A stretch of 64,000 bases of DNA from a gamma proteobacterium symbiont of Ctena orbiculata (GTDB taxonomy: Bacteria; Pseudomonadota; Gammaproteobacteria; Chromatiales; Chromatiaceae): the NCBI GenBank assembly GCA_003058525.1, contig QBVD01000037.1, positions 1-64,000 of the forward strand, written 5' to 3'. The notes under the pieces are model-generated. The model made no database searches. It saw nothing but the letters and a program-made list of their open reading frames with translations, and was not told the origin of the DNA. A program made the translations under genes and the position numbers. This document shows, in pieces, positions 1 through 64,000 of this stretch; within the stretch, counting starts at the first letter, position 1; each line of letters opens with the position of its first letter.

Positions 1-246
1 AATCGACTCTGCTGGAGCTGTTTTTTTACCCAGCAAGGCAGAATGAGCGAGGTTTAGCCGTGCTAAATGAGTGAATGATAACGCCGCTGGGTGGAAAAAC
101 AGCCCCAGCCCTTCGGGTTGTGCCTGAAAATGCGCCACTCGGCGTTGCTCGTCGCTCATTTGGAATCACCAAACCTCACTCCTTGCGCCTTGATTGGCGC
201 ATTTTCAGACACAACAGAGCCGATTGGATTAGTGTTAACAGGCCCT
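1..246. repeat. Family A element, inverted dimer (copy A1, left tip cut by window edge)
   Basis: This non-coding element is built from two hairpin modules in opposite orientation. Module 1 (about 11-108) has an outer stem GCTGTTTTTTTACCCAGC pairing with GCTGGGTGGAAAAACAGC and an apical stem TTTAG/CTAAA. Module 2 (about 117-217) has arms GCCTGAAAATGCGCC and GGCGCATTTTCAGACAC and an apical stem TTTGG/CCAAA. Reverse-complemented, module 2 aligns with module 1 across the core that starts AAGGC and ends AACGCC. The right tip (219-246) reads as the reverse complement of the left tip of copies at 6314, 19751 and 46473. A short ORF across it is not credible as a gene. Confidence 0.8.
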
Positions 247-318
247 AAGCTGTCGTTGCATTTATTCCGGGTGCACGTGTAGTGTCTCACAATACTCATA
301 ATTAACAGAGATAAGACG

Positions 319-1650
319 ATGCCTGAACAGGTCGATCAACTCATCCATGCCGAATGGATCATTCCCGTGGTCCCTGAAAACCTGGTGTATACCAACCATA
401 CACTGGTGGTTAACCGGGGTCGCATAGCCGCCATATTGCCCACTGAGCAGGTTGCGTCCCAATATCAGTCGACACAGGAAACCAATCTGCCGGGTCATGC
501 GCTGATACCCGGTCTGATCAATACCCATACTCATGCAGCGATGGCCCTGCTCAGAGGACTGGCCGATGACATGCCGCTGATGACCTGGCTGAACGAGCAT
601 ATATGGCCCGCGGAGGCCAAATGGGTCAGTGAGGAATTCATCCATGACGGCAGCCAAATGGCGATTGCAGAGATGCTCCTGGGCGGTACCACCTGCTTCA
701 ACGACATGTACTTTTTTCCCGATATTACCGGACGGGTTGCGAACAGTGCGGGTATCCGGGCAGTACTCGGCCTGATCGCCATCGATTTCCCCTCCGCCTG
801 GGCCAGTGACGGTGACGACTACCTGCATAAAGGCCTGCAGGTACACGATCAATTTCGCACCAATCCCATCATTCATACCGCATTCGCACCCCACGCCCCC
901 TACTCTGTCGGGAATGGGATATTGGAACGAATCCGCATCCTGGCGGATGAGCTTGAGATACCTATCCATATGCATGTCCACGAAACCCATGACGAAATCG
1001 TGCAGGGCCTGCAACACCATGACACCCGGCCGTTGGCCAGGTTGAACGAACTGGAACTGCTGTCGCCTGCGCTGGCAGCGGTGCATATGACCCATCTCGA
1101 AGGTGATGAGATCGAGCTGTTTGCGGCCAGTGGCGGGCATGTGGTGCACTGCCCCGAGTCGAATCTGAAACTGGCGAGCGGATTCTGCCCGGTCGCTGAA
1201 CTGATGGAAGCGGGGATCAACGTGGCGCTGGGTACTGATGGCGCAGCCAGTAATAACGATCTGGATATGTTCAGTGAGATGCGCAGCGCCGCCCTGCTGG
1301 CCAAGGGGGTGGCGAATAACGCCAGCACGCTGCCCGCCGCCAAGGCGCTCTCGATGGCGACCATCAATGGCGCCCGGGCGCTTGGCCTGCAGCAAGAGAC
1401 AGGATCACTCGAGCCCGGAAAGTCGGCCGACATAGTGGCGGTGGATCTGAACCGGATCAATACCCTGCCAACCTACCACCCCATCTCTCAACTGGTCTAT
1501 GCTGCTGGCCGTGAGCAGGTTACCCATGTTTGGGTGGCTGGCCGGCCCGTTGTCAGTGCGGGCAGTCTGACAACCCTGGATACGCAACAACTGCTGGCGC
1601 GCACCGACGAATGGCGGGAACGCATTTTTGCATCGGATGTCGACAGTTAA
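319..1650 (+). CDS. mtaD: TRZ/ATZ family hydrolase, 5'-methylthioadenosine/S-adenosylhomocysteine deaminase
   Basis: This 443-residue amidohydrolase is predicted to deaminate methylthioadenosine and related adenosine thioethers to inosine forms in the cytoplasm. Metal ligands typical of the family are visible: HTH at residues 70-72 in GLINTHTHAAM, HMHVH at 217-221, and GTDGAASNND around 305-314 with the catalytic Asp. An N-terminal beta-sandwich segment and a C-terminal segment ending in a GKSADIVAVD-type motif flank the TIM barrel. Length is normal for the family. It lies first in a same-strand run with ubiG, mupP and yciK, the arrangement known in Pseudomonas. Family assignment is firm; the exact substrate is inferred from that synteny. 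Confidence 0.88.
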   Translation: MPEQVDQLIHAEWIIPVVPENLVYTNHTLVVNRGRIAAILPTEQVASQYQSTQETNLPGHALIPGLINTHTHAAMALLRGLADDMPLMTWLNEHIWPAEAKWVSEEFIHDGSQMAIAEMLLGGTTCFNDMYFFPDITGRVANSAGIRAVLGLIAIDFPSAWASDGDDYLHKGLQVHDQFRTNPIIHTAFAPHAPYSVGNGILERIRILADELEIPIHMHVHETHDEIVQGLQHHDTRPLARLNELELLSPALAAVHMTHLEGDEIELFAASGGHVVHCPESNLKLASGFCPVAELMEAGINVALGTDGAASNNDLDMFSEMRSAALLAKGVANNASTLPAAKALSMATINGARALGLQQETGSLEPGKSADIVAVDLNRINTLPTYHPISQLVYAAGREQVTHVWVAGRPVVSAGSLTTLDTQQLLARTDEWRERIFASDVDS

Positions 1651-1720
1651 TACTCCCTCGCTCGAAAAAGGACGCCGTGATGTGTAACCTAAAGGTTAAG
1701 GAGTTACTACAGCGATTATT

Positions 1721-2431
1721 ATGAGCACTGAACAGATCAACGTTGACCATGCAGAGGTCAGCAAGTTTGAAGAGCTGGCGTCCCGCTGGTGGGATCCGAA
1801 CAGTGAGTTCAAACCCCTGCACGAGATCAATCCGCTACGCCTGGAATATATTCGGCGCCTCGCCCCTTTAGAAGGTAAACGGGTGCTCGATGTGGGCTGC
1901 GGCGGTGGAATCCTGTCCGAAAGCATGGCCGCCTGCGGAGCTCAGGTAACCGGCATCGACATGGGTGAGGCCCCGCTGCAGGTTGCCAGGTTGCATCTGT
2001 TGGAGTCAGGGTTGGAGATCAACTACGAACGCATCCCGGTCGAGCGCCTGGCGGAAGAGCAGCCGGAACACTACGATATAATCACCTGCATGGAGATGCT
2101 GGAACATGTACCCGATCCAGCCTCGGTGGTGAATGCCTGCGCCCAACTGGTCAAGCCAGGAGGCAAGCTGTTTTTCTCCACCATCAATCGCAACCCGAAA
2201 TCCTATATGTTTGCCATCGTAGGCGCCGAGTATGTGTTGAAACTGTTACCCAAGGGGACACACGATTATACCAAGTTCATCCGTCCTTCCGAACTCAATA
2301 GCTGGCTGCGGAAGGCCGACCTGACCACCAACGGTATGACCGGAATGGGTTACAACCCCCTCACTCAGATCTACAGATTGACTGGTGATGTGGATGTCAA
2401 CTATCTGGTTGCCGCCACCAGAGAAGCGTAA
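1721..2431 (+). CDS. ubiG: Bifunctional ubiquinone biosynthesis O-methyltransferase UbiG
   Basis: UbiG carries out both O-methylations of the ubiquinone ring using S-adenosylmethionine. The 236-residue protein has the N-terminal signature [15 protein letters not shown] and the SAM-binding glycine loop [13 protein letters not shown] at about residues 55-67, followed by the acidic GIDMGE strand. Length matches the family. It starts 70 bp after mtaD and is followed 35 bp later by mupP, so co-transcription is likely. Ubiquinone supply fits the aa3 oxidase chain and ctaB found elsewhere in the window. Confidence 0.95.
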
Positions 2432-2466
2432 TGACAAGCCGGGTGCCGAATGTTGGCCACTGGTAG

Positions 2467-3126
2467 TTGACTGCAATGACAATCAAGTGTGTCCTGTTCG
2501 ATCTTGACGGCACCTTCGCCGACACCGCCGCAGATCTCCATTTCGCGTTGAATCGTGTGCTTGCCCAGGTTGGCCGGAAAGAGATTTCATTCGAAAAGGT
2601 ACGCCCTGCCGTATCTCACGGCAGCCGGGCTATGTTGAAGGTTGCATTTGACATTGAACCTGAGGATCCCGGTTACATTGAACTGCAGCAGCAGTTTCTG
2701 CATACCTATGCCGATAATATTGCAGAATTCACCAAACCATTCGACGGCATGGAGAGTTTGATCGACGAACTCGAGGCACGTGGAATCTACTGGGGCATTG
2801 TTACCAATAAACCCGCTTGGCTGACAGATGCTTTGATGCAACAACTCGGCTTGAGTCAGCGCGCCAGTGCCATCGTCAGCGGTGATACCACCTCCCACGC
2901 AAAACCACATCCGGAACCTATCCTATATGCCTGCCAAAAGACGGGTATAGATCCGGCTCAGGCACTCTATGTCGGTGACGCTATACGGGATATCGAGGCA
3001 GGCCGCAATGCAGGCACCAAGACCCTGGTCGCTCTGTTCGGCTATCTGGATGAAAACGACAATCCCCTTGCATGGCAGGCGGATGGTCAGATCAAGCATC
3101 CGCTGGAGATACTCGACTGGCTGTGA
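2467..3126 (+). CDS. mupP: HAD-family phosphatase, MurNAc-6-phosphate phosphatase MupP
   Basis: The protein (219 residues) has the HAD signature LFDLDGTFADT near residues 9-19, with both nucleophile and acid aspartates, the motif II Thr in VTNKPAW, and YVGDAIRDIEAG as motif III/IV. In Pseudomonas the gene in this position, between ubiG and yciK, encodes MupP, which dephosphorylates N-acetylmuramate 6-phosphate in cell-wall recycling; the sequence alone would also fit phosphoglycolate phosphatase (Gph). The start may be TTG at 2467 or ATG at 2476; the ATG puts the family's IKCVLFDLDGT beginning right after Met-Thr and is equally plausible. Confidence 0.85.
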   Translation: MTAMTIKCVLFDLDGTFADTAADLHFALNRVLAQVGRKEISFEKVRPAVSHGSRAMLKVAFDIEPEDPGYIELQQQFLHTYADNIAEFTKPFDGMESLIDELEARGIYWGIVTNKPAWLTDALMQQLGLSQRASAIVSGDTTSHAKPHPEPILYACQKTGIDPAQALYVGDAIRDIEAGRNAGTKTLVALFGYLDENDNPLAWQADGQIKHPLEILDWL

Positions 3127-3208
3127 ATGCGGGTTTGTTGAGAATTTTCAATATCGCTTGAGACCACTGGCAGCTATAATGCACGCCCGGACAAGAGCCA
3201 ACCATCCC

Positions 3209-3976
3209 ATGCAAGACTACAATCCTGATAAAAATATCCTCAAGGAACGCATTATTCTGATAACCGGCGCCGGTAGCGGTATCGGTCAGGCAGCAGCTAA
3301 AAAATTTGCTGAACATGGCGCGACTGTTGTGCTGCTGGGACGTAACGAACGCAGACTGGAAGAGACCTACGACCAGATTGATGCCGCCGGATGGCCGACA
3401 CCGGCACTGATTCCCTTCGATCTGGAGAAGGCGCCGAAAGAGGATTACTATGCCCTGGGGGAGAGCCTCTATCAGGAGTTCGGTCAACTGAATGGCCTGC
3501 TACACAATGCAGCCAAACTTGCACTGTTGAGCCGAATCGACGATTTCGATCCAGAGACATGGAACAGTGTCATCCAGGTCAATTTGAACGCGGCCTTTCT
3601 GCTGACCCAGGCCTGCCTGCCCCTGCTGCGTAAGGCGGAAGACGCCTCCATCCTGTTCACATCCGACCAGGTGGGTCGAAAAGGCAGGGCCTATTGGGGT
3701 GCCTACGGGGTATCCAAATTCGCCGTCGAAGGATTGATGCAGACACTTGCCGATGAGTTGGAAAACAGTCAGATACGCGTCAACAGCATTGCCCCCGGCC
3801 CGACGCAGACCTCATTGCGCGCCTGGGCCTATCCCGGGGAGGATCCCACTACCCTGCCGCAGCCCGACCATATCATGAGCAACTATCTCTATCTGATGGG
3901 TCCGGACAGCAAGGCTATACATGGTCAAGCGTTGTCAGCACCTGCGGAGACACAGGCTGATATCAGCTCGACCTGA
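3209..3976 (+). CDS. yciK: YciK-type short-chain dehydrogenase/reductase
   Basis: A 255-residue SDR oxidoreductase of the YciK type. ATG at 3209 is chosen because the product then begins MQDYNPDKNILKERIILITG, close to the known start of YciK; the open frame extends upstream to 2969 but there overlaps mupP. The NAD(P)-binding loop GAGSGIG lies near residues 21-27, and the catalytic Ser, Tyr and Lys are in the LFTSDQ and YWGAYGVSKFAVEG segments. The physiological substrate of YciK is not established. It ends the mtaD-ubiG-mupP-yciK series and is followed by a strong hairpin. Confidence 0.88.
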   Translation: MQDYNPDKNILKERIILITGAGSGIGQAAAKKFAEHGATVVLLGRNERRLEETYDQIDAAGWPTPALIPFDLEKAPKEDYYALGESLYQEFGQLNGLLHNAAKLALLSRIDDFDPETWNSVIQVNLNAAFLLTQACLPLLRKAEDASILFTSDQVGRKGRAYWGAYGVSKFAVEGLMQTLADELENSQIRVNSIAPGPTQTSLRAWAYPGEDPTTLPQPDHIMSNYLYLMGPDSKAIHGQALSAPAETQADISST

Positions 3977-4013
3977 ACGATTTCATCTCTGTTGGAAGGA
4001 GACTTCAATAGGG

Positions 4014-4055
4014 CCATAAAACAGATCCCGGCAAATGCCGGGATCTGTTTTATGG
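4014..4055. terminator. Perfect 18-bp hairpin after yciK
   Basis: The arms at 4014-4031 and 4038-4055 are exact reverse complements around a six-base loop. The stem is GC-rich near the loop (ATCCCGG) and A/T-rich at the base, so it can act as a Rho-independent terminator on either strand. It sits 38 bp after the yciK stop and before the minus-strand ORF ending at 4095, consistent with a bidirectional terminator. Confidence 0.8.
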
Positions 4056-4094
4056 TGAAGGTTTTGGAGTCGCCACAAAAAGCAGCTTAGTAAA

Positions 4095-4268
4095 CTAGTC
4101 ACCGCCCAATGCTGGCGCCTGTTCGTTCAAAAACTCTCTGGCCACCATATCCCTGTAACGCTTTAATATTTGCCTCTCATGATCATTTCTTGTCGTCTTC
4201 ATCATATCGATGGACTGGATCACTTTCAGCCGTTCCTTCTGAGTTATCCCGCTGGTTAATTTTGGCAT
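4095..4268 (-). CDS. Small hypothetical protein, 57 residues
   Basis: The ATG at 4268 is preferred over the upstream in-frame start at 4313 because a GGAG ribosome site lies about 10 bases before it. The product begins MPKLTSGITQKERLKV and is a short, mostly charged helical protein (KTTRNDHERQILKRYRDM) with no membrane segment, signal or cysteine. I do not recognise a family. It is convergent with yciK across the terminator hairpin and downstream of the Kef-type antiporter, with an AT-rich 300 bp gap between. Confidence 0.5.
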   Translation of the reverse strand: MPKLTSGITQKERLKVIQSIDMMKTTRNDHERQILKRYRDMVAREFLNEQAPALGGD

Positions 4269-4570
4269 CTCGTCTCTCTCCGACTTGTAAGACCAGCATA
4301 ACCTTATCTGCAATTACCTGGTATCAGAATTGACTGGCAGGCTTGTAGTCTTTATTCTGATTAACCCTCTTTTCTCTTGGCTTCACAGGATATGTCCTGG
4401 AAACTGTCAGCTTAGACGAGAAACATTTCAATTGTAATACCTGGGTGTTAAACTATGTTAATATATTAAGAAAATACTTTAAGTATTCTTTACAATTAAC
4501 TGATTATCATATTAATTTGATTGATATATATCCAATCAACTCCCCGATTTCCCCGAATACTCAGAAAACA

Positions 4571-6298
4571 CTATTTTTTCCGCACCTTATCTTCCTCCGA
4601 CACCACCAAGGTATAGTTGTCCTGCCTCACTCCCTGAAGCAGCATATCGACATCATCCTTCGGTACATCGACCATCTGCAAAGCTATGGCGCCCAGACGC
4701 AGACTGCTCTCCAGCGCTTCAGGAAAGGCGTGGCTTGCACCTGCGTTGAGCAGATGACCGCAAGCCTCGAGGTCGCGCGCCCTTGAGACTACCGGGATGT
4801 GTGGATATGCGTTGCGCACATGGGAGATGGTACGTAAGGCAATAGTCCCGCTGTCGATTGTCAAAACAACCAAAGAGGCACTCCCCACATTGGCGGCGTC
4901 GAGCAGATCGGGATCGCTGATATCTCCGTAGTAGACCGGAAGGCCATCCTTCTTGCCCTGGGCGACACGGTCGGGATGAGTATCAAAGACGACAACCGGC
5001 ACACCGCTGGAATGCAGCAATACCGCCACCGTATGTCCCACTCGTCCGTAGCCGCCGATAATCACCCGCCGGCCCTCCACCCCCTTATCCGATGGATAAC
5101 GCAGATGATCGGTTTTGGTCGTGACACTATCCATTCGCTGTGCCAATCGATCGCTGACACGTATCAGTATCGGGGTCAGCAACATACTGACTGAAATCAC
5201 ACCCACGGCAATTACGAATGTGCCCTCATCGATCACATTCAGTGCTTTTGCTGCCGCAAACAGAACGAAACCGAACTCACCTCCTTGCGCGAGAAAGAAA
5301 CTGACCCGAATCGCTATTTGCTTGGAATAGCCGAAGCCAAGGGCAAGCAGAAACAGTACAAGCAGCTTGATCGACACTATGACCAGAATATGTTGAACAA
5401 AGACCACCAACTCTTGCGAGATGGCATTGAAGTCGATCGACATACCCACGGCGACAAAAAACAGACTCATCAACAAACCTTTATAAGGTTCAACGAATGC
5501 CTGTATCTGCAAACGATAACTCGACCCCGATAGCAACATACCCATGACGAAGGCGCCCAGAGCCATGGAGAGACCCACCTGATCCATGACCCAGGCAGCC
5601 AGGAAAACCGCCAGCATGACGACCAAGAGAAATCCTTCCCTATTGCCTTGTTTCGCCAACTGGTTGAGTGCTATTGGCAGCACATAACGACCTACAACCA
5701 CCACCATGGCAATCATGCCGATCTCGATCATCAACTGTTGCCAGGCAGGGATTTCGGCGGAGACACCCCCCGTCTCGGAAAAGATAGGCACCAGCGCCAA
5801 CAGCGGCACGATAGCAAGATCCTGCATCAAAAGGATTGAAAAGGCGGTCATGCCGTGCCGGCTGGCGATCTCGCCCCGCTCCTGCAGGATCTGGATCACA
5901 AAGGCAGTCGACGATAGCGCAAAGGAAAGCCCTATCAACAGGGAGAGTAACCAGGAGGATTGCCATTGATAAAAAAAATAGAGTGCCAAAATCAGGCCTG
6001 TCAGGATAATCTGCAGCATCCCCAGGCCGAAAACTTCACGGCGCATGGCCCACAAGCGCCGCGGCCTCATCTCCAGGCCGATGATGAACAGCAGCAGTAC
6101 CACGCCCAGTTCAGTGAAATGCCTGACATCCTCGACATGTTCCGTCACATAGGGACCGGGAGAATAGGGACCGACAACTATACCGGCCACAAGCAATCCC
6201 AAAACAGACCCCAACCCCAAATGCTTGAACAAGGCCACGGCAACCGATGTTGCGATCAACAATAGTAAAGCTGAAAACAGAAATGTATCGAGATGCAT
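4571..6298 (-). CDS. Kef-type monovalent cation:proton antiporter (CPA2 family) with RCK domain
   Basis: An inner-membrane antiporter of 575 residues. The first ~385 residues form about 12 hydrophobic segments with the CPA2 fold (LFIIGLEMRPRRLW and the LSSTAFVIQIL helix). The C-terminal ~170 residues are a TrkA-N/RCK nucleotide-binding domain beginning RRVIIGGYGRVGHTVAVLL, with VFDTH as the ribose-binding acidic end and YYGDISDPDLL. This resembles YbaL or KefB/KefC; no kefF/kefG partner is adjacent, so glutathione gating cannot be claimed. The substrate is probably K+ and the likely role potassium and pH homeostasis. The start lies just downstream of a family A element. Confidence 0.85.
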   Translation of the reverse strand: MHLDTFLFSALLLLIATSVAVALFKHLGLGSVLGLLVAGIVVGPYSPGPYVTEHVEDVRHFTELGVVLLLFIIGLEMRPRRLWAMRREVFGLGMLQIILTGLILALYFFYQWQSSWLLSLLIGLSFALSSTAFVIQILQERGEIASRHGMTAFSILLMQDLAIVPLLALVPIFSETGGVSAEIPAWQQLMIEIGMIAMVVVVGRYVLPIALNQLAKQGNREGFLLVVMLAVFLAAWVMDQVGLSMALGAFVMGMLLSGSSYRLQIQAFVEPYKGLLMSLFFVAVGMSIDFNAISQELVVFVQHILVIVSIKLLVLFLLALGFGYSKQIAIRVSFFLAQGGEFGFVLFAAAKALNVIDEGTFVIAVGVISVSMLLTPILIRVSDRLAQRMDSVTTKTDHLRYPSDKGVEGRRVIIGGYGRVGHTVAVLLHSSGVPVVVFDTHPDRVAQGKKDGLPVYYGDISDPDLLDAANVGSASLVVLTIDSGTIALRTISHVRNAYPHIPVVSRARDLEACGHLLNAGASHAFPEALESSLRLGAIALQMVDVPKDDVDMLLQGVRQDNYTLVVSEEDKVRKK

Positions 6299-6313
6299 AG
6301 AACCTCGTCACCA

Positions 6314-6418
6314 GGGCCTGTTGACACTCATCCAATCGGCCCTGCGGGGACTATTTTTTCCAGCAAGGTAGAATGAGCGTTGTGTAGTTATTCTACATGA
6401 GCGAATGATAACGCCAGC
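6314..6418. repeat. Family A element, single module (copy A2)
   Basis: The left tip GGGCCTGTTGACACTCATCC is followed by the module core AAGGTAGAATGAGCG, an apical hairpin TGTAG-ttatt-CTACA and GAGCGAATGATAACGCC. The right outer arm and right tip are missing, so this is a truncated single-module copy. It lies upstream of the antiporter gene, whose start is at 6298. The rest of the gap to 6643 is AT-rich and holds nothing else I recognise. Confidence 0.75.
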
Positions 6419-6643
6419 GATTACAGCATCAATTTTGCCCGCTAACTCATTTTATTTCGACAACTCATTACCTCATGCAACCTTACTTTAACCGACAGCT
6501 CACGGGGATACACCGGATTAACCGACTATCCAATCTAATAAACAGGGGTTTAACCCTACAAAGTGATGGGGTATCCCCACATTGTATTCCCAGTCATCTG
6601 CGCTAATTTCAAACTTAACAGAAATACAAGGTGGGAGGAGAAG

Positions 6644-6880
6644 ATGATCCGTTTCGATGCCAATGCTGTTGTTCATATTAATGAAGACCTGTCTCATGAT
6701 CAGATACATCATATAGAAAAAAGCCTCTCCGGAGTGAGGGGAGTCGTGAGCGCATGCACTCATATCAAGACACCCCACCTGATGGTGGTTGACTACGATC
6801 CACAGACAATCCATTCCAGAGACCTGCTCTCTCACTTCCAGCAAAGTGGTGTGCATGCGTCACTGATCGGTGGAATTTAG
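6644..6880 (+). CDS. Small HMA-like (ferredoxin-fold) protein without CxxC
   Basis: The ATG at 6644 is chosen over 6563 because GGAGGAG lies 4-10 bases upstream. The 78-residue product has the size and beta-alpha-beta-beta-alpha-beta pattern of heavy-metal-associated domains: AVVHINEDLS, an alpha segment HIEKSLSGVRGVVSA, then HLMVVDYDPQTIHSRDLL and a final helix. It lacks the metal-binding CxxC; a single Cys and several His remain. A regulatory or degenerate metal-binding role is possible. It is followed on the same strand by a cysteine-rich small protein. Assignment is by pattern only. Confidence 0.5.
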   Translation: MIRFDANAVVHINEDLSHDQIHHIEKSLSGVRGVVSACTHIKTPHLMVVDYDPQTIHSRDLLSHFQQSGVHASLIGGI

Positions 6881-6967
6881 CGTTCCGGGGCCTACTATCT
6901 CAAACGAAATGCCGCGACTGGCCGGCAGCGCCGGTGTTTCGTGAGTTGGTTGGGATACTCTAGGCTG

Positions 6968-7213
6968 ATGCAAAATCCCAGACGATTGAATATTCCGCTG
7001 GAAACCCTGTTAGAGGCGAAAAAGTGCAGTAAGCAACACGCCTGTCTCACAGATAGCGACTATATGTTGTGTGGCATCAGCTTAACCGCCGATAACACGT
7101 CAAGAATGATTTGCGGCAAGGGCAGCGACTGCCCCTACAGTTCCCGACTGGGCAAGGAGATCGTCTGCACCTGTCCGGTAAGGCACGCCATTCACAGCAA
7201 ATACGGCATTTGA
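6968..7213 (+). CDS. Cysteine-rich small hypothetical protein
   Basis: An 81-residue protein starting at ATG 6968 (an in-frame GTG at 6941 would add nine residues). It has seven cysteines, at about residues 20, 26, 35, 49, 55, 67 and 69, ending in a CTCP pair, which suggests bound zinc or an iron-sulfur cluster. No signal peptide or membrane segment is visible. It lies between the HMA-like protein and the DUF2461 protein, all on the plus strand with short gaps (87 and 12 bp), so a three-gene unit is possible. I do not recognise the family. Confidence 0.55.
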   Translation: MQNPRRLNIPLETLLEAKKCSKQHACLTDSDYMLCGISLTADNTSRMICGKGSDCPYSSRLGKEIVCTCPVRHAIHSKYGI

Positions 7214-7225
7214 ACCCATCTGTAT

Positions 7226-7915
7226 ATGAATAGGTTCAAGGGTTTCCCGCCACAGACACTCCCCTTTCTTGAAGCACTGGCGCAGAATAACGATCGCGCC
7301 TGGTTCGCTGACAATAAACAGCAATATGAATCTGCCGTCAGGGAACCGGCACTCGCATTTATTGAAGAGATGGCGCCAAAACTGAATGGCATCTCAAACC
7401 AGTTTCGCGCCATTGCTAAAAAAACCGGTGGTTCTTTGATGCGTGTCTATCGGGATACCCGCTTCTCCAAGGACAAGACACCCTATAAAACCAATATCGG
7501 CATTCAATTCAGACATAGCCTGGGTAAGGACGTGCATGCTCCGGGTTTCTATCTTCATATAGAACCAGGCAACTGTTTTCTCGGCGCCGGCATATGGCAC
7601 CCCGATCCCAAAACACTGGGAAAAATCAGAAACTTTATTACGGACAATCCTGCTGCATGGCAGGCTGCACTACATGAGAAACCATTCCGCAAACACTTTC
7701 AACTCGTGGGTGATACCTTGATCAGGCCACCGAGAGGCTACCCTGCCGACCATCCCCTGATAGAGGATCTAAAACGCAAAGACTTCATCGCGCTCAAGGC
7801 CTTTGACGGTAATGAGATTGACAAACCATCGTTCTGTAATTTCGTTATCCGGGGTTTCAAGCAGACCGATGCGCTGATGCGCTATCTCTGCGCCGCGGTC
7901 GAGGTCAACTACTGA
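7226..7915 (+). CDS. DUF2461 domain-containing protein
   Basis: A cytoplasmic protein of 229 residues matching the DUF2461/TIGR02453 family by its conserved blocks: FLEALAQNNDRAWFADNKQQY near the N-terminus, RVYRDTRFSKDKTPYKTNIG around residues 73-93, and a GFYLHIEP segment. The biochemical function of the family is unknown. It starts 12 bp after the cysteine-rich ORF. A degraded family B repeat end begins just after its stop. Confidence 0.85.
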   Translation: MNRFKGFPPQTLPFLEALAQNNDRAWFADNKQQYESAVREPALAFIEEMAPKLNGISNQFRAIAKKTGGSLMRVYRDTRFSKDKTPYKTNIGIQFRHSLGKDVHAPGFYLHIEPGNCFLGAGIWHPDPKTLGKIRNFITDNPAAWQAALHEKPFRKHFQLVGDTLIRPPRGYPADHPLIEDLKRKDFIALKAFDGNEIDKPSFCNFVIRGFKQTDALMRYLCAAVEVNY

Positions 7916-7923
7916 AGCTCAAT

Positions 7924-7970
7924 GTGGCCGCAAATGGACGCCAATCAACGCTAATGTCCGCTAATTCGGT
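7924..7970. repeat. Family B element end, partial (copy B4)
   Basis: The stretch GGCCGCAAATGGACGCCAAT followed by CAACGCTAATG matches the left inverted end of the complete family B copies at 16430 and 18870 with several substitutions. No matching right end was found before the GTPase gene at 8092, so this is a relic. Confidence 0.5.
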
Positions 7971-8091
7971 TCTTCAGAAAAGTTTGCGGGTCAGTTCTGA
8001 CTACCTGACGTTGCCTAATTAACGGACAAACTAATATCCTATGATCACGTCATTCCGTATAAAGATATTCCGGCGGATAAATATATTCCGT

Positions 8092-9453
8092 CTAGGCCCG
8101 CAATCTCTGTCGAATGTCTTCTTTCGCCTGTTGCAGGATGGAGTCTTTATCCACGGACTCCAGGATCTGTTGCACGATCGTTTTCGGCCCACCGCTCCCC
8201 CAGGAGCGCCCCTGGGCAAAGTAGCGCTGGGTTGCCTTTCCGACGATATAGGTGGTGTAGTAACCCATCGCCCCCTGGGCCGCCGCAGTAACCAGGGTCG
8301 AGAGGCCGGCACTGCCCGCCTTGAGAGCGCTGGCGGCCACATTCACCGTCCACACGGTGGCCATCAGCAGCGCCATCTGGGCACCGATGGTTTTTATCAG
8401 TTCCCCCGCCTCTCCCCTGGAAACCGACATCCCATAGACGCGGGCCAGGTGCATGACCATCGAAGCGTCCAGGGCCAGGGCCGCCACCAGATCGGCCACC
8501 GGTATCGGATTCAGCGCTACCGCCACCCCCTTGCCGAGACAGTAGCCCCGTATCACCCGCTCTGCCACATCCTGGCGCACCTTCACGATACGGCCTGCAA
8601 CCTCATCGCTGAGTTCACCGGCGAACAGGCTGGCATTCAGGGCGGAGAGCACCATTCCCTCCCGCTCGACCAGCTGCCAGAGACTGCCGGCCAGTTGTGT
8701 CACATCGGGCAGTGGGCGTTTGCTGACCTCCCGCTCTCGACCCTGCTCGTCCGTTTGCAGATATATCCGCTCTGCGGGGTGTGCCGCGGCAGGCACGATA
8801 TAGGGAGCAGCGACCACATCCAATAGCTTTTCCTGCAGGCTGGAGAGCAGAAGCTCCAGCTCTTCAGCGGTATAGCGATCAGACTTGTTGAGCACCACAA
8901 GGATCGGACGATTACGCTGACGCAGGGATCGAATGGCCTGCAACTCGGTTTGTGTCAGGTCGCCATCCAATACGAACAGCACCAGATCGGCGCGGCCCGC
9001 CACATCCTCCGCCATCCGCTCGCGCTCCTCGCCACTGATCTCGTTGATCCCGGGGGTATCGATCAGAAAGACCCCACCGGCCTCAACCTCCTGCCAGGGC
9101 GCCATATCGCTGTGACGTGTCTCACCGTGCAGGGCGCTGACGGTAAACCGCTCCTCCCCCAGCAGGGCATTCAGCAGTGCCGACTTGCCGACACTGACCC
9201 GGCCGAAGACCGCAATATGCAGATGGCCATGCTCCAGCTTGTCGAGCATCGCCTCGACCTGCATGAAGTCGTCTTTCAGACTGTCACGGACACTATTCGG
9301 CAGTCGCTCATCCTCGAGCAGCTCGCGCAGGTTCTCCCTCGCCAGATGGAGATGGTCTTCGTCATGCTCCTCTTTACCGGGTTCACTCTTTTTTTCTGAA
9401 CTCTTCCACAGCCAGCCGGGCAAAATATTTTGCACGGCTTTCCAGATCTCCAC
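8092..9453 (-). CDS. Era/YcjX-like GTPase with C-terminal hydrophobic DUF697-type domain
   Basis: A 453-residue GTP-binding protein. The G1 loop GRVSVGKSAL lies near residues 84-93, G3 is DTPG in LIDTPGINE, and G4 is NKSD in VVLNKSDRY. The C-terminal ~170 residues are hydrophobic and Gly/Ala-rich (LNPIPVADLVAALALDA, then AAAQGAMGYYTTYIVG), like the DUF697 region that associates such GTPases with the inner membrane. Its start overlaps the end of the upstream GTPase gene by 71 bp, implying translational coupling. No direct function is known. Confidence 0.8.
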   Translation of the reverse strand: MEIWKAVQNILPGWLWKSSEKKSEPGKEEHDEDHLHLARENLRELLEDERLPNSVRDSLKDDFMQVEAMLDKLEHGHLHIAVFGRVSVGKSALLNALLGEERFTVSALHGETRHSDMAPWQEVEAGGVFLIDTPGINEISGEERERMAEDVAGRADLVLFVLDGDLTQTELQAIRSLRQRNRPILVVLNKSDRYTAEELELLLSSLQEKLLDVVAAPYIVPAAAHPAERIYLQTDEQGREREVSKRPLPDVTQLAGSLWQLVEREGMVLSALNASLFAGELSDEVAGRIVKVRQDVAERVIRGYCLGKGVAVALNPIPVADLVAALALDASMVMHLARVYGMSVSRGEAGELIKTIGAQMALLMATVWTVNVAASALKAGSAGLSTLVTAAAQGAMGYYTTYIVGKATQRYFAQGRSWGSGGPKTIVQQILESVDKDSILQQAKEDIRQRLRA

Positions 9454-10885
9454 TCAGTGCCTCCTCGAAATAATCCAACGCCTGAACGGTCTTGAGCGTT
9501 CCACTCTCCTGCAGGGTCTTTACCACCGCCTTGCCCAAGCCTTCGAATATCAAGCCATAGGCAACGGCATGAATCAAACCACCCGTCACTGTTCCCACAC
9601 CGGGAAACGCCTTCAATACATTACCGGTCATGGCCAACAGCAAGGTCATGCGTTTACCCACATTCTGACTGGCCAGGTCGATAAAGTGTTCAACGTCGAC
9701 CTCGCTGGCCTTCACCTCATACAGGGAGGTGAGGGCCTTCACCATCTGCATCCCCAGATAGCCCTGTATCAGGACATCGGTACCGGGGCTGATCGCCGCC
9801 ATGGCGCCCACCATCGCCTTGCCGGTGTACTGTCGCACCAGCTTCTCGCCTTCCTGACGACGATGGGTCTGAGTCGCCAGGTGAAGCTTCTCGGCGCCCA
9901 ACCGCACCAGACTCTCATCCCGCCGTGCATCGAGCCGCTCCCCCTCGCTTTCGATTCGAAGCTTGATCGCACTCATCAACTCCCCGATCTTTGCTTCCCT
10001 GTCACGCAGCCCGTGCCACTCCTTGCCGGAATCGTCGATACGCGTTACCTGCTCTTTCCCCCCCGCCTGAACCGGTATGACTTCAATTTCCGGCAACCGT
10101 TCTTGAAGCCTGGCGAGAATGGCCTTGAGATCCTCCTCGCTATAGCGGTCCTGTTTGTTCAAGGCCACGATCAGTGGCCGTTCGAGGGCCTTAAGCACTT
10201 CAAGCTCTTGGTATTGATCACGGGTCAACTCCCCGTCACAGACATAGATCACCAGATGGGCGCGCCTGGCCTCCTCGCGGGCCATCTGCACACGCACCGG
10301 ATCGGTGTCGAGGATACCCGGCGCATCGGTCAGTTGCAGGTTGGCACCCTCGCCTTCGGCAAACTCATAGTGGGCGATACGCCGGGTAGTGCCGGCGCGA
10401 GGATCGACTTCAATATCCTCGGCACCTGCAATTGCCTTGATAAGCGCACTCTTGCCCGCGGATACGGCACCGAAAAAAACCACATAGAGCGTCATTTGCG
10501 CTGCCCGCCGGTCGAGCTCCCGCAACTCTTGACGCGCCCCGGCCGTATCGATCCCCTGGGTATCCGCTTGCTGCAGCGCTTCGGTCAGAGTCTCCCGATC
10601 CTGCGGTAGTGAAGCCCCCAACACTTGCGCTGCAGGTTTGCGTTTTGCCGGTCGCAGAAGCAGCCAACTCAGGATCGAGACCAGTAGCGCGAAACCGAAC
10701 AGGCCGATGGCGTAGACCACCAACAAGGCGGGAGAGAGTTGATCGAGTATCTGCCACACACTGAGCGCCGATTCGGTTAGCTGCAGCATGATCAACAGCG
10801 CCAGCAGCAAAAGAAACAGTAACGCCACCAACAGCAGCAGTCGTAAGATGCGCTTTTGTGAAGTGGGAACCTGCTGCTCTGTCAT
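9383..10885 (-). CDS. Membrane-anchored GTPase, paired with the downstream GTPase
   Basis: This 500-residue protein begins with two strongly hydrophobic helices (about residues 14-35 and 52-76, the first including LRLLLLVALLFLLLLALLIM), then a short linker and a GTPase domain: G1 GAVSAGKSAL, G3 DAPG in LTDAPGILD, G4 NKQD in VALNKQDRY. The C-terminal third is again Gly/Ala-rich and hydrophobic like DUF697 proteins. It shares domain order with its downstream neighbour but adds the N-terminal anchor, so the two probably arose by duplication and may form a heteromeric membrane GTPase. The 71 bp coding overlap supports coupling. Confidence 0.8.
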   Translation of the reverse strand: MTEQQVPTSQKRILRLLLLVALLFLLLLALLIMLQLTESALSVWQILDQLSPALLVVYAIGLFGFALLVSILSWLLLRPAKRKPAAQVLGASLPQDRETLTEALQQADTQGIDTAGARQELRELDRRAAQMTLYVVFFGAVSAGKSALIKAIAGAEDIEVDPRAGTTRRIAHYEFAEGEGANLQLTDAPGILDTDPVRVQMAREEARRAHLVIYVCDGELTRDQYQELEVLKALERPLIVALNKQDRYSEEDLKAILARLQERLPEIEVIPVQAGGKEQVTRIDDSGKEWHGLRDREAKIGELMSAIKLRIESEGERLDARRDESLVRLGAEKLHLATQTHRRQEGEKLVRQYTGKAMVGAMAAISPGTDVLIQGYLGMQMVKALTSLYEVKASEVDVEHFIDLASQNVGKRMTLLLAMTGNVLKAFPGVGTVTGGLIHAVAYGLIFEGLGKAVVKTLQESGTLKTVQALDYFEEALSGDLESRAKYFARLAVEEFRKKE

Positions 10886-10974
10886 GGCTGTAGATACGGG
10901 TAGAAACCTTCCGGCATAATCCTGATCGAACAGAATACGGTAGAAACTGACGTTAAACCAGCCATGGAGCAGAG

Positions 10975-11325
10975 ATGATTCACCTCCCCAAAGCCAGGGA
11001 TGGCTGGAACAGTCCCGGATTCGACCAGATCCTTAAGGATGAACTGGAAGCGATCGACGCGGATCAACTTCCCCTGCAACAAGGCTTGAGCCTCAGCAGC
11101 ATGGTCAGCTCGGAACCCTTCGGTGCAATCGTCATCGATAGTGAGGAAGATACAGCGTTCATTCGCTGCAGGGTCTCGATCATCTATGCCGGCATCATCG
11201 CAGGCTGCAGCTGTGCCGACGATCCCACGCCACTGGATACGCAAACGGAATATTGTGAACTGTTGCTGGAGATCGATAAGGGAACTGCTGAGACCAGGGT
11301 AAAGTTGATTAACCAGAGCCACTGA
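10975..11325 (+). CDS. Small hypothetical protein, acidic
   Basis: A protein of 116 residues beginning MIHLPKARDGWNSPGFDQIL. It is acidic, with one moderately hydrophobic stretch (FIRCRVSIIYAGIIAGCSCA) holding three cysteines, not long enough to call a membrane segment with confidence. It is divergent from the GTPase pair, 89 bp away, and convergent with the response regulator. I recognise it only as a conserved-looking gammaproteobacterial hypothetical; function unknown. Confidence 0.6.
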   Translation: MIHLPKARDGWNSPGFDQILKDELEAIDADQLPLQQGLSLSSMVSSEPFGAIVIDSEEDTAFIRCRVSIIYAGIIAGCSCADDPTPLDTQTEYCELLLEIDKGTAETRVKLINQSH

Positions 11326-11414
11326 CCAGACTGCAACAGCTTACACTCCATTACAACAGACACTCTCAGATAATTGATGTTAAGAGGGTTGCGTGCTTTT
11401 TCAGAACAACGTTA

Positions 11415-13763
11415 TCAATCATCATAATCGGCCTGAACATAATCCGCCGCCTCGGACCAGTGCAAACTGATCTGACCGAATTTCTCCACCCTGGGCAGAA
11501 TGATCTTTGCTTGCAGTGAGTGTACATGAGTGGCGATCTCATGGATCTTTTCATGGTTTGTCTGCATCAGGGAGATATGTGGCCGTATTCCATCGGCTTT
11601 CAGGTAGGCCAACACTTTATAGGCGGTCTCATTACAGGCGAAATTACCAAGCAACGTGGTGATCCCCATAGCCGAGATTTCACCGAGAAAGTGACGTGCC
11701 TGCTTAAGGTTTGAGGCCAGTGAGGGAAGGTTGAACTCTATGATTAAACCGGTGCCTATCAGCTGCATATTGCGCAATTCGGACTTTAAATATTCGAGAA
11801 CAGATTCGTCACCGGCCGCATGGGCGGACAAGCGAATGAGCAATTGATTTGTATTACCATGAAGCGCAGCTTGCCCAAGCATTTTTATCGCATTATGACA
11901 AATATATTTGTCGAGCAGATTACTCGCTGCATGACGTTCTGCGGTCAGATAGATATCACCCGAGATCAAAACGATATCGGTCGCAGGCGCAGGTACCGGT
12001 ATCTGTTCCCTGATCTCCTTGCCTATATCGTGGGATGCGCTGAATTTGTGCTCATGGAACTCTATCAGACCCGCCTTCAGGGCATTGAGAAACTGTTGCT
12101 TCTGGAATTCATCGGCGGCCTGTTCACCGGATTCTTCGCCGGCGGTCTGCTCATGATAGCGCAGATATCCGTCATGTTCCTCGCGATAGGCCTGCAGCGA
12201 CGCCGCCTCTCCCCTGGTGAGATGAAGATAGGCGTCCAGCTGTTTTGCATCGATCAGTTCCAGGCCGACACCGAAACGATGCCCGCCTCCTGATGCCGGA
12301 TCGTCGGCAAGGGCTTCACTGAGTTGCTCATAGAGCGCTGAACCGATCTCTTCGATCTCCGCTGCTGTTTTGCGATGAATCAGAACACCCAGACTTTGCC
12401 CCGCCGTTCTGGCGATAATGTCGCGTTTACCGAACAGTGCGCCGGCCAGATCGGCGACATCCAGCACAAGGTCGTTGATCGCCTCGCTCTCATCACTGCT
12501 GAGGTGTTGCTCCCGGTCGGCAAGGGTTATGGAAAACAGTGCACCGGCCATCTCTCCCTTTTGCATCGTTTGGTTGCTGAGATCGATCTGCTGCAACAAT
12601 TCCCTTCTGTTGCGCAATCCCGTGGAGTGATCGATGTGTCCCTTTCGGCCTGCCGTGAAAATCTCTTTGGCTCTGTTGATGCGTGTTTTAACGGTAGCCA
12701 GCAGATGTTGCGGCCTGACCGGCTTGGTCAGAAAGTCATCGGCGCCCGAATGGAGAGCGAGCAACTTCTTCTCCAAGTCATCTTCTCCGGAGAGAAAGAC
12801 GATGGGTATTGTCAACGATTCACCCCTCTCGCGTATCACCTGGGTCAACTCGATCCCGTTCGCACCCGGCATGTAGAGATCCATAAGGATAAGATCCGGC
12901 TGAAACTGCTCCACTGCTTCCATCACGCCCAGTGGATCGGTAATCGCCAGGGTTTCCAAACCGCCTTTGCGTAACAGTGTACTGGCGAATTTCGCCTGGG
13001 ATTCATCATCCTCGACCACCAATACCCGATTATGGGGTTTCACATCAGGAGAGATGATCTGCTTGAGATTCAACATCAGATCGGCGATGTTGATCGGTTT
13101 CGAAAAACACTGGGTAGCACCCGATCGCAGGGCCTCGAGACGGATTTCAATATCACACCGATTCGAGAGAAAGATCAGTTCGGGCCGCTTTTTCTTCTGT
13201 GTACGCAACTCGTCGAGGAGTTGATTCACCTCCCCCATGTGCTGTAGGTGATCTGTGTCGACAAGCACGGCATTCGCCTTCTCATCGGCCGTCGCCGCGC
13301 GCAGATCTTGAACACTGTGGACGCATAAGACACGCCATCCATTCTTCCGTATCGCTTCGGTGATTTGATCCTTGACGCTATCCTCATGATTCAGATAGAT
13401 CACTTGATAGTATGACTGCATTGCTGTCTCGACACCGCTGGGCGCCTGGGAAGCGGTTACGGCAGCCTTCAGCGCTTCGAGATGTTGATTGAGGCGATCT
13501 ATCTCTTCTGCATCGGGTTGGGCATCTTCCTGAAAGATTTCGTTGATCGCCTGATCGATGACCTGGGTAATTTTATTGACATTGACCAGGCCCGCCTGGC
13601 GGCTCTTTCTTGTCATTTCATTGAGATGGCGCAACACCGATCTCACCCCTGATGCGTTCCACATACCCGAGGGCAGCACGGGCCAATTCACCTCGATATT
13701 AGCGAGGATCTCAGGGAGCTGTTGCAGCAGATACCTATTGTGTGAGTCCCCAGCGGCAGTCAT
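11415..13763 (-). CDS. Two-receiver response regulator with degenerate GGDEF and EAL domains
   Basis: A 782-residue signalling protein. An N-terminal helical region (1-110) is followed by a degenerate receiver (about 118-240, VLVDTDHL at the phospho-acceptor strand) and a canonical receiver (about 245-365) with VLVVEDDES, acceptor LILMDLYMPG, the FLSGEDD switch strand and the KPVRP lysine. Next comes a GGDEF-like domain starting HIDHSTGLRNRRELLQQ that lacks any GG(D/E)EF signature, then an EAL-like domain lacking the EAL motif and metal ligands. It therefore probably senses or relays rather than makes or degrades c-di-GMP. No histidine kinase is adjacent. It diverges from dsrA over 300 bp of AT-rich DNA. 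Confidence 0.8.
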   Translation of the reverse strand: MTAAGDSHNRYLLQQLPEILANIEVNWPVLPSGMWNASGVRSVLRHLNEMTRKSRQAGLVNVNKITQVIDQAINEIFQEDAQPDAEEIDRLNQHLEALKAAVTASQAPSGVETAMQSYYQVIYLNHEDSVKDQITEAIRKNGWRVLCVHSVQDLRAATADEKANAVLVDTDHLQHMGEVNQLLDELRTQKKKRPELIFLSNRCDIEIRLEALRSGATQCFSKPINIADLMLNLKQIISPDVKPHNRVLVVEDDESQAKFASTLLRKGGLETLAITDPLGVMEAVEQFQPDLILMDLYMPGANGIELTQVIRERGESLTIPIVFLSGEDDLEKKLLALHSGADDFLTKPVRPQHLLATVKTRINRAKEIFTAGRKGHIDHSTGLRNRRELLQQIDLSNQTMQKGEMAGALFSITLADREQHLSSDESEAINDLVLDVADLAGALFGKRDIIARTAGQSLGVLIHRKTAAEIEEIGSALYEQLSEALADDPASGGGHRFGVGLELIDAKQLDAYLHLTRGEAASLQAYREEHDGYLRYHEQTAGEESGEQAADEFQKQQFLNALKAGLIEFHEHKFSASHDIGKEIREQIPVPAPATDIVLISGDIYLTAERHAASNLLDKYICHNAIKMLGQAALHGNTNQLLIRLSAHAAGDESVLEYLKSELRNMQLIGTGLIIEFNLPSLASNLKQARHFLGEISAMGITTLLGNFACNETAYKVLAYLKADGIRPHISLMQTNHEKIHEIATHVHSLQAKIILPRVEKFGQISLHWSEAADYVQADYDD

Positions 13764-14064
13764 CTTTATTTATCCTGATAACTATTTAAAAACCAATTCA
13801 GAGAGCACTATGCATGACCAGCATAGATGCCTCATCGCAGTACATATATGCGGCCTAATCCCACTATCTTATTACGGCTATTATATGATCATCTGAAGTT
13901 TTTTCTACAGTTGATTGAAAAATATAGAAAAATCTTTAATAGATATCAATCCGCACTATTCCATTGGTGATATAAACATACTGTTTTAATCAACTATTTT
14001 TATAGGAATACGGATGATTATAATTTCTATTTTTGTTAACAGTTATTCAATTGGGTGAGCCGAT
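13764..14064. other. AT-rich divergent intergenic region upstream of dsrA
   Basis: Three hundred bases between the regulator and dsrA contain no ORF of note. The composition is much more A/T-rich than the flanking genes, and the region must hold the dsrAB promoter and probably that of the regulator. I see no clear sigma-70 pair or palindrome that I would commit to. A GGGTGAG ribosome site precedes the dsrA ATG. Confidence 0.5.
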
Positions 14065-15321
14065 ATGAAAAAGCACCAGACACTGATGCTTGACCAGTTG
14101 GAGAGTGGAGAGTGGCCCAGTTTCATCACCGGTATAAAGCGCTTGCGTGACCATCACAGCGACCCCCGCATTCGTGAAGCAACCAATGACCTGTTGGGGC
14201 AGTTGGAACACTCTTATGAGACGATCAAAGGCTACTGGAAAGGGGGAACCGTCAGTGTCTTCGGCTATGGCGGCGGGATCATCCCGCGCTTTTCCGAAAT
14301 CGGCCACCTGTACCCGAAATCGAAGGAGTTCCACACCCTGCGGGTTCAACCGCCCGCGGGCAACTACTACACCACCGACTGCCTGCGGCAGCTTGCGAAC
14401 AGTTGGGAGAAGTGGGGCTCGGGCCTGGTCACCTTTCATGGCCAGACGGGTAACATCATGTTCATCGGCGCCACTACGGAGAACACCCAGCGATTTTTCG
14501 ATGAGATCAATGACTATGGCTTCGATCTGGGAGGGGCCGGCCCCTGTGTCAGGACGGCACAATCCTGTGTCGGCTCTGGCCGATGCGAACAGTCCTGTAC
14601 CAATGAGCACGATATCCACCGTAGCCTGGTCAACAACTTTCTTGACGAGATGCACCGCCCCGCCCTGCCCTACAAGTTCAAGTTCAAGGTCTCCGGTTGT
14701 CCCAACGATTGCATGAACGCCATCGAGCGGGCCGATTTTGCGGTAATCGGCACCTGGCGCGATGAGATGCAGGTGGATCAGGAGGCGGTGCGGGAATATG
14801 TCGCCGACAAAGGGCGGAAGTATCTGGTGGACAATGTCATCGCCCGCTGCCCGACCCATGCCTTGTCCCTCAATGACGACGACACTCTCAGTGTGGACAA
14901 CCGCAACTGCGTACGTTGCATGCACTGCCTGAACGTGATGCCGAAGGCCCTCTCACCGGGAAATGACCGCGGCATCAGCGTGCTCATCGGCGGCAAGCGC
15001 ACACTCAAGATAGGCGACCGATTCGGCACCGTCATCGTGCCTTTCATGAAGGTGGAGACGGAAGCGGATTATGAGCGTTTGGTGGAACTCGCTGAAGAGG
15101 TGATCGATTTCTTCGCCGAGAACGCGTTGGAACATGAGCGCATCGGGGAGATGATCGAGCGCATCGGCCTGGTCAACTTTCTCGATGCATTGAATATTGA
15201 AATGGATCCCAACATGATCGTTCATCCGCGGGAGAACTCCTATATCCGAACCGACAATTGGGAGCATGAGGCCGCGAAGTGGACAGAGCGTAAAAACAGC
15301 AGCGATGCCAATGCAGCCTAG
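14065..15321 (+). CDS. dsrA: Dissimilatory sulfite reductase alpha subunit, probably reverse-acting
   Basis: A 418-residue siroheme protein, alpha subunit of DsrAB, which in sulfur oxidizers converts sulfide or persulfide sulfur to sulfite in the cytoplasm. The siroheme/[4Fe-4S] cysteines are intact: C168-X5-C174 and C212-X3-C216. A ferredoxin-type insertion follows with C262 and C282-X2-C285-X2-C288. The N-terminal signature SVFGYGGGIIPRFSE is typical. It is followed 11 bp later by dsrB. The oxidative direction is inferred from the Chromatiales-like context, not proved by sequence. No dsrEFH, dsrC or dsrMKJOP follows. Confidence 0.95.
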   Translation: MKKHQTLMLDQLESGEWPSFITGIKRLRDHHSDPRIREATNDLLGQLEHSYETIKGYWKGGTVSVFGYGGGIIPRFSEIGHLYPKSKEFHTLRVQPPAGNYYTTDCLRQLANSWEKWGSGLVTFHGQTGNIMFIGATTENTQRFFDEINDYGFDLGGAGPCVRTAQSCVGSGRCEQSCTNEHDIHRSLVNNFLDEMHRPALPYKFKFKVSGCPNDCMNAIERADFAVIGTWRDEMQVDQEAVREYVADKGRKYLVDNVIARCPTHALSLNDDDTLSVDNRNCVRCMHCLNVMPKALSPGNDRGISVLIGGKRTLKIGDRFGTVIVPFMKVETEADYERLVELAEEVIDFFAENALEHERIGEMIERIGLVNFLDALNIEMDPNMIVHPRENSYIRTDNWEHEAAKWTERKNSSDANAA

Positions 15322-15332
15322 GAGCCGATTCG

Positions 15333-16409
15333 ATGCCAGCCAAACAACGCAGAGTCCCGATTGAAAGCGGTTGTCCGGATGGCATGCAATATATGCATCC
15401 CGTGATGAAGAAAAACTTCGGACAATGGAAATACCATGAAGATCCCAAACCCGGTGTACTGAAGCATGTCGCCTATGACGGCGACGAGATCTGGACAGTA
15501 CGCGCGGGCACGCAACGCATCCTCGACCTGTTCACCCTGCGCAAGCTTTGCGAGATCGGCGACCGCTATGCGGATGGCTATGTACGCTTCACCATTCGCA
15601 GCAATATCGAATTCATGCTGGCGGACGGCGCCAGGGTTGACCCGCTGATCGACGAGCTGGAGCGCAACGGCTTTATCGTCGGCGGCACCAGGAACTCCGT
15701 TACCTCGATCTCCCATACCCAGGGCTGGCTCCACTGCGACATCCCCGCAACCGACGCCTCCGGCGTGGTGAAATCGATGATGGACCAGCTGATCGGCGAA
15801 TTCCGCGCCTGGAATATGCCGAACCGGGTCCATATCACCACCTCCTGCTGCCAGATCAACTGTGGCGGACAGGGGGATATCGCCATCAATATCCAACACA
15901 CCAAACCGCCTAAGATCAACCATGATCAGGTGGCGAATGTCTGTGAACGCCCCTCGGTGGTCGCCCGCTGTCCGGTCGCCGCCATTCGTCCGGCGATGGT
16001 GAATGGCAAACCCTCCTTGGAGGTCGATGAACGCAAGTGCGTCTGCTGCGGCGCCTGTTACCCACCCTGCCCACCGATGCAGATCAATGATCCGCAACAC
16101 TCGAAACTGGCTGTCTGGATCGGCGGCAATCACTCCAATGCACGTGGCAGACCGAGCTTTCAGAAACTGGTGGCTGCAGGCATCCCCAACAATCCACCAC
16201 GCTGGCCGGAGGCTACGGCCATTGTAAAGCGGATATTGGCAGTCTATCGGCAGGACGCAAAGGATTGGGAACGAATTAACGATTGGGTGGAACGCATCGG
16301 TTGGCCGCGCTTCTTCGAACTTACCGAACTGCCGTTCACCAAATTCCATATCGATAACTGGCGCGGCCAGCAAAAGAGTCTGAACGCCTCGAGCCATCTG
16401 CGTTTTTGA
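15333..16409 (+). CDS. dsrB: Dissimilatory sulfite reductase beta subunit
   Basis: The beta subunit (358 residues) pairs with DsrA in the alpha2beta2 enzyme. The cluster and siroheme ligands C135, C172, C173 and C177 are present in the CCQINC arrangement known for DsrB, and a complete ferredoxin motif C236-X2-C239-X2-C242-X3-C246 is seen in KCVCCGACYPPCPPM. Start codon ATG lies 11 bp after the dsrA stop, so the genes are one transcription unit. A family B repeat begins 20 bp after the stop, where dsrE would normally be expected. Confidence 0.95.
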   Translation: MPAKQRRVPIESGCPDGMQYMHPVMKKNFGQWKYHEDPKPGVLKHVAYDGDEIWTVRAGTQRILDLFTLRKLCEIGDRYADGYVRFTIRSNIEFMLADGARVDPLIDELERNGFIVGGTRNSVTSISHTQGWLHCDIPATDASGVVKSMMDQLIGEFRAWNMPNRVHITTSCCQINCGGQGDIAINIQHTKPPKINHDQVANVCERPSVVARCPVAAIRPAMVNGKPSLEVDERKCVCCGACYPPCPPMQINDPQHSKLAVWIGGNHSNARGRPSFQKLVAAGIPNNPPRWPEATAIVKRILAVYRQDAKDWERINDWVERIGWPRFFELTELPFTKFHIDNWRGQQKSLNASSHLRF

Positions 16410-16429
16410 TGACAGGGTTTAGCGACTCA

Positions 16430-16638
16430 AGCCGCGAATGAACGCTAATCACCGCAAATATACGCGAATCTTTTTGCCGATCCATGTCATGAGATATTGT
16501 TGAGACTATCAACACTGTGCCAATCGCCCAGATATCGAGTTCTTTCTCATTCGTGATATCTAGTATGCCCTGATCCGGTTGAAATACTTATCAGACTATT
16601 CGCGAAAATTTTACGGTGATTAGCGTTCATTCGCGGCT
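16430..16638. repeat. Family B element, complete (copy B1)
   Basis: The outer ends AGCCGCGAATGAACGCTAAT-CACCG at 16430 and its exact reverse complement ending at 16638 form a 25 bp perfect terminal inverted repeat, extended inward by imperfect pairing to TACGCGAA/TTCGCGAA. The 130 bp interior has no ORF. It lies between dsrB and the EF-G paralogue, 128 bp before the latter's start. Confidence 0.85.
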
Positions 16639-16666
16639 AATCTCCCAATAGATTCATCACCAAGCC

Positions 16667-16731
16667 CCTGTTAACCCCCCCATCCATTACCGCAACACGC
16701 TCGGGTAGACTAGAATGAGTTGTGTTCGATG
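16667..16731. repeat. Decayed family A element
   Basis: The sequence CCCCTGTTAACCCCCCCATC followed by CGGGTAGACTAGAATGAGTTGTG resembles the left tip and first part of the core of family A (GGGCCTGTTAACACTCATCC, then GGCAAGGTAGAATGAG). Similarity is partial and no right half is present, so this may be a relic. Confidence 0.35.
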
Positions 16732-16766
16732 AAATCCACTTTGATACAACAATAAGACACTAACCT

Positions 16767-18839
16767 ATGACCGCCAAAGCTGTCCCCATTGAGCGTTTAC
16801 GCAATATCGGTTTGATCGCCCATATAGACGCCGGCAAGACCACCACTACGGAACGCATACTCTATTATGCGGGTCGTACCCATCAGTTGGGCTCGGTGGA
16901 CAGCGGCACCACCGTCACCGATTGGATGGATCAGGAGCGCGAGCGTGGAATTACCATTGTGGATGCAGCCGTCTCCGCCTTTTGGAATGATCATCAAATC
17001 AACCTTATCGATACACCCGGGCATATCGACTTTACCGCGGAGGTGCAGCGGGCTTTGCGGGTACTGGATGGGGCTGTGGTGGTGTTTGATGCCTCCCAGG
17101 GCGTGGAACCTCAAAGCGAAACGGTTTGGCGGCAAGCGGACCGTTATCGCGTTCCCCGCCTCTGTTTTATCAATAAAATGGATCGCATCGGCGCCGACTT
17201 CAAGCATGCGGTCAATACCATTCGCGAGCAGCTCGGCGCCAACCCGATCCCCCTGCAGCTACCCCTGGGCGTGGAAGCGGATTTCGAAGGTGTGATAGAC
17301 CTGATCAGCATGCAACTCATCCGTTGGCACGATGAACTGGGTGCACACAGGGAGTACGAAGAGATACCGGCACAACACCTGGCTGATGCGGAATCTGCCC
17401 GTGCAACGATGATCGAGCAAATTGCCGAACAGGATGACACACTGCTGACGATCTGGTTGGAAGGCGATGAGGCCGATGAAGAGATGATCCACGACGCCCT
17501 GCGTCGCGCCACGCTGGATAATGCAATCGTGCCTGTCCTTTGCGGCAGTGCGCTGAGAAACCGGGGTGTTCAACCTCTGCTCGACGCACTGATCCGCTAT
17601 CTGCCTTCCCCCCTCGATATCGGTGAAATCCAGGGCATTCACCCGGTGAAGGGTGAAGCGATCATGCGCGCTCCGAGTAATGATAGCCCCCTCTGTGCAC
17701 TGCTGTTCAAGACCGTCACCGATCCCTATGCCGGGCGTCTCTGCTATGTCCGCGTCTACTCAGGCAGTTTACAAACGGGCGCCATGGTGCTCAACCCGCG
17801 CCACAAGCGCAACCAACGGGTTGGACGGCTGGAACGGATGTATGCCGAGCATCGGGAGGATATCGAAGTCATCCATGCCGGAGACATTGCCGCCCTGTTG
17901 GGTATGAAGGATGCGGTCACCGGCGACACTCTCTGCGACCCAAAACATCCAATCTTGCTCGAATCGATCAGTTTTCCCGACCCTGTCATCAAGATCACGG
18001 TGGCGCCGATTACAGCACAGGATAATGAACGTCTGGCTGATGCCCTGCACCACCTTGCGGAAGATGACCCGACCTTCAAGGCCGAAACCGATGAAGAGAC
18101 CGGACAGACGATCCTCTCCGGCATGGGCGAGCTTCACCTGGAGGTACTGCTGGACAGGCTGCAACGCGAGCAAGGCGTCAATGTCCGCACCGGCAATCCC
18201 AAGGTGGCCTATAAAGAGACCATCACTCAAACTGCTACGGGGGTCGAAGGCCGCTTTGTCAGACAGACAGGAGGCCATGGACAATACGGCCATGTGGTCA
18301 TCGAGATAACGCCGGGGGTGACGGGTTCAGGGCTGCTATTTGAAAACCGGATCAGCGGTGGCGCAATTCCCGCCGCCTATATCCCGGCAGTGGAGAGCGG
18401 CATCCGTGAGGCGGCCCGGAGCGGGGTCATCGGCGGTTATCCCGTTACCGACATCAAAGTAGCCCTGACAGACGGTTCCGAACACAGCGTGGACTCCAAT
18501 CCTATGGCCTACCAAATAGCGGCAGGTATGGCACTGCGCAGCGGCCTGGAGAAAGGCGTGCCGGTATTGCTCGAACCGATTGTTCGATGTGAGGTGATCA
18601 CCCCCGAAGAACACCTGGGCGATGTGCTGGCGCAATTGGCCAATCGGCGCGCCGAGATCGACGGTGTCTCTGACCGGCCGGGCCAGATCAAGGCGATTCG
18701 TAACCAGGTACCCCTTTCCGAGATGTTCGGCTACGCGACGGAACTGCGCTCCGCAACCCACGGCCGCGGTTCGTTCACTATGGAGATCGACCATTTCGCA
18801 GCAGTGCCGGCAACGGTTATGAAATCTCTGGGGCGCTAG
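16767..18839 (+). CDS. fusA2: Elongation factor G paralogue (EF-G type II)
   Basis: A 690-residue translational GTPase with the full EF-G domain order. G1 is AHIDAGKTT near residue 18, the switch I end is RGIT, G3 is DTPGH in LIDTPGHIDFT, G4 is NKMD in FINKMDRIG. Domain IV has GGHGQYGHV, and the C-terminus has the domain V segment MFGYATELRSATHGRGSF. It is not in an str operon (no rpsL, rpsG or tuf nearby), so it is probably an accessory paralogue, perhaps for ribosome recycling or stress, rather than the housekeeping FusA. It is bracketed by two family B repeats. Paralogue status needs the rest of the genome. Confidence 0.85.
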   Translation: MTAKAVPIERLRNIGLIAHIDAGKTTTTERILYYAGRTHQLGSVDSGTTVTDWMDQERERGITIVDAAVSAFWNDHQINLIDTPGHIDFTAEVQRALRVLDGAVVVFDASQGVEPQSETVWRQADRYRVPRLCFINKMDRIGADFKHAVNTIREQLGANPIPLQLPLGVEADFEGVIDLISMQLIRWHDELGAHREYEEIPAQHLADAESARATMIEQIAEQDDTLLTIWLEGDEADEEMIHDALRRATLDNAIVPVLCGSALRNRGVQPLLDALIRYLPSPLDIGEIQGIHPVKGEAIMRAPSNDSPLCALLFKTVTDPYAGRLCYVRVYSGSLQTGAMVLNPRHKRNQRVGRLERMYAEHREDIEVIHAGDIAALLGMKDAVTGDTLCDPKHPILLESISFPDPVIKITVAPITAQDNERLADALHHLAEDDPTFKAETDEETGQTILSGMGELHLEVLLDRLQREQGVNVRTGNPKVAYKETITQTATGVEGRFVRQTGGHGQYGHVVIEITPGVTGSGLLFENRISGGAIPAAYIPAVESGIREAARSGVIGGYPVTDIKVALTDGSEHSVDSNPMAYQIAAGMALRSGLEKGVPVLLEPIVRCEVITPEEHLGDVLAQLANRRAEIDGVSDRPGQIKAIRNQVPLSEMFGYATELRSATHGRGSFTMEIDHFAAVPATVMKSLGR

Positions 18840-18869
18840 CTACTGACTTGGCAATGGCGGGAAATAACA

Positions 18870-19085
18870 AGCCGTGAATGGACGCTAATCACCGTAAATA
18901 TTCGCAAACAAGGATGGGGATTTCGTGGCTGATAAAACGTGATCAATGGAAATCAATTCCTTTGGCCTAAACAGCCTAGTGCATGCCTGATAAGTGCGGA
19001 GGGTTGAACGGTTATTTTTATGGCGAATCAAGCGATTGAAATATCTTTTGCGTAAATTTGCGGTGATTAACGTCCATTCGCGGCT
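18870..19085. repeat. Family B element, complete (copy B2)
   Basis: The left end AGCCGTGAATGGACGCTAAT-CACCG and the right end, whose reverse complement reads AGCCGCGAATGGACGTTAAT-CACCG, form a terminal inverted repeat with two differences in 25 bp. The total of 216 bp is close to that of copy B1, but the interiors do not look alike. It lies 31 bp after the EF-G stop and 30 bp before the end of the DUF924 gene. Confidence 0.8.
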
Positions 19086-19114
19086 AAATATTTTTTTCCA
19101 TATCCGACAACACG

Positions 19115-19666
19115 CTATCCGGTAAACGCTTGATTTGAATTCAGATAGGCCAGTTCGTCTGCTGTACTCTCACGGCCCAATATCTCATTTCTGTGGGGAA
19201 AGCGGCCGAATCGCCTTATCAGCGCTCGATGGTGTTCGGCCCATTTGAGATTTTCATGCAAGCCAGCTGAATCGAACAGCGAAACCGATCTATCCTGATC
19301 GGTGAGGGACTCGCTGTGCATGAACGGCAGGTAGAGAAAAGCCTGCCATTCACCAGGCATCTGTTTGTCGAATCCGGCATCGATGGCAAAACCGGCCACG
19401 TCACGGGACTGCTGTTCCGTGGAAAAGGCTTCAGACTGGTGGCGAAACATATTCAAGGGAAATTGATCGAGAAGGATGACCAATGCAAGGCAACCCTCTT
19501 TTGTTTCTTTCCAATGATCCAACCCGCCCTTGCACCCTCGGTGCCAGAGTCTCAAATAGCGATCCCTGATCTCCTGATCGAATTCCGCTGTTGAATTGAA
19601 GCGCAGCGGTTCAACCCGGCCGGAAAACCAAAATTCGATGATCTCGTTTACTTCTTTGTCGCTCAT
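19115..19666 (-). CDS. DUF924 family protein
   Basis: This 183-residue protein matches the DUF924 family by EIIEFWFSG at the N-terminus, LALVILLDQFPLNMFR near the middle, and the C-terminal RFGRFPHRNEILGRESTADE. The family is helical, TPR-like in fold, and without known function. Length is normal. It converges with the EF-G gene, with a family B repeat between them. Confidence 0.85.
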   Translation of the reverse strand: MSDKEVNEIIEFWFSGRVEPLRFNSTAEFDQEIRDRYLRLWHRGCKGGLDHWKETKEGCLALVILLDQFPLNMFRHQSEAFSTEQQSRDVAGFAIDAGFDKQMPGEWQAFLYLPFMHSESLTDQDRSVSLFDSAGLHENLKWAEHHRALIRRFGRFPHRNEILGRESTADELAYLNSNQAFTG

Positions 19667-19750
19667 CTCAATGCACTAACGGATTTGACGATTCCCCGCT
19701 GGTCAAGTAACTATAGGGCCAAGGCCCACTTAAAGAGAGCTATAAGCTAT

Positions 19751-19904
19751 GGGCCTGTTAACACTAATCCAATCGGCCCTGCTGGGTCTATTTTTTTGTC
19801 CGGCAAGGAAGAATGAGTGATGTGTAGTTGTTCTACATGAGCGAATGATAACGCAGCTGGACGGAAAAATAGACCTTATTACAAGGACCTGTCAATACTA
19901 ATCA
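19751..19904. repeat. Family A element, single module (copy A3)
   Basis: The left tip GGGCCTGTTAACACTAATCC leads into an outer stem GGTCTATTTTTTTGTCCGGC pairing with GCTGGACGGAAAAATAGACC, enclosing the core AAGGAAGAATGAG and an apical hairpin TGTAG-ttgtt-CTACA. The right edge (19883-19904, AAGGACCTGTCAATACTAATC) resembles the left tip in direct rather than inverted orientation, as if a second copy began here and was lost. Confidence 0.75.
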
Positions 19905-19926
19905 TCTTGTGAAATGAGACCGATCT

Positions 19927-20631
19927 ATGGTTGAAACTCAACTTTGGGATAATATTGAATCATTTCAAATCGACGACGGTGAAGCCTCACTGAGCTTTTA
20001 TAAGCGCCTGTCACGGGAAAATGACTGGTCTATCAGGTATTCGGAAAGGGTTATCGCGGAATACAGACGATTCATCTATCTGGCTGCCATCTCGAAAAGC
20101 GAAGTCACCCCATCCGATCAGGTCGATCAGGCTTGGCATCTCCATCTGACATATACCGAATCCTATTGGAATATCCTATGTAAAGAGATACTCGGCGTCG
20201 AGTTACACCATCTACCGACCAAAGGAGGTATCGCAGAGCAGCAGAGATTCAGAGATCAATATCAATACACACTAGAGCTCTATCAGGTCATATTCAAAGA
20301 ACCACCACCCGATGATATCTGGCCATCGGTCGACAGACGCTTCGATGCTGTCGAATCGTTCGTTCGGGTCAATACTGAAAGACGGTTACTCATACCCAGA
20401 CCTTCACCGCTTGTCACCAACATCGCACTCATTGCCTCACTGCCCTTTTTTCTCATCTCTTGCAGCGATGACCTTTCCGATACCGATATCTGGTTTTGGC
20501 TGAAGCTGGTATTTGGTATCTACATCCTCTATCGAGTCTTGAAATGGCTTGGCTCCGGAGGGGGAAGAAACTCGGGTAGTGGCGGTAGTGGTTGTGGCGG
20601 TTGTGCCGGTTGCGGTGGTTGTGGTGGGTAA
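19927..20631 (+). CDS. Membrane protein with N-terminal glycine-rich-domain-like region and Gly/Cys tail
   Basis: A 234-residue protein. Residues 1-130 resemble the DUF1399/GRDP-like and TIGR04222-type region: YSERVIAEYRRFIYLAA, then a DQAWHLHLTYTESYW motif with the paired His. About residues 159-178 and 190-207 are hydrophobic and likely cross the membrane. The tail after KWLGSGGGRN is composed almost only of Gly, Ser and Cys with repeated GCGGCGG units carrying seven cysteines. Such tails can bind metal or form disulfides. The function is not known. A family A copy lies just upstream. Confidence 0.6.
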   Translation: MVETQLWDNIESFQIDDGEASLSFYKRLSRENDWSIRYSERVIAEYRRFIYLAAISKSEVTPSDQVDQAWHLHLTYTESYWNILCKEILGVELHHLPTKGGIAEQQRFRDQYQYTLELYQVIFKEPPPDDIWPSVDRRFDAVESFVRVNTERRLLIPRPSPLVTNIALIASLPFFLISCSDDLSDTDIWFWLKLVFGIYILYRVLKWLGSGGGRNSGSGGSGCGGCAGCGGCGG

Positions 20632-20974
20632 CGGATGAAACTACCCCTGTTTTCACAATAGTTATCATTTCACATCTACTTGACAGCATCCTTACTTGCT
20701 AGACTCCATGCATGCGTTAACCAGCTAAGTGTTTTGCACTTTTCATGTATGCAATCGTGAGTTGTTTCAACAATAACATGCGTGACAGTAATATGTTTAC
20801 GATCCTAGTTGACTGGGTTTAGACGTACTGATTTTCATTTGCCTGTTGCCTGTTCTGGTTGAATCGGCTGCGAGCAACGGTGCATGAATTTACTATAAAA
20901 AACAAACGTGACTGGCGTGTAATGCAAAGCGACTGACTTGGCCAAACACAATTTTTTTATAAAAGGAGCCCATA
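20632..20974. other. Intergenic region upstream of glsB-like gene
   Basis: The 343 bases contain no credible ORF or repeat. A TTGACA hexamer occurs at about 20680, but I find no -10 box at proper spacing. An AAAAGGAG ribosome site precedes the next gene. Confidence 0.4.
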
Positions 20975-21223
20975 ATGGATTTAACTTCTCTGTTAATTTT
21001 TCTGGCAATCGGTGCGGTTGCGGGTTGGCTGGCTGGCACCATTATGAAAGGCGGCGGTTTCGGTCTGCTCGGTAATATTATTGTTGGCGTGATTGGGGCA
21101 TTTATCGGTGGTTGGGTTTTCGGACTCCTTGGACTTTCTGTTAACGGGCTGATCGGATCATTGATTACTGCGGTTGCAGGCGCTGCAATATTGCTGTTTA
21201 TCGTTGGACTGATCAAGAAATAG
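20975..21223 (+). CDS. GlsB/YeaQ/YmgE family stress-response membrane protein
   Basis: An 82-residue inner-membrane protein with three hydrophobic segments and the family's glycine-rich signatures: AIGAVAGWLAGTIMKGGGFG, then LLGNIIVGVIGAFIGGWVFG, and a final helix ending LIKK. Members are often called transglycosylase-associated and are induced by stress, but their activity is not established. Its strong AAAAGGAG ribosome site suggests good expression. No operon partner is visible. Confidence 0.9.
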   Translation: MDLTSLLIFLAIGAVAGWLAGTIMKGGGFGLLGNIIVGVIGAFIGGWVFGLLGLSVNGLIGSLITAVAGAAILLFIVGLIKK

Positions 21224-21523
21224 CTATCTTCCCAATCCATCGGGTTACAGGCGGATTCATGTCAGCCTGTTTTCCGATGCAGCCATATCGGCATCCATGC
21301 AAAGTGCTTCTGCAATGGCGCAACCTGTTTGGGTTCGTTCGCAATCGTGTCATTCGGCTCCTACCTACCCTGAACTGAACAAATCGATTCATCTCGTCGC
21401 TGAACAAGCCTTTCCTGAATGTAACAACCGTGTGATTAAGCGGTTTTGTCAGTCATCATCCATAGTGAATACAGGCTCGATAAATAGTGTGCCTTAAACA
21501 GGCTATTTGATATCCTTAACTTC

Positions 21524-22114
21524 ATGCTGAGAAGACTATTTACCGTAATATTGCTACAGTTGCCTGTCTACTGCCTGGCGGGACAGTTCGAGGATAGACT
21601 CGTAGTTGCGGCAATGGAACGCACTAAACATACTGTCAGATACGACGGCTCTTACATACCAATCGCATATCCTAATGGCGATATACCGAACAATATTGGT
21701 GTCTGTACCGATGTTTTGATCCGTTCTTATCGTACACTAGGTGTTGATCTACAACAGCTGGTCCATGAGGATATGGCATCTCATTTTGATCTCTACCCAT
21801 CACGGCGGATATGGGGCCTGACACAAACCGATAAAAACATCGATCATCGGCGTGTGCCGAATCTACAACGTTTTTTCACACGTCAGGGAAAAAGCCTGCC
21901 CGTAACCCACCATGGGAGTGACTACAAACCCGGTGAAATAGTTACCTGGATGCTGCCTGGCAACCTGCCTCATATCGGTATTGTCAGCGATAAGATCGAT
22001 CAACGGACAGGGTCGCCTCTCATCATCCACAACATCGGTTCAGGCCCAAAGCTGGAGGATATGCTATTTTACTATCCGATTACCGGCCATTATCGCTATT
22101 CACCCCGGGATTAG
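21524..22114 (+). CDS. DUF1287 domain-containing exported protein
   Basis: This 196-residue protein starts with a signal peptide (MLRRLFTVILLQLPVYCLAG) and matches DUF1287 by the segments GVCTDVLIRSYRTLGVDLQQ, LYPSRRIWGLTQTDKNIDHR and a later GDIVTW-like EIVTWMLPGNLPHIGIVSD. The conserved Cys and His, and the overall order, resemble NlpC/P60-type papain-like folds, so a periplasmic amidase or peptidase role is possible. A lipobox is not clear (VYCLAG lacks the usual spacing). It converges with the SLC13 permease, 19 bp apart. Confidence 0.8.
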   Translation: MLRRLFTVILLQLPVYCLAGQFEDRLVVAAMERTKHTVRYDGSYIPIAYPNGDIPNNIGVCTDVLIRSYRTLGVDLQQLVHEDMASHFDLYPSRRIWGLTQTDKNIDHRRVPNLQRFFTRQGKSLPVTHHGSDYKPGEIVTWMLPGNLPHIGIVSDKIDQRTGSPLIIHNIGSGPKLEDMLFYYPITGHYRYSPRD

Positions 22115-22133
22115 CGAGTAGGATTGGGATGTC

Positions 22134-23963
22134 TCAAATCTGGTACAGGATGGGTAGCAACCAGCTGTAGGCGAACCACATGACAACAATGAGTGGCAAC
22201 CCCACGCGGGCAAAGTCGGAAAATTTGTAGTTTCCCGCACTCATGACCAACAGGTTAGTCTGGTAGGCCATTGGCGTGGCATAACTCATATTCGCACCGA
22301 ACAGCACCGCCAGTACGAAAGGCTCCGCCGGCAGTTGCAGGGAATGCGCAATGCTGATGGCAATGGGTGTACCGATAACCGCCGCTGCGTTATTGGATAC
22401 CACATTCGTTAATATCGCCATCACCAGGATCAGGCTGCTCAATATCACAGTTGATGAGGCGCCTTGGGTGGCATTGAGAAACAGGTGCGCCAGAAAATCA
22501 CTGCCCCCGGTCATCAGCAAGGCGTTACCCAGCGCCAGACTTGCAACGATGATCAGGATCACCTGTGCGTTCAGTGCACGACCGACATCACGCCAGGAGA
22601 GGCATCCGCAGAACAGCATCAGCAATACCCCGCCAATCGCACTTACTGCGATGGGCAGGAGACCGAATGCGGCCAACAAGATTACACCCAACATTATCAA
22701 CAGCGAATAGGGCGCCTTCCTGGTATGGGGCAGATCGGTGGTGGAATCGAGCACCATCACGATAGACTGCTGTTTCAATTCGTTGATATGACTCCTTTTA
22801 CCCTGTACCAGCAAGACATCGCCAATTCTCAGATTGAGATTCCCCAATCCTTGCGGCAACGCCTTGATACGTTCATTGGCCCGGTGAATTGCCAAAACGA
22901 CAAGTTGATAGCTGTCGGCAAAACGAACCTCATTCAGAGTCCTGTTCTGCAACGGTGATCCCCGAAATATAATCGCCTCCGCGAGTTGTTGATCATGGGC
23001 CTGTAACGGATGGTCTTCATCGACTTCGTCGCCTGCGGAGTAGAGGGTTGCGCCAAGCTGCTGTTCAAACTCTTTCAGATGCGCAGGCGTATCATGCACC
23101 AACAGCCTGTCACCCGGATAGATCACCGCATCGGGCAGGGGCATTATGTAAGTTGTCTCACTGCGCCGAACTCTGTCTACATTCATGACATTGTGGGTAA
23201 GCGCTATCGCTTCCGACAATTTCATACCCGCCGCCGTGCTATCTTCCTTGATAACCAATTGAGCAGTAAATACCCTCGGCGAGCTATCCGCCAGTACCAG
23301 CTCGCGTTTCGGCAGTATTCGCGGTGCAATAAGCCAGAGATAGAGTAGTCCAAATGCGTTGGCGATCAGTGCGGGCACAAGGAAATCGAACATTTCCATC
23401 TTACGCAATCCCAGGTCTGCAGCCACACCAACCACCAACAAATTCGTTGAAGTCCCAATGGTTGTGCTCATACCACCGATCAGGGTCGCAAAGCCCATCG
23501 GCATCAGCAGAGATGATGCATTGGAATTGGTCTGTAGTGACACACTGACCAGAATCGGCAGCAGCAGTATGACGATCGGTGTATTATTGATGAATGCGCT
23601 GAGAATTCCCGCAATCAGCAGGGTTGCCAAAAACGATAGGCTCGGACTGGCACTCCACAATCTCGCCAATACTCTACCCACCGGCTCAAGCGCACCGGAA
23701 CGCACCAATCCATGCCCAGCCACCATCAATGCACAAACCGCAATCAAAGCTTCATGACCGAAACCTCGGAAAAAATCGATTGCGCTGATCTTCCCAGCCA
23801 CACCTTGATAGGGAAATAATTCGAATCCCACTGCAAGCAGTGTCAGTACCAATAGTGATGATGTCTCTAAGGGGATCTTTTCACGACTGAAGAGTATTAA
23901 TGCAACAACGGTGAGCGATAAGACCGCCAGGGTGTGTGGATTTGTCACTCCATTATCTAACAT
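22134..23963 (-). CDS. SLC13/ArsB-like permease with two TrkA-C domains
   Basis: A 609-residue inner-membrane transporter. Two blocks of hydrophobic segments (about 10-215 and 410-605) flank a soluble centre made of two TrkA-C (RCK_C) domains, seen in IALTHNVMNVDRVRRSETTY with PGDRLLVHD and again in NLRIGDVLLVQGKRSHINEL. The membrane halves carry the NNTPIVILLLPI and NVVSNNAAAVIGTPIAISIA loops typical of SLC13 and Na+-coupled anion carriers. In sulfur bacteria such proteins often move sulfate or dicarboxylates; the substrate here cannot be told. It is transcribed alone. Confidence 0.85.
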   Translation of the reverse strand: MLDNGVTNPHTLAVLSLTVVALILFSREKIPLETSSLLVLTLLAVGFELFPYQGVAGKISAIDFFRGFGHEALIAVCALMVAGHGLVRSGALEPVGRVLARLWSASPSLSFLATLLIAGILSAFINNTPIVILLLPILVSVSLQTNSNASSLLMPMGFATLIGGMSTTIGTSTNLLVVGVAADLGLRKMEMFDFLVPALIANAFGLLYLWLIAPRILPKRELVLADSSPRVFTAQLVIKEDSTAAGMKLSEAIALTHNVMNVDRVRRSETTYIMPLPDAVIYPGDRLLVHDTPAHLKEFEQQLGATLYSAGDEVDEDHPLQAHDQQLAEAIIFRGSPLQNRTLNEVRFADSYQLVVLAIHRANERIKALPQGLGNLNLRIGDVLLVQGKRSHINELKQQSIVMVLDSTTDLPHTRKAPYSLLIMLGVILLAAFGLLPIAVSAIGGVLLMLFCGCLSWRDVGRALNAQVILIIVASLALGNALLMTGGSDFLAHLFLNATQGASSTVILSSLILVMAILTNVVSNNAAAVIGTPIAISIAHSLQLPAEPFVLAVLFGANMSYATPMAYQTNLLVMSAGNYKFSDFARVGLPLIVVMWFAYSWLLPILYQI

Positions 23964-24250
23964 GGATCAAGCCTTTTTTGGCCAGTATAGCTGCATTCTA
24001 TGGAAGAGGTTTACAATAAAACAAAATAATCCGGTATTTGAATCCATCGGGGTAAAGTTCACTTAAACTTTTTCTAAAGAAAATACAAAATCAAACGATT
24101 TACTGTTCTAACCGCAGTGTCATCTCAAACTTATAGCATGTCTAAAAGTTTTTAACTTGCCTCTGCATTTCCATTAAATCGCATAAAATTGAGATAAAAA
24201 GTAAAAAAAATAGTAATTTTATACATAATTAAAGCTTTAAGAGTTGTTCT

Positions 24251-24256
24251 TATACT
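24251..24256 (+). promoter_or_regulatory. Candidate -10 box of the Lys/Ala-rich protein gene
   Basis: TATACT lies 54 bp before the ATG, in a strongly AT-rich stretch. The matching -35 (TTAAAG, 16 bases upstream) is poor, so this is only a suggestion. Confidence 0.3.
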
Positions 24257-24304
24257 AAAGTGCAACTATATTGTGCATGTTTGTTCAATCACTAAGGAGT
24301 ACCA

Positions 24305-24796
24305 ATGGCCTTAAAGAAAACTGTGAAAAAGCGTCGTAGAGCAAAAAGAAAAGTAGTCTCAATGGAGACTATTGTCGAAGCTCTGCAGGCTGAAATCACC
24401 TTATCCTCTTCCAATAAACGCGCCCTGAGCAGATTGAACTCAGCCGGAAAAGCTGTAGACCGCCAGGACAAGTTAGTGGAAAGTACCGGCGAAAGAGTAA
24501 CCAAGGCACGCGCTGCCGTTGCCAAAGCGAAAACCCCGGTCAGCAAGGAAAAGGCTAAAGAGCGTCTTGCTGCTGCCCAGGCCAAACTGAAAGAGGTCAA
24601 GGCGGCCCGCACAGCTGCTGCCGCTGAGCAACGCAAGGCAGAACGTCTGGCCAAGGGTCTCTATACGGCGATGCAGAAAGCGCGCGGCAAGATGGTTAAA
24701 GAGTTTGAAAAAGCGGCAAAATCACTCGAAAAGTCCGTTGACAAAAGGACTCGTCGTCGCCGTAGAAGCAAGAAGAAAGCAGCTTCCTCTGCATAA
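24305..24796 (+). CDS. Histone H1-like / AlgP-like Lys- and Ala-rich protein
   Basis: A highly basic, 163-residue protein. The N-terminus (ALKKTVKKRRRAKRKVV) and C-terminus (KRTRRRRRSKKKAASSA) are runs of Lys and Arg, and the middle (about 60-140) is a long Ala/Lys/Glu helix predicted to form a coiled coil. It resembles bacterial H1-like and AlgP-type DNA-binding proteins in composition, so nucleoid binding is a reasonable inference. AAGGAG precedes the ATG by five bases. The gene lies between AT-rich DNA and two tandem hairpins. Confidence 0.7.
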   Translation: MALKKTVKKRRRAKRKVVSMETIVEALQAEITLSSSNKRALSRLNSAGKAVDRQDKLVESTGERVTKARAAVAKAKTPVSKEKAKERLAAAQAKLKEVKAARTAAAAEQRKAERLAKGLYTAMQKARGKMVKEFEKAAKSLEKSVDKRTRRRRRSKKKAASSA

Positions 24797-24858
24797 ACTA
24801 CCGGCTCTTAGGTAGTTATCGTTAAAACTCTGTCTTGGTAAACCTGCCAAGGCAGAGT
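24796..24858 (+). terminator. Two tandem hairpins after the Lys/Ala-rich gene
   Basis: The first, AACTACC-ggctctta-GGTAGTT (about 24796-24817), begins at the stop codon. The second has a 12 bp stem with one G-T pair, ACTCTGTCTTGG and CCAAGGCAGAGT, at 24827-24858. No T-run follows either, so termination or mRNA 3'-end protection are both possible. Confidence 0.5.
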
Positions 24859-25039
24859 ATCTGGTCCTCTGCCCTCTCTTCCATCCGGATTTTCTTTTCA
24901 ACAGAATTGCGAATTATCATTCTCTCCGTCTCTACCAGCAAGAGAACGGACGTGGAGACCATGATGATTCGAAGTCAGATTGAAATATCAATTCCACTAG
25001 TACCGAACAAGATCTGCAGATGGGGTTGATAAGTGAAAC

Positions 25040-25765
25040 TCATCTAAAAAGACCAATCATACCGATGGCTAAAATCGTGGAAACGAATGCAATACGCCAC
25101 TGCAGATGTGCTGTCAGCAAGGGTGCATCCGAATCTATGGGCAAGCGACTCATAACATTCACTTCCGGGGTTCGAGAGCCAATACCAGGGTTACCACTGT
25201 TATCATATTGACCCACAGGATCTGTACCGGCGTCAGAGGTAGTAGATGAAATCCAAGCACAATAGCGGTCAAGATGACCAGCGCTTCAGTAACTGCTCCG
25301 GGGCGCCTTTTATATCAATAAAGGCATTCCCGCTATGACTATGGTGCAGTGTCGCCATGAAACGGTGTTCAGATTCAAAGGGTATGAGGTCATTACGGGG
25401 ATGTTGTTTTTTGATAATGTCGATAGTCAACCCGGCCTTCATCCCGGCTATCACCAGCGCGCCTTCCATTGGATCACTATGTATGCGCCATACGCTGGAC
25501 ACCGATAGCCGGCGTAATAGTCATGATTGCAGATAATCCCTCTGGGATTGCCGCCACCGCCAAACTGACGGAGGCGAGAAACATTTCCGTCATACGATAG
25601 TCCTGCAGCACTACACCATAGAAGAAGGTAAACAGTGCGATCACCAGAATGCCGGCAATGATCAGGACATAGATAAGAGCGTTATGAAATACGCTGTAAC
25701 AGGGCCTCGGCATCGACGGCATGCCAAGACGTCAGGGTCGAGTCAGGAATGGCATCATGTGTGTG
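25040..25765 (-). pseudogene. Relic of a cation-transporting P-type ATPase with large internal deletions
   Basis: Four pieces of a PacL/MgtA-like ATPase lie in order on the minus strand, in shifted frames. They are an N-terminal stretch TSWHAVDAEALLQRIS (near 25700-25765); TM3-TM4 with the VAAIPEGLSAIMTIT motif (about 25480-25690); an N-domain piece SDPMEGALVIAGMKAGL through IKGAPEQLL (about 25290-25500); and a TM5-TM6 piece LPLTPVQILWVNMI running on to MSRLPIDSDAPLLT (25040-25290). Missing are the A domain, the DKTGT phosphorylation site and GDGVND. An intact gene would be about 2.7 kb. It cannot make an active pump. Confidence 0.85.
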
Positions 25766-25949
25766 CACAGTTTCATCATCCCGTTAAACTCAACATCCGG
25801 TGTGACGTAAATACGCTAACGCGACATGCTACGTTACGCGGCACCACCGGCAATCCACGATAATATCAACTGACTCACTTGCACAATGCTCATGCACTCA
25901 AAATCACATGTTTTCAATTATAATAAATCCGACTGAGGTGCGGACGGTG

Positions 25950-26480
25950 ATGAAAACCACTGACATTCATATCATCGATAATGGTGTGCTACTGACGCGC
26001 AGTTTCGAGGAGGCGCTTAAGTTCCACCGGGGTAATGCCTACTGGGGCTGCGCGCTTGCCTTTAGAATGTTGCAATACGCGGCACAACTGCTCTCCCGGG
26101 AGAAAACCTGGGAGCGGCAGGATCTCACCATTGAAAGCGGACATCCCGGGCCCGGCGTGAAAGATACGATCGAATATGTCACCGGTTGCGTATCCGCTGG
26201 ACGTTTTCAACTGACCTGCACTACCGGCGAGACCCGTTGTGTAAGTGATATGGAATACAGCTGGCGGGTAAACGACGGCAAGCAGTATCTAACGCTGAGA
26301 CTGGCAGACGGCATAGTCTCATCCGAGTTTCTTCAGCTGCTCGACATCATCAACCGGAATGAGGCAAACGAGCATCACTATGAGCACCTGGAATCACTCA
26401 AAAAGGCCATGACGGAGAAGATCTGGTCCCTTGATCTCGACCAGGCCTTTCCGGATGCACGGCTTATTAGGTCCTGTTAA
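25950..26480 (+). CDS. FmdE-like domain protein
   Basis: A protein of 176 residues from ATG 25950, preferred over the ATG at 25908 because GAGGTG lies about nine bases upstream. It resembles the formylmethanofuran dehydrogenase subunit E domain: FHRGNAYWGCALAFRML corresponds to the FHGH...ALGYRM block and PGVKDTIEYVTGCVSAGRF to the DAIQVLTGC block. The first block lacks the family's usual His/Cys metal ligands, while the second Cys remains. No methanopterin genes are nearby. The last two residues and the stop codon are supplied by a family A tip remnant. The match is my own pattern reading. Confidence 0.5.
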   Translation: MKTTDIHIIDNGVLLTRSFEEALKFHRGNAYWGCALAFRMLQYAAQLLSREKTWERQDLTIESGHPGPGVKDTIEYVTGCVSAGRFQLTCTTGETRCVSDMEYSWRVNDGKQYLTLRLADGIVSSEFLQLLDIINRNEANEHHYEHLESLKKAMTEKIWSLDLDQAFPDARLIRSC

Positions 26481-26490
26481 CAGGCCCTAA
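26469..26490. repeat. Family A tip-to-tip remnant
   Basis: AGGTCCTGTTAACAGGCCCT is a left tip joined directly to a right tip through the shared palindrome TGTTAACA, with no interior. It overlaps the end of the FmdE-like gene and forms its stop codon TAA. Confidence 0.5.
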
Positions 26491-26712
26491 AGCCTGAACC
26501 GCCAGTTGCCGGCAGGGATTCCAGCTTTTCATCGACATATATAACTGGGCTTGATCAATGGATGCTTACTGAGGATCCGAATAGACACGCATTCAGGGAT
26601 GGCGCGTAATAAAATCGCTATATTCTGTAATTCTAATTAATTATCAGTACCTTATAAATAGTCGAGAAATTGACTTAGTTATTGCTTTATGCCCCATCTT
26701 TGTCATATTCTT

Positions 26713-26747
26713 TTGACCCAGATCAATAAAAAACTGATTTAGATCAA
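26713..26747 (+). promoter_or_regulatory. Two tandem FNR/ANR-like boxes upstream of the cytochrome oxidase operon
   Basis: Box 1 is TTGAC-CCAG-ATCAA (26713-26726) and box 2 is CTGAT-TTAG-ATCAA (26734-26747). Each has one mismatch from the consensus TTGAT-N4-ATCAA. Their centres are 21 bp apart, two helical turns. If TACTAG at 26748-26753 is the -10, box 1 is centred near -41.5 and box 2 near -20, so the first could activate and the second repress. They lie 50-85 bp before the DUF2244 gene. Family and position are inferences. Confidence 0.55.
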
Positions 26748-26797
26748 TACTAGACGCCAGGCAGTATCGGCCGTCAGAGCTAACTGCGGGATGGCAA

Positions 26798-27277
26798 ATG
26801 GTCTTTAGAGCACCACAAAATAGTAACAGTGATGAAGCTGTACTCGTCGTCCAACCCAACAGAAGTCTGACCTGGAACCAATCCAAGTGGCTATTTCTGT
26901 TGCTTGCGTTGTGCATCGGCCTGGTCGGTCTCTATTTCCTTTCGCTTGGCGCCTGGTTGGTCCTGCCCTTCACCGGGCTTGAGATCTGCATTGTCGGCAT
27001 CGCCATCTACTGTCACAGCTTTTGTGCCCATTCGCAGGAAATCATCCATATTGATGACACCTATGTGAGGGTCAGCGACAACCGCAACCGTCAGGCAGTT
27101 AAGTGTTTTCACAAGGCCTGGCTGAAAATCATTCAGAACCAAGATCCCAAGGGCTGGTATCCAAGCCGTCTTTTGATCGGGTCTCATGGCGAATATATCG
27201 AAGTAGGCAAAAATCTGTTGGAAGAGGAGCGCGAGATGCTCGCCAACAATCTTAGAAACGCAATCGAGGGCTTCTGA
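26798..27277 (+). CDS. DUF2244 domain-containing membrane protein
   Basis: A 159-residue protein with two hydrophobic helices (about 30-51 and 53-74, from KWLFLLLALCIGLVGLYFL to LEICIVGIAIYCHSF) and a soluble C-terminal beta domain ending in LLIGSHGEYIEVGKNLLEEE, as in DUF2244. Members commonly precede coxB in proteobacterial oxidase operons and are thought to help assembly, without proof. It ends 5 bp before the coxB ATG, so it is the first gene of the operon under the two FNR-like boxes. Confidence 0.85.
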   Translation: MVFRAPQNSNSDEAVLVVQPNRSLTWNQSKWLFLLLALCIGLVGLYFLSLGAWLVLPFTGLEICIVGIAIYCHSFCAHSQEIIHIDDTYVRVSDNRNRQAVKCFHKAWLKIIQNQDPKGWYPSRLLIGSHGEYIEVGKNLLEEEREMLANNLRNAIEGF

Positions 27278-27282
27278 TCGGT

Positions 27283-28467
27283 ATGCATAATAATCAAAAG
27301 ACAGAAACACGGAACTTTAAACCCGACTCTATTTGTAGAGTGATTCAGACCAACCGTTCACGCCTACCCGGATATTGGCTTTTTGCACCACTATCCCTGG
27401 TAATGGGCGATGCTGCGGCTGAATACGGTCTCAATTTCCCCGAACCAGCAGCCAATGTGGCCCAGGAGATCTTCGATATCCATATGATGACTATGGGCAT
27501 CGCCACATTCCTGCTGATAGTCGTCTTCGCTATCGTCTTCTACTCGCTCTATTTTCATCGCAAAAGCCGCGGCTACGAAGCCGACCAGGAGTTTCACAAT
27601 TCATGGTTCGGCAACTGGTCCTGGGTTATCGTGCCGGTGATGGTGCTGGGTGTAGACCTGACCATTGCAGGTAAGGCGGATGCGGTTTTAAAAAAGGTCT
27701 GGGATGTACCGAAGGAAGAGAACATCATGGACGTAAAGGTGACCGGCCACCAGTGGTGGTGGGAGTTCGACTATCTGGATCACGGTATCAAGGTGGAGAG
27801 TCGTTTTGTACCGGCAGAGGAGTCCGGGGACCTCTATCTGCGGGAAGTCGACAACCGCCTGGTCCTGCCCACCGGTGTCAAGATCCGCTTTCTGCACACC
27901 TCTGCGGACGTCCTCCACGCCTTCTGGGTACCTGAACTGGCGGTGAAGAAGGATGCCATTCCCGGCTACGTCACCGAGACCTGGGCCGAACTCAACCGGG
28001 AAGGGGTCTTTCGCGGCCAGTGCGCAGAAATCTGCGGCACATGGCACTCCCGCATGCCCATCGTTGTGGAGTCGGTTTCACAAGAGAAGTTCGCGGCATG
28101 GGTAGACGATCAAAATACGATCAAGTTGGCTGCCGCGGCTGAGGCAAGCGTCGATAAGACCTGGAGCATGGACGAACTGATGGCCAAGGGCAAAACACTC
28201 TACGATACAAAATGCGCGGCCTGTCATCAGGTTACCGGTGTAGGTCTGCCACCTGCCTTCCCACCGCTTAACGGATCGGCGATTGCCATCGGGGCCATTG
28301 CCGATCACCTGGATATCGTCATCAAGGGTAAAGAAGGGACTGCGATGCAGCCATGGGGTTCACTTAACGATCTTGAGATCGCAGCAATCGTGACCTATGA
28401 ACGCAATGCCTGGGATAACAAAACGGGTGATGTCGTGCAGCCTGCAGACGTCAAACAGGCCAGATAG
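27283..28467 (+). CDS. coxB: Cytochrome c oxidase subunit II with fused cytochrome c
   Basis: Subunit II (394 residues) holds the CuA centre that accepts electrons from cytochrome c. After an N-terminal signal/TM region and a second TM helix (about residues 64-86, ATFLLIVVFAIVFYSLYF), the periplasmic cupredoxin domain shows VTGHQWWWEFDY, the CuA ligands in QCAEICGTWHSRM, and HVL-like HTSADVLHAFWVP. A C-terminal cytochrome c domain carries CAACH (near residue 309) and a distal Met in AMQPWG. This is the caa3-like layout. It is followed 14 bp later by coxA. Confidence 0.93.
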   Translation: MHNNQKTETRNFKPDSICRVIQTNRSRLPGYWLFAPLSLVMGDAAAEYGLNFPEPAANVAQEIFDIHMMTMGIATFLLIVVFAIVFYSLYFHRKSRGYEADQEFHNSWFGNWSWVIVPVMVLGVDLTIAGKADAVLKKVWDVPKEENIMDVKVTGHQWWWEFDYLDHGIKVESRFVPAEESGDLYLREVDNRLVLPTGVKIRFLHTSADVLHAFWVPELAVKKDAIPGYVTETWAELNREGVFRGQCAEICGTWHSRMPIVVESVSQEKFAAWVDDQNTIKLAAAAEASVDKTWSMDELMAKGKTLYDTKCAACHQVTGVGLPPAFPPLNGSAIAIGAIADHLDIVIKGKEGTAMQPWGSLNDLEIAAIVTYERNAWDNKTGDVVQPADVKQAR

Positions 28468-28481
28468 AGGAGAATTCAAAC

Positions 28482-30077
28482 ATGAGTACAACCACTCTGA
28501 CCCATGATGAGGCACACCATCACGAGGCGCCGAAAGGCTGGAAGCGCTGGCTCTTCAGCACCAACCACAAGGATATCGGTACCCTCTATCTGCTTTTCGC
28601 ACTGATTATGCTCTTCCTCGGCGGCGCCAGCGCCATGCTGATCCGCATGGAGCTGTTCCAACCCGGCATCCAGCTGCTCGATCCAGATCTGTACAACAAT
28701 CTGGTAACCAACCACGCCCTCATCATGATTTTCGGTGCGGTAATGCCGGCAGCCGCGGGTCTGGCCAACTGGATGATCCCGATGATGATCGGCGCCCCGG
28801 ACATGGCCCTGCCGCGGATGAACAATCTCAGTTTCTGGGTATTGCCGGCGGCAGCGACCATGCTGATCCTCTCCTTTGTGGTGCCCTTCTTCCCAGGTGG
28901 CGGTACCCAGATCAATACCGGCTGGACCATCTACCCGCCACTCTCGGTGCAGGTTGGCATGTCGATGGACTTCCTGATCTTCGCCATCCACCTGCTGGGT
29001 ATCTCCTCGGTACTGGCTTCGATCAACATCATCGTCACCCTGCTGAACATGCGTGCGCCGGGGATGACCCTGATGAAGATGCCGATGTTCTGCTGGACCT
29101 GGCTGGTCACAGCCTTTCTGCTGATCCTGGTAATACCTGTCTTGGCCGGCGGCGTCACCATGCTGCTGTTCGACCGCCATTTCGGCACCAGTTTCTTCGA
29201 TGCGGCCGGTGGCGGTGACCCGGTCCTGTTTCAACACCTGTTCTGGTTCTTCGGACATCCCGAAGTCTACATCCTGCTGCTGCCTTCCATCGGGGTACTC
29301 TCCCATGTAATACCGACCTTCGCGCGCAAGCCGCTGTTCGGTTACAAATCGATGGTCGGCGCCATGCTCGCCGTAGCCACCATCGGCATGGTGGTATGGG
29401 CGCATCATCAATACACTGTTGGCATGTCCCTTGGGGCGGTCACCTATTTCATGATCGGCACTATTCTGATCTCCATACCGGTGGGTCTGATGGTTTTCAA
29501 CTTCATCGCTACCATGTGGCGCGGCGCCATGACCTTTGAAACCCCGATGCTGTTCGCGGTGGGTATCGTCCTGATGTTCACCTTCGGCGGTTTGAGCGGC
29601 GTCATGCTGGCGGTGGTGCCTGCCGATATGCAGTATCACGACAGTATGTTCGTCGTCGCGCATTTCCACTATGTATTGATGCCCGGCGCGGTATTCGGCC
29701 TGTTTGCCGGTGTCTTCTTCTGGCTGCCGAAATGGACCGGACACATGTATGACGAGAAGCTGGGAAAACTCTTTTTCTGGACCAACGTCATCAGTTTCAA
29801 CATCACCTTCTTTCCACAACACTTTCTCGGCCTGGCGGGAATGCCGCGAAGGATCGTCGACTACAACATGATCTTTACCGAATTTAATGTGGTATCGAGC
29901 ATCGGCGCGATGATCTTCGGTCTCAGCCATCTGCTGTTTCTCTACATCATCATCAAGACCATCCGCGGCGGTAAGAAGGCTGAGGGCAGATCCTGGGAAG
30001 GGGCGAAGGGTCTCGAGTGGGAGCTGGACTCTCCACCGGCCTTCCATACCTGGACGGTTGCCCCTCAAATCAAATAG
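28482..30077 (+). CDS. coxA: Cytochrome c oxidase subunit I
   Basis: The catalytic subunit (531 residues, about 12 helices) reduces O2 to water and pumps protons. The low-spin heme ligand is in NHALIMIFG; the D-channel entry Asp is in GAPDMALPRMNN; the CuB ligands are in FGHPEVYILLLPSIG with its Tyr cross-link and in the later HHQYTVG; the heme a3 and a His pair is in VVAHFHYVLMPG. These mark an A-type heme-copper oxidase. AGGAG lies just before the ATG. It is co-transcribed with coxB and the downstream assembly genes. Confidence 0.95.
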   Translation: MSTTTLTHDEAHHHEAPKGWKRWLFSTNHKDIGTLYLLFALIMLFLGGASAMLIRMELFQPGIQLLDPDLYNNLVTNHALIMIFGAVMPAAAGLANWMIPMMIGAPDMALPRMNNLSFWVLPAAATMLILSFVVPFFPGGGTQINTGWTIYPPLSVQVGMSMDFLIFAIHLLGISSVLASINIIVTLLNMRAPGMTLMKMPMFCWTWLVTAFLLILVIPVLAGGVTMLLFDRHFGTSFFDAAGGGDPVLFQHLFWFFGHPEVYILLLPSIGVLSHVIPTFARKPLFGYKSMVGAMLAVATIGMVVWAHHQYTVGMSLGAVTYFMIGTILISIPVGLMVFNFIATMWRGAMTFETPMLFAVGIVLMFTFGGLSGVMLAVVPADMQYHDSMFVVAHFHYVLMPGAVFGLFAGVFFWLPKWTGHMYDEKLGKLFFWTNVISFNITFFPQHFLGLAGMPRRIVDYNMIFTEFNVVSSIGAMIFGLSHLLFLYIIIKTIRGGKKAEGRSWEGAKGLEWELDSPPAFHTWTVAPQIK

Positions 30078-30092
30078 GAGCCATGAGGAGTT

Positions 30093-30245
30093 ATGCGTAT
30101 TCCTGACTATCAAACAGCCGAACTGAGGCGTAAGAATGTACGCCTGGCCTGGGGACTGGCCGGACTTGCACTGTTCTTTCTCGTGACCTCATTCCCCTTC
30201 TGGACCGGTATCTTTCGAATTGTCGGCACACAGGCGATACAATGA
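30093..30245 (+). CDS. Cytochrome oxidase small assembly protein, 50 residues
   Basis: This short gene lies in the coxA-ctaG gap: ATG at 30093 with GAGGAG upstream. The product MRIPDYQTAELRRKNVRLAW continues into one transmembrane helix (GLAGLALFFLVTSFPFW) and ends RIVGTQAIQ. Its TGA overlaps the ctaG ATG by four bases (ATGA). Small one-helix proteins are known at this spot in beta- and gammaproteobacterial cox operons and are thought to aid assembly; the identification rests on position, size and topology. Confidence 0.75.
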   Translation: MRIPDYQTAELRRKNVRLAWGLAGLALFFLVTSFPFWTGIFRIVGTQAIQ

Positions 30246-30850
30246 ATCAAAGTGTAGCGGACAAGCATCGCAAGAACCGCCGCACAACCCTGCTGTTGTC
30301 CGGACTGGTCGTGGCGATGTTTGGTTTCGGCTTCGCTCTGGTGCCCCTGTACAACCTCTTCTGCCAGATCACGGGAACACAGTCACTTTCCCAACGTAGC
30401 CAAATCGGCCTGGCCACTCCAACCTCCGAGCGGGTGGATCAGGCCCGCTGGGTCACTGTCAAATTCGACACCACGGTCAACCCTAACCTGCCCTGGGAGT
30501 TCGTTGCCGAGACGAATAAGATGCGTGTCCATCCCGGTCAGACCTATGAGGTCAATTTCCACGCCCGCAACCGCAGCCATAGCGCCGTTACCGGGCAGGC
30601 CATACCAAGCGTGGCACCCTGGCAGGCAACACCCTTTTTCAGCAAACTGGAATGTTTCTGTTTCAACAAACAGAGACTCGACGGCAGTGAAAAGACCATC
30701 ATGCCGCTGCAATTCATGGTTTCGACGGAACTGCCTGCAGAGATCAACTCGTTGACACTCTCATACAGTTTCATGCGCCTGAAAGAGGTGGATAGCAAGG
30801 ACCGGGAGAGCGCGCTTCCGCCGATGATTGCGTCAACCCCGGATCAATAA
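30242..30850 (+). CDS. ctaG: Cytochrome c oxidase assembly protein CtaG/Cox11
   Basis: This 202-residue protein inserts copper into the CuB site of subunit I. It has one N-terminal membrane helix (about 18-38, ending PLYNLFCQITG), followed by a periplasmic Ig-like domain with the copper-binding CFCF in KLECFCFNKQ and the downstream FMVSTELP strand. Length is normal. It starts on the ATGA overlap with the small assembly gene and precedes coxC by 67 bp. Confidence 0.93.
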   Translation: MNQSVADKHRKNRRTTLLLSGLVVAMFGFGFALVPLYNLFCQITGTQSLSQRSQIGLATPTSERVDQARWVTVKFDTTVNPNLPWEFVAETNKMRVHPGQTYEVNFHARNRSHSAVTGQAIPSVAPWQATPFFSKLECFCFNKQRLDGSEKTIMPLQFMVSTELPAEINSLTLSYSFMRLKEVDSKDRESALPPMIASTPDQ

Positions 30851-30917
30851 TAAGTAGAGCTAGCAAAGCAACCACTATGACTATGACAAAAAGATCAACA
30901 TCAAGAGGAGTAGCAGC

Positions 30918-31790
30918 ATGTCGGTAAAGGAACACAGCGGGGATTATTTTATACCCGACCCCAGTCCCTGGCCTATTATTGGCATGGTATCACTGCTGAC
31001 TACCCTGTTCGGTGGAGTACTGGCCATGAATGGGGTCGCCATCGGCAGTTATATAGTTACCGCCGGCCTGCTGCTGTTCTTCTTTCTGCTGTTTGGCTGG
31101 TTTCGGGATGTCATCGGGGAGAATCTGAACGACTGTTACAATAAACAGGTCGATACCTCTTTCCGCATGGGCATGTTCTGGTTCATTGCCTCGGAGGTCT
31201 TTTTCTTTTTAAGCTTTTTCGGCTCGCTCTATTATATCCGCAATATCGCCCTGCCCTGGCTCGGCGGCGAAGGCTACCTGGGGGTAACCAATGAGCTGCT
31301 CTATAACGGATTCGAGGCAGCATGGCCCTCCCATGGACCCGGTGAACTTGGCGGCGATTTCCAACCGATGGGCGCGTGGGGCATTCCGGCGATGAACACC
31401 CTGATCCTGCTCACCAGTGGTGCTACGATTACCTGGGCGCACTGGGGATTGAAACTCGATAATCAAAAGCAGCTGGTCTGGGGCCTGATCGCAACTATTG
31501 CCTTGGGCCTGCTGTTCGTAGCCCTGCAGGCATATGAATACGGTCACGCCTATTCTGATTTGAATCTCACCCTGGAATCGGGCGCATATGGATCAACATT
31601 TTACATGTTGACCGGATTTCACGGCTTTCACGTCACCATGGGTGCGGTGATGTTGATGGCAATACTGGGACGCAGCATGAAGAGCCATTTCAGTGCCCAC
31701 AACCACTTCGCCTTCGAAGCGGTTGCCTGGTACTGGCACTTTGTCGATGTGGTCTGGTTGGGGCTTTTTGTCTTCGTATACTGGCTCTGA
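30918..31790 (+). CDS. coxC: Cytochrome c oxidase subunit III
   Basis: A seven-helix, 290-residue membrane subunit that stabilises the oxidase core and its proton uptake. Family marks include WPIIGMVSLLTTLFGGVLAM, the RMGMFWFIASEVFFFLSFFG helix, LLTSGATITWAHWGL, and the C-terminal ending AVAWYWHFVDVVWLGLFVFV. AGGAG lies 10 bases upstream of ATG. It converges with the DUF2909 gene, whose stop is only a few bases beyond its own. Confidence 0.95.
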   Translation: MSVKEHSGDYFIPDPSPWPIIGMVSLLTTLFGGVLAMNGVAIGSYIVTAGLLLFFFLLFGWFRDVIGENLNDCYNKQVDTSFRMGMFWFIASEVFFFLSFFGSLYYIRNIALPWLGGEGYLGVTNELLYNGFEAAWPSHGPGELGGDFQPMGAWGIPAMNTLILLTSGATITWAHWGLKLDNQKQLVWGLIATIALGLLFVALQAYEYGHAYSDLNLTLESGAYGSTFYMLTGFHGFHVTMGAVMLMAILGRSMKSHFSAHNHFAFEAVAWYWHFVDVVWLGLFVFVYWL

Positions 31791-31794
31791 CCGC

Positions 31795-32019
31795 CTATTG
31801 CGGCAATAAGCTGTGCGGCTGGAGAAGACCGAAGTAGTAACCAACCATGAGCAGGATGAACAACAGAAGCGAGAGGACAACCCGAAGGGTCAGCGCGCGT
31901 ACCACGCGGGTACTTTCGTTCCTGCCATCATCCTTGGCCATATAGTACATCCCCTGAAACAGACTGAAGATAATGAAGGCCAATACCAGCAACACCGGTA
32001 GCTTGAATATGATGTCCAT
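31795..32019 (-). CDS. DUF2909 family twin-transmembrane protein
   Basis: A 74-residue protein from ATG 32019, which has a GGGAG site about nine bases before it; the open frame continues to 32067 but that start lacks a site. Two hydrophobic helices (about residues 4-27 and 46-68) flank KDDGRNESTRVVRALTLRVV, the DUF2909 signature. Members lie between coxC and surf1, in opposite orientation, in many gammaproteobacteria. A role in oxidase assembly is suspected from position only. Confidence 0.85.
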   Translation of the reverse strand: MDIIFKLPVLLVLAFIIFSLFQGMYYMAKDDGRNESTRVVRALTLRVVLSLLLFILLMVGYYFGLLQPHSLLPQ

Positions 32020-32099
32020 GATCTCTCCCGATCCGGATTTGATAAGGTTAGCCTGCCGATACTGCACTAACAGGAACAGATAATTCCACTATAGCCCTT

Positions 32100-32837
32100 A
32101 TGACCAGCAACACCCGTCAATTTCGTGCCCAGGCAATCCCCACAATAATAATGGTAATCCTGACGCCCCTGTTCATCGGACTCGGTCTCTGGCAGCTGGA
32201 TCGTGCCGAACAGAAACGAAATCAAGGTTCATCGCTGGAGATGAGGCGTAAACAGCCTCCTGTCTCGCTGGATGGTCCCCACCCGGATGCCGAGCAATTG
32301 CGCTTCCGCCAAGTGGTGGCACATGGACACTATCTCATCGATAAAAGCGTGTTGATCGAAAACCGCAAGCATCAGGGTAAGACAGGTTTTCATCTGGTCA
32401 CTCCCTTGCGACTCCAGGGGAGCGGCAGGACGCTGCTGGTCAACCGGGGCTGGATTGCCCATGATCGGATTGATCAAGCCCTGGCTGCAGTCGATGTAGG
32501 TGAAACACTCACCGTCCACGGTGAAGTCAGGATCCCACAACCACCTGCCATCGAGCTCAAGCAGAAGGGTGCAGCAAGTGCGGACACCACGCCCCGTTGG
32601 CCATTTCTCACTCTGGAGCACTTCAGAGATTGGTCCGGCTTGGATATCGCTCCTTTCGTGGTGCTGCAATCTCCGCAGGACGCTCATGGTTTCGTCCGTC
32701 AATGGCCCCACCCACGCGTCAGTGACATAATGCATATCGGCTACGCCATTCAGTGGTTTGCGTTTGCCATCATCACCCTCCTGATCTGGATTCGTCTATC
32801 GCTGCACAAACGCGACGCAAAAGAGGTTGCAGTATGA
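32100..32837 (+). CDS. SURF1 family oxidase assembly protein
   Basis: A protein of 245 residues with two membrane helices at the ends (IIMVILTPLFIGLGLWQLDR near residues 16-35 and the final IQWFAFAIITLLIWIRL) and a periplasmic loop between them, the SURF1 topology. The family's GLGLWQLDRAEQK, HYLIDKSVLIENRKHQGKTG and LLVNRGWI blocks are present. SURF1 helps place heme a in subunit I. Its TGA overlaps the next ATG by four bases. Confidence 0.9.
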   Translation: MTSNTRQFRAQAIPTIIMVILTPLFIGLGLWQLDRAEQKRNQGSSLEMRRKQPPVSLDGPHPDAEQLRFRQVVAHGHYLIDKSVLIENRKHQGKTGFHLVTPLRLQGSGRTLLVNRGWIAHDRIDQALAAVDVGETLTVHGEVRIPQPPAIELKQKGAASADTTPRWPFLTLEHFRDWSGLDIAPFVVLQSPQDAHGFVRQWPHPRVSDIMHIGYAIQWFAFAIITLLIWIRLSLHKRDAKEVAV

Positions 32838-33478
32838 CCAGTGTCGCAGACAGCACCGCCAAACCGCGCACGCTCGCCTCTCTTTGGCTATTGATCGCAT
32901 TGTTCGCGCTGCCGATGATCGCTGCCTGGGTGTTCTTTCTCAATCCGCAGTGGCTGCCGGCGGGGCGTACCAACAATGGCGAATTGATCGATCCGCCGAG
33001 ACCTGTTCAGTCACTTAGATTGCAGACAGCGGATGGCAAATGGTTTGACTGGCAATCCTTGCAGGACATGTGGGCCATGACCCTGGTCAGCGAAGGTGGC
33101 TGTGATGCAGCCTGCATCGAGATGTTGATCAAGGTACGCCAGATCCGCCGCGCCACCGCTGCGAATCGTCAGCGTATCGCCCGCTTGCTGATCCTGATGC
33201 CCGACCAGGCCGGTCGCCTCGATCTACCCAACATGGGTGGACTTGAAGGCACTGAGTTGCTGATCACGGACAACGGGCAGCGCGCCGCCCTCGAGTCCCT
33301 GTTTCCACTACAGTTGTCGGAGCAGGCTATCCCCATCTTTCTCATCGACCCCCGGGGTGATCTGATGATGAAGCACGACACCACGAAGATCAGCTCGAAA
33401 GAGATCCTGCAGGATCTGGAAAAACTACTTAAAGCCTCGGAAAACTGGGCTCAAGGAGGTCGCTATGGCCATCAGTAA
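32834..33478 (+). CDS. SCO-like membrane protein with CX3C motif
   Basis: A 214-residue protein from ATG 32834 (ATGA overlap with surf1). One N-terminal membrane helix (LWLLIALFALPMIAAWVFFL) is followed by a thioredoxin-like domain in which VSEGGCDAACIEMLIKVRQI carries a CX3C motif like the copper site of SCO proteins, and IPIFLIDPRGDLMMKHD resembles their later strand. A His at the SCO third-ligand position is not obvious. It is commonly found between surf1 and cox15 in Pseudomonas-type operons and is of unproved function. Confidence 0.7.
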   Translation: MTSVADSTAKPRTLASLWLLIALFALPMIAAWVFFLNPQWLPAGRTNNGELIDPPRPVQSLRLQTADGKWFDWQSLQDMWAMTLVSEGGCDAACIEMLIKVRQIRRATAANRQRIARLLILMPDQAGRLDLPNMGGLEGTELLITDNGQRAALESLFPLQLSEQAIPIFLIDPRGDLMMKHDTTKISSKEILQDLEKLLKASENWAQGGRYGHQ

Positions 33479-34385
33479 TGTTTCTGCACAGCAAGTCGGT
33501 TTTGCCTGGCGCCACTATTATGAGATGACCAAACCCAAGGTCGTCCTGCTTATCGCCTTTACCGCCCTGGTCGGCATGCTGTTGTCGCGGGAAGGCCTGG
33601 TACCCTGGCAGCCGCTTCTGTTCGGCCTGCTTGGTATCTCCCTGGCGGCTGCCTCGGGTGCGGTGATCAACCATGTCATAGACCAACGTATCGATGCCAT
33701 GATGGACAGGACCAGTTGGCGCCCCATACCCAGCGGGCATATGGATACCCCTCACGCAATCAGCTTTGCCCTGTTGTTGGGCGGCCTCTCGATGTTGCTG
33801 CTCTATCTCCTGGTCAACCCGTTGACGGCACTGCTTACCTTTTTCGCCCTGATCGGTTATGCCGTGATCTACACCCTCTACCTGAAACGCAATACTCCAC
33901 AAAACATCGTCTGGGGTGGATTGGCCGGGGCGGCACCTCCGTTATTGGGCTGGTGTGCGGTTACCGGTGAGGTCACTATTGAGGCCTTTCTGTTGTTGTT
34001 GATCATATTTGTCTGGACACCGCCCCATTTCTGGCCCCTGGCGATACACCGCCGCGACGATTACGCCAAGGCCGACATACCCATGCTGCCCGTTACCCAT
34101 GGCATCGACTTCACCAAGCAGCAGGTTTTAATCTATGCCATCATGCTGCTGGCGGTCTCACTACTGCCCTTTGTGATCCGGATGAGCGGTTATCTCTATC
34201 TTATCGGCGCGTTTGCGCTGGGGTGTACCTTTGTCTACCATGCCGTCAGACTGTTGCAGAGCAAGGGACGCGATCACGCCATGAAGACCTTCGCCTTCTC
34301 GATTCTCTACCTCAGTCTGCTGTTCACCCTGCTGCTGGCCGATCACTATTTGAGACTGTTGTTGCCATCGGGCATCACAAGCTGA
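33465..34385 (+). CDS. ctaB: Protoheme IX farnesyltransferase (heme O synthase)
   Basis: This 306-residue polytopic enzyme adds a farnesyl group to heme b. The prenyl-diphosphate-binding aspartates are in VINHVIDQRIDAMMDRTSWR (NxxxDxxxD) around residue 67-86, and the second motif is in HRRDDYAKADIPMLPV near residue 192-207. Start overlaps the preceding gene by 14 bp, with AAGGAGG upstream. The typical neighbour ctaA/cox15, which makes heme A from heme O, is not present on either side. Confidence 0.93.
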   Translation: MAISNVSAQQVGFAWRHYYEMTKPKVVLLIAFTALVGMLLSREGLVPWQPLLFGLLGISLAAASGAVINHVIDQRIDAMMDRTSWRPIPSGHMDTPHAISFALLLGGLSMLLLYLLVNPLTALLTFFALIGYAVIYTLYLKRNTPQNIVWGGLAGAAPPLLGWCAVTGEVTIEAFLLLLIIFVWTPPHFWPLAIHRRDDYAKADIPMLPVTHGIDFTKQQVLIYAIMLLAVSLLPFVIRMSGYLYLIGAFALGCTFVYHAVRLLQSKGRDHAMKTFAFSILYLSLLFTLLLADHYLRLLLPSGITS

Positions 34386-34447
34386 TAACGGCAGGGCCTT
34401 CTGGAAATCCGTATAGGTAACCCTTAGCACAACGCAGCGCCCCGTCC

Positions 34448-34548
34448 CGTTCCCATGCTCTGCGTGAGAATGCATACATCAGTTGAGCGAACTATGGGCT
34501 CCCATGAAGAGCTAGACCGTCACGCTTCAGCACAGGAGCGCGGGAACG
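34448..34548. repeat. Family C element, about 100 bp with inverted ends
   Basis: CGTTCCCATGCTC at 34448 and GAGCGCGGGAACG ending 34548 form a 13 bp inverted repeat with two mismatches, and the first end continues TGCGTGAGAATGCATAC. The ends resemble a type of small dispersed element (CGTTCCCACGCTC...GAGCGTGGGAACG) that I recall from other bacteria, including sulfur oxidizers. The rest of the 34386-34760 gap shows nothing further. Confidence 0.5.
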
Positions 34549-34760
34549 AGGCCAGTATGATACAGCGTTCTGAAGGATATTGATCGATCATGGTGCGGCA
34601 AGCCTCGCCCTAGACAATTTCAAAGCTTGCCTTGACCCTACTTCGTCAGATAGTGTCTTGCGATAAGCTGTGGTATTGAGCGGCAAGACATGATTATCAT
34701 CTGTGATGGTTCATTCTATCCTGATGTGTTTCTGATCTATTCAAGGCAGGGAAACTACGG

Positions 34761-35834
34761 GTGAAAACACTTTTCGAAAAACTTCTTCGCGCTACAACTT
34801 CTCTGATAAACCGGATTGCCCGGCTTTATCATCCCCGAACCCTACGGGAAAAGGGTTGGATTTGGGGCAGTATGCTCGGCGTTGTCACTCTTTCCGTATT
34901 GCTTTTTCTACTCGGACTCTATTGGAGCAGCGTGCCCGAACCCTTCGATGTACGCAACAACACCCACAGTATGCTGCAGGAGATGAGCCTGAAACCGGTC
35001 ACCGGTTCCTACACCACCGCCGCCCTAGTCACTGTCATGGAAACCCTGTTGCAAAAACCGGGAGGTTATCTGAGTAATGACATCACGCCACCGAGCGTTT
35101 TTCTGGACAATATTCCCAACTGGGAGTTCGGTGCCCTCACCCAGGCCCGCGATCTGGCCCGCTCGTTACGCAATGATATGAGCCGCTCTCAATCCCAGTC
35201 GTTGGAAAACGAGGATCTGGCCATCACCGAGCCTCAATTCAACTACAGTAACGACTCCTGGATATTCCCTTCGACCGAGGGTGAGTACCGTAAGGGTCTC
35301 GAGGCACTCAGACGCTATCTAAGCGGCCTCTCCCAACAAGGCGAGACGAGTACCCAGTTCTTTGCCCGTGCCGATAATCTGCGTGACTGGCTGGCGATAG
35401 TCGAGAAGCGTCTGGGAAGCCTATCCCAACGCTTGAGCGCCAGTGTGGGGCAGGAGCGCATCAATACCGACCTCGCGGGCGACCCTGACGCCGCACAATC
35501 GACCGCCACCTCGGACAATGTCAGGGTACAGACACCATGGCTCGAGATAGATGATGTCTTCTTCGAGGCCCGCGGCGCCACCTGGGCCCTGATTCACTTT
35601 CTGCATGCAGTAGAGATCGATTTTCAGGATATATTGAGGAAGAAAAATGCCCTGGTGAGTCTGCGTCAGATCATCCGCGAACTGGAATCCACCCAGGGCT
35701 CCATCAGCAGTCCGGTGGTATTGAACGGCAGTGGATTGGGGATCTTCGCCAACTACTCACTGGTCATGGCCTCTTACATATCACGGGCCAATGCGGCAGT
35801 CATCGATCTGCGGAGTTTACTAAGCCAGGGGTAG
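34761..35834 (+). CDS. DUF2333 family protein
   Basis: A 357-residue protein with a GTG start. One membrane helix near residues 35-55 (SMLGVVTLSVLLFLLGLYW) anchors a large soluble domain, presumably periplasmic. Family blocks include ALVTVMETLLQKPGGYLSND and WEFGALTQARDLARSLRNDM. The function is unknown; no partner is suggested by position. It converges with the small basic ORF two bases beyond its stop. Confidence 0.85.
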   Translation: MKTLFEKLLRATTSLINRIARLYHPRTLREKGWIWGSMLGVVTLSVLLFLLGLYWSSVPEPFDVRNNTHSMLQEMSLKPVTGSYTTAALVTVMETLLQKPGGYLSNDITPPSVFLDNIPNWEFGALTQARDLARSLRNDMSRSQSQSLENEDLAITEPQFNYSNDSWIFPSTEGEYRKGLEALRRYLSGLSQQGETSTQFFARADNLRDWLAIVEKRLGSLSQRLSASVGQERINTDLAGDPDAAQSTATSDNVRVQTPWLEIDDVFFEARGATWALIHFLHAVEIDFQDILRKKNALVSLRQIIRELESTQGSISSPVVLNGSGLGIFANYSLVMASYISRANAAVIDLRSLLSQG

Positions 35835-35836
35835 GG

Positions 35837-36109
35837 TTATTTAGCGCTAAACCGTTTCCTGATCTTTGCTAAAAGCTTGCTTAATTCCTTACGCATTTTT
35901 TTAGGTTTTTTACCGTGTTTATCGGAGATCTTGACGAAACGATCCTCGTATTTCCTGGCCAGATTACGCGTTTTCTTGTCGGTGTCTTCAAGTTTCTTAC
36001 GCAGCTTCTTCTTCCTCAACGCCTCGATCAATTCACGATCGCGCTTGGCGAAATAGATATCCTCTTCCGCCTGTCCCTTGAGCCACAGCTTGTTGAACGA
36101 GTCGGTCAT
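35837..36109 (-). CDS. Small basic hypothetical protein
   Basis: A 90-residue, highly charged protein. A moderately acidic N-terminus (LKGQAEEDIYFAKRDRELIE) is followed by a Lys/Arg-rich helical stretch (ALRKKKLRKKLEDTDKKTR) and a basic C-terminus (KKMRKELSKLLAKIRKRFSA). It looks like a nucleic-acid-binding or coiled-coil protein. I do not recognise the family. It lies downstream of the desaturase gene on the same strand. Confidence 0.6.
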   Translation of the reverse strand: MTDSFNKLWLKGQAEEDIYFAKRDRELIEALRKKKLRKKLEDTDKKTRNLARKYEDRFVKISDKHGKKPKKMRKELSKLLAKIRKRFSAK

Positions 36110-36185
36110 GCAAAACCCCCGTCTGTTACCGTCCGCCCCCCCGCACGAAGATGTTGAAAACCTCCTTGTTTAGCAGCGCAAGGTG

Positions 36186-37367
36186 TCACCGCACCGGCGT
36201 CATCCCGTAGGATCGGAGGATGGAGACAAACTCCTGTAACGCCTCCACTCCGCTCGCTTCCGCCTGGGCGCACCATAGACTCAGGGCTTCAAGACGTTTT
36301 TCGTGGCTGGAGGCCTGCTGTTCCCAGATCGCCTGCAGCTTCAATTTGAACTGATAGACCTTGTCCAGGGCCGCATTGGTATCGAGAATCTCTTTCAGCT
36401 GTAACAGGTCGCTATCGCTCAGCAGCATGCTGTCCCGGCGCACCAGGCGCTGGGCACTGCGATATAGACTTCGCAGCGGACGTTGGGCATGCCTGATCTC
36501 ATATCTGAACACCGGCTTCAACACCTTGCGACGATAATCACTCAACAATTGCAGCCGATTGACCGTCAGCGCCTTAATCGCATCTATGTCCAGTTGTGAA
36601 CGCTCTGCGATCAAGGCGCGCTTGGGTGCAATCTTGAGCACTCTTGCCAATCGTAAAAAAGTGAACAACTTGATATAGAACCAGCCCAGATCAAACTCCC
36701 ACCACCGGTTTGACAGCTTGGCGGAGCTGCCGAAAGCGTGATGGTTGTTGTGCAACTCCTCTCCACCGATAAAGATTCCCCAGGGAACGATGTTGGTCGC
36801 CGCATTGGGGATCTCGAAATTGCGATAGCCCCAATAGTGGCCGATACCATTGATCACCCCCGCAGCCCAGAACGGTATCCATATCATCTGGATAGCCCAC
36901 ACCGTAATGCCTGCAGGGCCCAACAGTATCAACTCAACGACAAACAGCAGTGCGATGCCCAAATAGTTGTAGCGTGTATAGAGATGGCGTTCCAGCCAAT
37001 CGTCCGGTGTTCCCTTACCGTAGCGTTCCAGGGTCTCCTGATTCTTTGCCTCCTGCTGGTAAAGCTCTGCACCCTGCCACAACACTTTGCTCAATCCCTG
37101 GATCTGGGGACTGTGGGGATCGTCCTCCATTTCACACTTCGCATGGTGCTTGCGATGGATGGACACCCATTCACGGGTCACCATACCGGTCGTCAACCAG
37201 AGCCAGAATCGAAAGAAATGGCTCAGCACAGGATGTAACCAGAGCGCCCGGTGGGCCTGATGACGATGAAGAAAGACTGTCACCGAAACGATGGTGATAT
37301 GGGTGAGAACCAGGATCAGAATAATAAAATCTGACAGTGATAAATCGAATAAGCCATTGAGTGTCAT
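36186..37367 (-). CDS. Acyl-CoA/fatty acid delta-9-type desaturase
   Basis: This 393-residue membrane desaturase has all three histidine boxes: HRHQAHRAL (near residue 33), HRKHHAKCE (near 70) and EELHNNHHAF (near 203). Hydrophobic segments flank boxes 1 and 2 (LILVLTHITIVSVTVFL, and GIALLFVVELILLGPAG with AIQMIWIPFWAAGVINGI). The C-terminal ~150 residues are a helical extension. It introduces a double bond into acyl chains to adjust membrane fluidity. It stands alone. The 480 bp upstream gap to 37849 contains a family B remnant and a family A left tip. Confidence 0.9.
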   Translation of the reverse strand: MTLNGLFDLSLSDFIILILVLTHITIVSVTVFLHRHQAHRALWLHPVLSHFFRFWLWLTTGMVTREWVSIHRKHHAKCEMEDDPHSPQIQGLSKVLWQGAELYQQEAKNQETLERYGKGTPDDWLERHLYTRYNYLGIALLFVVELILLGPAGITVWAIQMIWIPFWAAGVINGIGHYWGYRNFEIPNAATNIVPWGIFIGGEELHNNHHAFGSSAKLSNRWWEFDLGWFYIKLFTFLRLARVLKIAPKRALIAERSQLDIDAIKALTVNRLQLLSDYRRKVLKPVFRYEIRHAQRPLRSLYRSAQRLVRRDSMLLSDSDLLQLKEILDTNAALDKVYQFKLKLQAIWEQQASSHEKRLEALSLWCAQAEASGVEALQEFVSILRSYGMTPVR

Positions 37368-37735
37368 GAAAAACCTGCTGGCATCATTGATGCTTTACCA
37401 AATATGGCAAGTGTGTGATTGGTAAGGGTGTCCCCATTCACTAACGGATCGTCGCTGGATACTATGTTCAGCGAGAATATCCCAATAGTATATACACTGT
37501 ATACCGGTTTGCAGACCCCTGCAGTCTAGATAGACATTACACTTATGTCCGGTGCTCAGCCGAATTGCATAAGCCATTTAAAATAAAGGGATAATCGGTA
37601 TTTTACAATAACGCACCCGGCAAGTATGCCCTATCTGGACAGACCCGGCTTACTCAGAAGGCATTTACACGGTTAACTACACCCATGAAGTTATTTCTTT
37701 GGTTACCATTCATCCTACATTCGACCAATTGGTAA

Positions 37736-37780
37736 TTTGCGTAAATTTTTCATGATTGGCGTTCATTTGCGGCCATTTCT
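37736..37780. repeat. Family B element end, partial (copy B5)
   Basis: TTTGCGTAAATTTTTCATGA followed by TTGGCGTTCATTTGCGGCCAT resembles the right end of copy B2 (TTTGCGTAAATTTGCGGTGATTAACGTCC...) with several changes. No left partner was found. Confidence 0.5.
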
Positions 37781-37820
37781 TATTATCCGCAAACAATCGG
37801 CTATCCAAATGCTGGACCCT

Positions 37821-37852
37821 GGGGCCTGTTACCACTCATCCAATCGGCCCTA
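37821..37852. repeat. Family A left tip remnant
   Basis: GGGGCCTGTTACCACTCATC followed by CAATCGGCCCTA is the left tip of family A, ending within the stop codon of the CofD-like gene (TAG, reverse complement of CTA at 37850-37852). The element is otherwise missing, and the repeat boundary marks the gene end. Confidence 0.6.
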
Positions 37853-39043
37853 GGTCAGGGAGAGCAGGGCCGAGACCAGCAGTTTCGAATCGTAGTAGGG
37901 TGCGCTGCGTCTACTGATAAGCGTTGTATCTATTACCTGAATATCAAGTTCCTCGACAAGCTTGGCAGAGAGTTTCGATGGGTATTGCCCATTTCTACTG
38001 TCGAGGAGTATGAAATTCAATTGCCTTCCTTTTGCGGCATTACCCGAAAAATTTTTACGCAAATAGTGCATCAACCGCCGCACCGCATCGTTCAGATTCA
38101 TACCCAGCTGTTCCGGATCTGCACCCAGATTTGGTACGTAGACCTTAGGGCAATCATTTTCCGCTATCGAGGCCCCGACACCTTGAGGCAGAAGATTGGC
38201 CACCAGACTGGTGTAAAAACTGCCGGGGGGATAGACAATCAACTCCGCTTTTTGTATCAGCTTATGGTTTTTTTTGCGTAATTGCGATTTCACCGGTGTG
38301 TATTTATCCAAGCGTCTGGAGAGGGAGATCTCTTTCACCGGACTCTCAAGGGGCGAAACCTCCTTGCCGGTCAGCAGATGTTGACCGACTATACGACTGC
38401 CATCTTCCAACTCTGCCGTGAGATGGAATTTATCATTGACGACCGCACGCACCAGTCCCTGAACCCCCAACAGCTTTTCGAACAGAAAGATGATCGGGTC
38501 GAGATGTTCATGGTTATTGAGATAACCGCCACTGAGAATCAGATTTCCGATACTGGCGCCACGCAGATCGAACTTTGCCGGCATGGCGTCATAGAAATAG
38601 CCCAACTGATAGCGGATGATACGTCTGATGGGATTGTTTACCGGTTCCACCAGCGGGTGTCTGCCTCTGATCATTGACTCGAGCTGATGTAGCAGCTCAC
38701 CCTTCTCTGCCTTAAGGGGAAAACGGTAGGTCAGTAGTTCATAGACCTCCGGATGTCCGGTCACTGTTTCATCCGCCAATGCAACGAGTCGACTGCGCAA
38801 ATCTCCAATAGAGGGCATGTCGAATGCCTGACGTAATTTGGCGGAACTGCCGCCGGAGTCGAATGGGGTTACCAGATGTATTGAATTATGGGTGTAGCCT
38901 TTCAAGACCCGGCTAACGTCATTGAGGGCGCTGCCACCGCTGAAGAAGAGTATCCTTGGTCCGAGTTCAGGGCTTTTCTGATAACGACTGATGCGGAGCG
39001 GATCGGGTATGCGTACAGTGCGTGTAACAAAGATATCTTTCAT
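37850..39043 (-). CDS. CofD/YvcK-like protein (GAK-system type)
   Basis: A 397-residue protein of the 2-phospho-lactate transferase-like (CofD/YvcK) fold. Signatures are ILFFSGGSALNDVSRVLKGY near residue 31, HLVTPFDSGGSSAKLRQAF, and GNLILSGGYLNN with the later GPGSFYTSL-like YPPGSFYTSLVANLLPQGV. The length and an N-terminal extension are closer to the CofD-like protein of the GAK (grasp, amphi-Trp, kinase) systems than to typical YvcK of about 320 residues. No ATP-grasp or HprK-like partner is in the window, so the pathway is not shown. Confidence 0.7.
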   Translation of the reverse strand: MKDIFVTRTVRIPDPLRISRYQKSPELGPRILFFSGGSALNDVSRVLKGYTHNSIHLVTPFDSGGSSAKLRQAFDMPSIGDLRSRLVALADETVTGHPEVYELLTYRFPLKAEKGELLHQLESMIRGRHPLVEPVNNPIRRIIRYQLGYFYDAMPAKFDLRGASIGNLILSGGYLNNHEHLDPIIFLFEKLLGVQGLVRAVVNDKFHLTAELEDGSRIVGQHLLTGKEVSPLESPVKEISLSRRLDKYTPVKSQLRKKNHKLIQKAELIVYPPGSFYTSLVANLLPQGVGASIAENDCPKVYVPNLGADPEQLGMNLNDAVRRLMHYLRKNFSGNAAKGRQLNFILLDSRNGQYPSKLSAKLVEELDIQVIDTTLISRRSAPYYDSKLLVSALLSLT

Positions 39044-39247
39044 GAAGTGCCCATTCGATCAGCTACCGATTGTTGAGCGGAATATTGTCTTCAATTATTC
39101 GCCAACCGAACTAATTATAGTATGGAACAATTACTGAAAAAGAATAATTTAATGTGATTGAATATTTAACCCACGAATACTACCGACTTATTCTATGTGT
39201 ATCATTGCAGTCATGCTCTGGCATGTGGCATGAATCAGTGACATGAT

Positions 39248-39622
39248 GTGATGATGAACGGTTCGAAGAAGGCGATCAACAGCATCCATAGCGATCGGGA
39301 AAAAACCATCGCAATGATGGTATATGCACTGCAGGCCCTTTCTTTCCTGTTCGTCATTACCTTTCCGGTTGCCGTCATTATCAACTACGTCAAGCGCGAC
39401 GATGTCAGGAACAGTTGGCTTGAATCACACTACAGATGGCAGATCCGCACCTTCTGGTTCAGTCTCCTGTGGATAGTGATCGGCTACCTCACAATCTTCA
39501 TCCTGATTGGCTACCTGGTGCTTTTGGTTAATATGGTGTGGTTGATCTATCGCATAATCAAAGGCTGGCTGAGACTCTCCGAGGGACGTGAGATGTACGG
39601 CATAAGCAATCACACAACATAA
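39248..39622 (+). CDS. Small membrane protein, DUF4870-like
   Basis: A 124-residue protein with three hydrophobic helices (about 24-48, 70-89 and 91-107). The pattern ALQALSFLFVITFPVAVIIN, then YVKRDDVRNSWLESHYRWQI and FWFSLLWIVIGYLTIF, is that of DUF4870-type proteins, in which the central W-x-E-S-H-x-R-W-Q block is conserved. Function is unknown. It is followed 6 bp later by another membrane protein, so the two are likely co-transcribed. Confidence 0.65.
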   Translation: MMMNGSKKAINSIHSDREKTIAMMVYALQALSFLFVITFPVAVIINYVKRDDVRNSWLESHYRWQIRTFWFSLLWIVIGYLTIFILIGYLVLLVNMVWLIYRIIKGWLRLSEGREMYGISNHTT

Positions 39623-39628
39623 GGTATC

Positions 39629-40417
39629 ATGCAGAATCAGCATCCATCAGCGATGTCACAGCAGCGAATTAAAGAAGCCCTGATTCGGGGCGCTATCTGG
39701 GCATTTATCGGACTGCTTTACGCCATGCTGTTTGTCTTCTCGGCCGCTTTCGCCGACTATTGGCAACTGCCGATCGATCCCTACCTGTTCGCAGGCGTAC
39801 TGGCCGGAACCCTTGGTGCGCTGATTTACAGCAGTATGCGTCTTGCGGTTTTGATGACTACCATTATTTCACCTATCTCCATTTTCTATTTCATCCTTAC
39901 AGATCACCCGGTCGATCTCTTGATGTTGGTGATAGTGGTCTCCGTTGTGGGGGCGATTGTGGGTGCGCTGTATGGCGTCTTCTCCATGGGTTCAAGGGTA
40001 AATCGCGCAGATGCGAAAACCCTGGCCGGATTCAGCGCCGGATGGTTGGCCTCACTTAGCTATCTGCTGGTTGTCAACCTCACTGCTCCGCTTTCAATCA
40101 GTACCCTAGTGGCCCTCCTCTGCCCCCTTACCGGTATCCTCTATGTCGCCCTGGTCCCCGGATTTATCAAGCTCTATGACAATCTGCTGCCACCGGTGGG
40201 GGATGGTTTGATGGTGGGCATGGGGGTATCGGGGTTTATCGCACTCTGTTTTTTCGTCATGATCGGTTCTATTGATGACAGTGTAGCGGGGCCGCTCTCC
40301 GCCGTATTGGAGGTTATCCACGGGAATCTGCCGGCTGCTGTTGTCGGGGGCCTTATCGGCGCCGGCCTGGCCGGTGTCGGATCGGGGCTTCTATTGACCG
40401 ACTGGCAGGACCTGTAG
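39629..40417 (+). CDS. Polytopic membrane protein of unknown function
   Basis: A 262-residue protein with about seven hydrophobic helices, starting after RIKEALIRGAIWAFIGLLYA and including ISPISIFYFILTDHPVDLLM, then VVSVVGAIVGALYGVFSMGS. I do not recognise a transporter motif or family. It starts 6 bp after the DUF4870-like gene. The open frame ends with LLLTDWQDL and a stop followed by the gap holding family B copy B3. Confidence 0.6.
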   Translation: MQNQHPSAMSQQRIKEALIRGAIWAFIGLLYAMLFVFSAAFADYWQLPIDPYLFAGVLAGTLGALIYSSMRLAVLMTTIISPISIFYFILTDHPVDLLMLVIVVSVVGAIVGALYGVFSMGSRVNRADAKTLAGFSAGWLASLSYLLVVNLTAPLSISTLVALLCPLTGILYVALVPGFIKLYDNLLPPVGDGLMVGMGVSGFIALCFFVMIGSIDDSVAGPLSAVLEVIHGNLPAAVVGGLIGAGLAGVGSGLLLTDWQDL

Positions 40418-40466
40418 CGCAAGGCAATTTTTTTATGCGGCAGGCACTTTATTTAAAAAAAGTAAA

Positions 40467-40622
40467 GTCCGCAAATGAACGCAAATATATTTATTTACTG
40501 TATGTAACACAGACTCTAACCTACCGCGAGGGAGAGGTAGGGTGAGAGCGGATGGCTGACAATGGTGGGTAACCAGGAAAAATATTAAAGCTATTTGCGT
40601 TTATTCGTGTTCATTTGCGGAC
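40467..40622. repeat. Family B element, divergent copy (B3)
   Basis: GTCCGCAAATGAACGCAAATA at 40467 faces TATTTGCGTTTATTCGTGTTCATTTGCGGAC ending at 40622. The right end has a ten-base insertion (ACACGAATAA when read inverted). The interior contains no ORF. The gap from 40418 to 40719 holds only this element plus a further TTCGCGAGTATTCGCGGC. Confidence 0.6.
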
Positions 40623-40719
40623 AGAAAAATCATTCGCGAGTATTCGCGGCTTGCTTATACAACCCACGATCACCAAGTCACCTATACAGTGGCTGAGTAT
40701 TGTGGGCAATCAGGATATT

Positions 40720-42138
40720 TTACTGCCAGTCCGAGTGGATGAAACCCCATTCCGGGTGATCCACGCGTTCGTAGGTATGGGCACCGAAGGCGTCCCGCTG
40801 GGCCTGGATCAGGTTTTGCGGCAACCGGTCGGTCCGGTAACTGTCGAAATAGTTGAGACAGGCGCTCATCACCGGAACCGGGATCCCGGCACCGCAGGCA
40901 AAACAGACTACTTTTCGCCAGGCAACCTGCAACCCTTGTAACTGAGCTCCCAATGCAGGATCGACCATCAGATTTATCGGTTTCGGGTGATTGGAAAAGG
41001 CGTTGCGGATGGGATCGAGCAGTCGCGCCCTGATAATACACCCTCCCTTCCAGATACGCGCTGTTTCCGCCAGATCGATCGACCACTGATAGCGTTCCGA
41101 AGCGCTTTGAATCAGATCCAATCCCTGGGCGTACGCAGTGATCCGAGAGGCGTATATGGCGCCGTGGAAATCCGCCAGCAAGGCTTCCTTTTCAGTTGTA
41201 TCGCTGACTTCAGGCCCATGTATCAGTGGGGATGCCGCCACGCGCTGGGCTTTCATTGCAGAGAGCAGCCTGGCATCCACTGCGGCAGCGATGCCAGGCA
41301 CCGCCACACCCTGCTCGAGTGCGGCCTGTACCGTCCAACGACCGGTCCCCTTCTGCCCTGCCTTATCCATCACCAGACTCACCAGGGGTGAGCCGCTATC
41401 CCGATCCACAACCTTCATCACCTGGGCGGTCAATTCCACAAGGAAAGATTCCATCGGGCCTTGATTCCAACTGTCGAACCGCTCGGCCATCTCAATCTCA
41501 CTTAGACCCAGACCACGATGCATCAGGTCATAGACCTCAGCAAGCAGCTGCATATCCGCGTATTCGATCCCATTATGGACCATCTTGACGAAATGGCCGG
41601 CACCGTCCGGCCCCACATGAGTGACACAGGCACCCGCCTCGGTCTGGGCGGTGATCGCCTCAAACACCGCACGAACCTCCGCATAGGAGTCGCTGGAACC
41701 GCCCGGCATCATCGAGGGACCGTGGCGCGCCCCCTCCTCACCACCGGATATGCCGACACCGACGAAGTGAAGCCCTTTCTCGCGCAGATAGCTTTCCCGG
41801 CGCCGGGTATCCTCAAACCATGAGTTGCCGCCATCCATAATGATATCACCGGGCTCCAGCAACGGGATCAACTGTTCGATCACCTGATCAACGGGGTCCC
41901 CCGCCTTGATCATCAGCAGGATCCTTCTTGGCCGCTCCAGCAGGTCTATAAACCGGGCCATCTCGGGATCCCCGCCAAACCCCTTACCACGATGCTCATC
42001 TAAAAACTCAGTGATTGCGGCGCTGCGGCGATTCCACACCGCAACCGGAAATCCCTTCTCTTCCATGTTAAGCGCCAGATTGCGTCCCATGACACCCAAC
42101 CCGATCAGGCCGATATGAAAATGTTTGATTTCAGGCAT
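40720..42138 (-). CDS. gnd: 6-phosphogluconate dehydrogenase, decarboxylating
   Basis: A 472-residue enzyme of the oxidative pentose phosphate pathway, making ribulose 5-phosphate, CO2 and NADPH. The NADP-binding loop GLGVMGRNLALNM begins near residue 13, the substrate motif GGNSWFEDT lies near residue 103, and GISGGEEGARHGPSMMPGG near 128-146. The catalytic Lys and Glu are in HFVKMVHNGIEYADMQLLAE. Length matches the long (dimeric) type. It is the last gene of zwf-pgl-gnd. Confidence 0.95.
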   Translation of the reverse strand: MPEIKHFHIGLIGLGVMGRNLALNMEEKGFPVAVWNRRSAAITEFLDEHRGKGFGGDPEMARFIDLLERPRRILLMIKAGDPVDQVIEQLIPLLEPGDIIMDGGNSWFEDTRRRESYLREKGLHFVGVGISGGEEGARHGPSMMPGGSSDSYAEVRAVFEAITAQTEAGACVTHVGPDGAGHFVKMVHNGIEYADMQLLAEVYDLMHRGLGLSEIEMAERFDSWNQGPMESFLVELTAQVMKVVDRDSGSPLVSLVMDKAGQKGTGRWTVQAALEQGVAVPGIAAAVDARLLSAMKAQRVAASPLIHGPEVSDTTEKEALLADFHGAIYASRITAYAQGLDLIQSASERYQWSIDLAETARIWKGGCIIRARLLDPIRNAFSNHPKPINLMVDPALGAQLQGLQVAWRKVVCFACGAGIPVPVMSACLNYFDSYRTDRLPQNLIQAQRDAFGAHTYERVDHPEWGFIHSDWQ

Positions 42139-42177
42139 GGTCTGTTCCTGTCAGTTAAGGCCTGTCGTCTACAGCCT

Positions 42178-42885
42178 CTAGAAACCCAGTCTTTGCTCTT
42201 CCGGCAACGCACGGGCCGCCTGGATGTCCATCAACCAATCCCCGTCCAATGCTATGGCTGCCGGCACACTGCGATCGACCAACGCCCTGCGAACGGCATC
42301 CGCCTTCTCCTCACCCTGGACCATAACCAACAGATATCTGGCGCTTTGAATAACGGGTGGGGTAATCGTCAACCTTTGTAGCGGTGGTTTTGCGGCAATC
42401 GCAGGCATTACACGTCGCTTCTCTTCATCCAACGCGGCCGACCCGGGGAAGATCGATGCCGTGTGACCGTCATCACCGACTCCCAGGAGAAGGATGTCGA
42501 TCCTCTCCGGCAATACCAGTTCGTACACTTCCGCCGCCTTGTCCGGATCCTCTTCGCCGCACATGCGATAGACATTCATACCATCGGGCCTGTCACCATC
42601 CGGAAACAAGCTGCGCATAACCGTGGTGTAATTATTCTCCGATGTGTTCACCGGCACACAACGCTCATCGCCGAAATAGAGATTGATGCACGACCAGGGT
42701 ATATCCTTGCGCATCGCCAGGCGCCGGTAGATAGGCAGAGGGGTCGCCCCACCGGCCAGCATGAGGTGGCATCGCATGGATGACTCAAGCACCCGCTGGA
42801 TTTTGTCACCTATCCACCGTTCAGCCTGAGCTGCAAACTCAACTGGATCGACAATGAATCTATCCATTAAATAATCTCCCGCCAT
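42178..42885 (-). CDS. pgl: 6-phosphogluconolactonase
   Basis: A 235-residue DevB-type lactonase hydrolysing 6-phosphogluconolactone. Family blocks LAGGATPLPIYRRLAM near residue 43-58, LYFGDERCVPVNTSENNY, and LGVGDDGHTASIFPGSAALD near 135-155 are present. The start overlaps the end of zwf by about 19 bp and gnd follows 39 bp after its stop, so the three genes form one operon. Confidence 0.93.
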   Translation of the reverse strand: MAGDYLMDRFIVDPVEFAAQAERWIGDKIQRVLESSMRCHLMLAGGATPLPIYRRLAMRKDIPWSCINLYFGDERCVPVNTSENNYTTVMRSLFPDGDRPDGMNVYRMCGEEDPDKAAEVYELVLPERIDILLLGVGDDGHTASIFPGSAALDEEKRRVMPAIAAKPPLQRLTITPPVIQSARYLLVMVQGEEKADAVRRALVDRSVPAAIALDGDWLMDIQAARALPEEQRLGF

Positions 42886-44402
42886 TGCCGGCTATAGCGA
42901 TCCATCAGTTTCTCCGCTTCCTCAGGGCCTTCGCTGCCCTCGGCATAGAATACCGGTTGACGTTTTACCGCGCTTTCCCAGTTATTCAGAATGGGGGTCA
43001 CGAAACGCCAGGCGAACTCCACTTCATCCCGTCTGGCGAACAGTGTGGCATCCCCTTTCACCGCATCCAGCAGCAATCTTTCGTAGGCATCTTTGATGGG
43101 ATGGGTGTAGGTCTCGGAATAACTGAAGTCCATCTCCACCGAACCCACCTCCATCTCACCACCCGGCCGCTTACTGGATATTTTAAGGGCCATGCCCTCA
43201 TCCGGTTGGATACGGATGGTCAATACGTTCGGTTCAAGATCCTGACAGACATCATCGCGTCCGAACAGGCATAGCGGCACAGGGCGGAACACCACAGAGA
43301 TTTCTGTCATTCGCTGCGCCAGATGCTTACCGACCCGAAGAAAGAATGGAACCCCCTGCCATCGCCAGTTATCGATATAGCATTTAATGGCAGCGTAGGT
43401 TGGCGTCCGCGACAGCGGGTCCACGTTCTCCTCATCGCGGTAACCGCGATATTGACCAAAGACCAGATGCTGCAAAACCTCCTGGGATGAGAATTGACGC
43501 AGTGAACGCAATACCTCGACCCGTTTATCCCGAATATCGTCAGCGGCGAAAGAGACCGGCGGTTCCATGGCGCAGAGGGAGAGGACCTGCAGCAGATGAC
43601 TCTGTACCATATCCCTTATCACGCCGGTTTTGTCATAGAATCTACCCCGGCCTTCCACGCCGATGGACTCGGCTGCAGTGATCTGGATGTGATCGATATA
43701 CTTTCGGTTCCACAAGGGTTCGAATATGGTGTTTCCCAATCGGGCCACCAGGATATTCTGGACTGTCTCCTTACCCAAATAGTGGTCGATCCGGTAGACC
43801 TGATCCTCCTGCAACACTTCAGCGACGATCCGGTTCAGTTCGCTTGCCGATTCGAGATCCCGGCCATAGGGTTTTTCCATGATAACCCTCGTCCAGGGTG
43901 CTGCTGCACCTCCAGATTGCAGTAAACCGGCTTCACTCAGGCGATGCAGTATCACCGGTGCTGCGGAGGGGGGTGTGGCGAAATAGAATAGACGATTTCC
44001 TTCGCTGCCGATTACTTGTTCGATAGCTTCCAATGCCCCGCGCAGGGCAACATAACCTTCAGGGTCCTCAAAATTACCTTCCACATAGCTGATGCACTTG
44101 CTGAATGCCTGCCAGACACCGTCATCAATGGGTTGAGATCGCGAGTAGGTCTTCAGGCCGTCAAAAAGGATGGCGCGATATTGTTCATCACTTTGAGGCC
44201 TGCGGCTGTAGCCGATAACGGCAAAACGTTCATCCAGTGCCTGTTCGTGCACCAAATTATAGAGTGCAGGTATGAGCTTGCGTCGTGTCAAATCACCAGC
44301 AGCACCGAATATCACCAACACACATGGCTCTAATCGATCTGCCTGCAGAAACAGTTCATGCGCGTTAAAACGTTGATGTACCGGAATATCGGTGGACGTC
44401 AT
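42867..44402 (-). CDS. zwf: Glucose-6-phosphate 1-dehydrogenase
   Basis: This 511-residue enzyme oxidises glucose 6-phosphate and makes NADPH. The NADP loop is FGAAGDLTRRKL near residue 33, the catalytic/substrate motif RIDHYLGKETVQN is near residue 198-210, and EKPYGRDLESA precedes it. Length is normal. It is the first gene of zwf-pgl-gnd and uses an ATG at 44402. The 556 bp upstream gap is AT-rich, with a G-run at 44521; I see no ORF in it worth calling. Confidence 0.95.
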   Translation of the reverse strand: MTSTDIPVHQRFNAHELFLQADRLEPCVLVIFGAAGDLTRRKLIPALYNLVHEQALDERFAVIGYSRRPQSDEQYRAILFDGLKTYSRSQPIDDGVWQAFSKCISYVEGNFEDPEGYVALRGALEAIEQVIGSEGNRLFYFATPPSAAPVILHRLSEAGLLQSGGAAAPWTRVIMEKPYGRDLESASELNRIVAEVLQEDQVYRIDHYLGKETVQNILVARLGNTIFEPLWNRKYIDHIQITAAESIGVEGRGRFYDKTGVIRDMVQSHLLQVLSLCAMEPPVSFAADDIRDKRVEVLRSLRQFSSQEVLQHLVFGQYRGYRDEENVDPLSRTPTYAAIKCYIDNWRWQGVPFFLRVGKHLAQRMTEISVVFRPVPLCLFGRDDVCQDLEPNVLTIRIQPDEGMALKISSKRPGGEMEVGSVEMDFSYSETYTHPIKDAYERLLLDAVKGDATLFARRDEVEFAWRFVTPILNNWESAVKRQPVFYAEGSEGPEEAEKLMDRYSRQWREII

Positions 44403-44958
44403 ATTATCCGCCTTTGGGTTTCTGTTATTGTTTTGCTCTATCTTATAGCATGTTTAAATGCAAGGCTTGCGTTAATAATGGATTCCTCTTTCCCGATGCA
44501 TCGGCAATATCTCATAGTGCGGGGGGGGCATTTCATCTTCCAATACTGCTGCCACGCATAAATATCAGGCATCCAGTCGTATCGGTTCTGACATACGGCC
44601 CGACATTGGAAACCTTGGGAAATCGCGAAATATCCCGCATTTTTTATGAGTCTTAGTTTAGCTCGCCATTAAAAATATTCCCAAAACCGTTGTATAATTA
44701 ATATACTTTCGAGAATAAAGATGAATGAAACGATTTTTATCACTTAACTATCTATATTATTTTTTGGTTGGTTTCCCATCTTTAATAAATCAGGCTATTG
44801 ATCGAGCTATTCGACCCATTGGGCGTACAAACGGCGTGACCAACGCCATCGGACTTGCAGGGATAAACGCACCGTCAACGACCCTCAATCGTGGGGATGT
44901 CGCTTCATCTCACAATGCCTAAACACTTTTTGTATTTTTATAGTTCAGGTACAACACA

Positions 44959-45798
44959 TTGCATCAAGATATTAAAATTGGCGTATTTGTCGACGCAGAA
45001 AATGTCAGATATAACGGCGGATACCAGCTGCGCTACGACATCCTGAGGATGTTCGCAGCGCGATATGGCGGGTCCCTTCTCAGGCTCAATACCTACATAG
45101 CCTTCGACCAGGAACGCGCCAAGGAGGATCCCGAGTATCGTCGTCGTGCCATGACCTATCAGCAAATGGTCAGAGAGTACGGCTGGAAAGTCATTGTGAA
45201 GAATGTCCGCCGCTATACGGATGAAGAGGGTAACGTCACCACCAAAGCCAATGCAGATCTGGATATGGCTGTTGATGCCATGTTGCAATCGGAGAAACTC
45301 GACCTGCTGCTTCTCGTCACAGGTGACGGCGATTTTCTGCAGGTCGTGACCGCCCTGCAGGATCGCGGCTGTCGGGTTGAATTGCTCGGGTTCCGCAATG
45401 TTTCGCAGGAATTGCGCAGACTTGTAGACGATTACTATTCGGGTTTTCTGATCCCCGATCTGCTGCCGATCTCATATGAACCGCGCAATGATTGGGGAGA
45501 ACCGGGTTCCTGTGTCCGAGGGGTCTGTGCGAAGTGGTTTCCGGAAAAGGGTTATGGCTTTTTACGTTTTCTCAAACGTATCGATCCTAATATGTGGATT
45601 ATCGATCCCCGCCAGGATGGCTCTCCTTACGAGAGTGTCTTTTGCCATGCCAATGAACTGGCTGACGAAGTCACGGATGAAGTAATGTCAAATCGGGACT
45701 CCATACTCGAATTCTATATCCAAAAGAGTGATAAGGATGACGGCTACGTGGCCAATAATGTACGCCTGGTACCAAGCTATGGCGGCACGGGACTCTAG
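44959..45798 (+). CDS. NYN-domain (LabA/DUF88) protein with C-terminal cold-shock-like domain
   Basis: A 279-residue protein with a TTG start. The first ~165 residues form a NYN/PIN-like nuclease fold: DIKIGVFVDAENVRYNGGYQ at the start, ANADLDMAVDAML with the first acidic pair, and LLLLVTGDGDFLQVVTALQD with the second. The C-terminal part (about 185-279) begins SCVRGVCAKWFPEKGYGFLR, which resembles the GxVKWFNxxKGYGF cold-shock RNA-binding motif. This suggests an RNA-cleaving protein with its own RNA-binding domain. The stop codon adjoins a family A tip remnant. Confidence 0.75.
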   Translation: MHQDIKIGVFVDAENVRYNGGYQLRYDILRMFAARYGGSLLRLNTYIAFDQERAKEDPEYRRRAMTYQQMVREYGWKVIVKNVRRYTDEEGNVTTKANADLDMAVDAMLQSEKLDLLLLVTGDGDFLQVVTALQDRGCRVELLGFRNVSQELRRLVDDYYSGFLIPDLLPISYEPRNDWGEPGSCVRGVCAKWFPEKGYGFLRFLKRIDPNMWIIDPRQDGSPYESVFCHANELADEVTDEVMSNRDSILEFYIQKSDKDDGYVANNVRLVPSYGGTGL

Positions 45799-45820
45799 GT
45801 CCTGTTAACACCCATCCGGC
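45798..45820. repeat. Family A left tip remnant
   Basis: GGTCCTGTTAACACCCATCC resembles the left tip of family A and begins at the stop codon of the NYN-domain gene. The remaining gap to the Nudix gene is short and shows no second end. Confidence 0.45.
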
Positions 45821-45885
45821 TACAATCGTCCTACACTATAAATTATGTACAGGGACGTACCAGGCAACTGCCGTGAATTTATTCC

Positions 45886-46461
45886 TTAACTCGGATCGAG
45901 GATAATACGGTAACTTCCGGCTGTACCCGCAGCGCGAATTATAGTGCCGCTACGTAAAGGATATGTCCCGGTTTCGCGATCGGCGTAATAGAGCTTTAAC
46001 GACTCTTTAATCACCGGAAAAGCCAGCTTTTCCCAAGGTATCTCCCGTTCATCGAATAACTTGACCTCCAGGCTCTCCTCCCCCGCCGCAACATCGAGAT
46101 CGAGCAACCGGCTGCGAAACAACAGATATACCTGGTTGATATGTGGAAGATTGAATAGCGTATAGAGCCCCTCCACTTCCACCCGCGCACATGCCTCTTC
46201 CCAGGTTTCCCGGGCGGCGCCTTGTTGACTCGTCTCACCATTTTCCATGAACCCCGCCGGCACGGTCCACAAACCGTAGCGGGGCTCTATGGCGCGGCGA
46301 CATAAGAGGATCTGTTGTTCCCACACGGGGATGCATCCGACCACGATCTTGGGATTTTGATAATGAACGGTACTACAGATAATACATACATGTCTTGGCC
46401 TGTTATCACCTTCGGGAACCCTGACTTCGACTTCAGCGCCGCAGTGGCTGCAATACTTCAT
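45886..46461 (-). CDS. Nudix hydrolase with N-terminal zinc ribbon
   Basis: This 191-residue protein starts with a zinc ribbon (CSHCG at 4-8 and CIICSTVHY near 26-34), followed by a Nudix box GFMENGETSQQGAARETWEE at about residues 71-90, matching GX5EX7REXXEE. It resembles NudC-like and YjhB-type hydrolases that cleave dinucleotide or NDP-X substrates; the substrate cannot be told. It starts close to family A copy A4, which lies upstream. Confidence 0.85.
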   Translation of the reverse strand: MKYCSHCGAEVEVRVPEGDNRPRHVCIICSTVHYQNPKIVVGCIPVWEQQILLCRRAIEPRYGLWTVPAGFMENGETSQQGAARETWEEACARVEVEGLYTLFNLPHINQVYLLFRSRLLDLDVAAGEESLEVKLFDEREIPWEKLAFPVIKESLKLYYADRETGTYPLRSGTIIRAAGTAGSYRIILDPS

Positions 46462-46472
46462 TTTAAAATCCT

Positions 46473-46684
46473 AAGGCCTGTTAACACTCATCCAATCGGC
46501 CCTGCCGGGAATTTTTTGTCCGGCAAGGCAGCGTGAGCGATGGGTAGTTATTCTGCATATGCTAACAATAGTGCCACTCGGCGTTGCTCGTCGTTCAGTT
46601 GGAATCACCAAACCTCTCTCCTCGCACCTTGATTGGCGCTTTTACAGGGGCAACTGAGCCAATTGGATGTGTGTTAACAGGCTT
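46473..46684. repeat. Family A element, inverted dimer (copy A4)
   Basis: The left tip AAGGCCTGTTAACACTCATC and the right tip GAGCCAATTGGATGTGTGTT-AACAGGC face each other. Between them lie a decayed module 1 (core AAGGCAGCGTGAGCGATGGG, apical stem no longer fully paired) and a module 2 in inverted orientation, matching that of copy A1 (GGCGTTGCTCGTCG...CCAAACCT). The 5' arm of module 2's outer stem is deleted. The element ends about 180 bp before ppx. Confidence 0.8.
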
Positions 46685-46737
46685 TCAGTCACTATTGTCA
46701 CCGATTGATGAAAGTTGCGTCCAGAGTACTATCGTTC

Positions 46738-46757
46738 ATGGGCTGTTAACAGGTTCC
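46738..46757. repeat. Family A tip-to-tip remnant
   Basis: ATGGGCTGTTAACAGGTTCC is again a pair of tips joined through TGTTAACA with no interior, about 55 bp after copy A4. Confidence 0.4.
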
Positions 46758-46864
46758 AGCCAGTAATTCCTGATATGATGTCAGACCTTATAAACAAGGC
46801 TAAAGATCCTCATCAAAGTATAACGAGCGCTCAGAATCACATAATGCAGGAGTCAAGACAGAAA

Positions 46865-48376
46865 ATGCCGGAACAGACCCCAGAGGCCAATCTCAATGAA
46901 GCGATCGCAGCCATTGACCTCGGTTCAAACAGCTTTCACCTGATTGTTGCGCGGGTCATCGATGGTCATCTACAGATCATCGACAGAATGAAAGAGACGG
47001 TCCGGCTCGGTGAAGGGCTGACTGCAGACAAGCATCTCATGCCCCACGTTGCAGAGCGTGCCCTTGAGTGTTTACGAAGATATGCGCAGCGTCTACGTCC
47101 GTTGCCGGCTGAAAATATCCGTGTCGTCGGCACCAACACCATGCGCCAGATCCATCCTGATGACAACTTTCACGGTCTGGCCGAAAAGGCATTGCTGCAT
47201 CCTATTGAAATTATCGCCGGACGAGAAGAAGCACGTTTGATCTATCTTGGTGTGGCGCATGGACTTGCCGCAGGCGATGAAACGCGGCTGGTGGTCGATA
47301 TCGGCGGCGGCAGTACTGAGTTGATCACCGGTCAAGGTTATCAATCTCATGAGCGGGAAAGTCTGCATATGGGGTGTGTCAGTATAAGCCGCAGGTTCTT
47401 TGCCGACGGTAAGATAACGGCACAAGCCATGCGTGATGCGGAGCTTGCCTGCAGCTTGGAGATTCGTCCGGTGAGGTATGAATTCAGAGATGGAGATTGG
47501 ACGCGGGCTATCGGCAGTTCGGGCAGTATCAAATCGATCGGTAATGTAGTCCTGCAACAGGGATGGAATGAAACCGGGATTAATCTTGAATCACTGGAGC
47601 GTCTCAAACGAACATTGATTGAAGCCGGCAGCATCGACAAGCTCGACCTGAAGGGTTTGTCAGAAGAAAGAAAACCGGTATTTGCCGGAGGTCTGGCTGT
47701 GCTATCGGCTATATTCGATCAGATCGGCATCGGACATATGGAAGTCTCCTCCGAAGCCTTGCGCGAAGGCTTGATATACGACATGGTCGGGCGTAATCAA
47801 CAGGAGGATGCCCGTGAGCGGACCCTTAAGACCCTGATGCGTCGATACGACGTGGATCAGGAACAGGTTGATCGGGTGGAGACTACCGCCCTGGCGCTCC
47901 TGGAACAGGCCAAAAGGCCCTGGAATCTGCTAGAACCGCGTCATAAAGCAATGCTCTCATGGTCAGCCAAGGTGCATGAGATGGGATTGACCGTATCCCA
48001 CAGTCAATTTCAGAAACACGGCGCCTATCTGCTGGAAAAATCCGACCTTTCCGGCTTCTCCCTGCAGGAACAGAAGGTTCTCGCTGCCTTGGTCAGAGGA
48101 CATCGACGGAAATTTCCAACAACCATATTCGAGGCACTACCCGAGGATGTCGTGAGCTGCACCAAACAGCTCTGCATTCTGTTACGACTTTCGGTACTGA
48201 CCCATCGTGCAAGATCCGCCGCGGCAAAACCCGTGCCGCGACTGGAGGTGGAATATCACAAGATATCCCTGGTATTTCCCGAAGAGTGGATTGCACACCA
48301 TCCATTGACTCGTAAGGAACTGGAACAGGAGGCGGACTATCTGAAATCGGCGGGTTATCTGCTCAGGTTTTCCTGA
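46865..48376 (+). CDS. ppx: Exopolyphosphatase
   Basis: A 503-residue Ppx/GppA enzyme that removes terminal phosphates from polyphosphate. The ATG at 46865 is chosen because MPEQTPEANLNEAIAAIDLG puts the DLGSNSFHLIVARV motif at the spacing seen in E. coli Ppx; in-frame ATGs at 46715 and 46844 would add a poorly conserved extension. The second phosphate loop is DIGGGSTELITGQ, and the C-terminal HD-like region holds HEMGLTVSHSQFQKHG. Its 3' end overlaps the convergent SCO gene by 22 bp. Confidence 0.93.
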   Translation: MPEQTPEANLNEAIAAIDLGSNSFHLIVARVIDGHLQIIDRMKETVRLGEGLTADKHLMPHVAERALECLRRYAQRLRPLPAENIRVVGTNTMRQIHPDDNFHGLAEKALLHPIEIIAGREEARLIYLGVAHGLAAGDETRLVVDIGGGSTELITGQGYQSHERESLHMGCVSISRRFFADGKITAQAMRDAELACSLEIRPVRYEFRDGDWTRAIGSSGSIKSIGNVVLQQGWNETGINLESLERLKRTLIEAGSIDKLDLKGLSEERKPVFAGGLAVLSAIFDQIGIGHMEVSSEALREGLIYDMVGRNQQEDARERTLKTLMRRYDVDQEQVDRVETTALALLEQAKRPWNLLEPRHKAMLSWSAKVHEMGLTVSHSQFQKHGAYLLEKSDLSGFSLQEQKVLAALVRGHRRKFPTTIFEALPEDVVSCTKQLCILLRLSVLTHRARSAAAKPVPRLEVEYHKISLVFPEEWIAHHPLTRKELEQEADYLKSAGYLLRFS

Positions 48377-48975
48377 AGCAGGGGTTGTATTGCGCCGAGC
48401 AACTCCTCGACGCTGGATCCATGGGCCATCCTGCGTACCAGCTTACCCTGACTATTGATGATATAGGTGTCTGCCGTGTGGTCGACGACATAGGGTTCGT
48501 CATCCTTTTTGTTCACGATACGGTATGCGCCGCCATAACGTTCGACGATATCGTCAATCATATGCTTACTGCCTGTCAGACCGAGTATTGAAGGATGGAA
48601 ATACTCCACATACTCCCTCAGGCGTTGCGGGGTATCGCGTTCCGGATCGACACTCACAAACAACGGTTGTATCCGATCTCGATCAACATCATTCATTGCA
48701 GACAGGGCTGTACTCATCAGTGCCAGATTGGTCGGACAAATATCCGGACACCAGGTATAGCCGAAATAGAGCAGTACGACTCTGCCACGGTAGTCGCTCA
48801 GACTCACTGGACCGCGATACGAGGTTAAGGAAAAATCACCACCTGTCGGTTCCGGGGCAATCTTTGGTTCAATAATAACATGCTCTTCCTGAGCGACAGG
48901 ACTCCAGAACAAAAGCAGCCATATGAGTACACCACCCGCCAACGCGATGGCTGTATAAAGTGCTGTTCTTTGCAT
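48355..48975 (-). CDS. SCO1/SenC family copper chaperone
   Basis: A membrane-anchored thioredoxin-fold protein of 206 residues that delivers copper to CuA of the oxidase. One N-terminal helix (ALYTAIALAGGVLIWLLLFW) precedes the domain with the copper motif GYTWCPDICPTNL near residue 72-84 and the third ligand His in YVVDHTADTYIIN. It lies 14 kb from the cox operon, where a SCO gene is commonly the last member. It is convergent with ppx and stands alone. Confidence 0.9.
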   Translation of the reverse strand: MQRTALYTAIALAGGVLIWLLLFWSPVAQEEHVIIEPKIAPEPTGGDFSLTSYRGPVSLSDYRGRVVLLYFGYTWCPDICPTNLALMSTALSAMNDVDRDRIQPLFVSVDPERDTPQRLREYVEYFHPSILGLTGSKHMIDDIVERYGGAYRIVNKKDDEPYVVDHTADTYIINSQGKLVRRMAHGSSVEELLGAIQPLLQENLSR

Positions 48976-49038
48976 TTCTAAAACTCTATCACCTGAATAC
49001 TGTGGTCAAACTGCAACCCGTCCGTCACGGTGATCAAA

Positions 49039-49056
49039 AGCCTGTCAACAGGCCCT
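49039..49056. repeat. Family A tip-to-tip remnant
   Basis: AGCCTGTCAACAGGCCCT reads, inverted, AGGGCCTGTTGACAGGCT: the left tip (TGTTGACA variant as in copy A2) joined to a right tip with no interior. It lies between the SCO gene and the exported protein downstream of parE. Confidence 0.4.
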
Positions 49057-49219
49057 GGCAGTTGGTGTATCGCCACTGACCATCAATCCAGCAACCGAAT
49101 AGATCGACTTGGTTACCGGGTCAGTGGATAACGATGGCAATGATGCATGGTGTTTACAGGTCAATCATTGATATATGGCAAATCACTGGATTTGTCTCAG
49201 ATACGTCGACCGAGTATTG

Positions 49220-49801
49220 TTACTCCGTTGCTTGCGGGGATTCTTCCCGCGATGCCCCAGACACCAGTTGTAAACTCTGATCCATCAATTGACTGTAATC
49301 TTGAAGCAGAGAGAGCAGTTGACTGTCTTCCTCATTGATTTCGATGTTCTGAAGCTCTTTTTCCTCCGACACACCATATTTCTTCATGATCCGTTGCGTT
49401 ACATGCGACAGGCCCTGATGCAAGGTAGAGGCCTTGCGACGAAGATCATCCACCAGGAAGTGGGCCCTGATGGAGTTGACACGATTAGTTTCATGCATCG
49501 CGATCAAACGCTCGATATCGGTTTGCGCTTTTCCAATACTACGTTCGATGTTGTGAATCTCCCTGACATCGAACTTCATATTCATGCGTACGCTTCTCAA
49601 TTGTATGCGTAATTGCGGCGCCAGCTGCTGCATGGCCCTCAAGTGCTCAATCATACTCATGAGGGCAATCTCATCGAGAGGTTCGAAATCAGCCGCGCAC
49701 ACGGGTTTCGGCCAGCCACTGGCCAAAACCAGGCCGAAGACCAATAAAAAGCCACTCACTACAAACTTAGCCTTGTAAAAACAATTGCAATTCCACCTCA
49801 T
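49220..49801 (-). CDS. Exported helical protein of unknown function
   Basis: A 193-residue protein. The N-terminus (VVSGFLLVFGLVLASGWPKP with VCAADF after it) is a signal peptide. The mature part is almost entirely helical, with predicted coiled-coil stretches (EIHNIERSIGKAQTDIERLI and KKYGVSEEKELQNIEI). It begins 16 bp after parE ends on the same strand, so it may be co-transcribed with it. I do not recognise the family. Confidence 0.6.
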   Translation of the reverse strand: MRWNCNCFYKAKFVVSGFLLVFGLVLASGWPKPVCAADFEPLDEIALMSMIEHLRAMQQLAPQLRIQLRSVRMNMKFDVREIHNIERSIGKAQTDIERLIAMHETNRVNSIRAHFLVDDLRRKASTLHQGLSHVTQRIMKKYGVSEEKELQNIEINEEDSQLLSLLQDYSQLMDQSLQLVSGASREESPQATE

Positions 49802-49817
49802 TGTTAGATCTCAATCG

Positions 49818-51704
49818 TCATATCTCAGCCAAATCCCCTTTCTTTTCCAGCCACTTTTTACGATCAGACGCCCTTTTCTTGGCAAGCATCATATCCATGA
49901 TACGGTTTGTGTTGTCACCATGTTCTATCGTCAACTGTATCAGGCGCCGGGTATCCGGATGAATAGTCGTTTCCCGTAGCTGTAGAGGATTCATTTCACC
50001 CAGACCTTTAAATCGTTGCACATTGATTTTGCCACGTAATTTCTCCGCTTCAATGCGATCCAACACCCCCTGTTTTTCCGAGTCATCCAATGCATAGAAG
50101 ACCTGTTTTCCCACATCGATCCTGTAAAGCGGCGGCATGGCTATGTAGACATGTCCTTGCTCCACAAGTTGCTTGAAATGACGCAGGAACAGGGCACACA
50201 AAAGAGTTGCAATATGCAGTCCATCTGAATCCGCATCGGCAAGAATGCAGATTTTACCGAATCTCAGGTTTGACAGGTCGCTGCTGCCGGGTTCAACACC
50301 GATGGCAACGGAAATGTCATGTACCTCCTGCGAGGCCAGCACATCACCATGCTCAACCTCCCAGGTGTTGAGGATCTTGCCCCGTAACGGCATGATCGCC
50401 TGAAACTCCCTATCCCTCGCCTGTTTTGCCGATCCACCGGCTGAATCACCCTCTACCAGAAACAGTTCGCTTCTTAGCGGATCCACCGAACTGCAATCCG
50501 CCAACTTCCCAGGCAACGCCGGTCCCTGAGTCACCTTTTTTCTGGCCACCTTGCGTCCGGCTCGCATTCGGCTCTGTGCAGATGAGATCGCCATCTCGGC
50601 AATCTGCTCGCCCATATCCGTGTGTTGATTCAGCCAAAGACTGAATGAGTCCTTGACCACCCCGGAGACGAAGGTGGCACACTCCCTTGAAGATAGACGC
50701 TCTTTGGTTTGTCCGGAAAATTGAGGGTCCTGTAATTTGACGGAGAGCACATAGCAAACCCGATTCCATACATCTTCTGGCGTCAGCTTGACCCCGCGGG
50801 GAATTAGATTCCTGAATTCGCAGAATTCTCTGACCGCATCCGTAAGACCTGTGCGCAGACCGTTCACATGGGTTCCACCCTGGGAGGTGGGAATCAGATT
50901 GACATAGCTCTCTGTCACCAGTTCACCGCCTTCCGGCAGCCAGAGCACAGCCCAAGTGGCGGTTTCGGTATTCCCTGACATCTCGCCCACAAATGCCTGT
51001 TGCGGGATTTTTGCCACGCCCTGCAAGGCATCCAGCAAGTAGTCTCTCAACCCATCCTGGTAGATCCATGCCTCCTTTTCACCGCTCTTCTCATCGAAAA
51101 ATGAGACTTTCAGACCGGGACAGAGGACCGCTTTCGCCCTGAGAACATGGCGCAATTGACGCGTAGAGAAGCGAGAGGAGTCAAAATAGCCCGGATCCGG
51201 CCAGAAACGCACCCGGGTGCCGGTATTGTTACGGCCCACTTTACCGACGATCTCCAGGTCGGAGACCTTATGACCATCGGCGAAAGCCATATTATACTCC
51301 TTGCCGCCCCGTCGTACCCATACCTCCAGGTGCTTCGAGAGCGCATTGACGACAGATACGCCAACACCATGCAGACCGCCGGAGAAACGGTAACTTTTGT
51401 TGGAGAACTTGCCGCCGGCATGCAGTTTGGTCAGGATCACCTCGACTCCTGGCACTCTCTGCTGGGGGTGGATATCCACAGGCATGCCGCGACCGTCATC
51501 CACAACCTCCAGTGAATCGTCCTTATGCAGCGTGACGTCGATCGATTTGGCATAACCGGCAACCGCCTCGTCAACACTGTTGTCTATAACCTCCTGGGCA
51601 AGATGATTGGGCCGGGTGGTATCGGTGTACATCCCTGGTCGCTTTCGAACCGGTTGCAGACCGCTGAGGACTTCGATATCAGAAGCGTCGTAACTACCAC
51701 TCAT
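49818..51704 (-). CDS. parE: DNA topoisomerase IV subunit B
   Basis: The ATPase subunit of topoisomerase IV, 628 residues. It has the GHKL ATP site (EVIDNSVDEAVAGY near residue 38 and VDDGRGMPVDIHP), the QTKERLSS region, and the TOPRIM domain with LFLVEGDSAGGSAKQARDRE near residue 412 and ADADSDGLHIATLL. The length and the DRKKWLEKKGD-like end are typical of ParE rather than GyrB. parC is not in the window. Confidence 0.93.
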   Translation of the reverse strand: MSGSYDASDIEVLSGLQPVRKRPGMYTDTTRPNHLAQEVIDNSVDEAVAGYAKSIDVTLHKDDSLEVVDDGRGMPVDIHPQQRVPGVEVILTKLHAGGKFSNKSYRFSGGLHGVGVSVVNALSKHLEVWVRRGGKEYNMAFADGHKVSDLEIVGKVGRNNTGTRVRFWPDPGYFDSSRFSTRQLRHVLRAKAVLCPGLKVSFFDEKSGEKEAWIYQDGLRDYLLDALQGVAKIPQQAFVGEMSGNTETATWAVLWLPEGGELVTESYVNLIPTSQGGTHVNGLRTGLTDAVREFCEFRNLIPRGVKLTPEDVWNRVCYVLSVKLQDPQFSGQTKERLSSRECATFVSGVVKDSFSLWLNQHTDMGEQIAEMAISSAQSRMRAGRKVARKKVTQGPALPGKLADCSSVDPLRSELFLVEGDSAGGSAKQARDREFQAIMPLRGKILNTWEVEHGDVLASQEVHDISVAIGVEPGSSDLSNLRFGKICILADADSDGLHIATLLCALFLRHFKQLVEQGHVYIAMPPLYRIDVGKQVFYALDDSEKQGVLDRIEAEKLRGKINVQRFKGLGEMNPLQLRETTIHPDTRRLIQLTIEHGDNTNRIMDMMLAKKRASDRKKWLEKKGDLAEI

Positions 51705-51910
51705 CTTTCTCTGTCGATCCTATGCTAATGGTTATCAACGGCGGGAGTTTACACATCTGGAAGAGTGCTGGCGAGTCTCATCTAGATCATCCCCTCGTTC
51801 CGTAGCAGATCCAGTGTATCTCTATCATTGACCGGCGTATAAGGGGTAGGGTAGGTTACCTCTGATGCCCTGGCTTCCCGGGAAGCCTTCTATTAAAGCG
51901 ATAAAAGAAA

Positions 51911-52150
51911 GTGCCAAGAAAACCGAAAACACCCACCTTCGAAGAGGCGATGAAAGAGCTGGAAAGCCTGATAGACTCTCTTGAGCAGGGCGATTTACCG
52001 CTCGAGGCGTCACTGAAATCATTTGAACGTGGGGTAGCCCTGACCCGAATCTGCCAAGCATCACTGCAAGAAGCTGAACAGAAAATACGCATTCTCAACG
52101 GCGAGACACAAACATCCGAGCTGGAATCCTTCACCGATGACAATGAATGA
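51911..52150 (+). CDS. xseB: Exodeoxyribonuclease VII small subunit
   Basis: A 79-residue, helical subunit that binds XseA to form the single-strand exonuclease VII. The start is GTG. The family block FEEAMKELESLIDSLEQGDL then PLEASLKSFERGVALTRIC is intact. It overlaps ispA by 14 bp. The xseB-ispA pair is conserved in gammaproteobacteria. Confidence 0.93.
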   Translation: MPRKPKTPTFEEAMKELESLIDSLEQGDLPLEASLKSFERGVALTRICQASLQEAEQKIRILNGETQTSELESFTDDNE

Positions 52151-53039
52151 CGGCCTGAAGGCCTTCACCCTCAAATGCCAACAGCGTGTGGAGCAGGCCC
52201 TTGACCGAATTCTACCCTCCTCCACCACCCTGCCAACACGCCTGCATGAGGCCATGCGATACGCCACCCTGAACGGCGGCAAGCGAATCCGGCCCCTGCT
52301 GGTGTATGCAGCCGGTCAGGCACTGAATGTCTCCTGTGAAAGACTCGACACCCCTGCCACCGCTGTCGAACTGATCCACGCCTATTCCCTCGTTCATGAC
52401 GATCTGCCTGCAATGGACGATGATGATTTGAGACGGAATCAACCAACCTGTCACCGCGCCTATGATGAGGCGACGGCAATCCTGGTGGGGGATGCCTTGC
52501 AATCCCTGGCCTTCAAATCCCTCTGTTGCGACCCGTGTATGCAGGCGGACGCCCGGATCAGGCTCTCAATGGTGGAGACCCTTGCGCGGGCCAGTGGTTC
52601 TCGCGGTATGGCAGGAGGACAGGCGATCGACCTGGAGGCTGTGGGGAGGGAACTCAACCTGGCAGAGTTGGAGAATCTGCACATACATAAAACCGGCGCA
52701 TTGATCCGTGCTGCGGTACGCTTGGGTGCCTTGCTCGATCCTGACGCCGATAAGGCCCTCACCCATCATCTCGATCACTACGCCAAGTGTATTGGGCTGG
52801 CGTTTCAGATTCAGGACGATATCCTCGATATCGAAGGCGACACTGAAACTCTGGGAAAGACCCAAGGCAAGGATCTGGTCCAGGAAAAACCGACCTACCC
52901 CTCGCTACTCGGACTCGCCGGCGCCAAAGAGAAGGCACAAGAACTCATACATGAGGCATTACAGAGCCTGGATGCCTTCGATAATGAGGCAGATCCGCTA
53001 CGTTGGCTAGGACACTATATTACAGCCAGAAAACACTGA
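52137..53039 (+). CDS. ispA: Farnesyl diphosphate synthase
   Basis: A 300-residue prenyltransferase making C15 farnesyl diphosphate for quinone, heme O and cell-wall lipid synthesis. The first aspartate-rich motif is LVHDDLPAMDDDDLRRNQ near residue 86-103 and the second FQIQDDILDIEGDTETLG near 226-243, with RPLL near residue 56 for IPP binding. It supplies the substrate for ctaB. It overlaps xseB. In many relatives dxs follows directly; here it does not. Confidence 0.93.
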   Translation: MTMNDGLKAFTLKCQQRVEQALDRILPSSTTLPTRLHEAMRYATLNGGKRIRPLLVYAAGQALNVSCERLDTPATAVELIHAYSLVHDDLPAMDDDDLRRNQPTCHRAYDEATAILVGDALQSLAFKSLCCDPCMQADARIRLSMVETLARASGSRGMAGGQAIDLEAVGRELNLAELENLHIHKTGALIRAAVRLGALLDPDADKALTHHLDHYAKCIGLAFQIQDDILDIEGDTETLGKTQGKDLVQEKPTYPSLLGLAGAKEKAQELIHEALQSLDAFDNEADPLRWLGHYITARKH

Positions 53040-53431
53040 TTTTAAGACTATTAGCTTGATGTGGGAGCTCTTGCCTGAAGTGCAGCCAGTTCCAGCGAGC
53101 TGGAACCCTGCCTGACTTAGACAACATAAGGCTATTTGACGACAATTGAGTGCGCTGTCAATTGGGATTGCTAAGCAATTGTTTTATAAATGGTTAATAA
53201 GAACCATCGAGACATTCATGTAAACACCGTCGGTTTGACTCTAGGTAAGGGTTTTAGAGATAATTGTATGTTCGACCCGGTTGATTCCAGGGGAATGATC
53301 ACAATCCGGCCCTGAATCCGATGATTCGGTTGCAAATACCTGATGTTCTATCAGTTGTCCCCGACCTGTGGTGACGATACCCTTGAATCAACACTTACCA
53401 TACGCCTTCACCTGGTGGTGAGGCAGGAATA
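53040..53431. other. Intergenic gap between ispA and folE2
   Basis: The 392 bases contain no ORF that I can support. A short hairpin GTTCCAG-cgag-CTGGAAC lies at 53089-53106. No remnant of dxs, which often sits here, can be recognised. The promoter of folE2 is presumably inside this gap; I do not see a clear Zur-type palindrome. Confidence 0.5.
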
Positions 53432-54256
53432 ATGAACATGCTCGACAAGACACCGCTTAGCGGTTCTCAAATAGCCGATGTACAGAATTCGGCCGATATG
53501 CGCCAGATTGCCATCAACAAGGTGGGTATCAAAGACATTCGCCATCCTATGAGAATCAGGGACCGCAGTGAGGGCGAACAGCATACGATTGCCAACTTCA
53601 ATATGTACGTTAACCTTCCGCACAACTTCAAGGGCACCCATATGTCCAGGTTCGTGGAGATCCTGAACAGCCATGAAACAGAGGTTACCGTCGAATCATT
53701 CAAGGATATGCTGGCCGAGATGACCGAAAGACTTGAAGCGGAATCGGGTCATATTGAGATGAATTTTCCTTTCTTCATCAATAAAACGGCACCGGTCTCT
53801 GGTGTAAAAAGCCTGCTCGACTACGATGTAACGCTGATCGGTGAAATCCATGGGGGTAAACCGGTCATTGATATCAAGGTTGTGGTTCCGGTTACCAGCC
53901 TCTGTCCCTGTTCGAAGAAGATCTCCGACCGTGGCGCCCACAACCAACGCTCTCATGTCACCGTGCAGGCAAGGACTGTCGGTTTTATCTGGATCGAAGA
54001 GATTATCGACATGGTGGAGGAACAGGCCTCCTGTGAACTCTTTGGCCTGCTGAAAAGACCTGATGAGAAATATGTCACCGAACACGCCTACGACAATCCG
54101 AAGTTCGTCGAAGATATTGTGCGGGATATCGCGGTGCAATTGAATCGTGAACAGCGTATCAGCGCCTACACTGTTGAGTCGGAGAATTTTGAATCCATCC
54201 ACAACCACTCCGCCTACGCCCTGATCGAACGGGACAAGACATCCGATCCGGTGTAA
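53432..54256 (+). CDS. folE2: GTP cyclohydrolase FolE2 (type IB)
   Basis: This 274-residue enzyme makes dihydroneopterin triphosphate, the first step of folate and queuosine synthesis, from GTP. Conserved blocks are [23 protein letters not shown], and the metal-binding region [20 protein letters not shown] with the Cys ligands, as in the metal-flexible type IB enzyme. Start ATG is preceded by AGGAAT. FolE2 is often used when zinc is scarce, but no Zur site is visible. It stands alone, 392 bp after ispA. Confidence 0.93.
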
Positions 54257-54287
54257 TCCCGATCAGCCGCTCACCCATACATGTATG

Positions 54288-54944
54288 TCAGAAACGCTTT
54301 TCCAATAGCAACACGGCCCCCTGGTCCTCCATTTTGACCCGGTTGAGAAAACTCATACCCAATAGCACCCGTGCGGGACCATTGTTATCGATGATGAACC
54401 CTCTGACATTATTGAGGGTGATATCACCGACCTGAACCCTATCGAGCGTGACATCGTACGCAGCTGCGCTGCCACTGGCCGTATTGACTAAAATACGTTT
54501 TCCTTTCAGTTTGTAGGCTATACCCAGGCGCTTGGCTTGGTTGGCATGCATGGCGACGGCCGTAGCGCCGGTATCGATGAGAAAATTGACCGTCCTACCA
54601 TTGATCGTACCCACTGTGGTATAGGCGCCTGCTTGATTTCGCCATACCTTGGCCGTCATCACTTCGGGTTTGGTAAAGCGGGTGGTGATATGCCCGCCGA
54701 GGGGATATGTTCGACGTTCTCCATCCACCTCCAGTACCGCCTCCTTGCTGCTTGCTGAGATGAGCCGCACACCCTCGGGAGAGGGCTTGTCGAGTTTCAG
54801 CAGCCTTCTGACGCCGTCAATCGTCACCATCGCCTTATCGGTGAACAGCGCTTCCACGACTACCCGGTCAACCGCAAAGGCCTGGCCATGGTAGATAGTG
54901 GCCAGAAACAGCAACATGAAACAGCCTTTTCTCATGAGAACCAT
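54288..54944 (-). CDS. TIGR02281-type retropepsin-like aspartic protease, exported
   Basis: A 218-residue protein with a signal peptide (GCFMLLFLATIYHGQAFA), then a variable region and a C-terminal retropepsin domain with NFLIDTGATAVAMHANQAKR, the DTGA catalytic motif, and a closing ARVLLGMSFLNRVKM strand. Members are single-domain, probably dimeric periplasmic proteases of unknown substrate. Its start overlaps the 3' end of pgpA by 13 bp, so it is the last gene of the long minus-strand series. Confidence 0.85.
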   Translation of the reverse strand: MVLMRKGCFMLLFLATIYHGQAFAVDRVVVEALFTDKAMVTIDGVRRLLKLDKPSPEGVRLISASSKEAVLEVDGERRTYPLGGHITTRFTKPEVMTAKVWRNQAGAYTTVGTINGRTVNFLIDTGATAVAMHANQAKRLGIAYKLKGKRILVNTASGSAAAYDVTLDRVQVGDITLNNVRGFIIDNNGPARVLLGMSFLNRVKMEDQGAVLLLEKRF

Positions 54945-55417
54945 CCTGTCAGATTAAGCAGAAAAACAGCGCCTGCTGTATAGAGTCCGGCCAACAGATC
55001 GTCAAGCATGATACCCAATCCGCCCTCCACCCTATGGTCAATCCAGATAATAGGCCAGGGTTTGAGGATATCAAACAGGCGAAAAAGCATAAAACCGATC
55101 ACAATCCATAGCCAACCGGATGGGGCGAATGTCATCCCGACCAGGTAGCCAACGATTTCATCCCATACGATACCACTATGATCATGCACCCCCAGGTCTT
55201 CGGAAGTGCGTTGACAGATCCACAGACCGGCAAGGAATGCCAACAACACGAAGAGTATGTAGAGTGACAATGACAACGGCTGCAACAGCAGGTAGAGCGG
55301 CACCCCAACCAGGGTGCCGTATGTGCCGGGCGCCTTGGGCAGAAGTCCACTGCCGAAGCCGAAAGCAAGCAGATGCACCGGCTTGCTCATGTCAGGGGAC
55401 GCCTTCTCTTCATTCAT
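54932..55417 (-). CDS. pgpA: Phosphatidylglycerophosphatase A
   Basis: A 161-residue inner-membrane phosphatase turning phosphatidylglycerophosphate into phosphatidylglycerol. Family motifs are FGSGLLPKAPGTYGTLVGVP near the N-terminus, DHSGIVWDEIVGYLVGMTF in the middle and RLFDILKPWPI with a DDLLAG helix at the end. Three to four hydrophobic segments are present. It lies 39 bp after thiL, the usual order. Confidence 0.93.
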   Translation of the reverse strand: MNEEKASPDMSKPVHLLAFGFGSGLLPKAPGTYGTLVGVPLYLLLQPLSLSLYILFVLLAFLAGLWICQRTSEDLGVHDHSGIVWDEIVGYLVGMTFAPSGWLWIVIGFMLFRLFDILKPWPIIWIDHRVEGGLGIMLDDLLAGLYTAGAVFLLNLTGWFS

Positions 55418-55456
55418 CGATCGGAACCATCCCCGGGAGTGGAACTGAACCCATAC

Positions 55457-56449
55457 TCAATTATCTCCATCTGATCTCGAAAAATGCTCGTAACCGGTAT
55501 GCTCAGGTGACCATATAGACCCATCCGGCACGAGACAACGCAAATCCGACTGCGCATCAATCACACCGATACGCGTCATGGTTACACCGATTCGCCGGGA
55601 GATCGACGCCACCTGATCCCGGTGTACAGGTGGCAGAGTAAAACAGAGCTCATAGTCGTCACCACCCGCGATGATGAGCGACCAATCATTTGACTCCTGG
55701 AGAGAGGCGGTGACCGAGGGCGACAAGGGTATCCTATCGAGGTCCACGCTGGCGCCAACCCCGCTCGATTGCATAATATGGCCGAGGTCCGCCGCCAGTC
55801 CGTCTGAGATATCGATTGCACTGCTGGCGAAACCGCGCAGGGCGATACCCGCCTCGACCCTGGGGATGGGCCGGTCGAGATGCCCCAGAAGCTGCGGCAT
55901 GTCTTCCCGGTCCTCCCCATCACGCTTACAGACCAGTGCCAATGCGGCATCGCCAAGGGTACCTGTGACATAGATATCATCCCCCACACGTGCACCGCCG
56001 CGGGTCAACCCCTTACCCATGGGCAACAGACCCTGAACCTGTACGGTGATACTCAATGGCCCCGAAGTGGTATCCCCCCCCACAAGCTGGAGATCATAGT
56101 GTGCCGCCAGTTCGCTGAATCCGCGGCAGAATTCGCCGATCCACACGCCATCGACCCCGGGCAGCGTCAACGCCAGGGTCGCCCACGCCGGCTCGGCCCC
56201 CATCGCCGCCAGGTCACTCAGATTGACCGCCAGCACCTTGTGGCCAAGATCCGACGGCGAAATGTCGGGAAAAAAGTGCACACCGGCAACCAGGGTATCC
56301 ACGCTCACGGCCAGCTCCATTCCCTGTGGCACCCGCAGCAGTGCGGCATCATCACCAATGCCCAATGCCACGTCCTCGCGTTGTGACGTCATGCCGGCGA
56401 AATAGTCGTTGATAAGGTCGAATTCAGAGATGTCGCTACGCTTACTCAT
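55457..56449 (-). CDS. thiL: Thiamine-monophosphate kinase
   Basis: This 330-residue kinase phosphorylates thiamine phosphate to the diphosphate cofactor. ATG 56449 is chosen because the product then begins MSKRSDISEFDLINDYFAG, the usual start; an upstream frame to 56572 overlaps the PsiE gene. ATP-site motifs ALGIGDDAALL and VSVDTLVAGVHF, the AVNLSDLAAMGAEP loop and DISDGLAADLGHI are present. It lies between nusB (on the far side of the psiE-like gene) and pgpA. Confidence 0.92.
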   Translation of the reverse strand: MSKRSDISEFDLINDYFAGMTSQREDVALGIGDDAALLRVPQGMELAVSVDTLVAGVHFFPDISPSDLGHKVLAVNLSDLAAMGAEPAWATLALTLPGVDGVWIGEFCRGFSELAAHYDLQLVGGDTTSGPLSITVQVQGLLPMGKGLTRGGARVGDDIYVTGTLGDAALALVCKRDGEDREDMPQLLGHLDRPIPRVEAGIALRGFASSAIDISDGLAADLGHIMQSSGVGASVDLDRIPLSPSVTASLQESNDWSLIIAGGDDYELCFTLPPVHRDQVASISRRIGVTMTRIGVIDAQSDLRCLVPDGSIWSPEHTGYEHFSRSDGDN

Positions 56450-56555
56450 TGGGTGGCCGGCTATTGTCTCCAGTAAATTGTCAGTGTAACTTTCAAGGTG
56501 TTGAAGAAAAAGAGCATCATTCTCCTCGGGAGAGAACAACAAAGAGGCTGAACGA

Positions 56556-56963
56556 TTGAGAAAACCATACAACTATCATCACGTAGACAAGATTGGTGAC
56601 GCCATGGTAGAGGTGTTTCACGTGGTTGGGCTATTCGTTATCGGCGCAACCGTGGTATGGTCCGGTGTCGTCGCTTATATGGAGATGATCAATCACGGCC
56701 ATGCATCTCTTAAGGATATCCTGCTGCTGTTCATCTACCTGGAATTGGGTGCGATGGTTGGCATCTACTTCAAGACACGCAGACTCCCGGTTCAATTTCT
56801 CATCTACATAGCGATTACCGCTCTCACACGTATGCTGACCATCGATATCAAGGGGATGCCAGACAAGACGATACTGACCGTTACCGGTGCGATATTGATG
56901 TTGACCCTCGCCATCCTGATCCTGCGTTATACCAATACCAAGCTGAAAGAAGATAACGAGTAA
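56556..56963 (+). CDS. PsiE-like phosphate-starvation-inducible membrane protein
   Basis: A 135-residue protein with four hydrophobic helices, matching the PsiE family by FHVVGLFVIGATVVWSG, then YLELGAMVGIYFKTRRLPV and TALTRMLTIDIKG. The start is TTG 56556 with AGAGG eight bases before it; ATG 56604 is the alternative. Function is unknown. It is inserted on the plus strand between nusB and thiL, two genes usually adjacent on one strand. Confidence 0.8.
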   Translation: MRKPYNYHHVDKIGDAMVEVFHVVGLFVIGATVVWSGVVAYMEMINHGHASLKDILLLFIYLELGAMVGIYFKTRRLPVQFLIYIAITALTRMLTIDIKGMPDKTILTVTGAILMLTLAILILRYTNTKLKEDNE

Positions 56964-57043
56964 TACCGTTGGAGCTGTCCAAAACAGATATGCGGTATGG
57001 ATATATGGATGAAGAATGAAGATGGTACTGCTATCGGGTAATC

Positions 57044-57478
57044 CTAGCTTCGCCCCACATTGACCTCTACGGCACGTACCTTTCTAGCCACCTGATCGAG
57101 CACGCCATTGACGAACTTATGGCCCTGCTCCGCGCCAAATACCTTGGCCAGCTCCACTGCCTCATTGATTACCACACGATAGGGAATTTCCGGCTTGTGG
57201 CTCAATTCATAGGCACCCAACCGCAGAATCGCACGCTCGACCGGATCCACACTCTCGATGGCCCGGTCCAGGGTGGGCTTGAGTAATTCATCCAATTCCA
57301 CCAGGTGGCCCGGCACGCCTTTCATCAAATCCTGGAAGTAGGGAATCTCAAAACTGTTGAGATCCTGTTCTTCAAGAAACTGATTGATGATATCTGGGAT
57401 ATCCTGACCGGCTATCTGCCACTGATAGATAGCCTGTACCGCATGCTTGCGCGCTTGGTTGCGTTTTCCACTCATCAA
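57044..57478 (-). CDS. nusB: Transcription antitermination factor NusB
   Basis: A 144-residue all-helical protein that with NusE/S10 binds boxA RNA for rRNA antitermination. Typical blocks are [15 protein letters not shown], the [20 protein letters not shown] motif and [11 protein letters not shown] followed by [12 protein letters not shown]. It overlaps ribH by four bases. The order ribH-nusB-thiL is common in proteobacteria. Confidence 0.95.
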
Positions 57479-57945
57479 CCGATCTGACGCAAGAGGTTAA
57501 CCATTTCAATGGCAGACAGGGTTGCCTCTGCTCCCTTGTTCCCCGCCTTGGTGCCGGCGCGCTCGATAGCCTGCTCAATCGTGTCCACGGTCAATACACC
57601 GAAAGCGATTGGAACTCCATGTTTCAGCGTAACCTGCGCCATGCCTTTCACACACTCACCGGCGACGTAGTCGAAATGCGGTGTGCCCCCACGTATCACA
57701 GCACCCAATGCGATAATGGCGTCATACTCGCCTTTCGCCGCCAATTTCTCCAATGCCAACGGCATCTCGAATGCGCCCGGCACCCGTACCAGGGTTATAT
57801 CGTCTTCACTGGCGCCATGTCGCTTCAGGGTATCCACGGCCCCATCCAGCAGACTTTCTACAATGAAGCTGTTGAAACGCGCCACCACCACACAGAAGCG
57901 TGCATTCTCGACAGTCATTGCCCCTTCGATTGTCTTTATACTCAT
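57475..57945 (-). CDS. ribH: 6,7-dimethyl-8-ribityllumazine synthase
   Basis: The penultimate riboflavin enzyme, 156 residues, joins the ribityl-pyrimidine with dihydroxybutanone phosphate. [26 protein letters not shown], the [17 protein letters not shown] loop with the catalytic His, and [12 protein letters not shown] are all conserved. It lies 168 bp after ribBA's end and overlaps nusB by 4 bp. Confidence 0.95.
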
Positions 57946-58113
57946 CTATCACTACCCTGAAGTTGAAACTGATGTTTACCGTTCGCCTCTAAACTATAGC
58001 CGGAGTCCATTCATTTCGACGCTTAATTTTACGATCATGACGTCTCACCACCCTCTTTCTCGATATATTGTACCGATTGGCCGCAGCCGCCGATCGCATT
58101 CGCAACAGGCTAT

Positions 58114-59232
58114 CTACTTTTCACCCGCCACGTACTCGGTAACCTCCATATCGAATCCGGAGAGGGCATGGATGCTCTTGGGCGCACTGAGCACCCGCAT
58201 TTTTCTTACCCCGAGATCGAACAGTATCTGTGCCCCGACACCATAGGTTCGCAACTCCTTGCTGTTGTCTCGCTTGATAAACTTTTTCTGCGAATTGTCG
58301 AGAGCCTGCATGTCGATCATTCTCTGCACGATCTCTCTGGCCGAATCGTGATTCCTCAGCACCACGATGACACCCTCGTCCTCCTTGCCGATCATACTCA
58401 TGGCATTTCGCAACGGCCACCCGCATTCACTGATTTTAGCTTCGAAGAGATCACAAAGACTGTTCTGCATGTGGACCCTGACCAGCGTCGGCCGGTCGGC
58501 GGCGGGATGCCCCCTGACCAGCGCCAGATGGAGTTCGTTGTCCACCATATCCTGGTAGGCAACCAGCCGAAAATTGCCGAATTGCGTGGGAAAATTACAC
58601 TCACTCACCCGTTCGATAGTGGTCTCGTTTCGTATTCTGTAGTGAATCAGATCGGCAATGGTCCCAATCTTCAGGCCGAAGTCTGCAGCGAATTTCTCCA
58701 GATCGGGACGGCGGGCCATGGTTCCGTCCTCATTGAGGATCTCAACGATAACCGAAGCCGGCGAATGACCCGCGAGACGCGACAAATCACAGCCCGCCTC
58801 TGTGTGACCGGCACGCACCAGTACGCCACCGGGTTGCGCCATCAGAGGAAAGATATGTCCCGGCTGGACGAGATCCTGCGGTTTTGCATCTTGGGCCACG
58901 GCTGCTCGGATGGTAGTGGAGCGGTCCGCTGCGGAAATCCCTGTAGTGACCCCATCCGCCGCCTCAATGGACACCGTGAAGTTAGTGGCAGAAAGTTCAT
59001 CATCGGTAGTGACCATCAGTGGCAGCCGCAGCTGGCTGCACCGCTCCTTGGTGAGAGTCAGACAGATCAAACCACGCCCATAACGGGCCATGAAATTGAT
59101 GGCGTCCGCTGTCACGCACTCAGCCGCCATCACCAAATCGCCCTCGTTTTCACGATCCTCATCGTCCATGATGATGACCATCTTCCCCTGCCTCAGGTCG
59201 TCAATGATCTCTTCTGTGGTGTTAAGCGCCAT
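58114..59232 (-). CDS. ribB: RibBA-like: DHBP synthase fused to a degenerate GTP cyclohydrolase II domain
   Basis: A 372-residue protein. Residues 1-200 form an intact 3,4-dihydroxy-2-butanone 4-phosphate synthase: [16 protein letters not shown] with the acidic loop and [13 protein letters not shown] with the catalytic His. The C-terminal ~170 residues align with GTP cyclohydrolase II, but the zinc-binding cysteines are gone: where RibA has HSEC and RCDCG, this has VHMQN and ISECG. It is therefore probably a RibBX-type protein without cyclohydrolase activity. The upstream gap contains no FMN riboswitch. Confidence 0.85.
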
Positions 59233-59472
59233 GTACTACCCATGAAATTGTGTTCAAAGTTAACCGCTTATTGTAACAGAGCAATCTGAACAGGGCATCT
59301 GAAATTCATCCACCAGGTTCCTGTGCATTGATTCCAGGTGGCAGGATCAGTTGCCGGTCGACTCCTCCCATGTGATCTATTTGTGATGATTTCGTGACCG
59401 GAAATGGAAGTTAGAGGTACAGACTCTCATACACAGTAAAAATACCACCCCGATCTCAAAGAGGAGAAGATC

Positions 59473-60192
59473 ATGAAAAAAACCCTGACCGCCATAGCTG
59501 CATCTGTCGGCTTGCTTATCTCTGCAAACACCTTGGCAGACGGAAGAAAAATCAATATTGAGGTCACGAATCTGACAAACGCCGTCTACTTCACACCACT
59601 GCTGGTAGCCGCCCACAACCGCAATACCCACCTGTTTGAGATCAGCGCACCAGCCTCCGCCAATCTGCAGGCGATGGCGGAGGGTGGCAACATCGATGGT
59701 CTGATAGGCGATCTGGAAGCAGCCGGCGGCGAGTATGTCGCCAATCCGGCTTCCGGCCTGTTGGCGCCGGGCGCCAGTACCGAGGCGGTCATCGACAGGC
59801 CAAGGAAGAGAAACCGATACCTCTCGATCGTGGGTATGCTTCTACCCACCAATGACGGCTTCGTCGGCCTTGATGGGTTGAGAATCCCCAAGAAAAAAGG
59901 GACTTACACCTACTACTTGCACGGCTATGATGCCGGTACCGAAGCGAATGACGAAATCATTACCGGTGGTGGCGCTCCGGGGACACCGGGAATACCGGCC
60001 GATCCCGGTGGTAATGCAGGGAGTGGGGGTGTTGCCTCAGTGGGAGCGGATCACAATCAGACAGTCCATCTGCATCGGGGCGTGATCGGTGATGACGATC
60101 CATCGGGCGGCATAAGCGACCTCGACGCCAGGGTGCATACCTGGCAGGGCCCCGTGGCCCGTTTGGTGCTGCGCATCAATGAAGACGACTAA
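59473..60192 (+). CDS. Spondin-domain exported protein with Gly/Pro-rich insert
   Basis: A 239-residue protein with a signal peptide (TAIAASVGLLISANTLADG) and a Spondin_N-type domain: INIEVTNLTNAVYFTPLLVA near the mature N-terminus, FVGLDGLRIPKKKGTYTYYL, then HGYDAGTEANDE. About residues 164-189 are Gly/Pro-rich, a linker or collagen-like insert. The segment ending in HLHRGVIG-like and PVARLVLRI is the usual C-terminal strand. GAGGAG precedes the ATG. It lies on the opposite strand between ribE and ribBA, interrupting the rib operon. Confidence 0.75.
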   Translation: MKKTLTAIAASVGLLISANTLADGRKINIEVTNLTNAVYFTPLLVAAHNRNTHLFEISAPASANLQAMAEGGNIDGLIGDLEAAGGEYVANPASGLLAPGASTEAVIDRPRKRNRYLSIVGMLLPTNDGFVGLDGLRIPKKKGTYTYYLHGYDAGTEANDEIITGGGAPGTPGIPADPGGNAGSGGVASVGADHNQTVHLHRGVIGDDDPSGGISDLDARVHTWQGPVARLVLRINEDD

Positions 60193-60201
60193 AGCGGCAG
60201 C

Positions 60202-60864
60202 CTAACTTCGAATAAAACCGCGCTTCTTAAGCAGTGTCTCGGTCACCCCCGAGACACTGCGTTTTGTCTCCTCTCCACCCAACACCAGGCGCTCCAGGTA
60301 GCGAGCAACCAGATCGACTTCAAGATTGACTTCGCTGCCTACCCGGTAGTTTTCCATAATGGTCTGTCTCAGTGTATGGGGAACGATGTTCAAATCAAAA
60401 CCGGATCCCTCCACGCCGTTCACTGTCAGGCTTACCCCATCGACACAGATCGATCCTTTATGGGCAATATAGCGCGCCAGGCCTGCCGGCGCTTCTATTC
60501 TGAAACGTATCGAGCGGGCGTCATCCCGCCGTTCCACCACACGCCCCACACCATCCACATGACCACTCACCAGATGCCCCCCCAGGGGGGTACTCAGGGT
60601 CAACGCCTTTTCCAGGTTCACCGGACTCCCGGGTTGCAGTTTCTCAAGCGTGGTGAGTGAGAGTGTCTCCCGTGAAACATCGGCGCTGAAGCCCTCTTGC
60701 GAAAAATCGATCACTGTCAGGCAGATACCGTTGGTGGCGATGCTGTCACCCAATGTCACATCGCTCATATCGAGCTGGCCGCCATTGACTGTCAAGCGCA
60801 GATCGCCCTGTCTGGTCTCAATGCCGGCGATCGCGCCGACTGCCTGGATGATACCGGTAAACAT
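60202..60864 (-). CDS. ribE: Riboflavin synthase alpha subunit
   Basis: A 220-residue enzyme with the family's two similar halves, starting MFTGIIQAVGAI and with the second copy at GGHLVSGHVDGVGRV. It dismutates two lumazines to riboflavin. The last ~30 codons contain a perfect hairpin of 12 bp (60231-60260). The stop lies 10 bp beyond the convergent spondin gene's end. It starts next to ribD's stop on the same strand. Confidence 0.95.
   Translation of the reverse strand: MFTGIIQAVGAIAGIETRQGDLRLTVNGGQLDMSDVTLGDSIATNGICLTVIDFSQEGFSADVSRETLSLTTLEKLQPGSPVNLEKALTLSTPLGGHLVSGHVDGVGRVVERRDDARSIRFRIEAPAGLARYIAHKGSICVDGVSLTVNGVEGSGFDLNIVPHTLRQTIMENYRVGSEVNLEVDLVARYLERLVLGGEETKRSVSGVTETLLKKRGFIRS
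60231..60260 (+). terminator. Terminator of the spondin gene inside the 3' end of ribE
   Basis: The arms GCAGTGTCTCGG (60231-60242) and CCGAGACACTGC (60249-60260) are perfect complements around TCACCC, followed on the plus strand by GTTTTGTC. It is 38 bp after the spondin stop and inside the ribE coding sequence, so it can end spondin transcription while being read as codons on the other strand. Confidence 0.65.
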
Positions 60865-60866
60865 GC

Positions 60867-61994
60867 TCAGCCCCCAGTTTCACTAAGTCTTGCGGTAATA
60901 CGAATATCGGTTCCAACCTGACGTAAATCCGTCACCTGCAATGCGATTCGATCGGCCATTCGCGCAATACCGGGGAGAAGAAAGAGGCCTCGTCCCTTGT
61001 TTCCCATCAGATGCGGCGCCTGATAGATTATCAACTCATCCACCAGACCCTGTTCCAGCATCGCGCCGGCCAGGGTCGCCCCCGACTCCAACAGAACCTC
61101 ATTGATCTCCTGTTCTCCCAGAAAGCGTATTACCTGGTGTAGATCGAGTCGCTGTTTGTCTCCCGGCAGCCTCACAATTTGCGCGCCGGCAGCCTCCAGT
61201 GCGGCGCCATGGACCGGTTGCTCGTCACTGCAGATAATCAGCGTGGGTCCCGGCAAACCGAGCATTTTAGCGTCCCCCGGTGTAGCAAGTTCAGGATCCA
61301 GCACCACCCGAACCGGGTGTGGGATCGGAACACCTTCCTCGAGACCCAGCTCCATCGCGGACAAGCGAACATTCATAGAGGGATCATCGGCCAGCAGGGT
61401 CCCTACACCCGTGAGTATGGCTGCACTCTGGGCGCGCAACCTTTGCACATCCACCCGGGCTGCGGGTGAGGTTATCCATTGGCTCTCACCATCAGCCATG
61501 GCTGTGCGGCCATCCAGACTCATAGCCATTTTGCACCGTATATAGGGCAGCCCATGGATCATGCGCTTAATAAACCCCGGGTTGAGTGCCTCCACCTGTG
61601 ACCGCATCACTCCCTCAGTGACCTGGATGCCGGCTTGACGCAACAGTTCCAGGCCTTGCCCCGCTACCAAGGGGTTCGGATCAGGCATCCCCACCACGAC
61701 ACGTTTCACACCCGACTCAATAAGGGCCTCAGTACACGGGGGTGTCCTGCCTTGATGGCAGCATGGCTCCAGGGTTACATAAGCTGTCGCCCCACTGGCG
61801 GCCACGCCTGCCTTTACCAGGGCATTACGCTCGGCATGGGGTTCCCCGGCACGCCGGTGGTAACCTTCGGCAATGACCTCACCCTCTTTGACGATCAGAC
61901 ATCCGACACGGGGATTTGGGTGAGTGCTGTACCAACCCAGCCTGGCAAGTTGAATGGCCCGCGCCATAAAGCGTTGGTCGAGGGCACTGTTCAA
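60867..61994 (-). CDS. ribD: Bifunctional riboflavin deaminase/reductase RibD
   Basis: A 375-residue enzyme. The N-terminal deaminase domain has the zinc site HAERNAL (near residue 53) and [12 protein letters not shown] (near 77). The C-terminal reductase domain has the [14 protein letters not shown] loop (near 153) and [17 protein letters not shown]. It makes 5-amino-6-ribitylamino-uracil phosphate from the cyclohydrolase II product. It overlaps nrdR by four bases and meets ribE after two bases. Confidence 0.95.
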
Positions 61995-62503
61995 CGCTTC
62001 TTTTCCTCGTCACGCAACAGTTCAAGCTGTCGCCGATGCTCTTCAGGACTCGGTTGTTGCTCCAGCTTTTCGATCTCTTCGCGAAAGGCATTCACGTCTT
62101 CAAATTTACGATATACGGAAGCGAATCTGACATAGGCAACCTGATCCAACCGCTTCAACTCATCCATCACCAGTTCGCCAATCGCCAGCGAAGCGACCTC
62201 CCGCTCACCACCTGCCATCAATTTTCGGGTAATGTGGTTGATTGCCGTATCCAGGTGCTCGGCGCTGACTGGCCTCTTTTCCAGTGCGCGAGCCATTCCC
62301 GCACGAAGCTTGCGACCGTCGAAATGGACCCGACTGCCATCCTGTTTTACCACCCAGGGAAGATTGAGTTCTGCCGTCTCGTAGGTAGTGAAGCGCTCCT
62401 TGCAGACCGTGCACTCGCGACGCCTGCGAATCTGATCACCCTCTCCTGCAAGTCGGGAGTCGATAACTTTTGTATCCTGGGCCCCACAGAATGGACAACG
62501 CAT
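61991..62503 (-). CDS. nrdR: Transcriptional repressor NrdR
   Basis: A 170-residue repressor of ribonucleotide reductase genes. It has a zinc ribbon ([17 protein letters not shown] and [13 protein letters not shown]) and an ATP-cone starting [18 protein letters not shown]. The C-terminal [17 protein letters not shown] is characteristic. It lies between glyA and ribD, a conserved gammaproteobacterial order. The gap to glyA is 121 bp. Confidence 0.95.
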
Positions 62504-62624
62504 CTTTATAAATTTTGAATTTTAAATATTGAGTTTTGAAATTTAATGCTCACTCTGCACGCACCTACATCGCTTAATATCCGTGTGAAGCATGCACATT
62601 GCATTCAGCACTCAATATTCATCA

Positions 62625-63881
62625 TTAATCCTTATAAACAGGATATTTGGCACAGATTGCGAGAACTTTTGCCCTGACTTCATCGATAACCGCCTGATCA
62701 CCCCGACTGTCGATCACATCACACATCCAACCCGTCAATTCCACGCAATCCTTTTCGCTGAAACCACGGGTTGTAACCGCAGGTGTGCCGACCCTTATTC
62801 CCGATGTCACAAATGGCGACTGAGGATCATTGGGTACCGCATTCTTGTTCACAGTGATATTCGCCGCACCCAGCCAGGCATCAACATCTTTACCGGTCAG
62901 GCCTGCCTCGATGAAACTGACGAGGAAGAGATGATCATCCGTTCCCTTGGAGACCACATCATATCCCCGTTCCATGAAGACCTTGGCCATGGCACGCGCA
63001 TTCTCGATGACATCCCGTTGATAGGCCTTGAATTCAGGTTCCATCGCCTCCTTGAAGGCCACAGCCTTGGCCGCGATAACATGCATTAACGGGCCACCCT
63101 GTGTGCCTGGAAAGACCAGAGAATTAAGCTTCTTTTCGATTTCCGGATTGGCCTTGGCCAGGATCAAGCCGCCACGTGGTCCACGCAGGGTCTTATGTGT
63201 GGTGGTCGTGGTGACATCCGCAATCTGTACAGGATTGGGGTAATGTCCGGCGGCTATCAGGCCGGCAACGTGGGCCATATCGACAAACAGATAGGCACCC
63301 ACTTCATCGGCAATATCGCGAAATCGTTGCCAATCGACAACCCTTGAATAGGCTGAAAAACCGGCCACGATCATTTTCGGTTTATGCTCTCTGGCTAGGC
63401 GTTCAACTTCGTCGTAGTCGATTTCACCACTATCGGGATTCAATCCATATTGGATTGCATGATATATTTTTCCGGAGAAGTTGGGCTTGGCGCCATGGGT
63501 CAGATGACCACCATGCGCCAGACTCATGCCGAGTATGGTATCCCCAGGCTCACACAATGCCATATAGACCGCTGCATTGGCCTGGGAACCGGAATGGGGC
63601 TGCACATTGGCATAGTCCGCACTGAACAGTGCCTTGGCACGATCGATGGCCAGCTGCTCGGCAACATCGACATTTTCACAACCGCCATAATAGCGCTTCC
63701 GCGGATATCCCTCCGCATATTTGTTGGTCATCACTCCACCCTGGGCCTGCATGACCCTTGGGCTGGTGTAGTTTTCTGATGCTATGAGTTCAATATGCTC
63801 TTCCTGACGCCGCTCCTCCGCCTCTATGGCTGCCCAAAGTTCGTCGTCATAACCCTGAATCTGCATGCTTTTATTGAACAT
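62625..63881 (-). CDS. glyA: Serine hydroxymethyltransferase
   Basis: A 418-residue PLP enzyme interconverting serine and glycine with tetrahydrofolate. ATG 63881 is chosen over the frame's first Met at 63971 because the product then starts [16 protein letters not shown], aligning with E. coli GlyA, and GGAG lies about eight bases upstream. The PLP lysine is in [14 protein letters not shown] near residue 228, with [13 protein letters not shown] near residue 25. It begins the glyA-nrdR-rib series. The 119 bp upstream has an inverted pair TCCCT/AGGGA but no recognised riboswitch. Confidence 0.94.
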
Positions 63882-64000
63882 CTCGTTCTCTCCGGCCATA
63901 GTGGAAGGGCGGAAATATATCAAAATATCGGATCTGAGTCCTGTGCTATTGAGAGCGGCCTGATCGATCAAACCATCCCTATGGGAGGGATTTACGTACC

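Follow-up and report, generated by a model that had tools for sequence, protein, structure and literature searches.

The window, that is, the whole stretch of DNA analysed, comprises bases 1-64000 of contig C79 in a draft genome of 4.74 Mb and 112 contigs. Using an nhmmer profile built from 43 full-length elements of a repeat that we call family A (pair counts were used for covariation), we recovered four copies, at 1-245 (E 5.9e-86), 46475-46682 (1.5e-46), 19751-19875 (1.9e-36) and 6314-6416 (6e-28). They are real and form a single family, as a sequence-only reading of the window had proposed. No listed open reading frame of at least 100 amino acids overlaps any of them. Out of seven neighbouring ORFs scanned against Pfam, five matched (an amidohydrolase, a Na+/H+ exchanger, DUF924, Nudix and Ppx/GppA) and two had no match.

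All four copies lie on the forward strand. Element 1 (1..245; model positions 21-265) is a two-arm element with a left arm at about 11-109, a right arm at about 117-215 and a right TIR that runs to 245 and is followed by TAA; its left tip (model positions 1-20) is absent because the contig begins there. Element 2 (6314..6416; model positions 1-106) consists of a left tip and left arm only. Element 3 (19751..19875; model positions 1-125) also keeps its left tip and arm but has no inverted counterpart on the right, and a fuzzy tip search placed a weak tip, GGACCTGTCAATACTAATCA, in direct orientation 3' of it (19885..19904, forward strand). Element 4 (46474..46684) is 211 bp long, has two tips, is internally shortened and has equal length in G056, a single-contig genome of the same species (4.75 Mb). 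The earlier claim that every copy shares a tip and its inverse holds for Element 4; Elements 2 and 3 are left halves and Element 1 retains only the right tip. That the right half is a related module in reverse complement was borne out, since the 43-element model also matches the opposite strand of 1-245 (1.2e-27). Single and inverted-double forms do coexist, as one-arm and two-arm elements.

The window also holds remnants that the earlier reading had not listed. At 26470..26487 lies an 18-bp tip-to-tip scar, GGTCCTGTTAACAGGCCC, flanked by TTA and TAA and equal in length in G056; Ca. T. endolucinida (L070) lacks it at the corresponding position, and the junction bases there differ too. A degenerate 18-bp tip-to-tip palindrome at 46739..46756 is likewise of equal length in G056. 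A lone family A TIR (37822..37851, forward strand) was found by tip search and nhmmer, and a lone left tip, GGTCCTGTTAACACCCATCC, preceded by CTA, by fuzzy tip search (45798..45817, forward strand).

A second repeat family, based on GCGAATGAACGCTAATCACCGC and partly in inverted pairs, occurs in the window at 7924-7966, 16428-16468, 16600-16652, 18868-18908, 19047-19099, 37736-37788 and 40457-40486; its copies at 7930 and 40457 adjoin length differences relative to G056. Elsewhere in this genome (G000), positions 76183-79666 of contig C30 (L277) gave many overlapping matches to G056 at 77-82% identity and are probably a repetitive coding region.

Anatomy, fold and covariation of family A

Among 97 distinct two-tip elements, the commonest lengths were 265 bp (n=39), 292 bp (n=15), 227 bp (n=6) and 319 bp (n=4), and the usual complete unit is 265 bp with a TA duplication. 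It is laid out as TIR, left arm, hinge, right arm and TIR, the right arm being a diverged reverse complement of the left. The TIRs form 28 pairs over 30 columns. A 27-bp hairpin cassette may be present in the hinge, in the right arm, in both or in neither. We considered whether this cassette is an independent REP and rejected the idea: in the 2.0 Mb of G056 covered it occurs at 19 places, of which 18 are no more than 350 bp from a tip and the last shares their flanking sequence. Because one-arm and two-arm forms occupy the same site in L171/L175 and in L033/G056, we take one-arm forms to be deletion derivatives. With its 265-bp mode, its 28 TIR pairs and no ORF of at least 100 amino acids over the window copies, the family is short, TIR-bearing and transposase-free, as MITEs are. 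The interior, at 91% mean column identity across genera, is nonetheless more conserved than would be expected of a MITE needing its ends alone, and this counts against a plain MITE reading.

The full 265-nt strand of one element (L003) is predicted to fold as a three-way junction (z -14.84 as RNA, -13.17 as DNA and -13.86 for the opposite RNA strand). The differing 5-bp apical stems described earlier (TTTAG/CTAAA, TTTGG/CCAAA and TGTAG/CTACA) and the varying outer stems were seen as claimed. Covariation was assessed in the 43 full-length elements (262-268 bp) among the 97; the other 54 stood outside the alignment. Across this alignment, 98.4% of the cells pair. Both sides had changed at 22 of 95 pairs, whereas shuffles averaged 10.2, with 0 of 500 reaching 22 (a result not to be read as a probability, since this alignment also supplied the predicted structure and its rows share ancestry), and slid structures gave at most 4. 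The compensatory changes proposed across copies thus exceed both controls. By stem, they fall at 8 of 28 TIR pairs, 5 of 23 left-arm pairs and 6 of 22 right-arm pairs.

Such covariation, together with the fold z of -14.8, would suit a structured RNA or RNA processing site that serves the host, is spread by transposition and has its fold selected copy by copy. In favour of an RNA there is also a wobble skew in the left arm, with 130 G-T against 25 A-C cells (13 against 6 types). The skew is absent from the TIR stem (8 against 31 cells, 6 against 8 types) and from the right arm (37 against 32 cells, 9 against 9 types), so that strand-specific wobble evidence for RNA is not decisive. The TIRs themselves covary, and an Rfam scan of the window at the gathering score returned no matches. 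The comparison between strains bears on selection in individual copies. Eight orthologous element pairs were used, three of them identical, and L033 and L045, whose interiors are replaced, were omitted. They differ by 19 substitutions, 12 of which lie in stems (paired columns make up 190 of the 270); none of the 12 is compensated and six make or break a pair. On this small number of substitutions, nothing visibly ties a resident copy to its own fold: copies drift once in place, and the covariation arose between subfamilies. Copies are, moreover, lost, truncated and swapped between strains. We accordingly give a per-copy host RNA little credence. Of the conserved folded structure proposed earlier, the covariation above controls stands, the left-arm G-T excess leans in its favour, and the idea of a conserved RNA is weakened.

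We think that the between-subfamily covariation stems from a requirement that templates be symmetric and able to fold, or from conversion between arms while copies are made, rather than from a host RNA function of each copy. A more specific version, which we offer as speculative and doubtful, is that folding itself belongs to the life cycle: copying or cutting would act on a Y-shaped single strand (the TIR stem and the two inverted arms), arms and the 27-bp cassette would be interchangeable hairpin modules, and repeated template switching between arms would write the compensatory changes. If true, family A would be a DDE-type MITE that evolves like a structured RNA without being one.

Target site and candidate mobiliser

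The left flank reads YTA and the right flank TAR for 29 of 32 family A elements of this genome, retrieved by searches independent of TA, and for 34 of 36 elements within the G056 stretches. The corresponding figure over all loci of an earlier stage, 78 of 91, is biased because many of those loci came from a pattern that includes TA. All four combinations of the Y and R flank bases occur; as they vary independently, the duplication is TA alone. Four sites occupied here are empty in G056, with flanks 98-99.6% identical. Three hold an intact single TA: CTTA[265]TAACTC here (element length in brackets) corresponds to CTTAACTC there, CACTA[264]TAGTCC to CACTAGTCC and GACTTA[265]TAGGGCC to GACTTAGGGCC. 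At the fourth, the single TA reads CA. The target duplication typical of a MITE is thus seen directly. The 18-bp palindromes had suggested an 8-bp duplication with TGTTAACA as target; we set this aside as the principal reading, since TA is all that the empty sites carry. An older mini element of 39 bp, bounded by the tips GGGCCTGTTATCGT and GGGCCTGTCGACAA (L276, 2841-2879; 1580718-1580756 in G056), has in this strain received a newer 265-bp copy at its TA border.

The sequence-only reading had suggested mobilisation by a TnpA-REP-like enzyme. This did not hold up: inverted ends, a TA duplication and a Y(TA)R target agree with a DDE element, most closely with one of the IS5 type. The search that it proposed, for a RAYT/TnpA or a DDE transposase with matching ends, did yield seven Y1_Tnp matches in this genome, none of them flanked by family A hairpins, and no match to PF01609, PF13586 or PF13358. 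Five of the seven are pieces (three left-end and two right-end) of an IS200-like element that is 642 bp long in G056. The sixth (C45) covers the same part of the profile as these pieces, its end not being recognised, and the seventh and longest gene (C53) has no family A match in its 3.4-kb locus.

In this genome all three IS200-like left-end pieces adjoin family A, either a copy or a remnant. The IS200-like element (loci L395-L397, L399 and L400, and G056 near 960587, 1967254 and 2570026) has ends of its own and joins after CTAG at all six left junctions read (three here and those of the three full copies in the G056 stretches; one degenerate left-end match, without CTAG or a right end, was set aside). 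Four of these junctions touch or interrupt a family A copy or remnant. It looks as though the IS200-like element exploits CTAG borders brought by the MITE and is not the mobiliser of the MITE. An account of family A as REP/BIME-like repeats, moved as single strands by a hairpin-recognising RAYT (Y1_Tnp), could draw on these Y1_Tnp matches, on hairpins in one-arm and inverted-double forms and on the left-arm G-T excess. Against it stand the long inverted ends and the TA duplication at empty sites, the C53 locus without family A, the separate ends and CTAG junctions of the IS200-like element, and TA-flanked 18-bp forms without any hairpin. To our knowledge, REPs leave no TIR or TA duplication. 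We consider this account highly improbable.

The IS5-type reading draws on related genomes. Among 22 genomes of the genus, 13 have PF01609 matches and three have PF13358 matches. The congener G006 carries an IS5-family element of about 835 bp (L215 and L225; DUF4096 plus DDE_Tnp_1; NCBIfam NF033580, transpos_IS5_3), which belongs to what we take to be the IS427 group. This element sits between CTA and TAG. One of its ends, CTA-GGGCCTGTTAACA, agrees with the MITE at 13 of 13 outer bases and then diverges; the other, CTA-GGGGGCGTTAACA, agrees at 10 of 13. An Undibacterium plasmid IS has GGGGCTGTTAACA at both ends, agreeing with the MITE at 12 of 13, between CTA and TAA flanks, and Marinobacter and Pseudomonas plasmid ISs have CTA-GGG at both ends. 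These three ISs are about 830-834 bp long, and C or T precedes TA at six of six ends, the script having required TA only. In G031, the sole carrier among 35 genomes outside the genus, the transposase is 68% identical to that of G006 and its IS has a CTAGGGGGTGTTCTCA end instead. Classical IS5 duplicates 4 bp, whereas family A duplicates 2. The IS5 target motif is given as YTAR in the part of the literature consulted (PMC10359306), and the flanks of family A conform to it.

An autonomous IS5-type member sharing the whole TIR was not among these elements, the agreement being 13 of 13 outer bp at one end before the sequences differ, and no IS carrying all 20 bp of the MITE end was found. Neither this genome nor G056 contains a match to the DUF4096 half of the G006 transposase. 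Several candidates for an autonomous copy were set aside. Tips 420-5000 bp apart occur at 13 loci or more, and the four that were read (L067, L072, L073 and L078) enclose ordinary host genes. Among 100 of the 110 G056 tips that were listed, inspection by eye showed no exact tip facing an inverted partner at the distance expected of an IS; between the tips of the only 1-mismatch pair, 2.3 kb apart, lies an apparent histidine kinase. A PF01609 fragment beside a tip (L227) looks like a degraded MITE right half next to an IS5-like fragment and not like the IS of family A.

An IS630/Tc1-type MITE, like Correia, RUP and ERIC, would also leave the TA duplication observed; the termini of those three families carry TA in the portion of the review consulted (PMC2229807), and PF13358 genes occur in the three genus genomes mentioned above. 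Neither this genome nor G056 has a PF13358 gene, however. None of the four PF13358 loci lies between paired tips, only L238 having tip-like sequence, more than 1 kb from the gene, and the end and the Y(TA)R target are common to IS5-type ISs. We regard an IS630 origin as unlikely. The mobiliser is likely an IS5-family transposase, a class that we infer from the shared ends and target, with its full-end partner missing here and either lost or unassembled.

Remodelling and collapse of resident copies

The comparison between strains took 45 distinct elements or scars from this genome and set them against stretches of G056 that total 2.0 of its 4.75 Mb; 16 had no ortholog there, and some of the stretches were picked around G056 tips, a choice that favours occupied sites. 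Of the 29 places matched, eight are 18-bp scars, all of equal length in G056. Of the 19 longer elements (two listed twice were merged), five are of equal length, four are empty in G056, five have a changed interior and five show other changes (L006, L007, L008, L028 and L055). At L055, G056 keeps a tip remnant, and the site was hence not counted as empty. The five with both tips kept and the interior changed measure 292/265, 265/319, 265/292, 168/292 and 227/265 bp (this strain/G056). At the 227/265 site, where the flanks are 98.2 and 99.6% identical, the G056 copy belongs to another subfamily and is inverted. This swap appears to be one copy replaced through recombination with another; the same TA could also have been hit twice, by separate insertions. 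Across species, the same site can hold a 147-bp element or an 18-bp palindrome (L068/L199), and a 292-bp two-arm or a 174-bp one-arm form (L171/L175).

Because the 8-mer TGTTAACA equals its own reverse complement, it reads the same way in both inverted ends, as a direct repeat, and a deletion from one copy to the other would leave GGGCCTGTTAACAGGCCC, of 18 bp. TA-flanked 18-bp scars (at most 1 mismatch) occur in 22 of 22 genomes of the genus, at 1 to 15 sites each, eight of them here. The product is thus observed, and interior loss between the TGTTAACA repeats is its probable mechanism.

Taken together, the long inverted ends, the TA duplication within Y(TA)R, the empty sites in a sister strain, the high copy number and the genus-wide presence lead us to conclude that family A is probably a non-autonomous MITE, moved in trans by a putative IS5-type mobiliser; after insertion the copies of the MITE drift and are remodelled. 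A trans-acting DUF4096 plus DDE_Tnp_1 transposase of the IS5 family would cut and join at GGGCCTGTTAACA. The two opposed hairpin arms and the optional 27-bp cassette allow a single strand to fold as a three-way junction. Once inserted, a copy drifts, losing arms and gaining or losing cassettes, and whole copies may be replaced through recombination with other copies. With TGTTAACA in both ends, the interior could then drop out, leaving the 18-bp scar.

Distribution, known systems and meaning

With up to two mismatches, the 19-base tip occurs 251 times in this 4.74-Mb genome and the reversed-pattern control gave 0 matches, which excludes a chance origin. Survey of 56 genomes with a 22-base tip (at most 1 mismatch) found it in 22: all 21 of the genus (this genome included) and one of 35 others. 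Exact tip matches, among the matches listed, also fall in Sedimenticola, Thiohalobacter thiocyanaticus and MAGs labelled Chromatiales or Gammaproteobacteria. Family A is found in clam-symbiont sulfur bacteria of this genus, which we take to be Candidatus Thiodiazotropha, and in a few relatives. The 22-base tip (at most 1 mismatch) occurs 183 times in this draft and 110 times in G056. In many contigs, including C1, C2, C15, C31, C34 and C52, a family A tip lies about 226-246 bases from the start or end, as though assembly had halted within near-identical copies, and the draft may therefore undercount the youngest subfamily. Viral, phage and plasmid collections, queried respectively with the exact 22-base tip, Element 1 and Element 3, gave no match.

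Among known systems, IS5-family ISs (DUF4096 plus DDE_Tnp_1) share with family A the outer 13 bp (13/13 and 10/13 in G006, 12/13 twice in Undibacterium) and the Y(TA)R flanks; family A differs in having no transposase, a different subterminal end, and arms and a cassette in place of genes. As described in the consulted part of PMC2229807, ERIC/IRU, RUP and Correia/NEMIS resemble it in being short, with inverted ends, terminal TA and highly paired predicted transcripts, and differ in being armless stem-loops, whereas family A combines a TIR stem, two related inverted arms and a cassette. Its mobiliser is also likely of the IS5 type and not of the IS630 type as for ERIC, RUP and Correia. The CIR repeats of Caulobacter likewise join two arms via a linker, and are listed in the same part of that review without a TIR (PMC2229807), whereas the family A ends pair and bear a TA duplication. 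The MITEs of Candidatus Thiomargarita nelsonii, a large sulfur bacterium, are similar in their high copy number and in a parental IS that was not found, and differ in that the hupL MITE carries a direct repeat of 10 bp and an inverted repeat of 19 bp (PMC4853749), a comparison with family A made by description only. REP, BIME and REPIN share single and inverted-double hairpins with family A; unlike in REP/RAYT systems, no RAYT flanked by family A hairpins occurs in this genome. A search of titles and abstract openings, with the genus name required in part only, found no publications on Thiodiazotropha repeats. The Y-shaped modular interior and the self-collapsing end were not met in the literature searched; family A is otherwise a MITE family of a known kind.

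Family A has been recently active and is present in every genome of the genus searched. Its natural copies document how such elements insert, lose arms, gain cassettes, are swapped and collapse to 18 bp, much of this between two strains of one species. That the core of its ends is self-complementary accounts for the tiny scar, similar to an unrelated palindrome, that a MITE can leave behind. It also carries a warning: strong covariation in a genomic repeat can stem from a mobile palindrome and needs no functional RNA.
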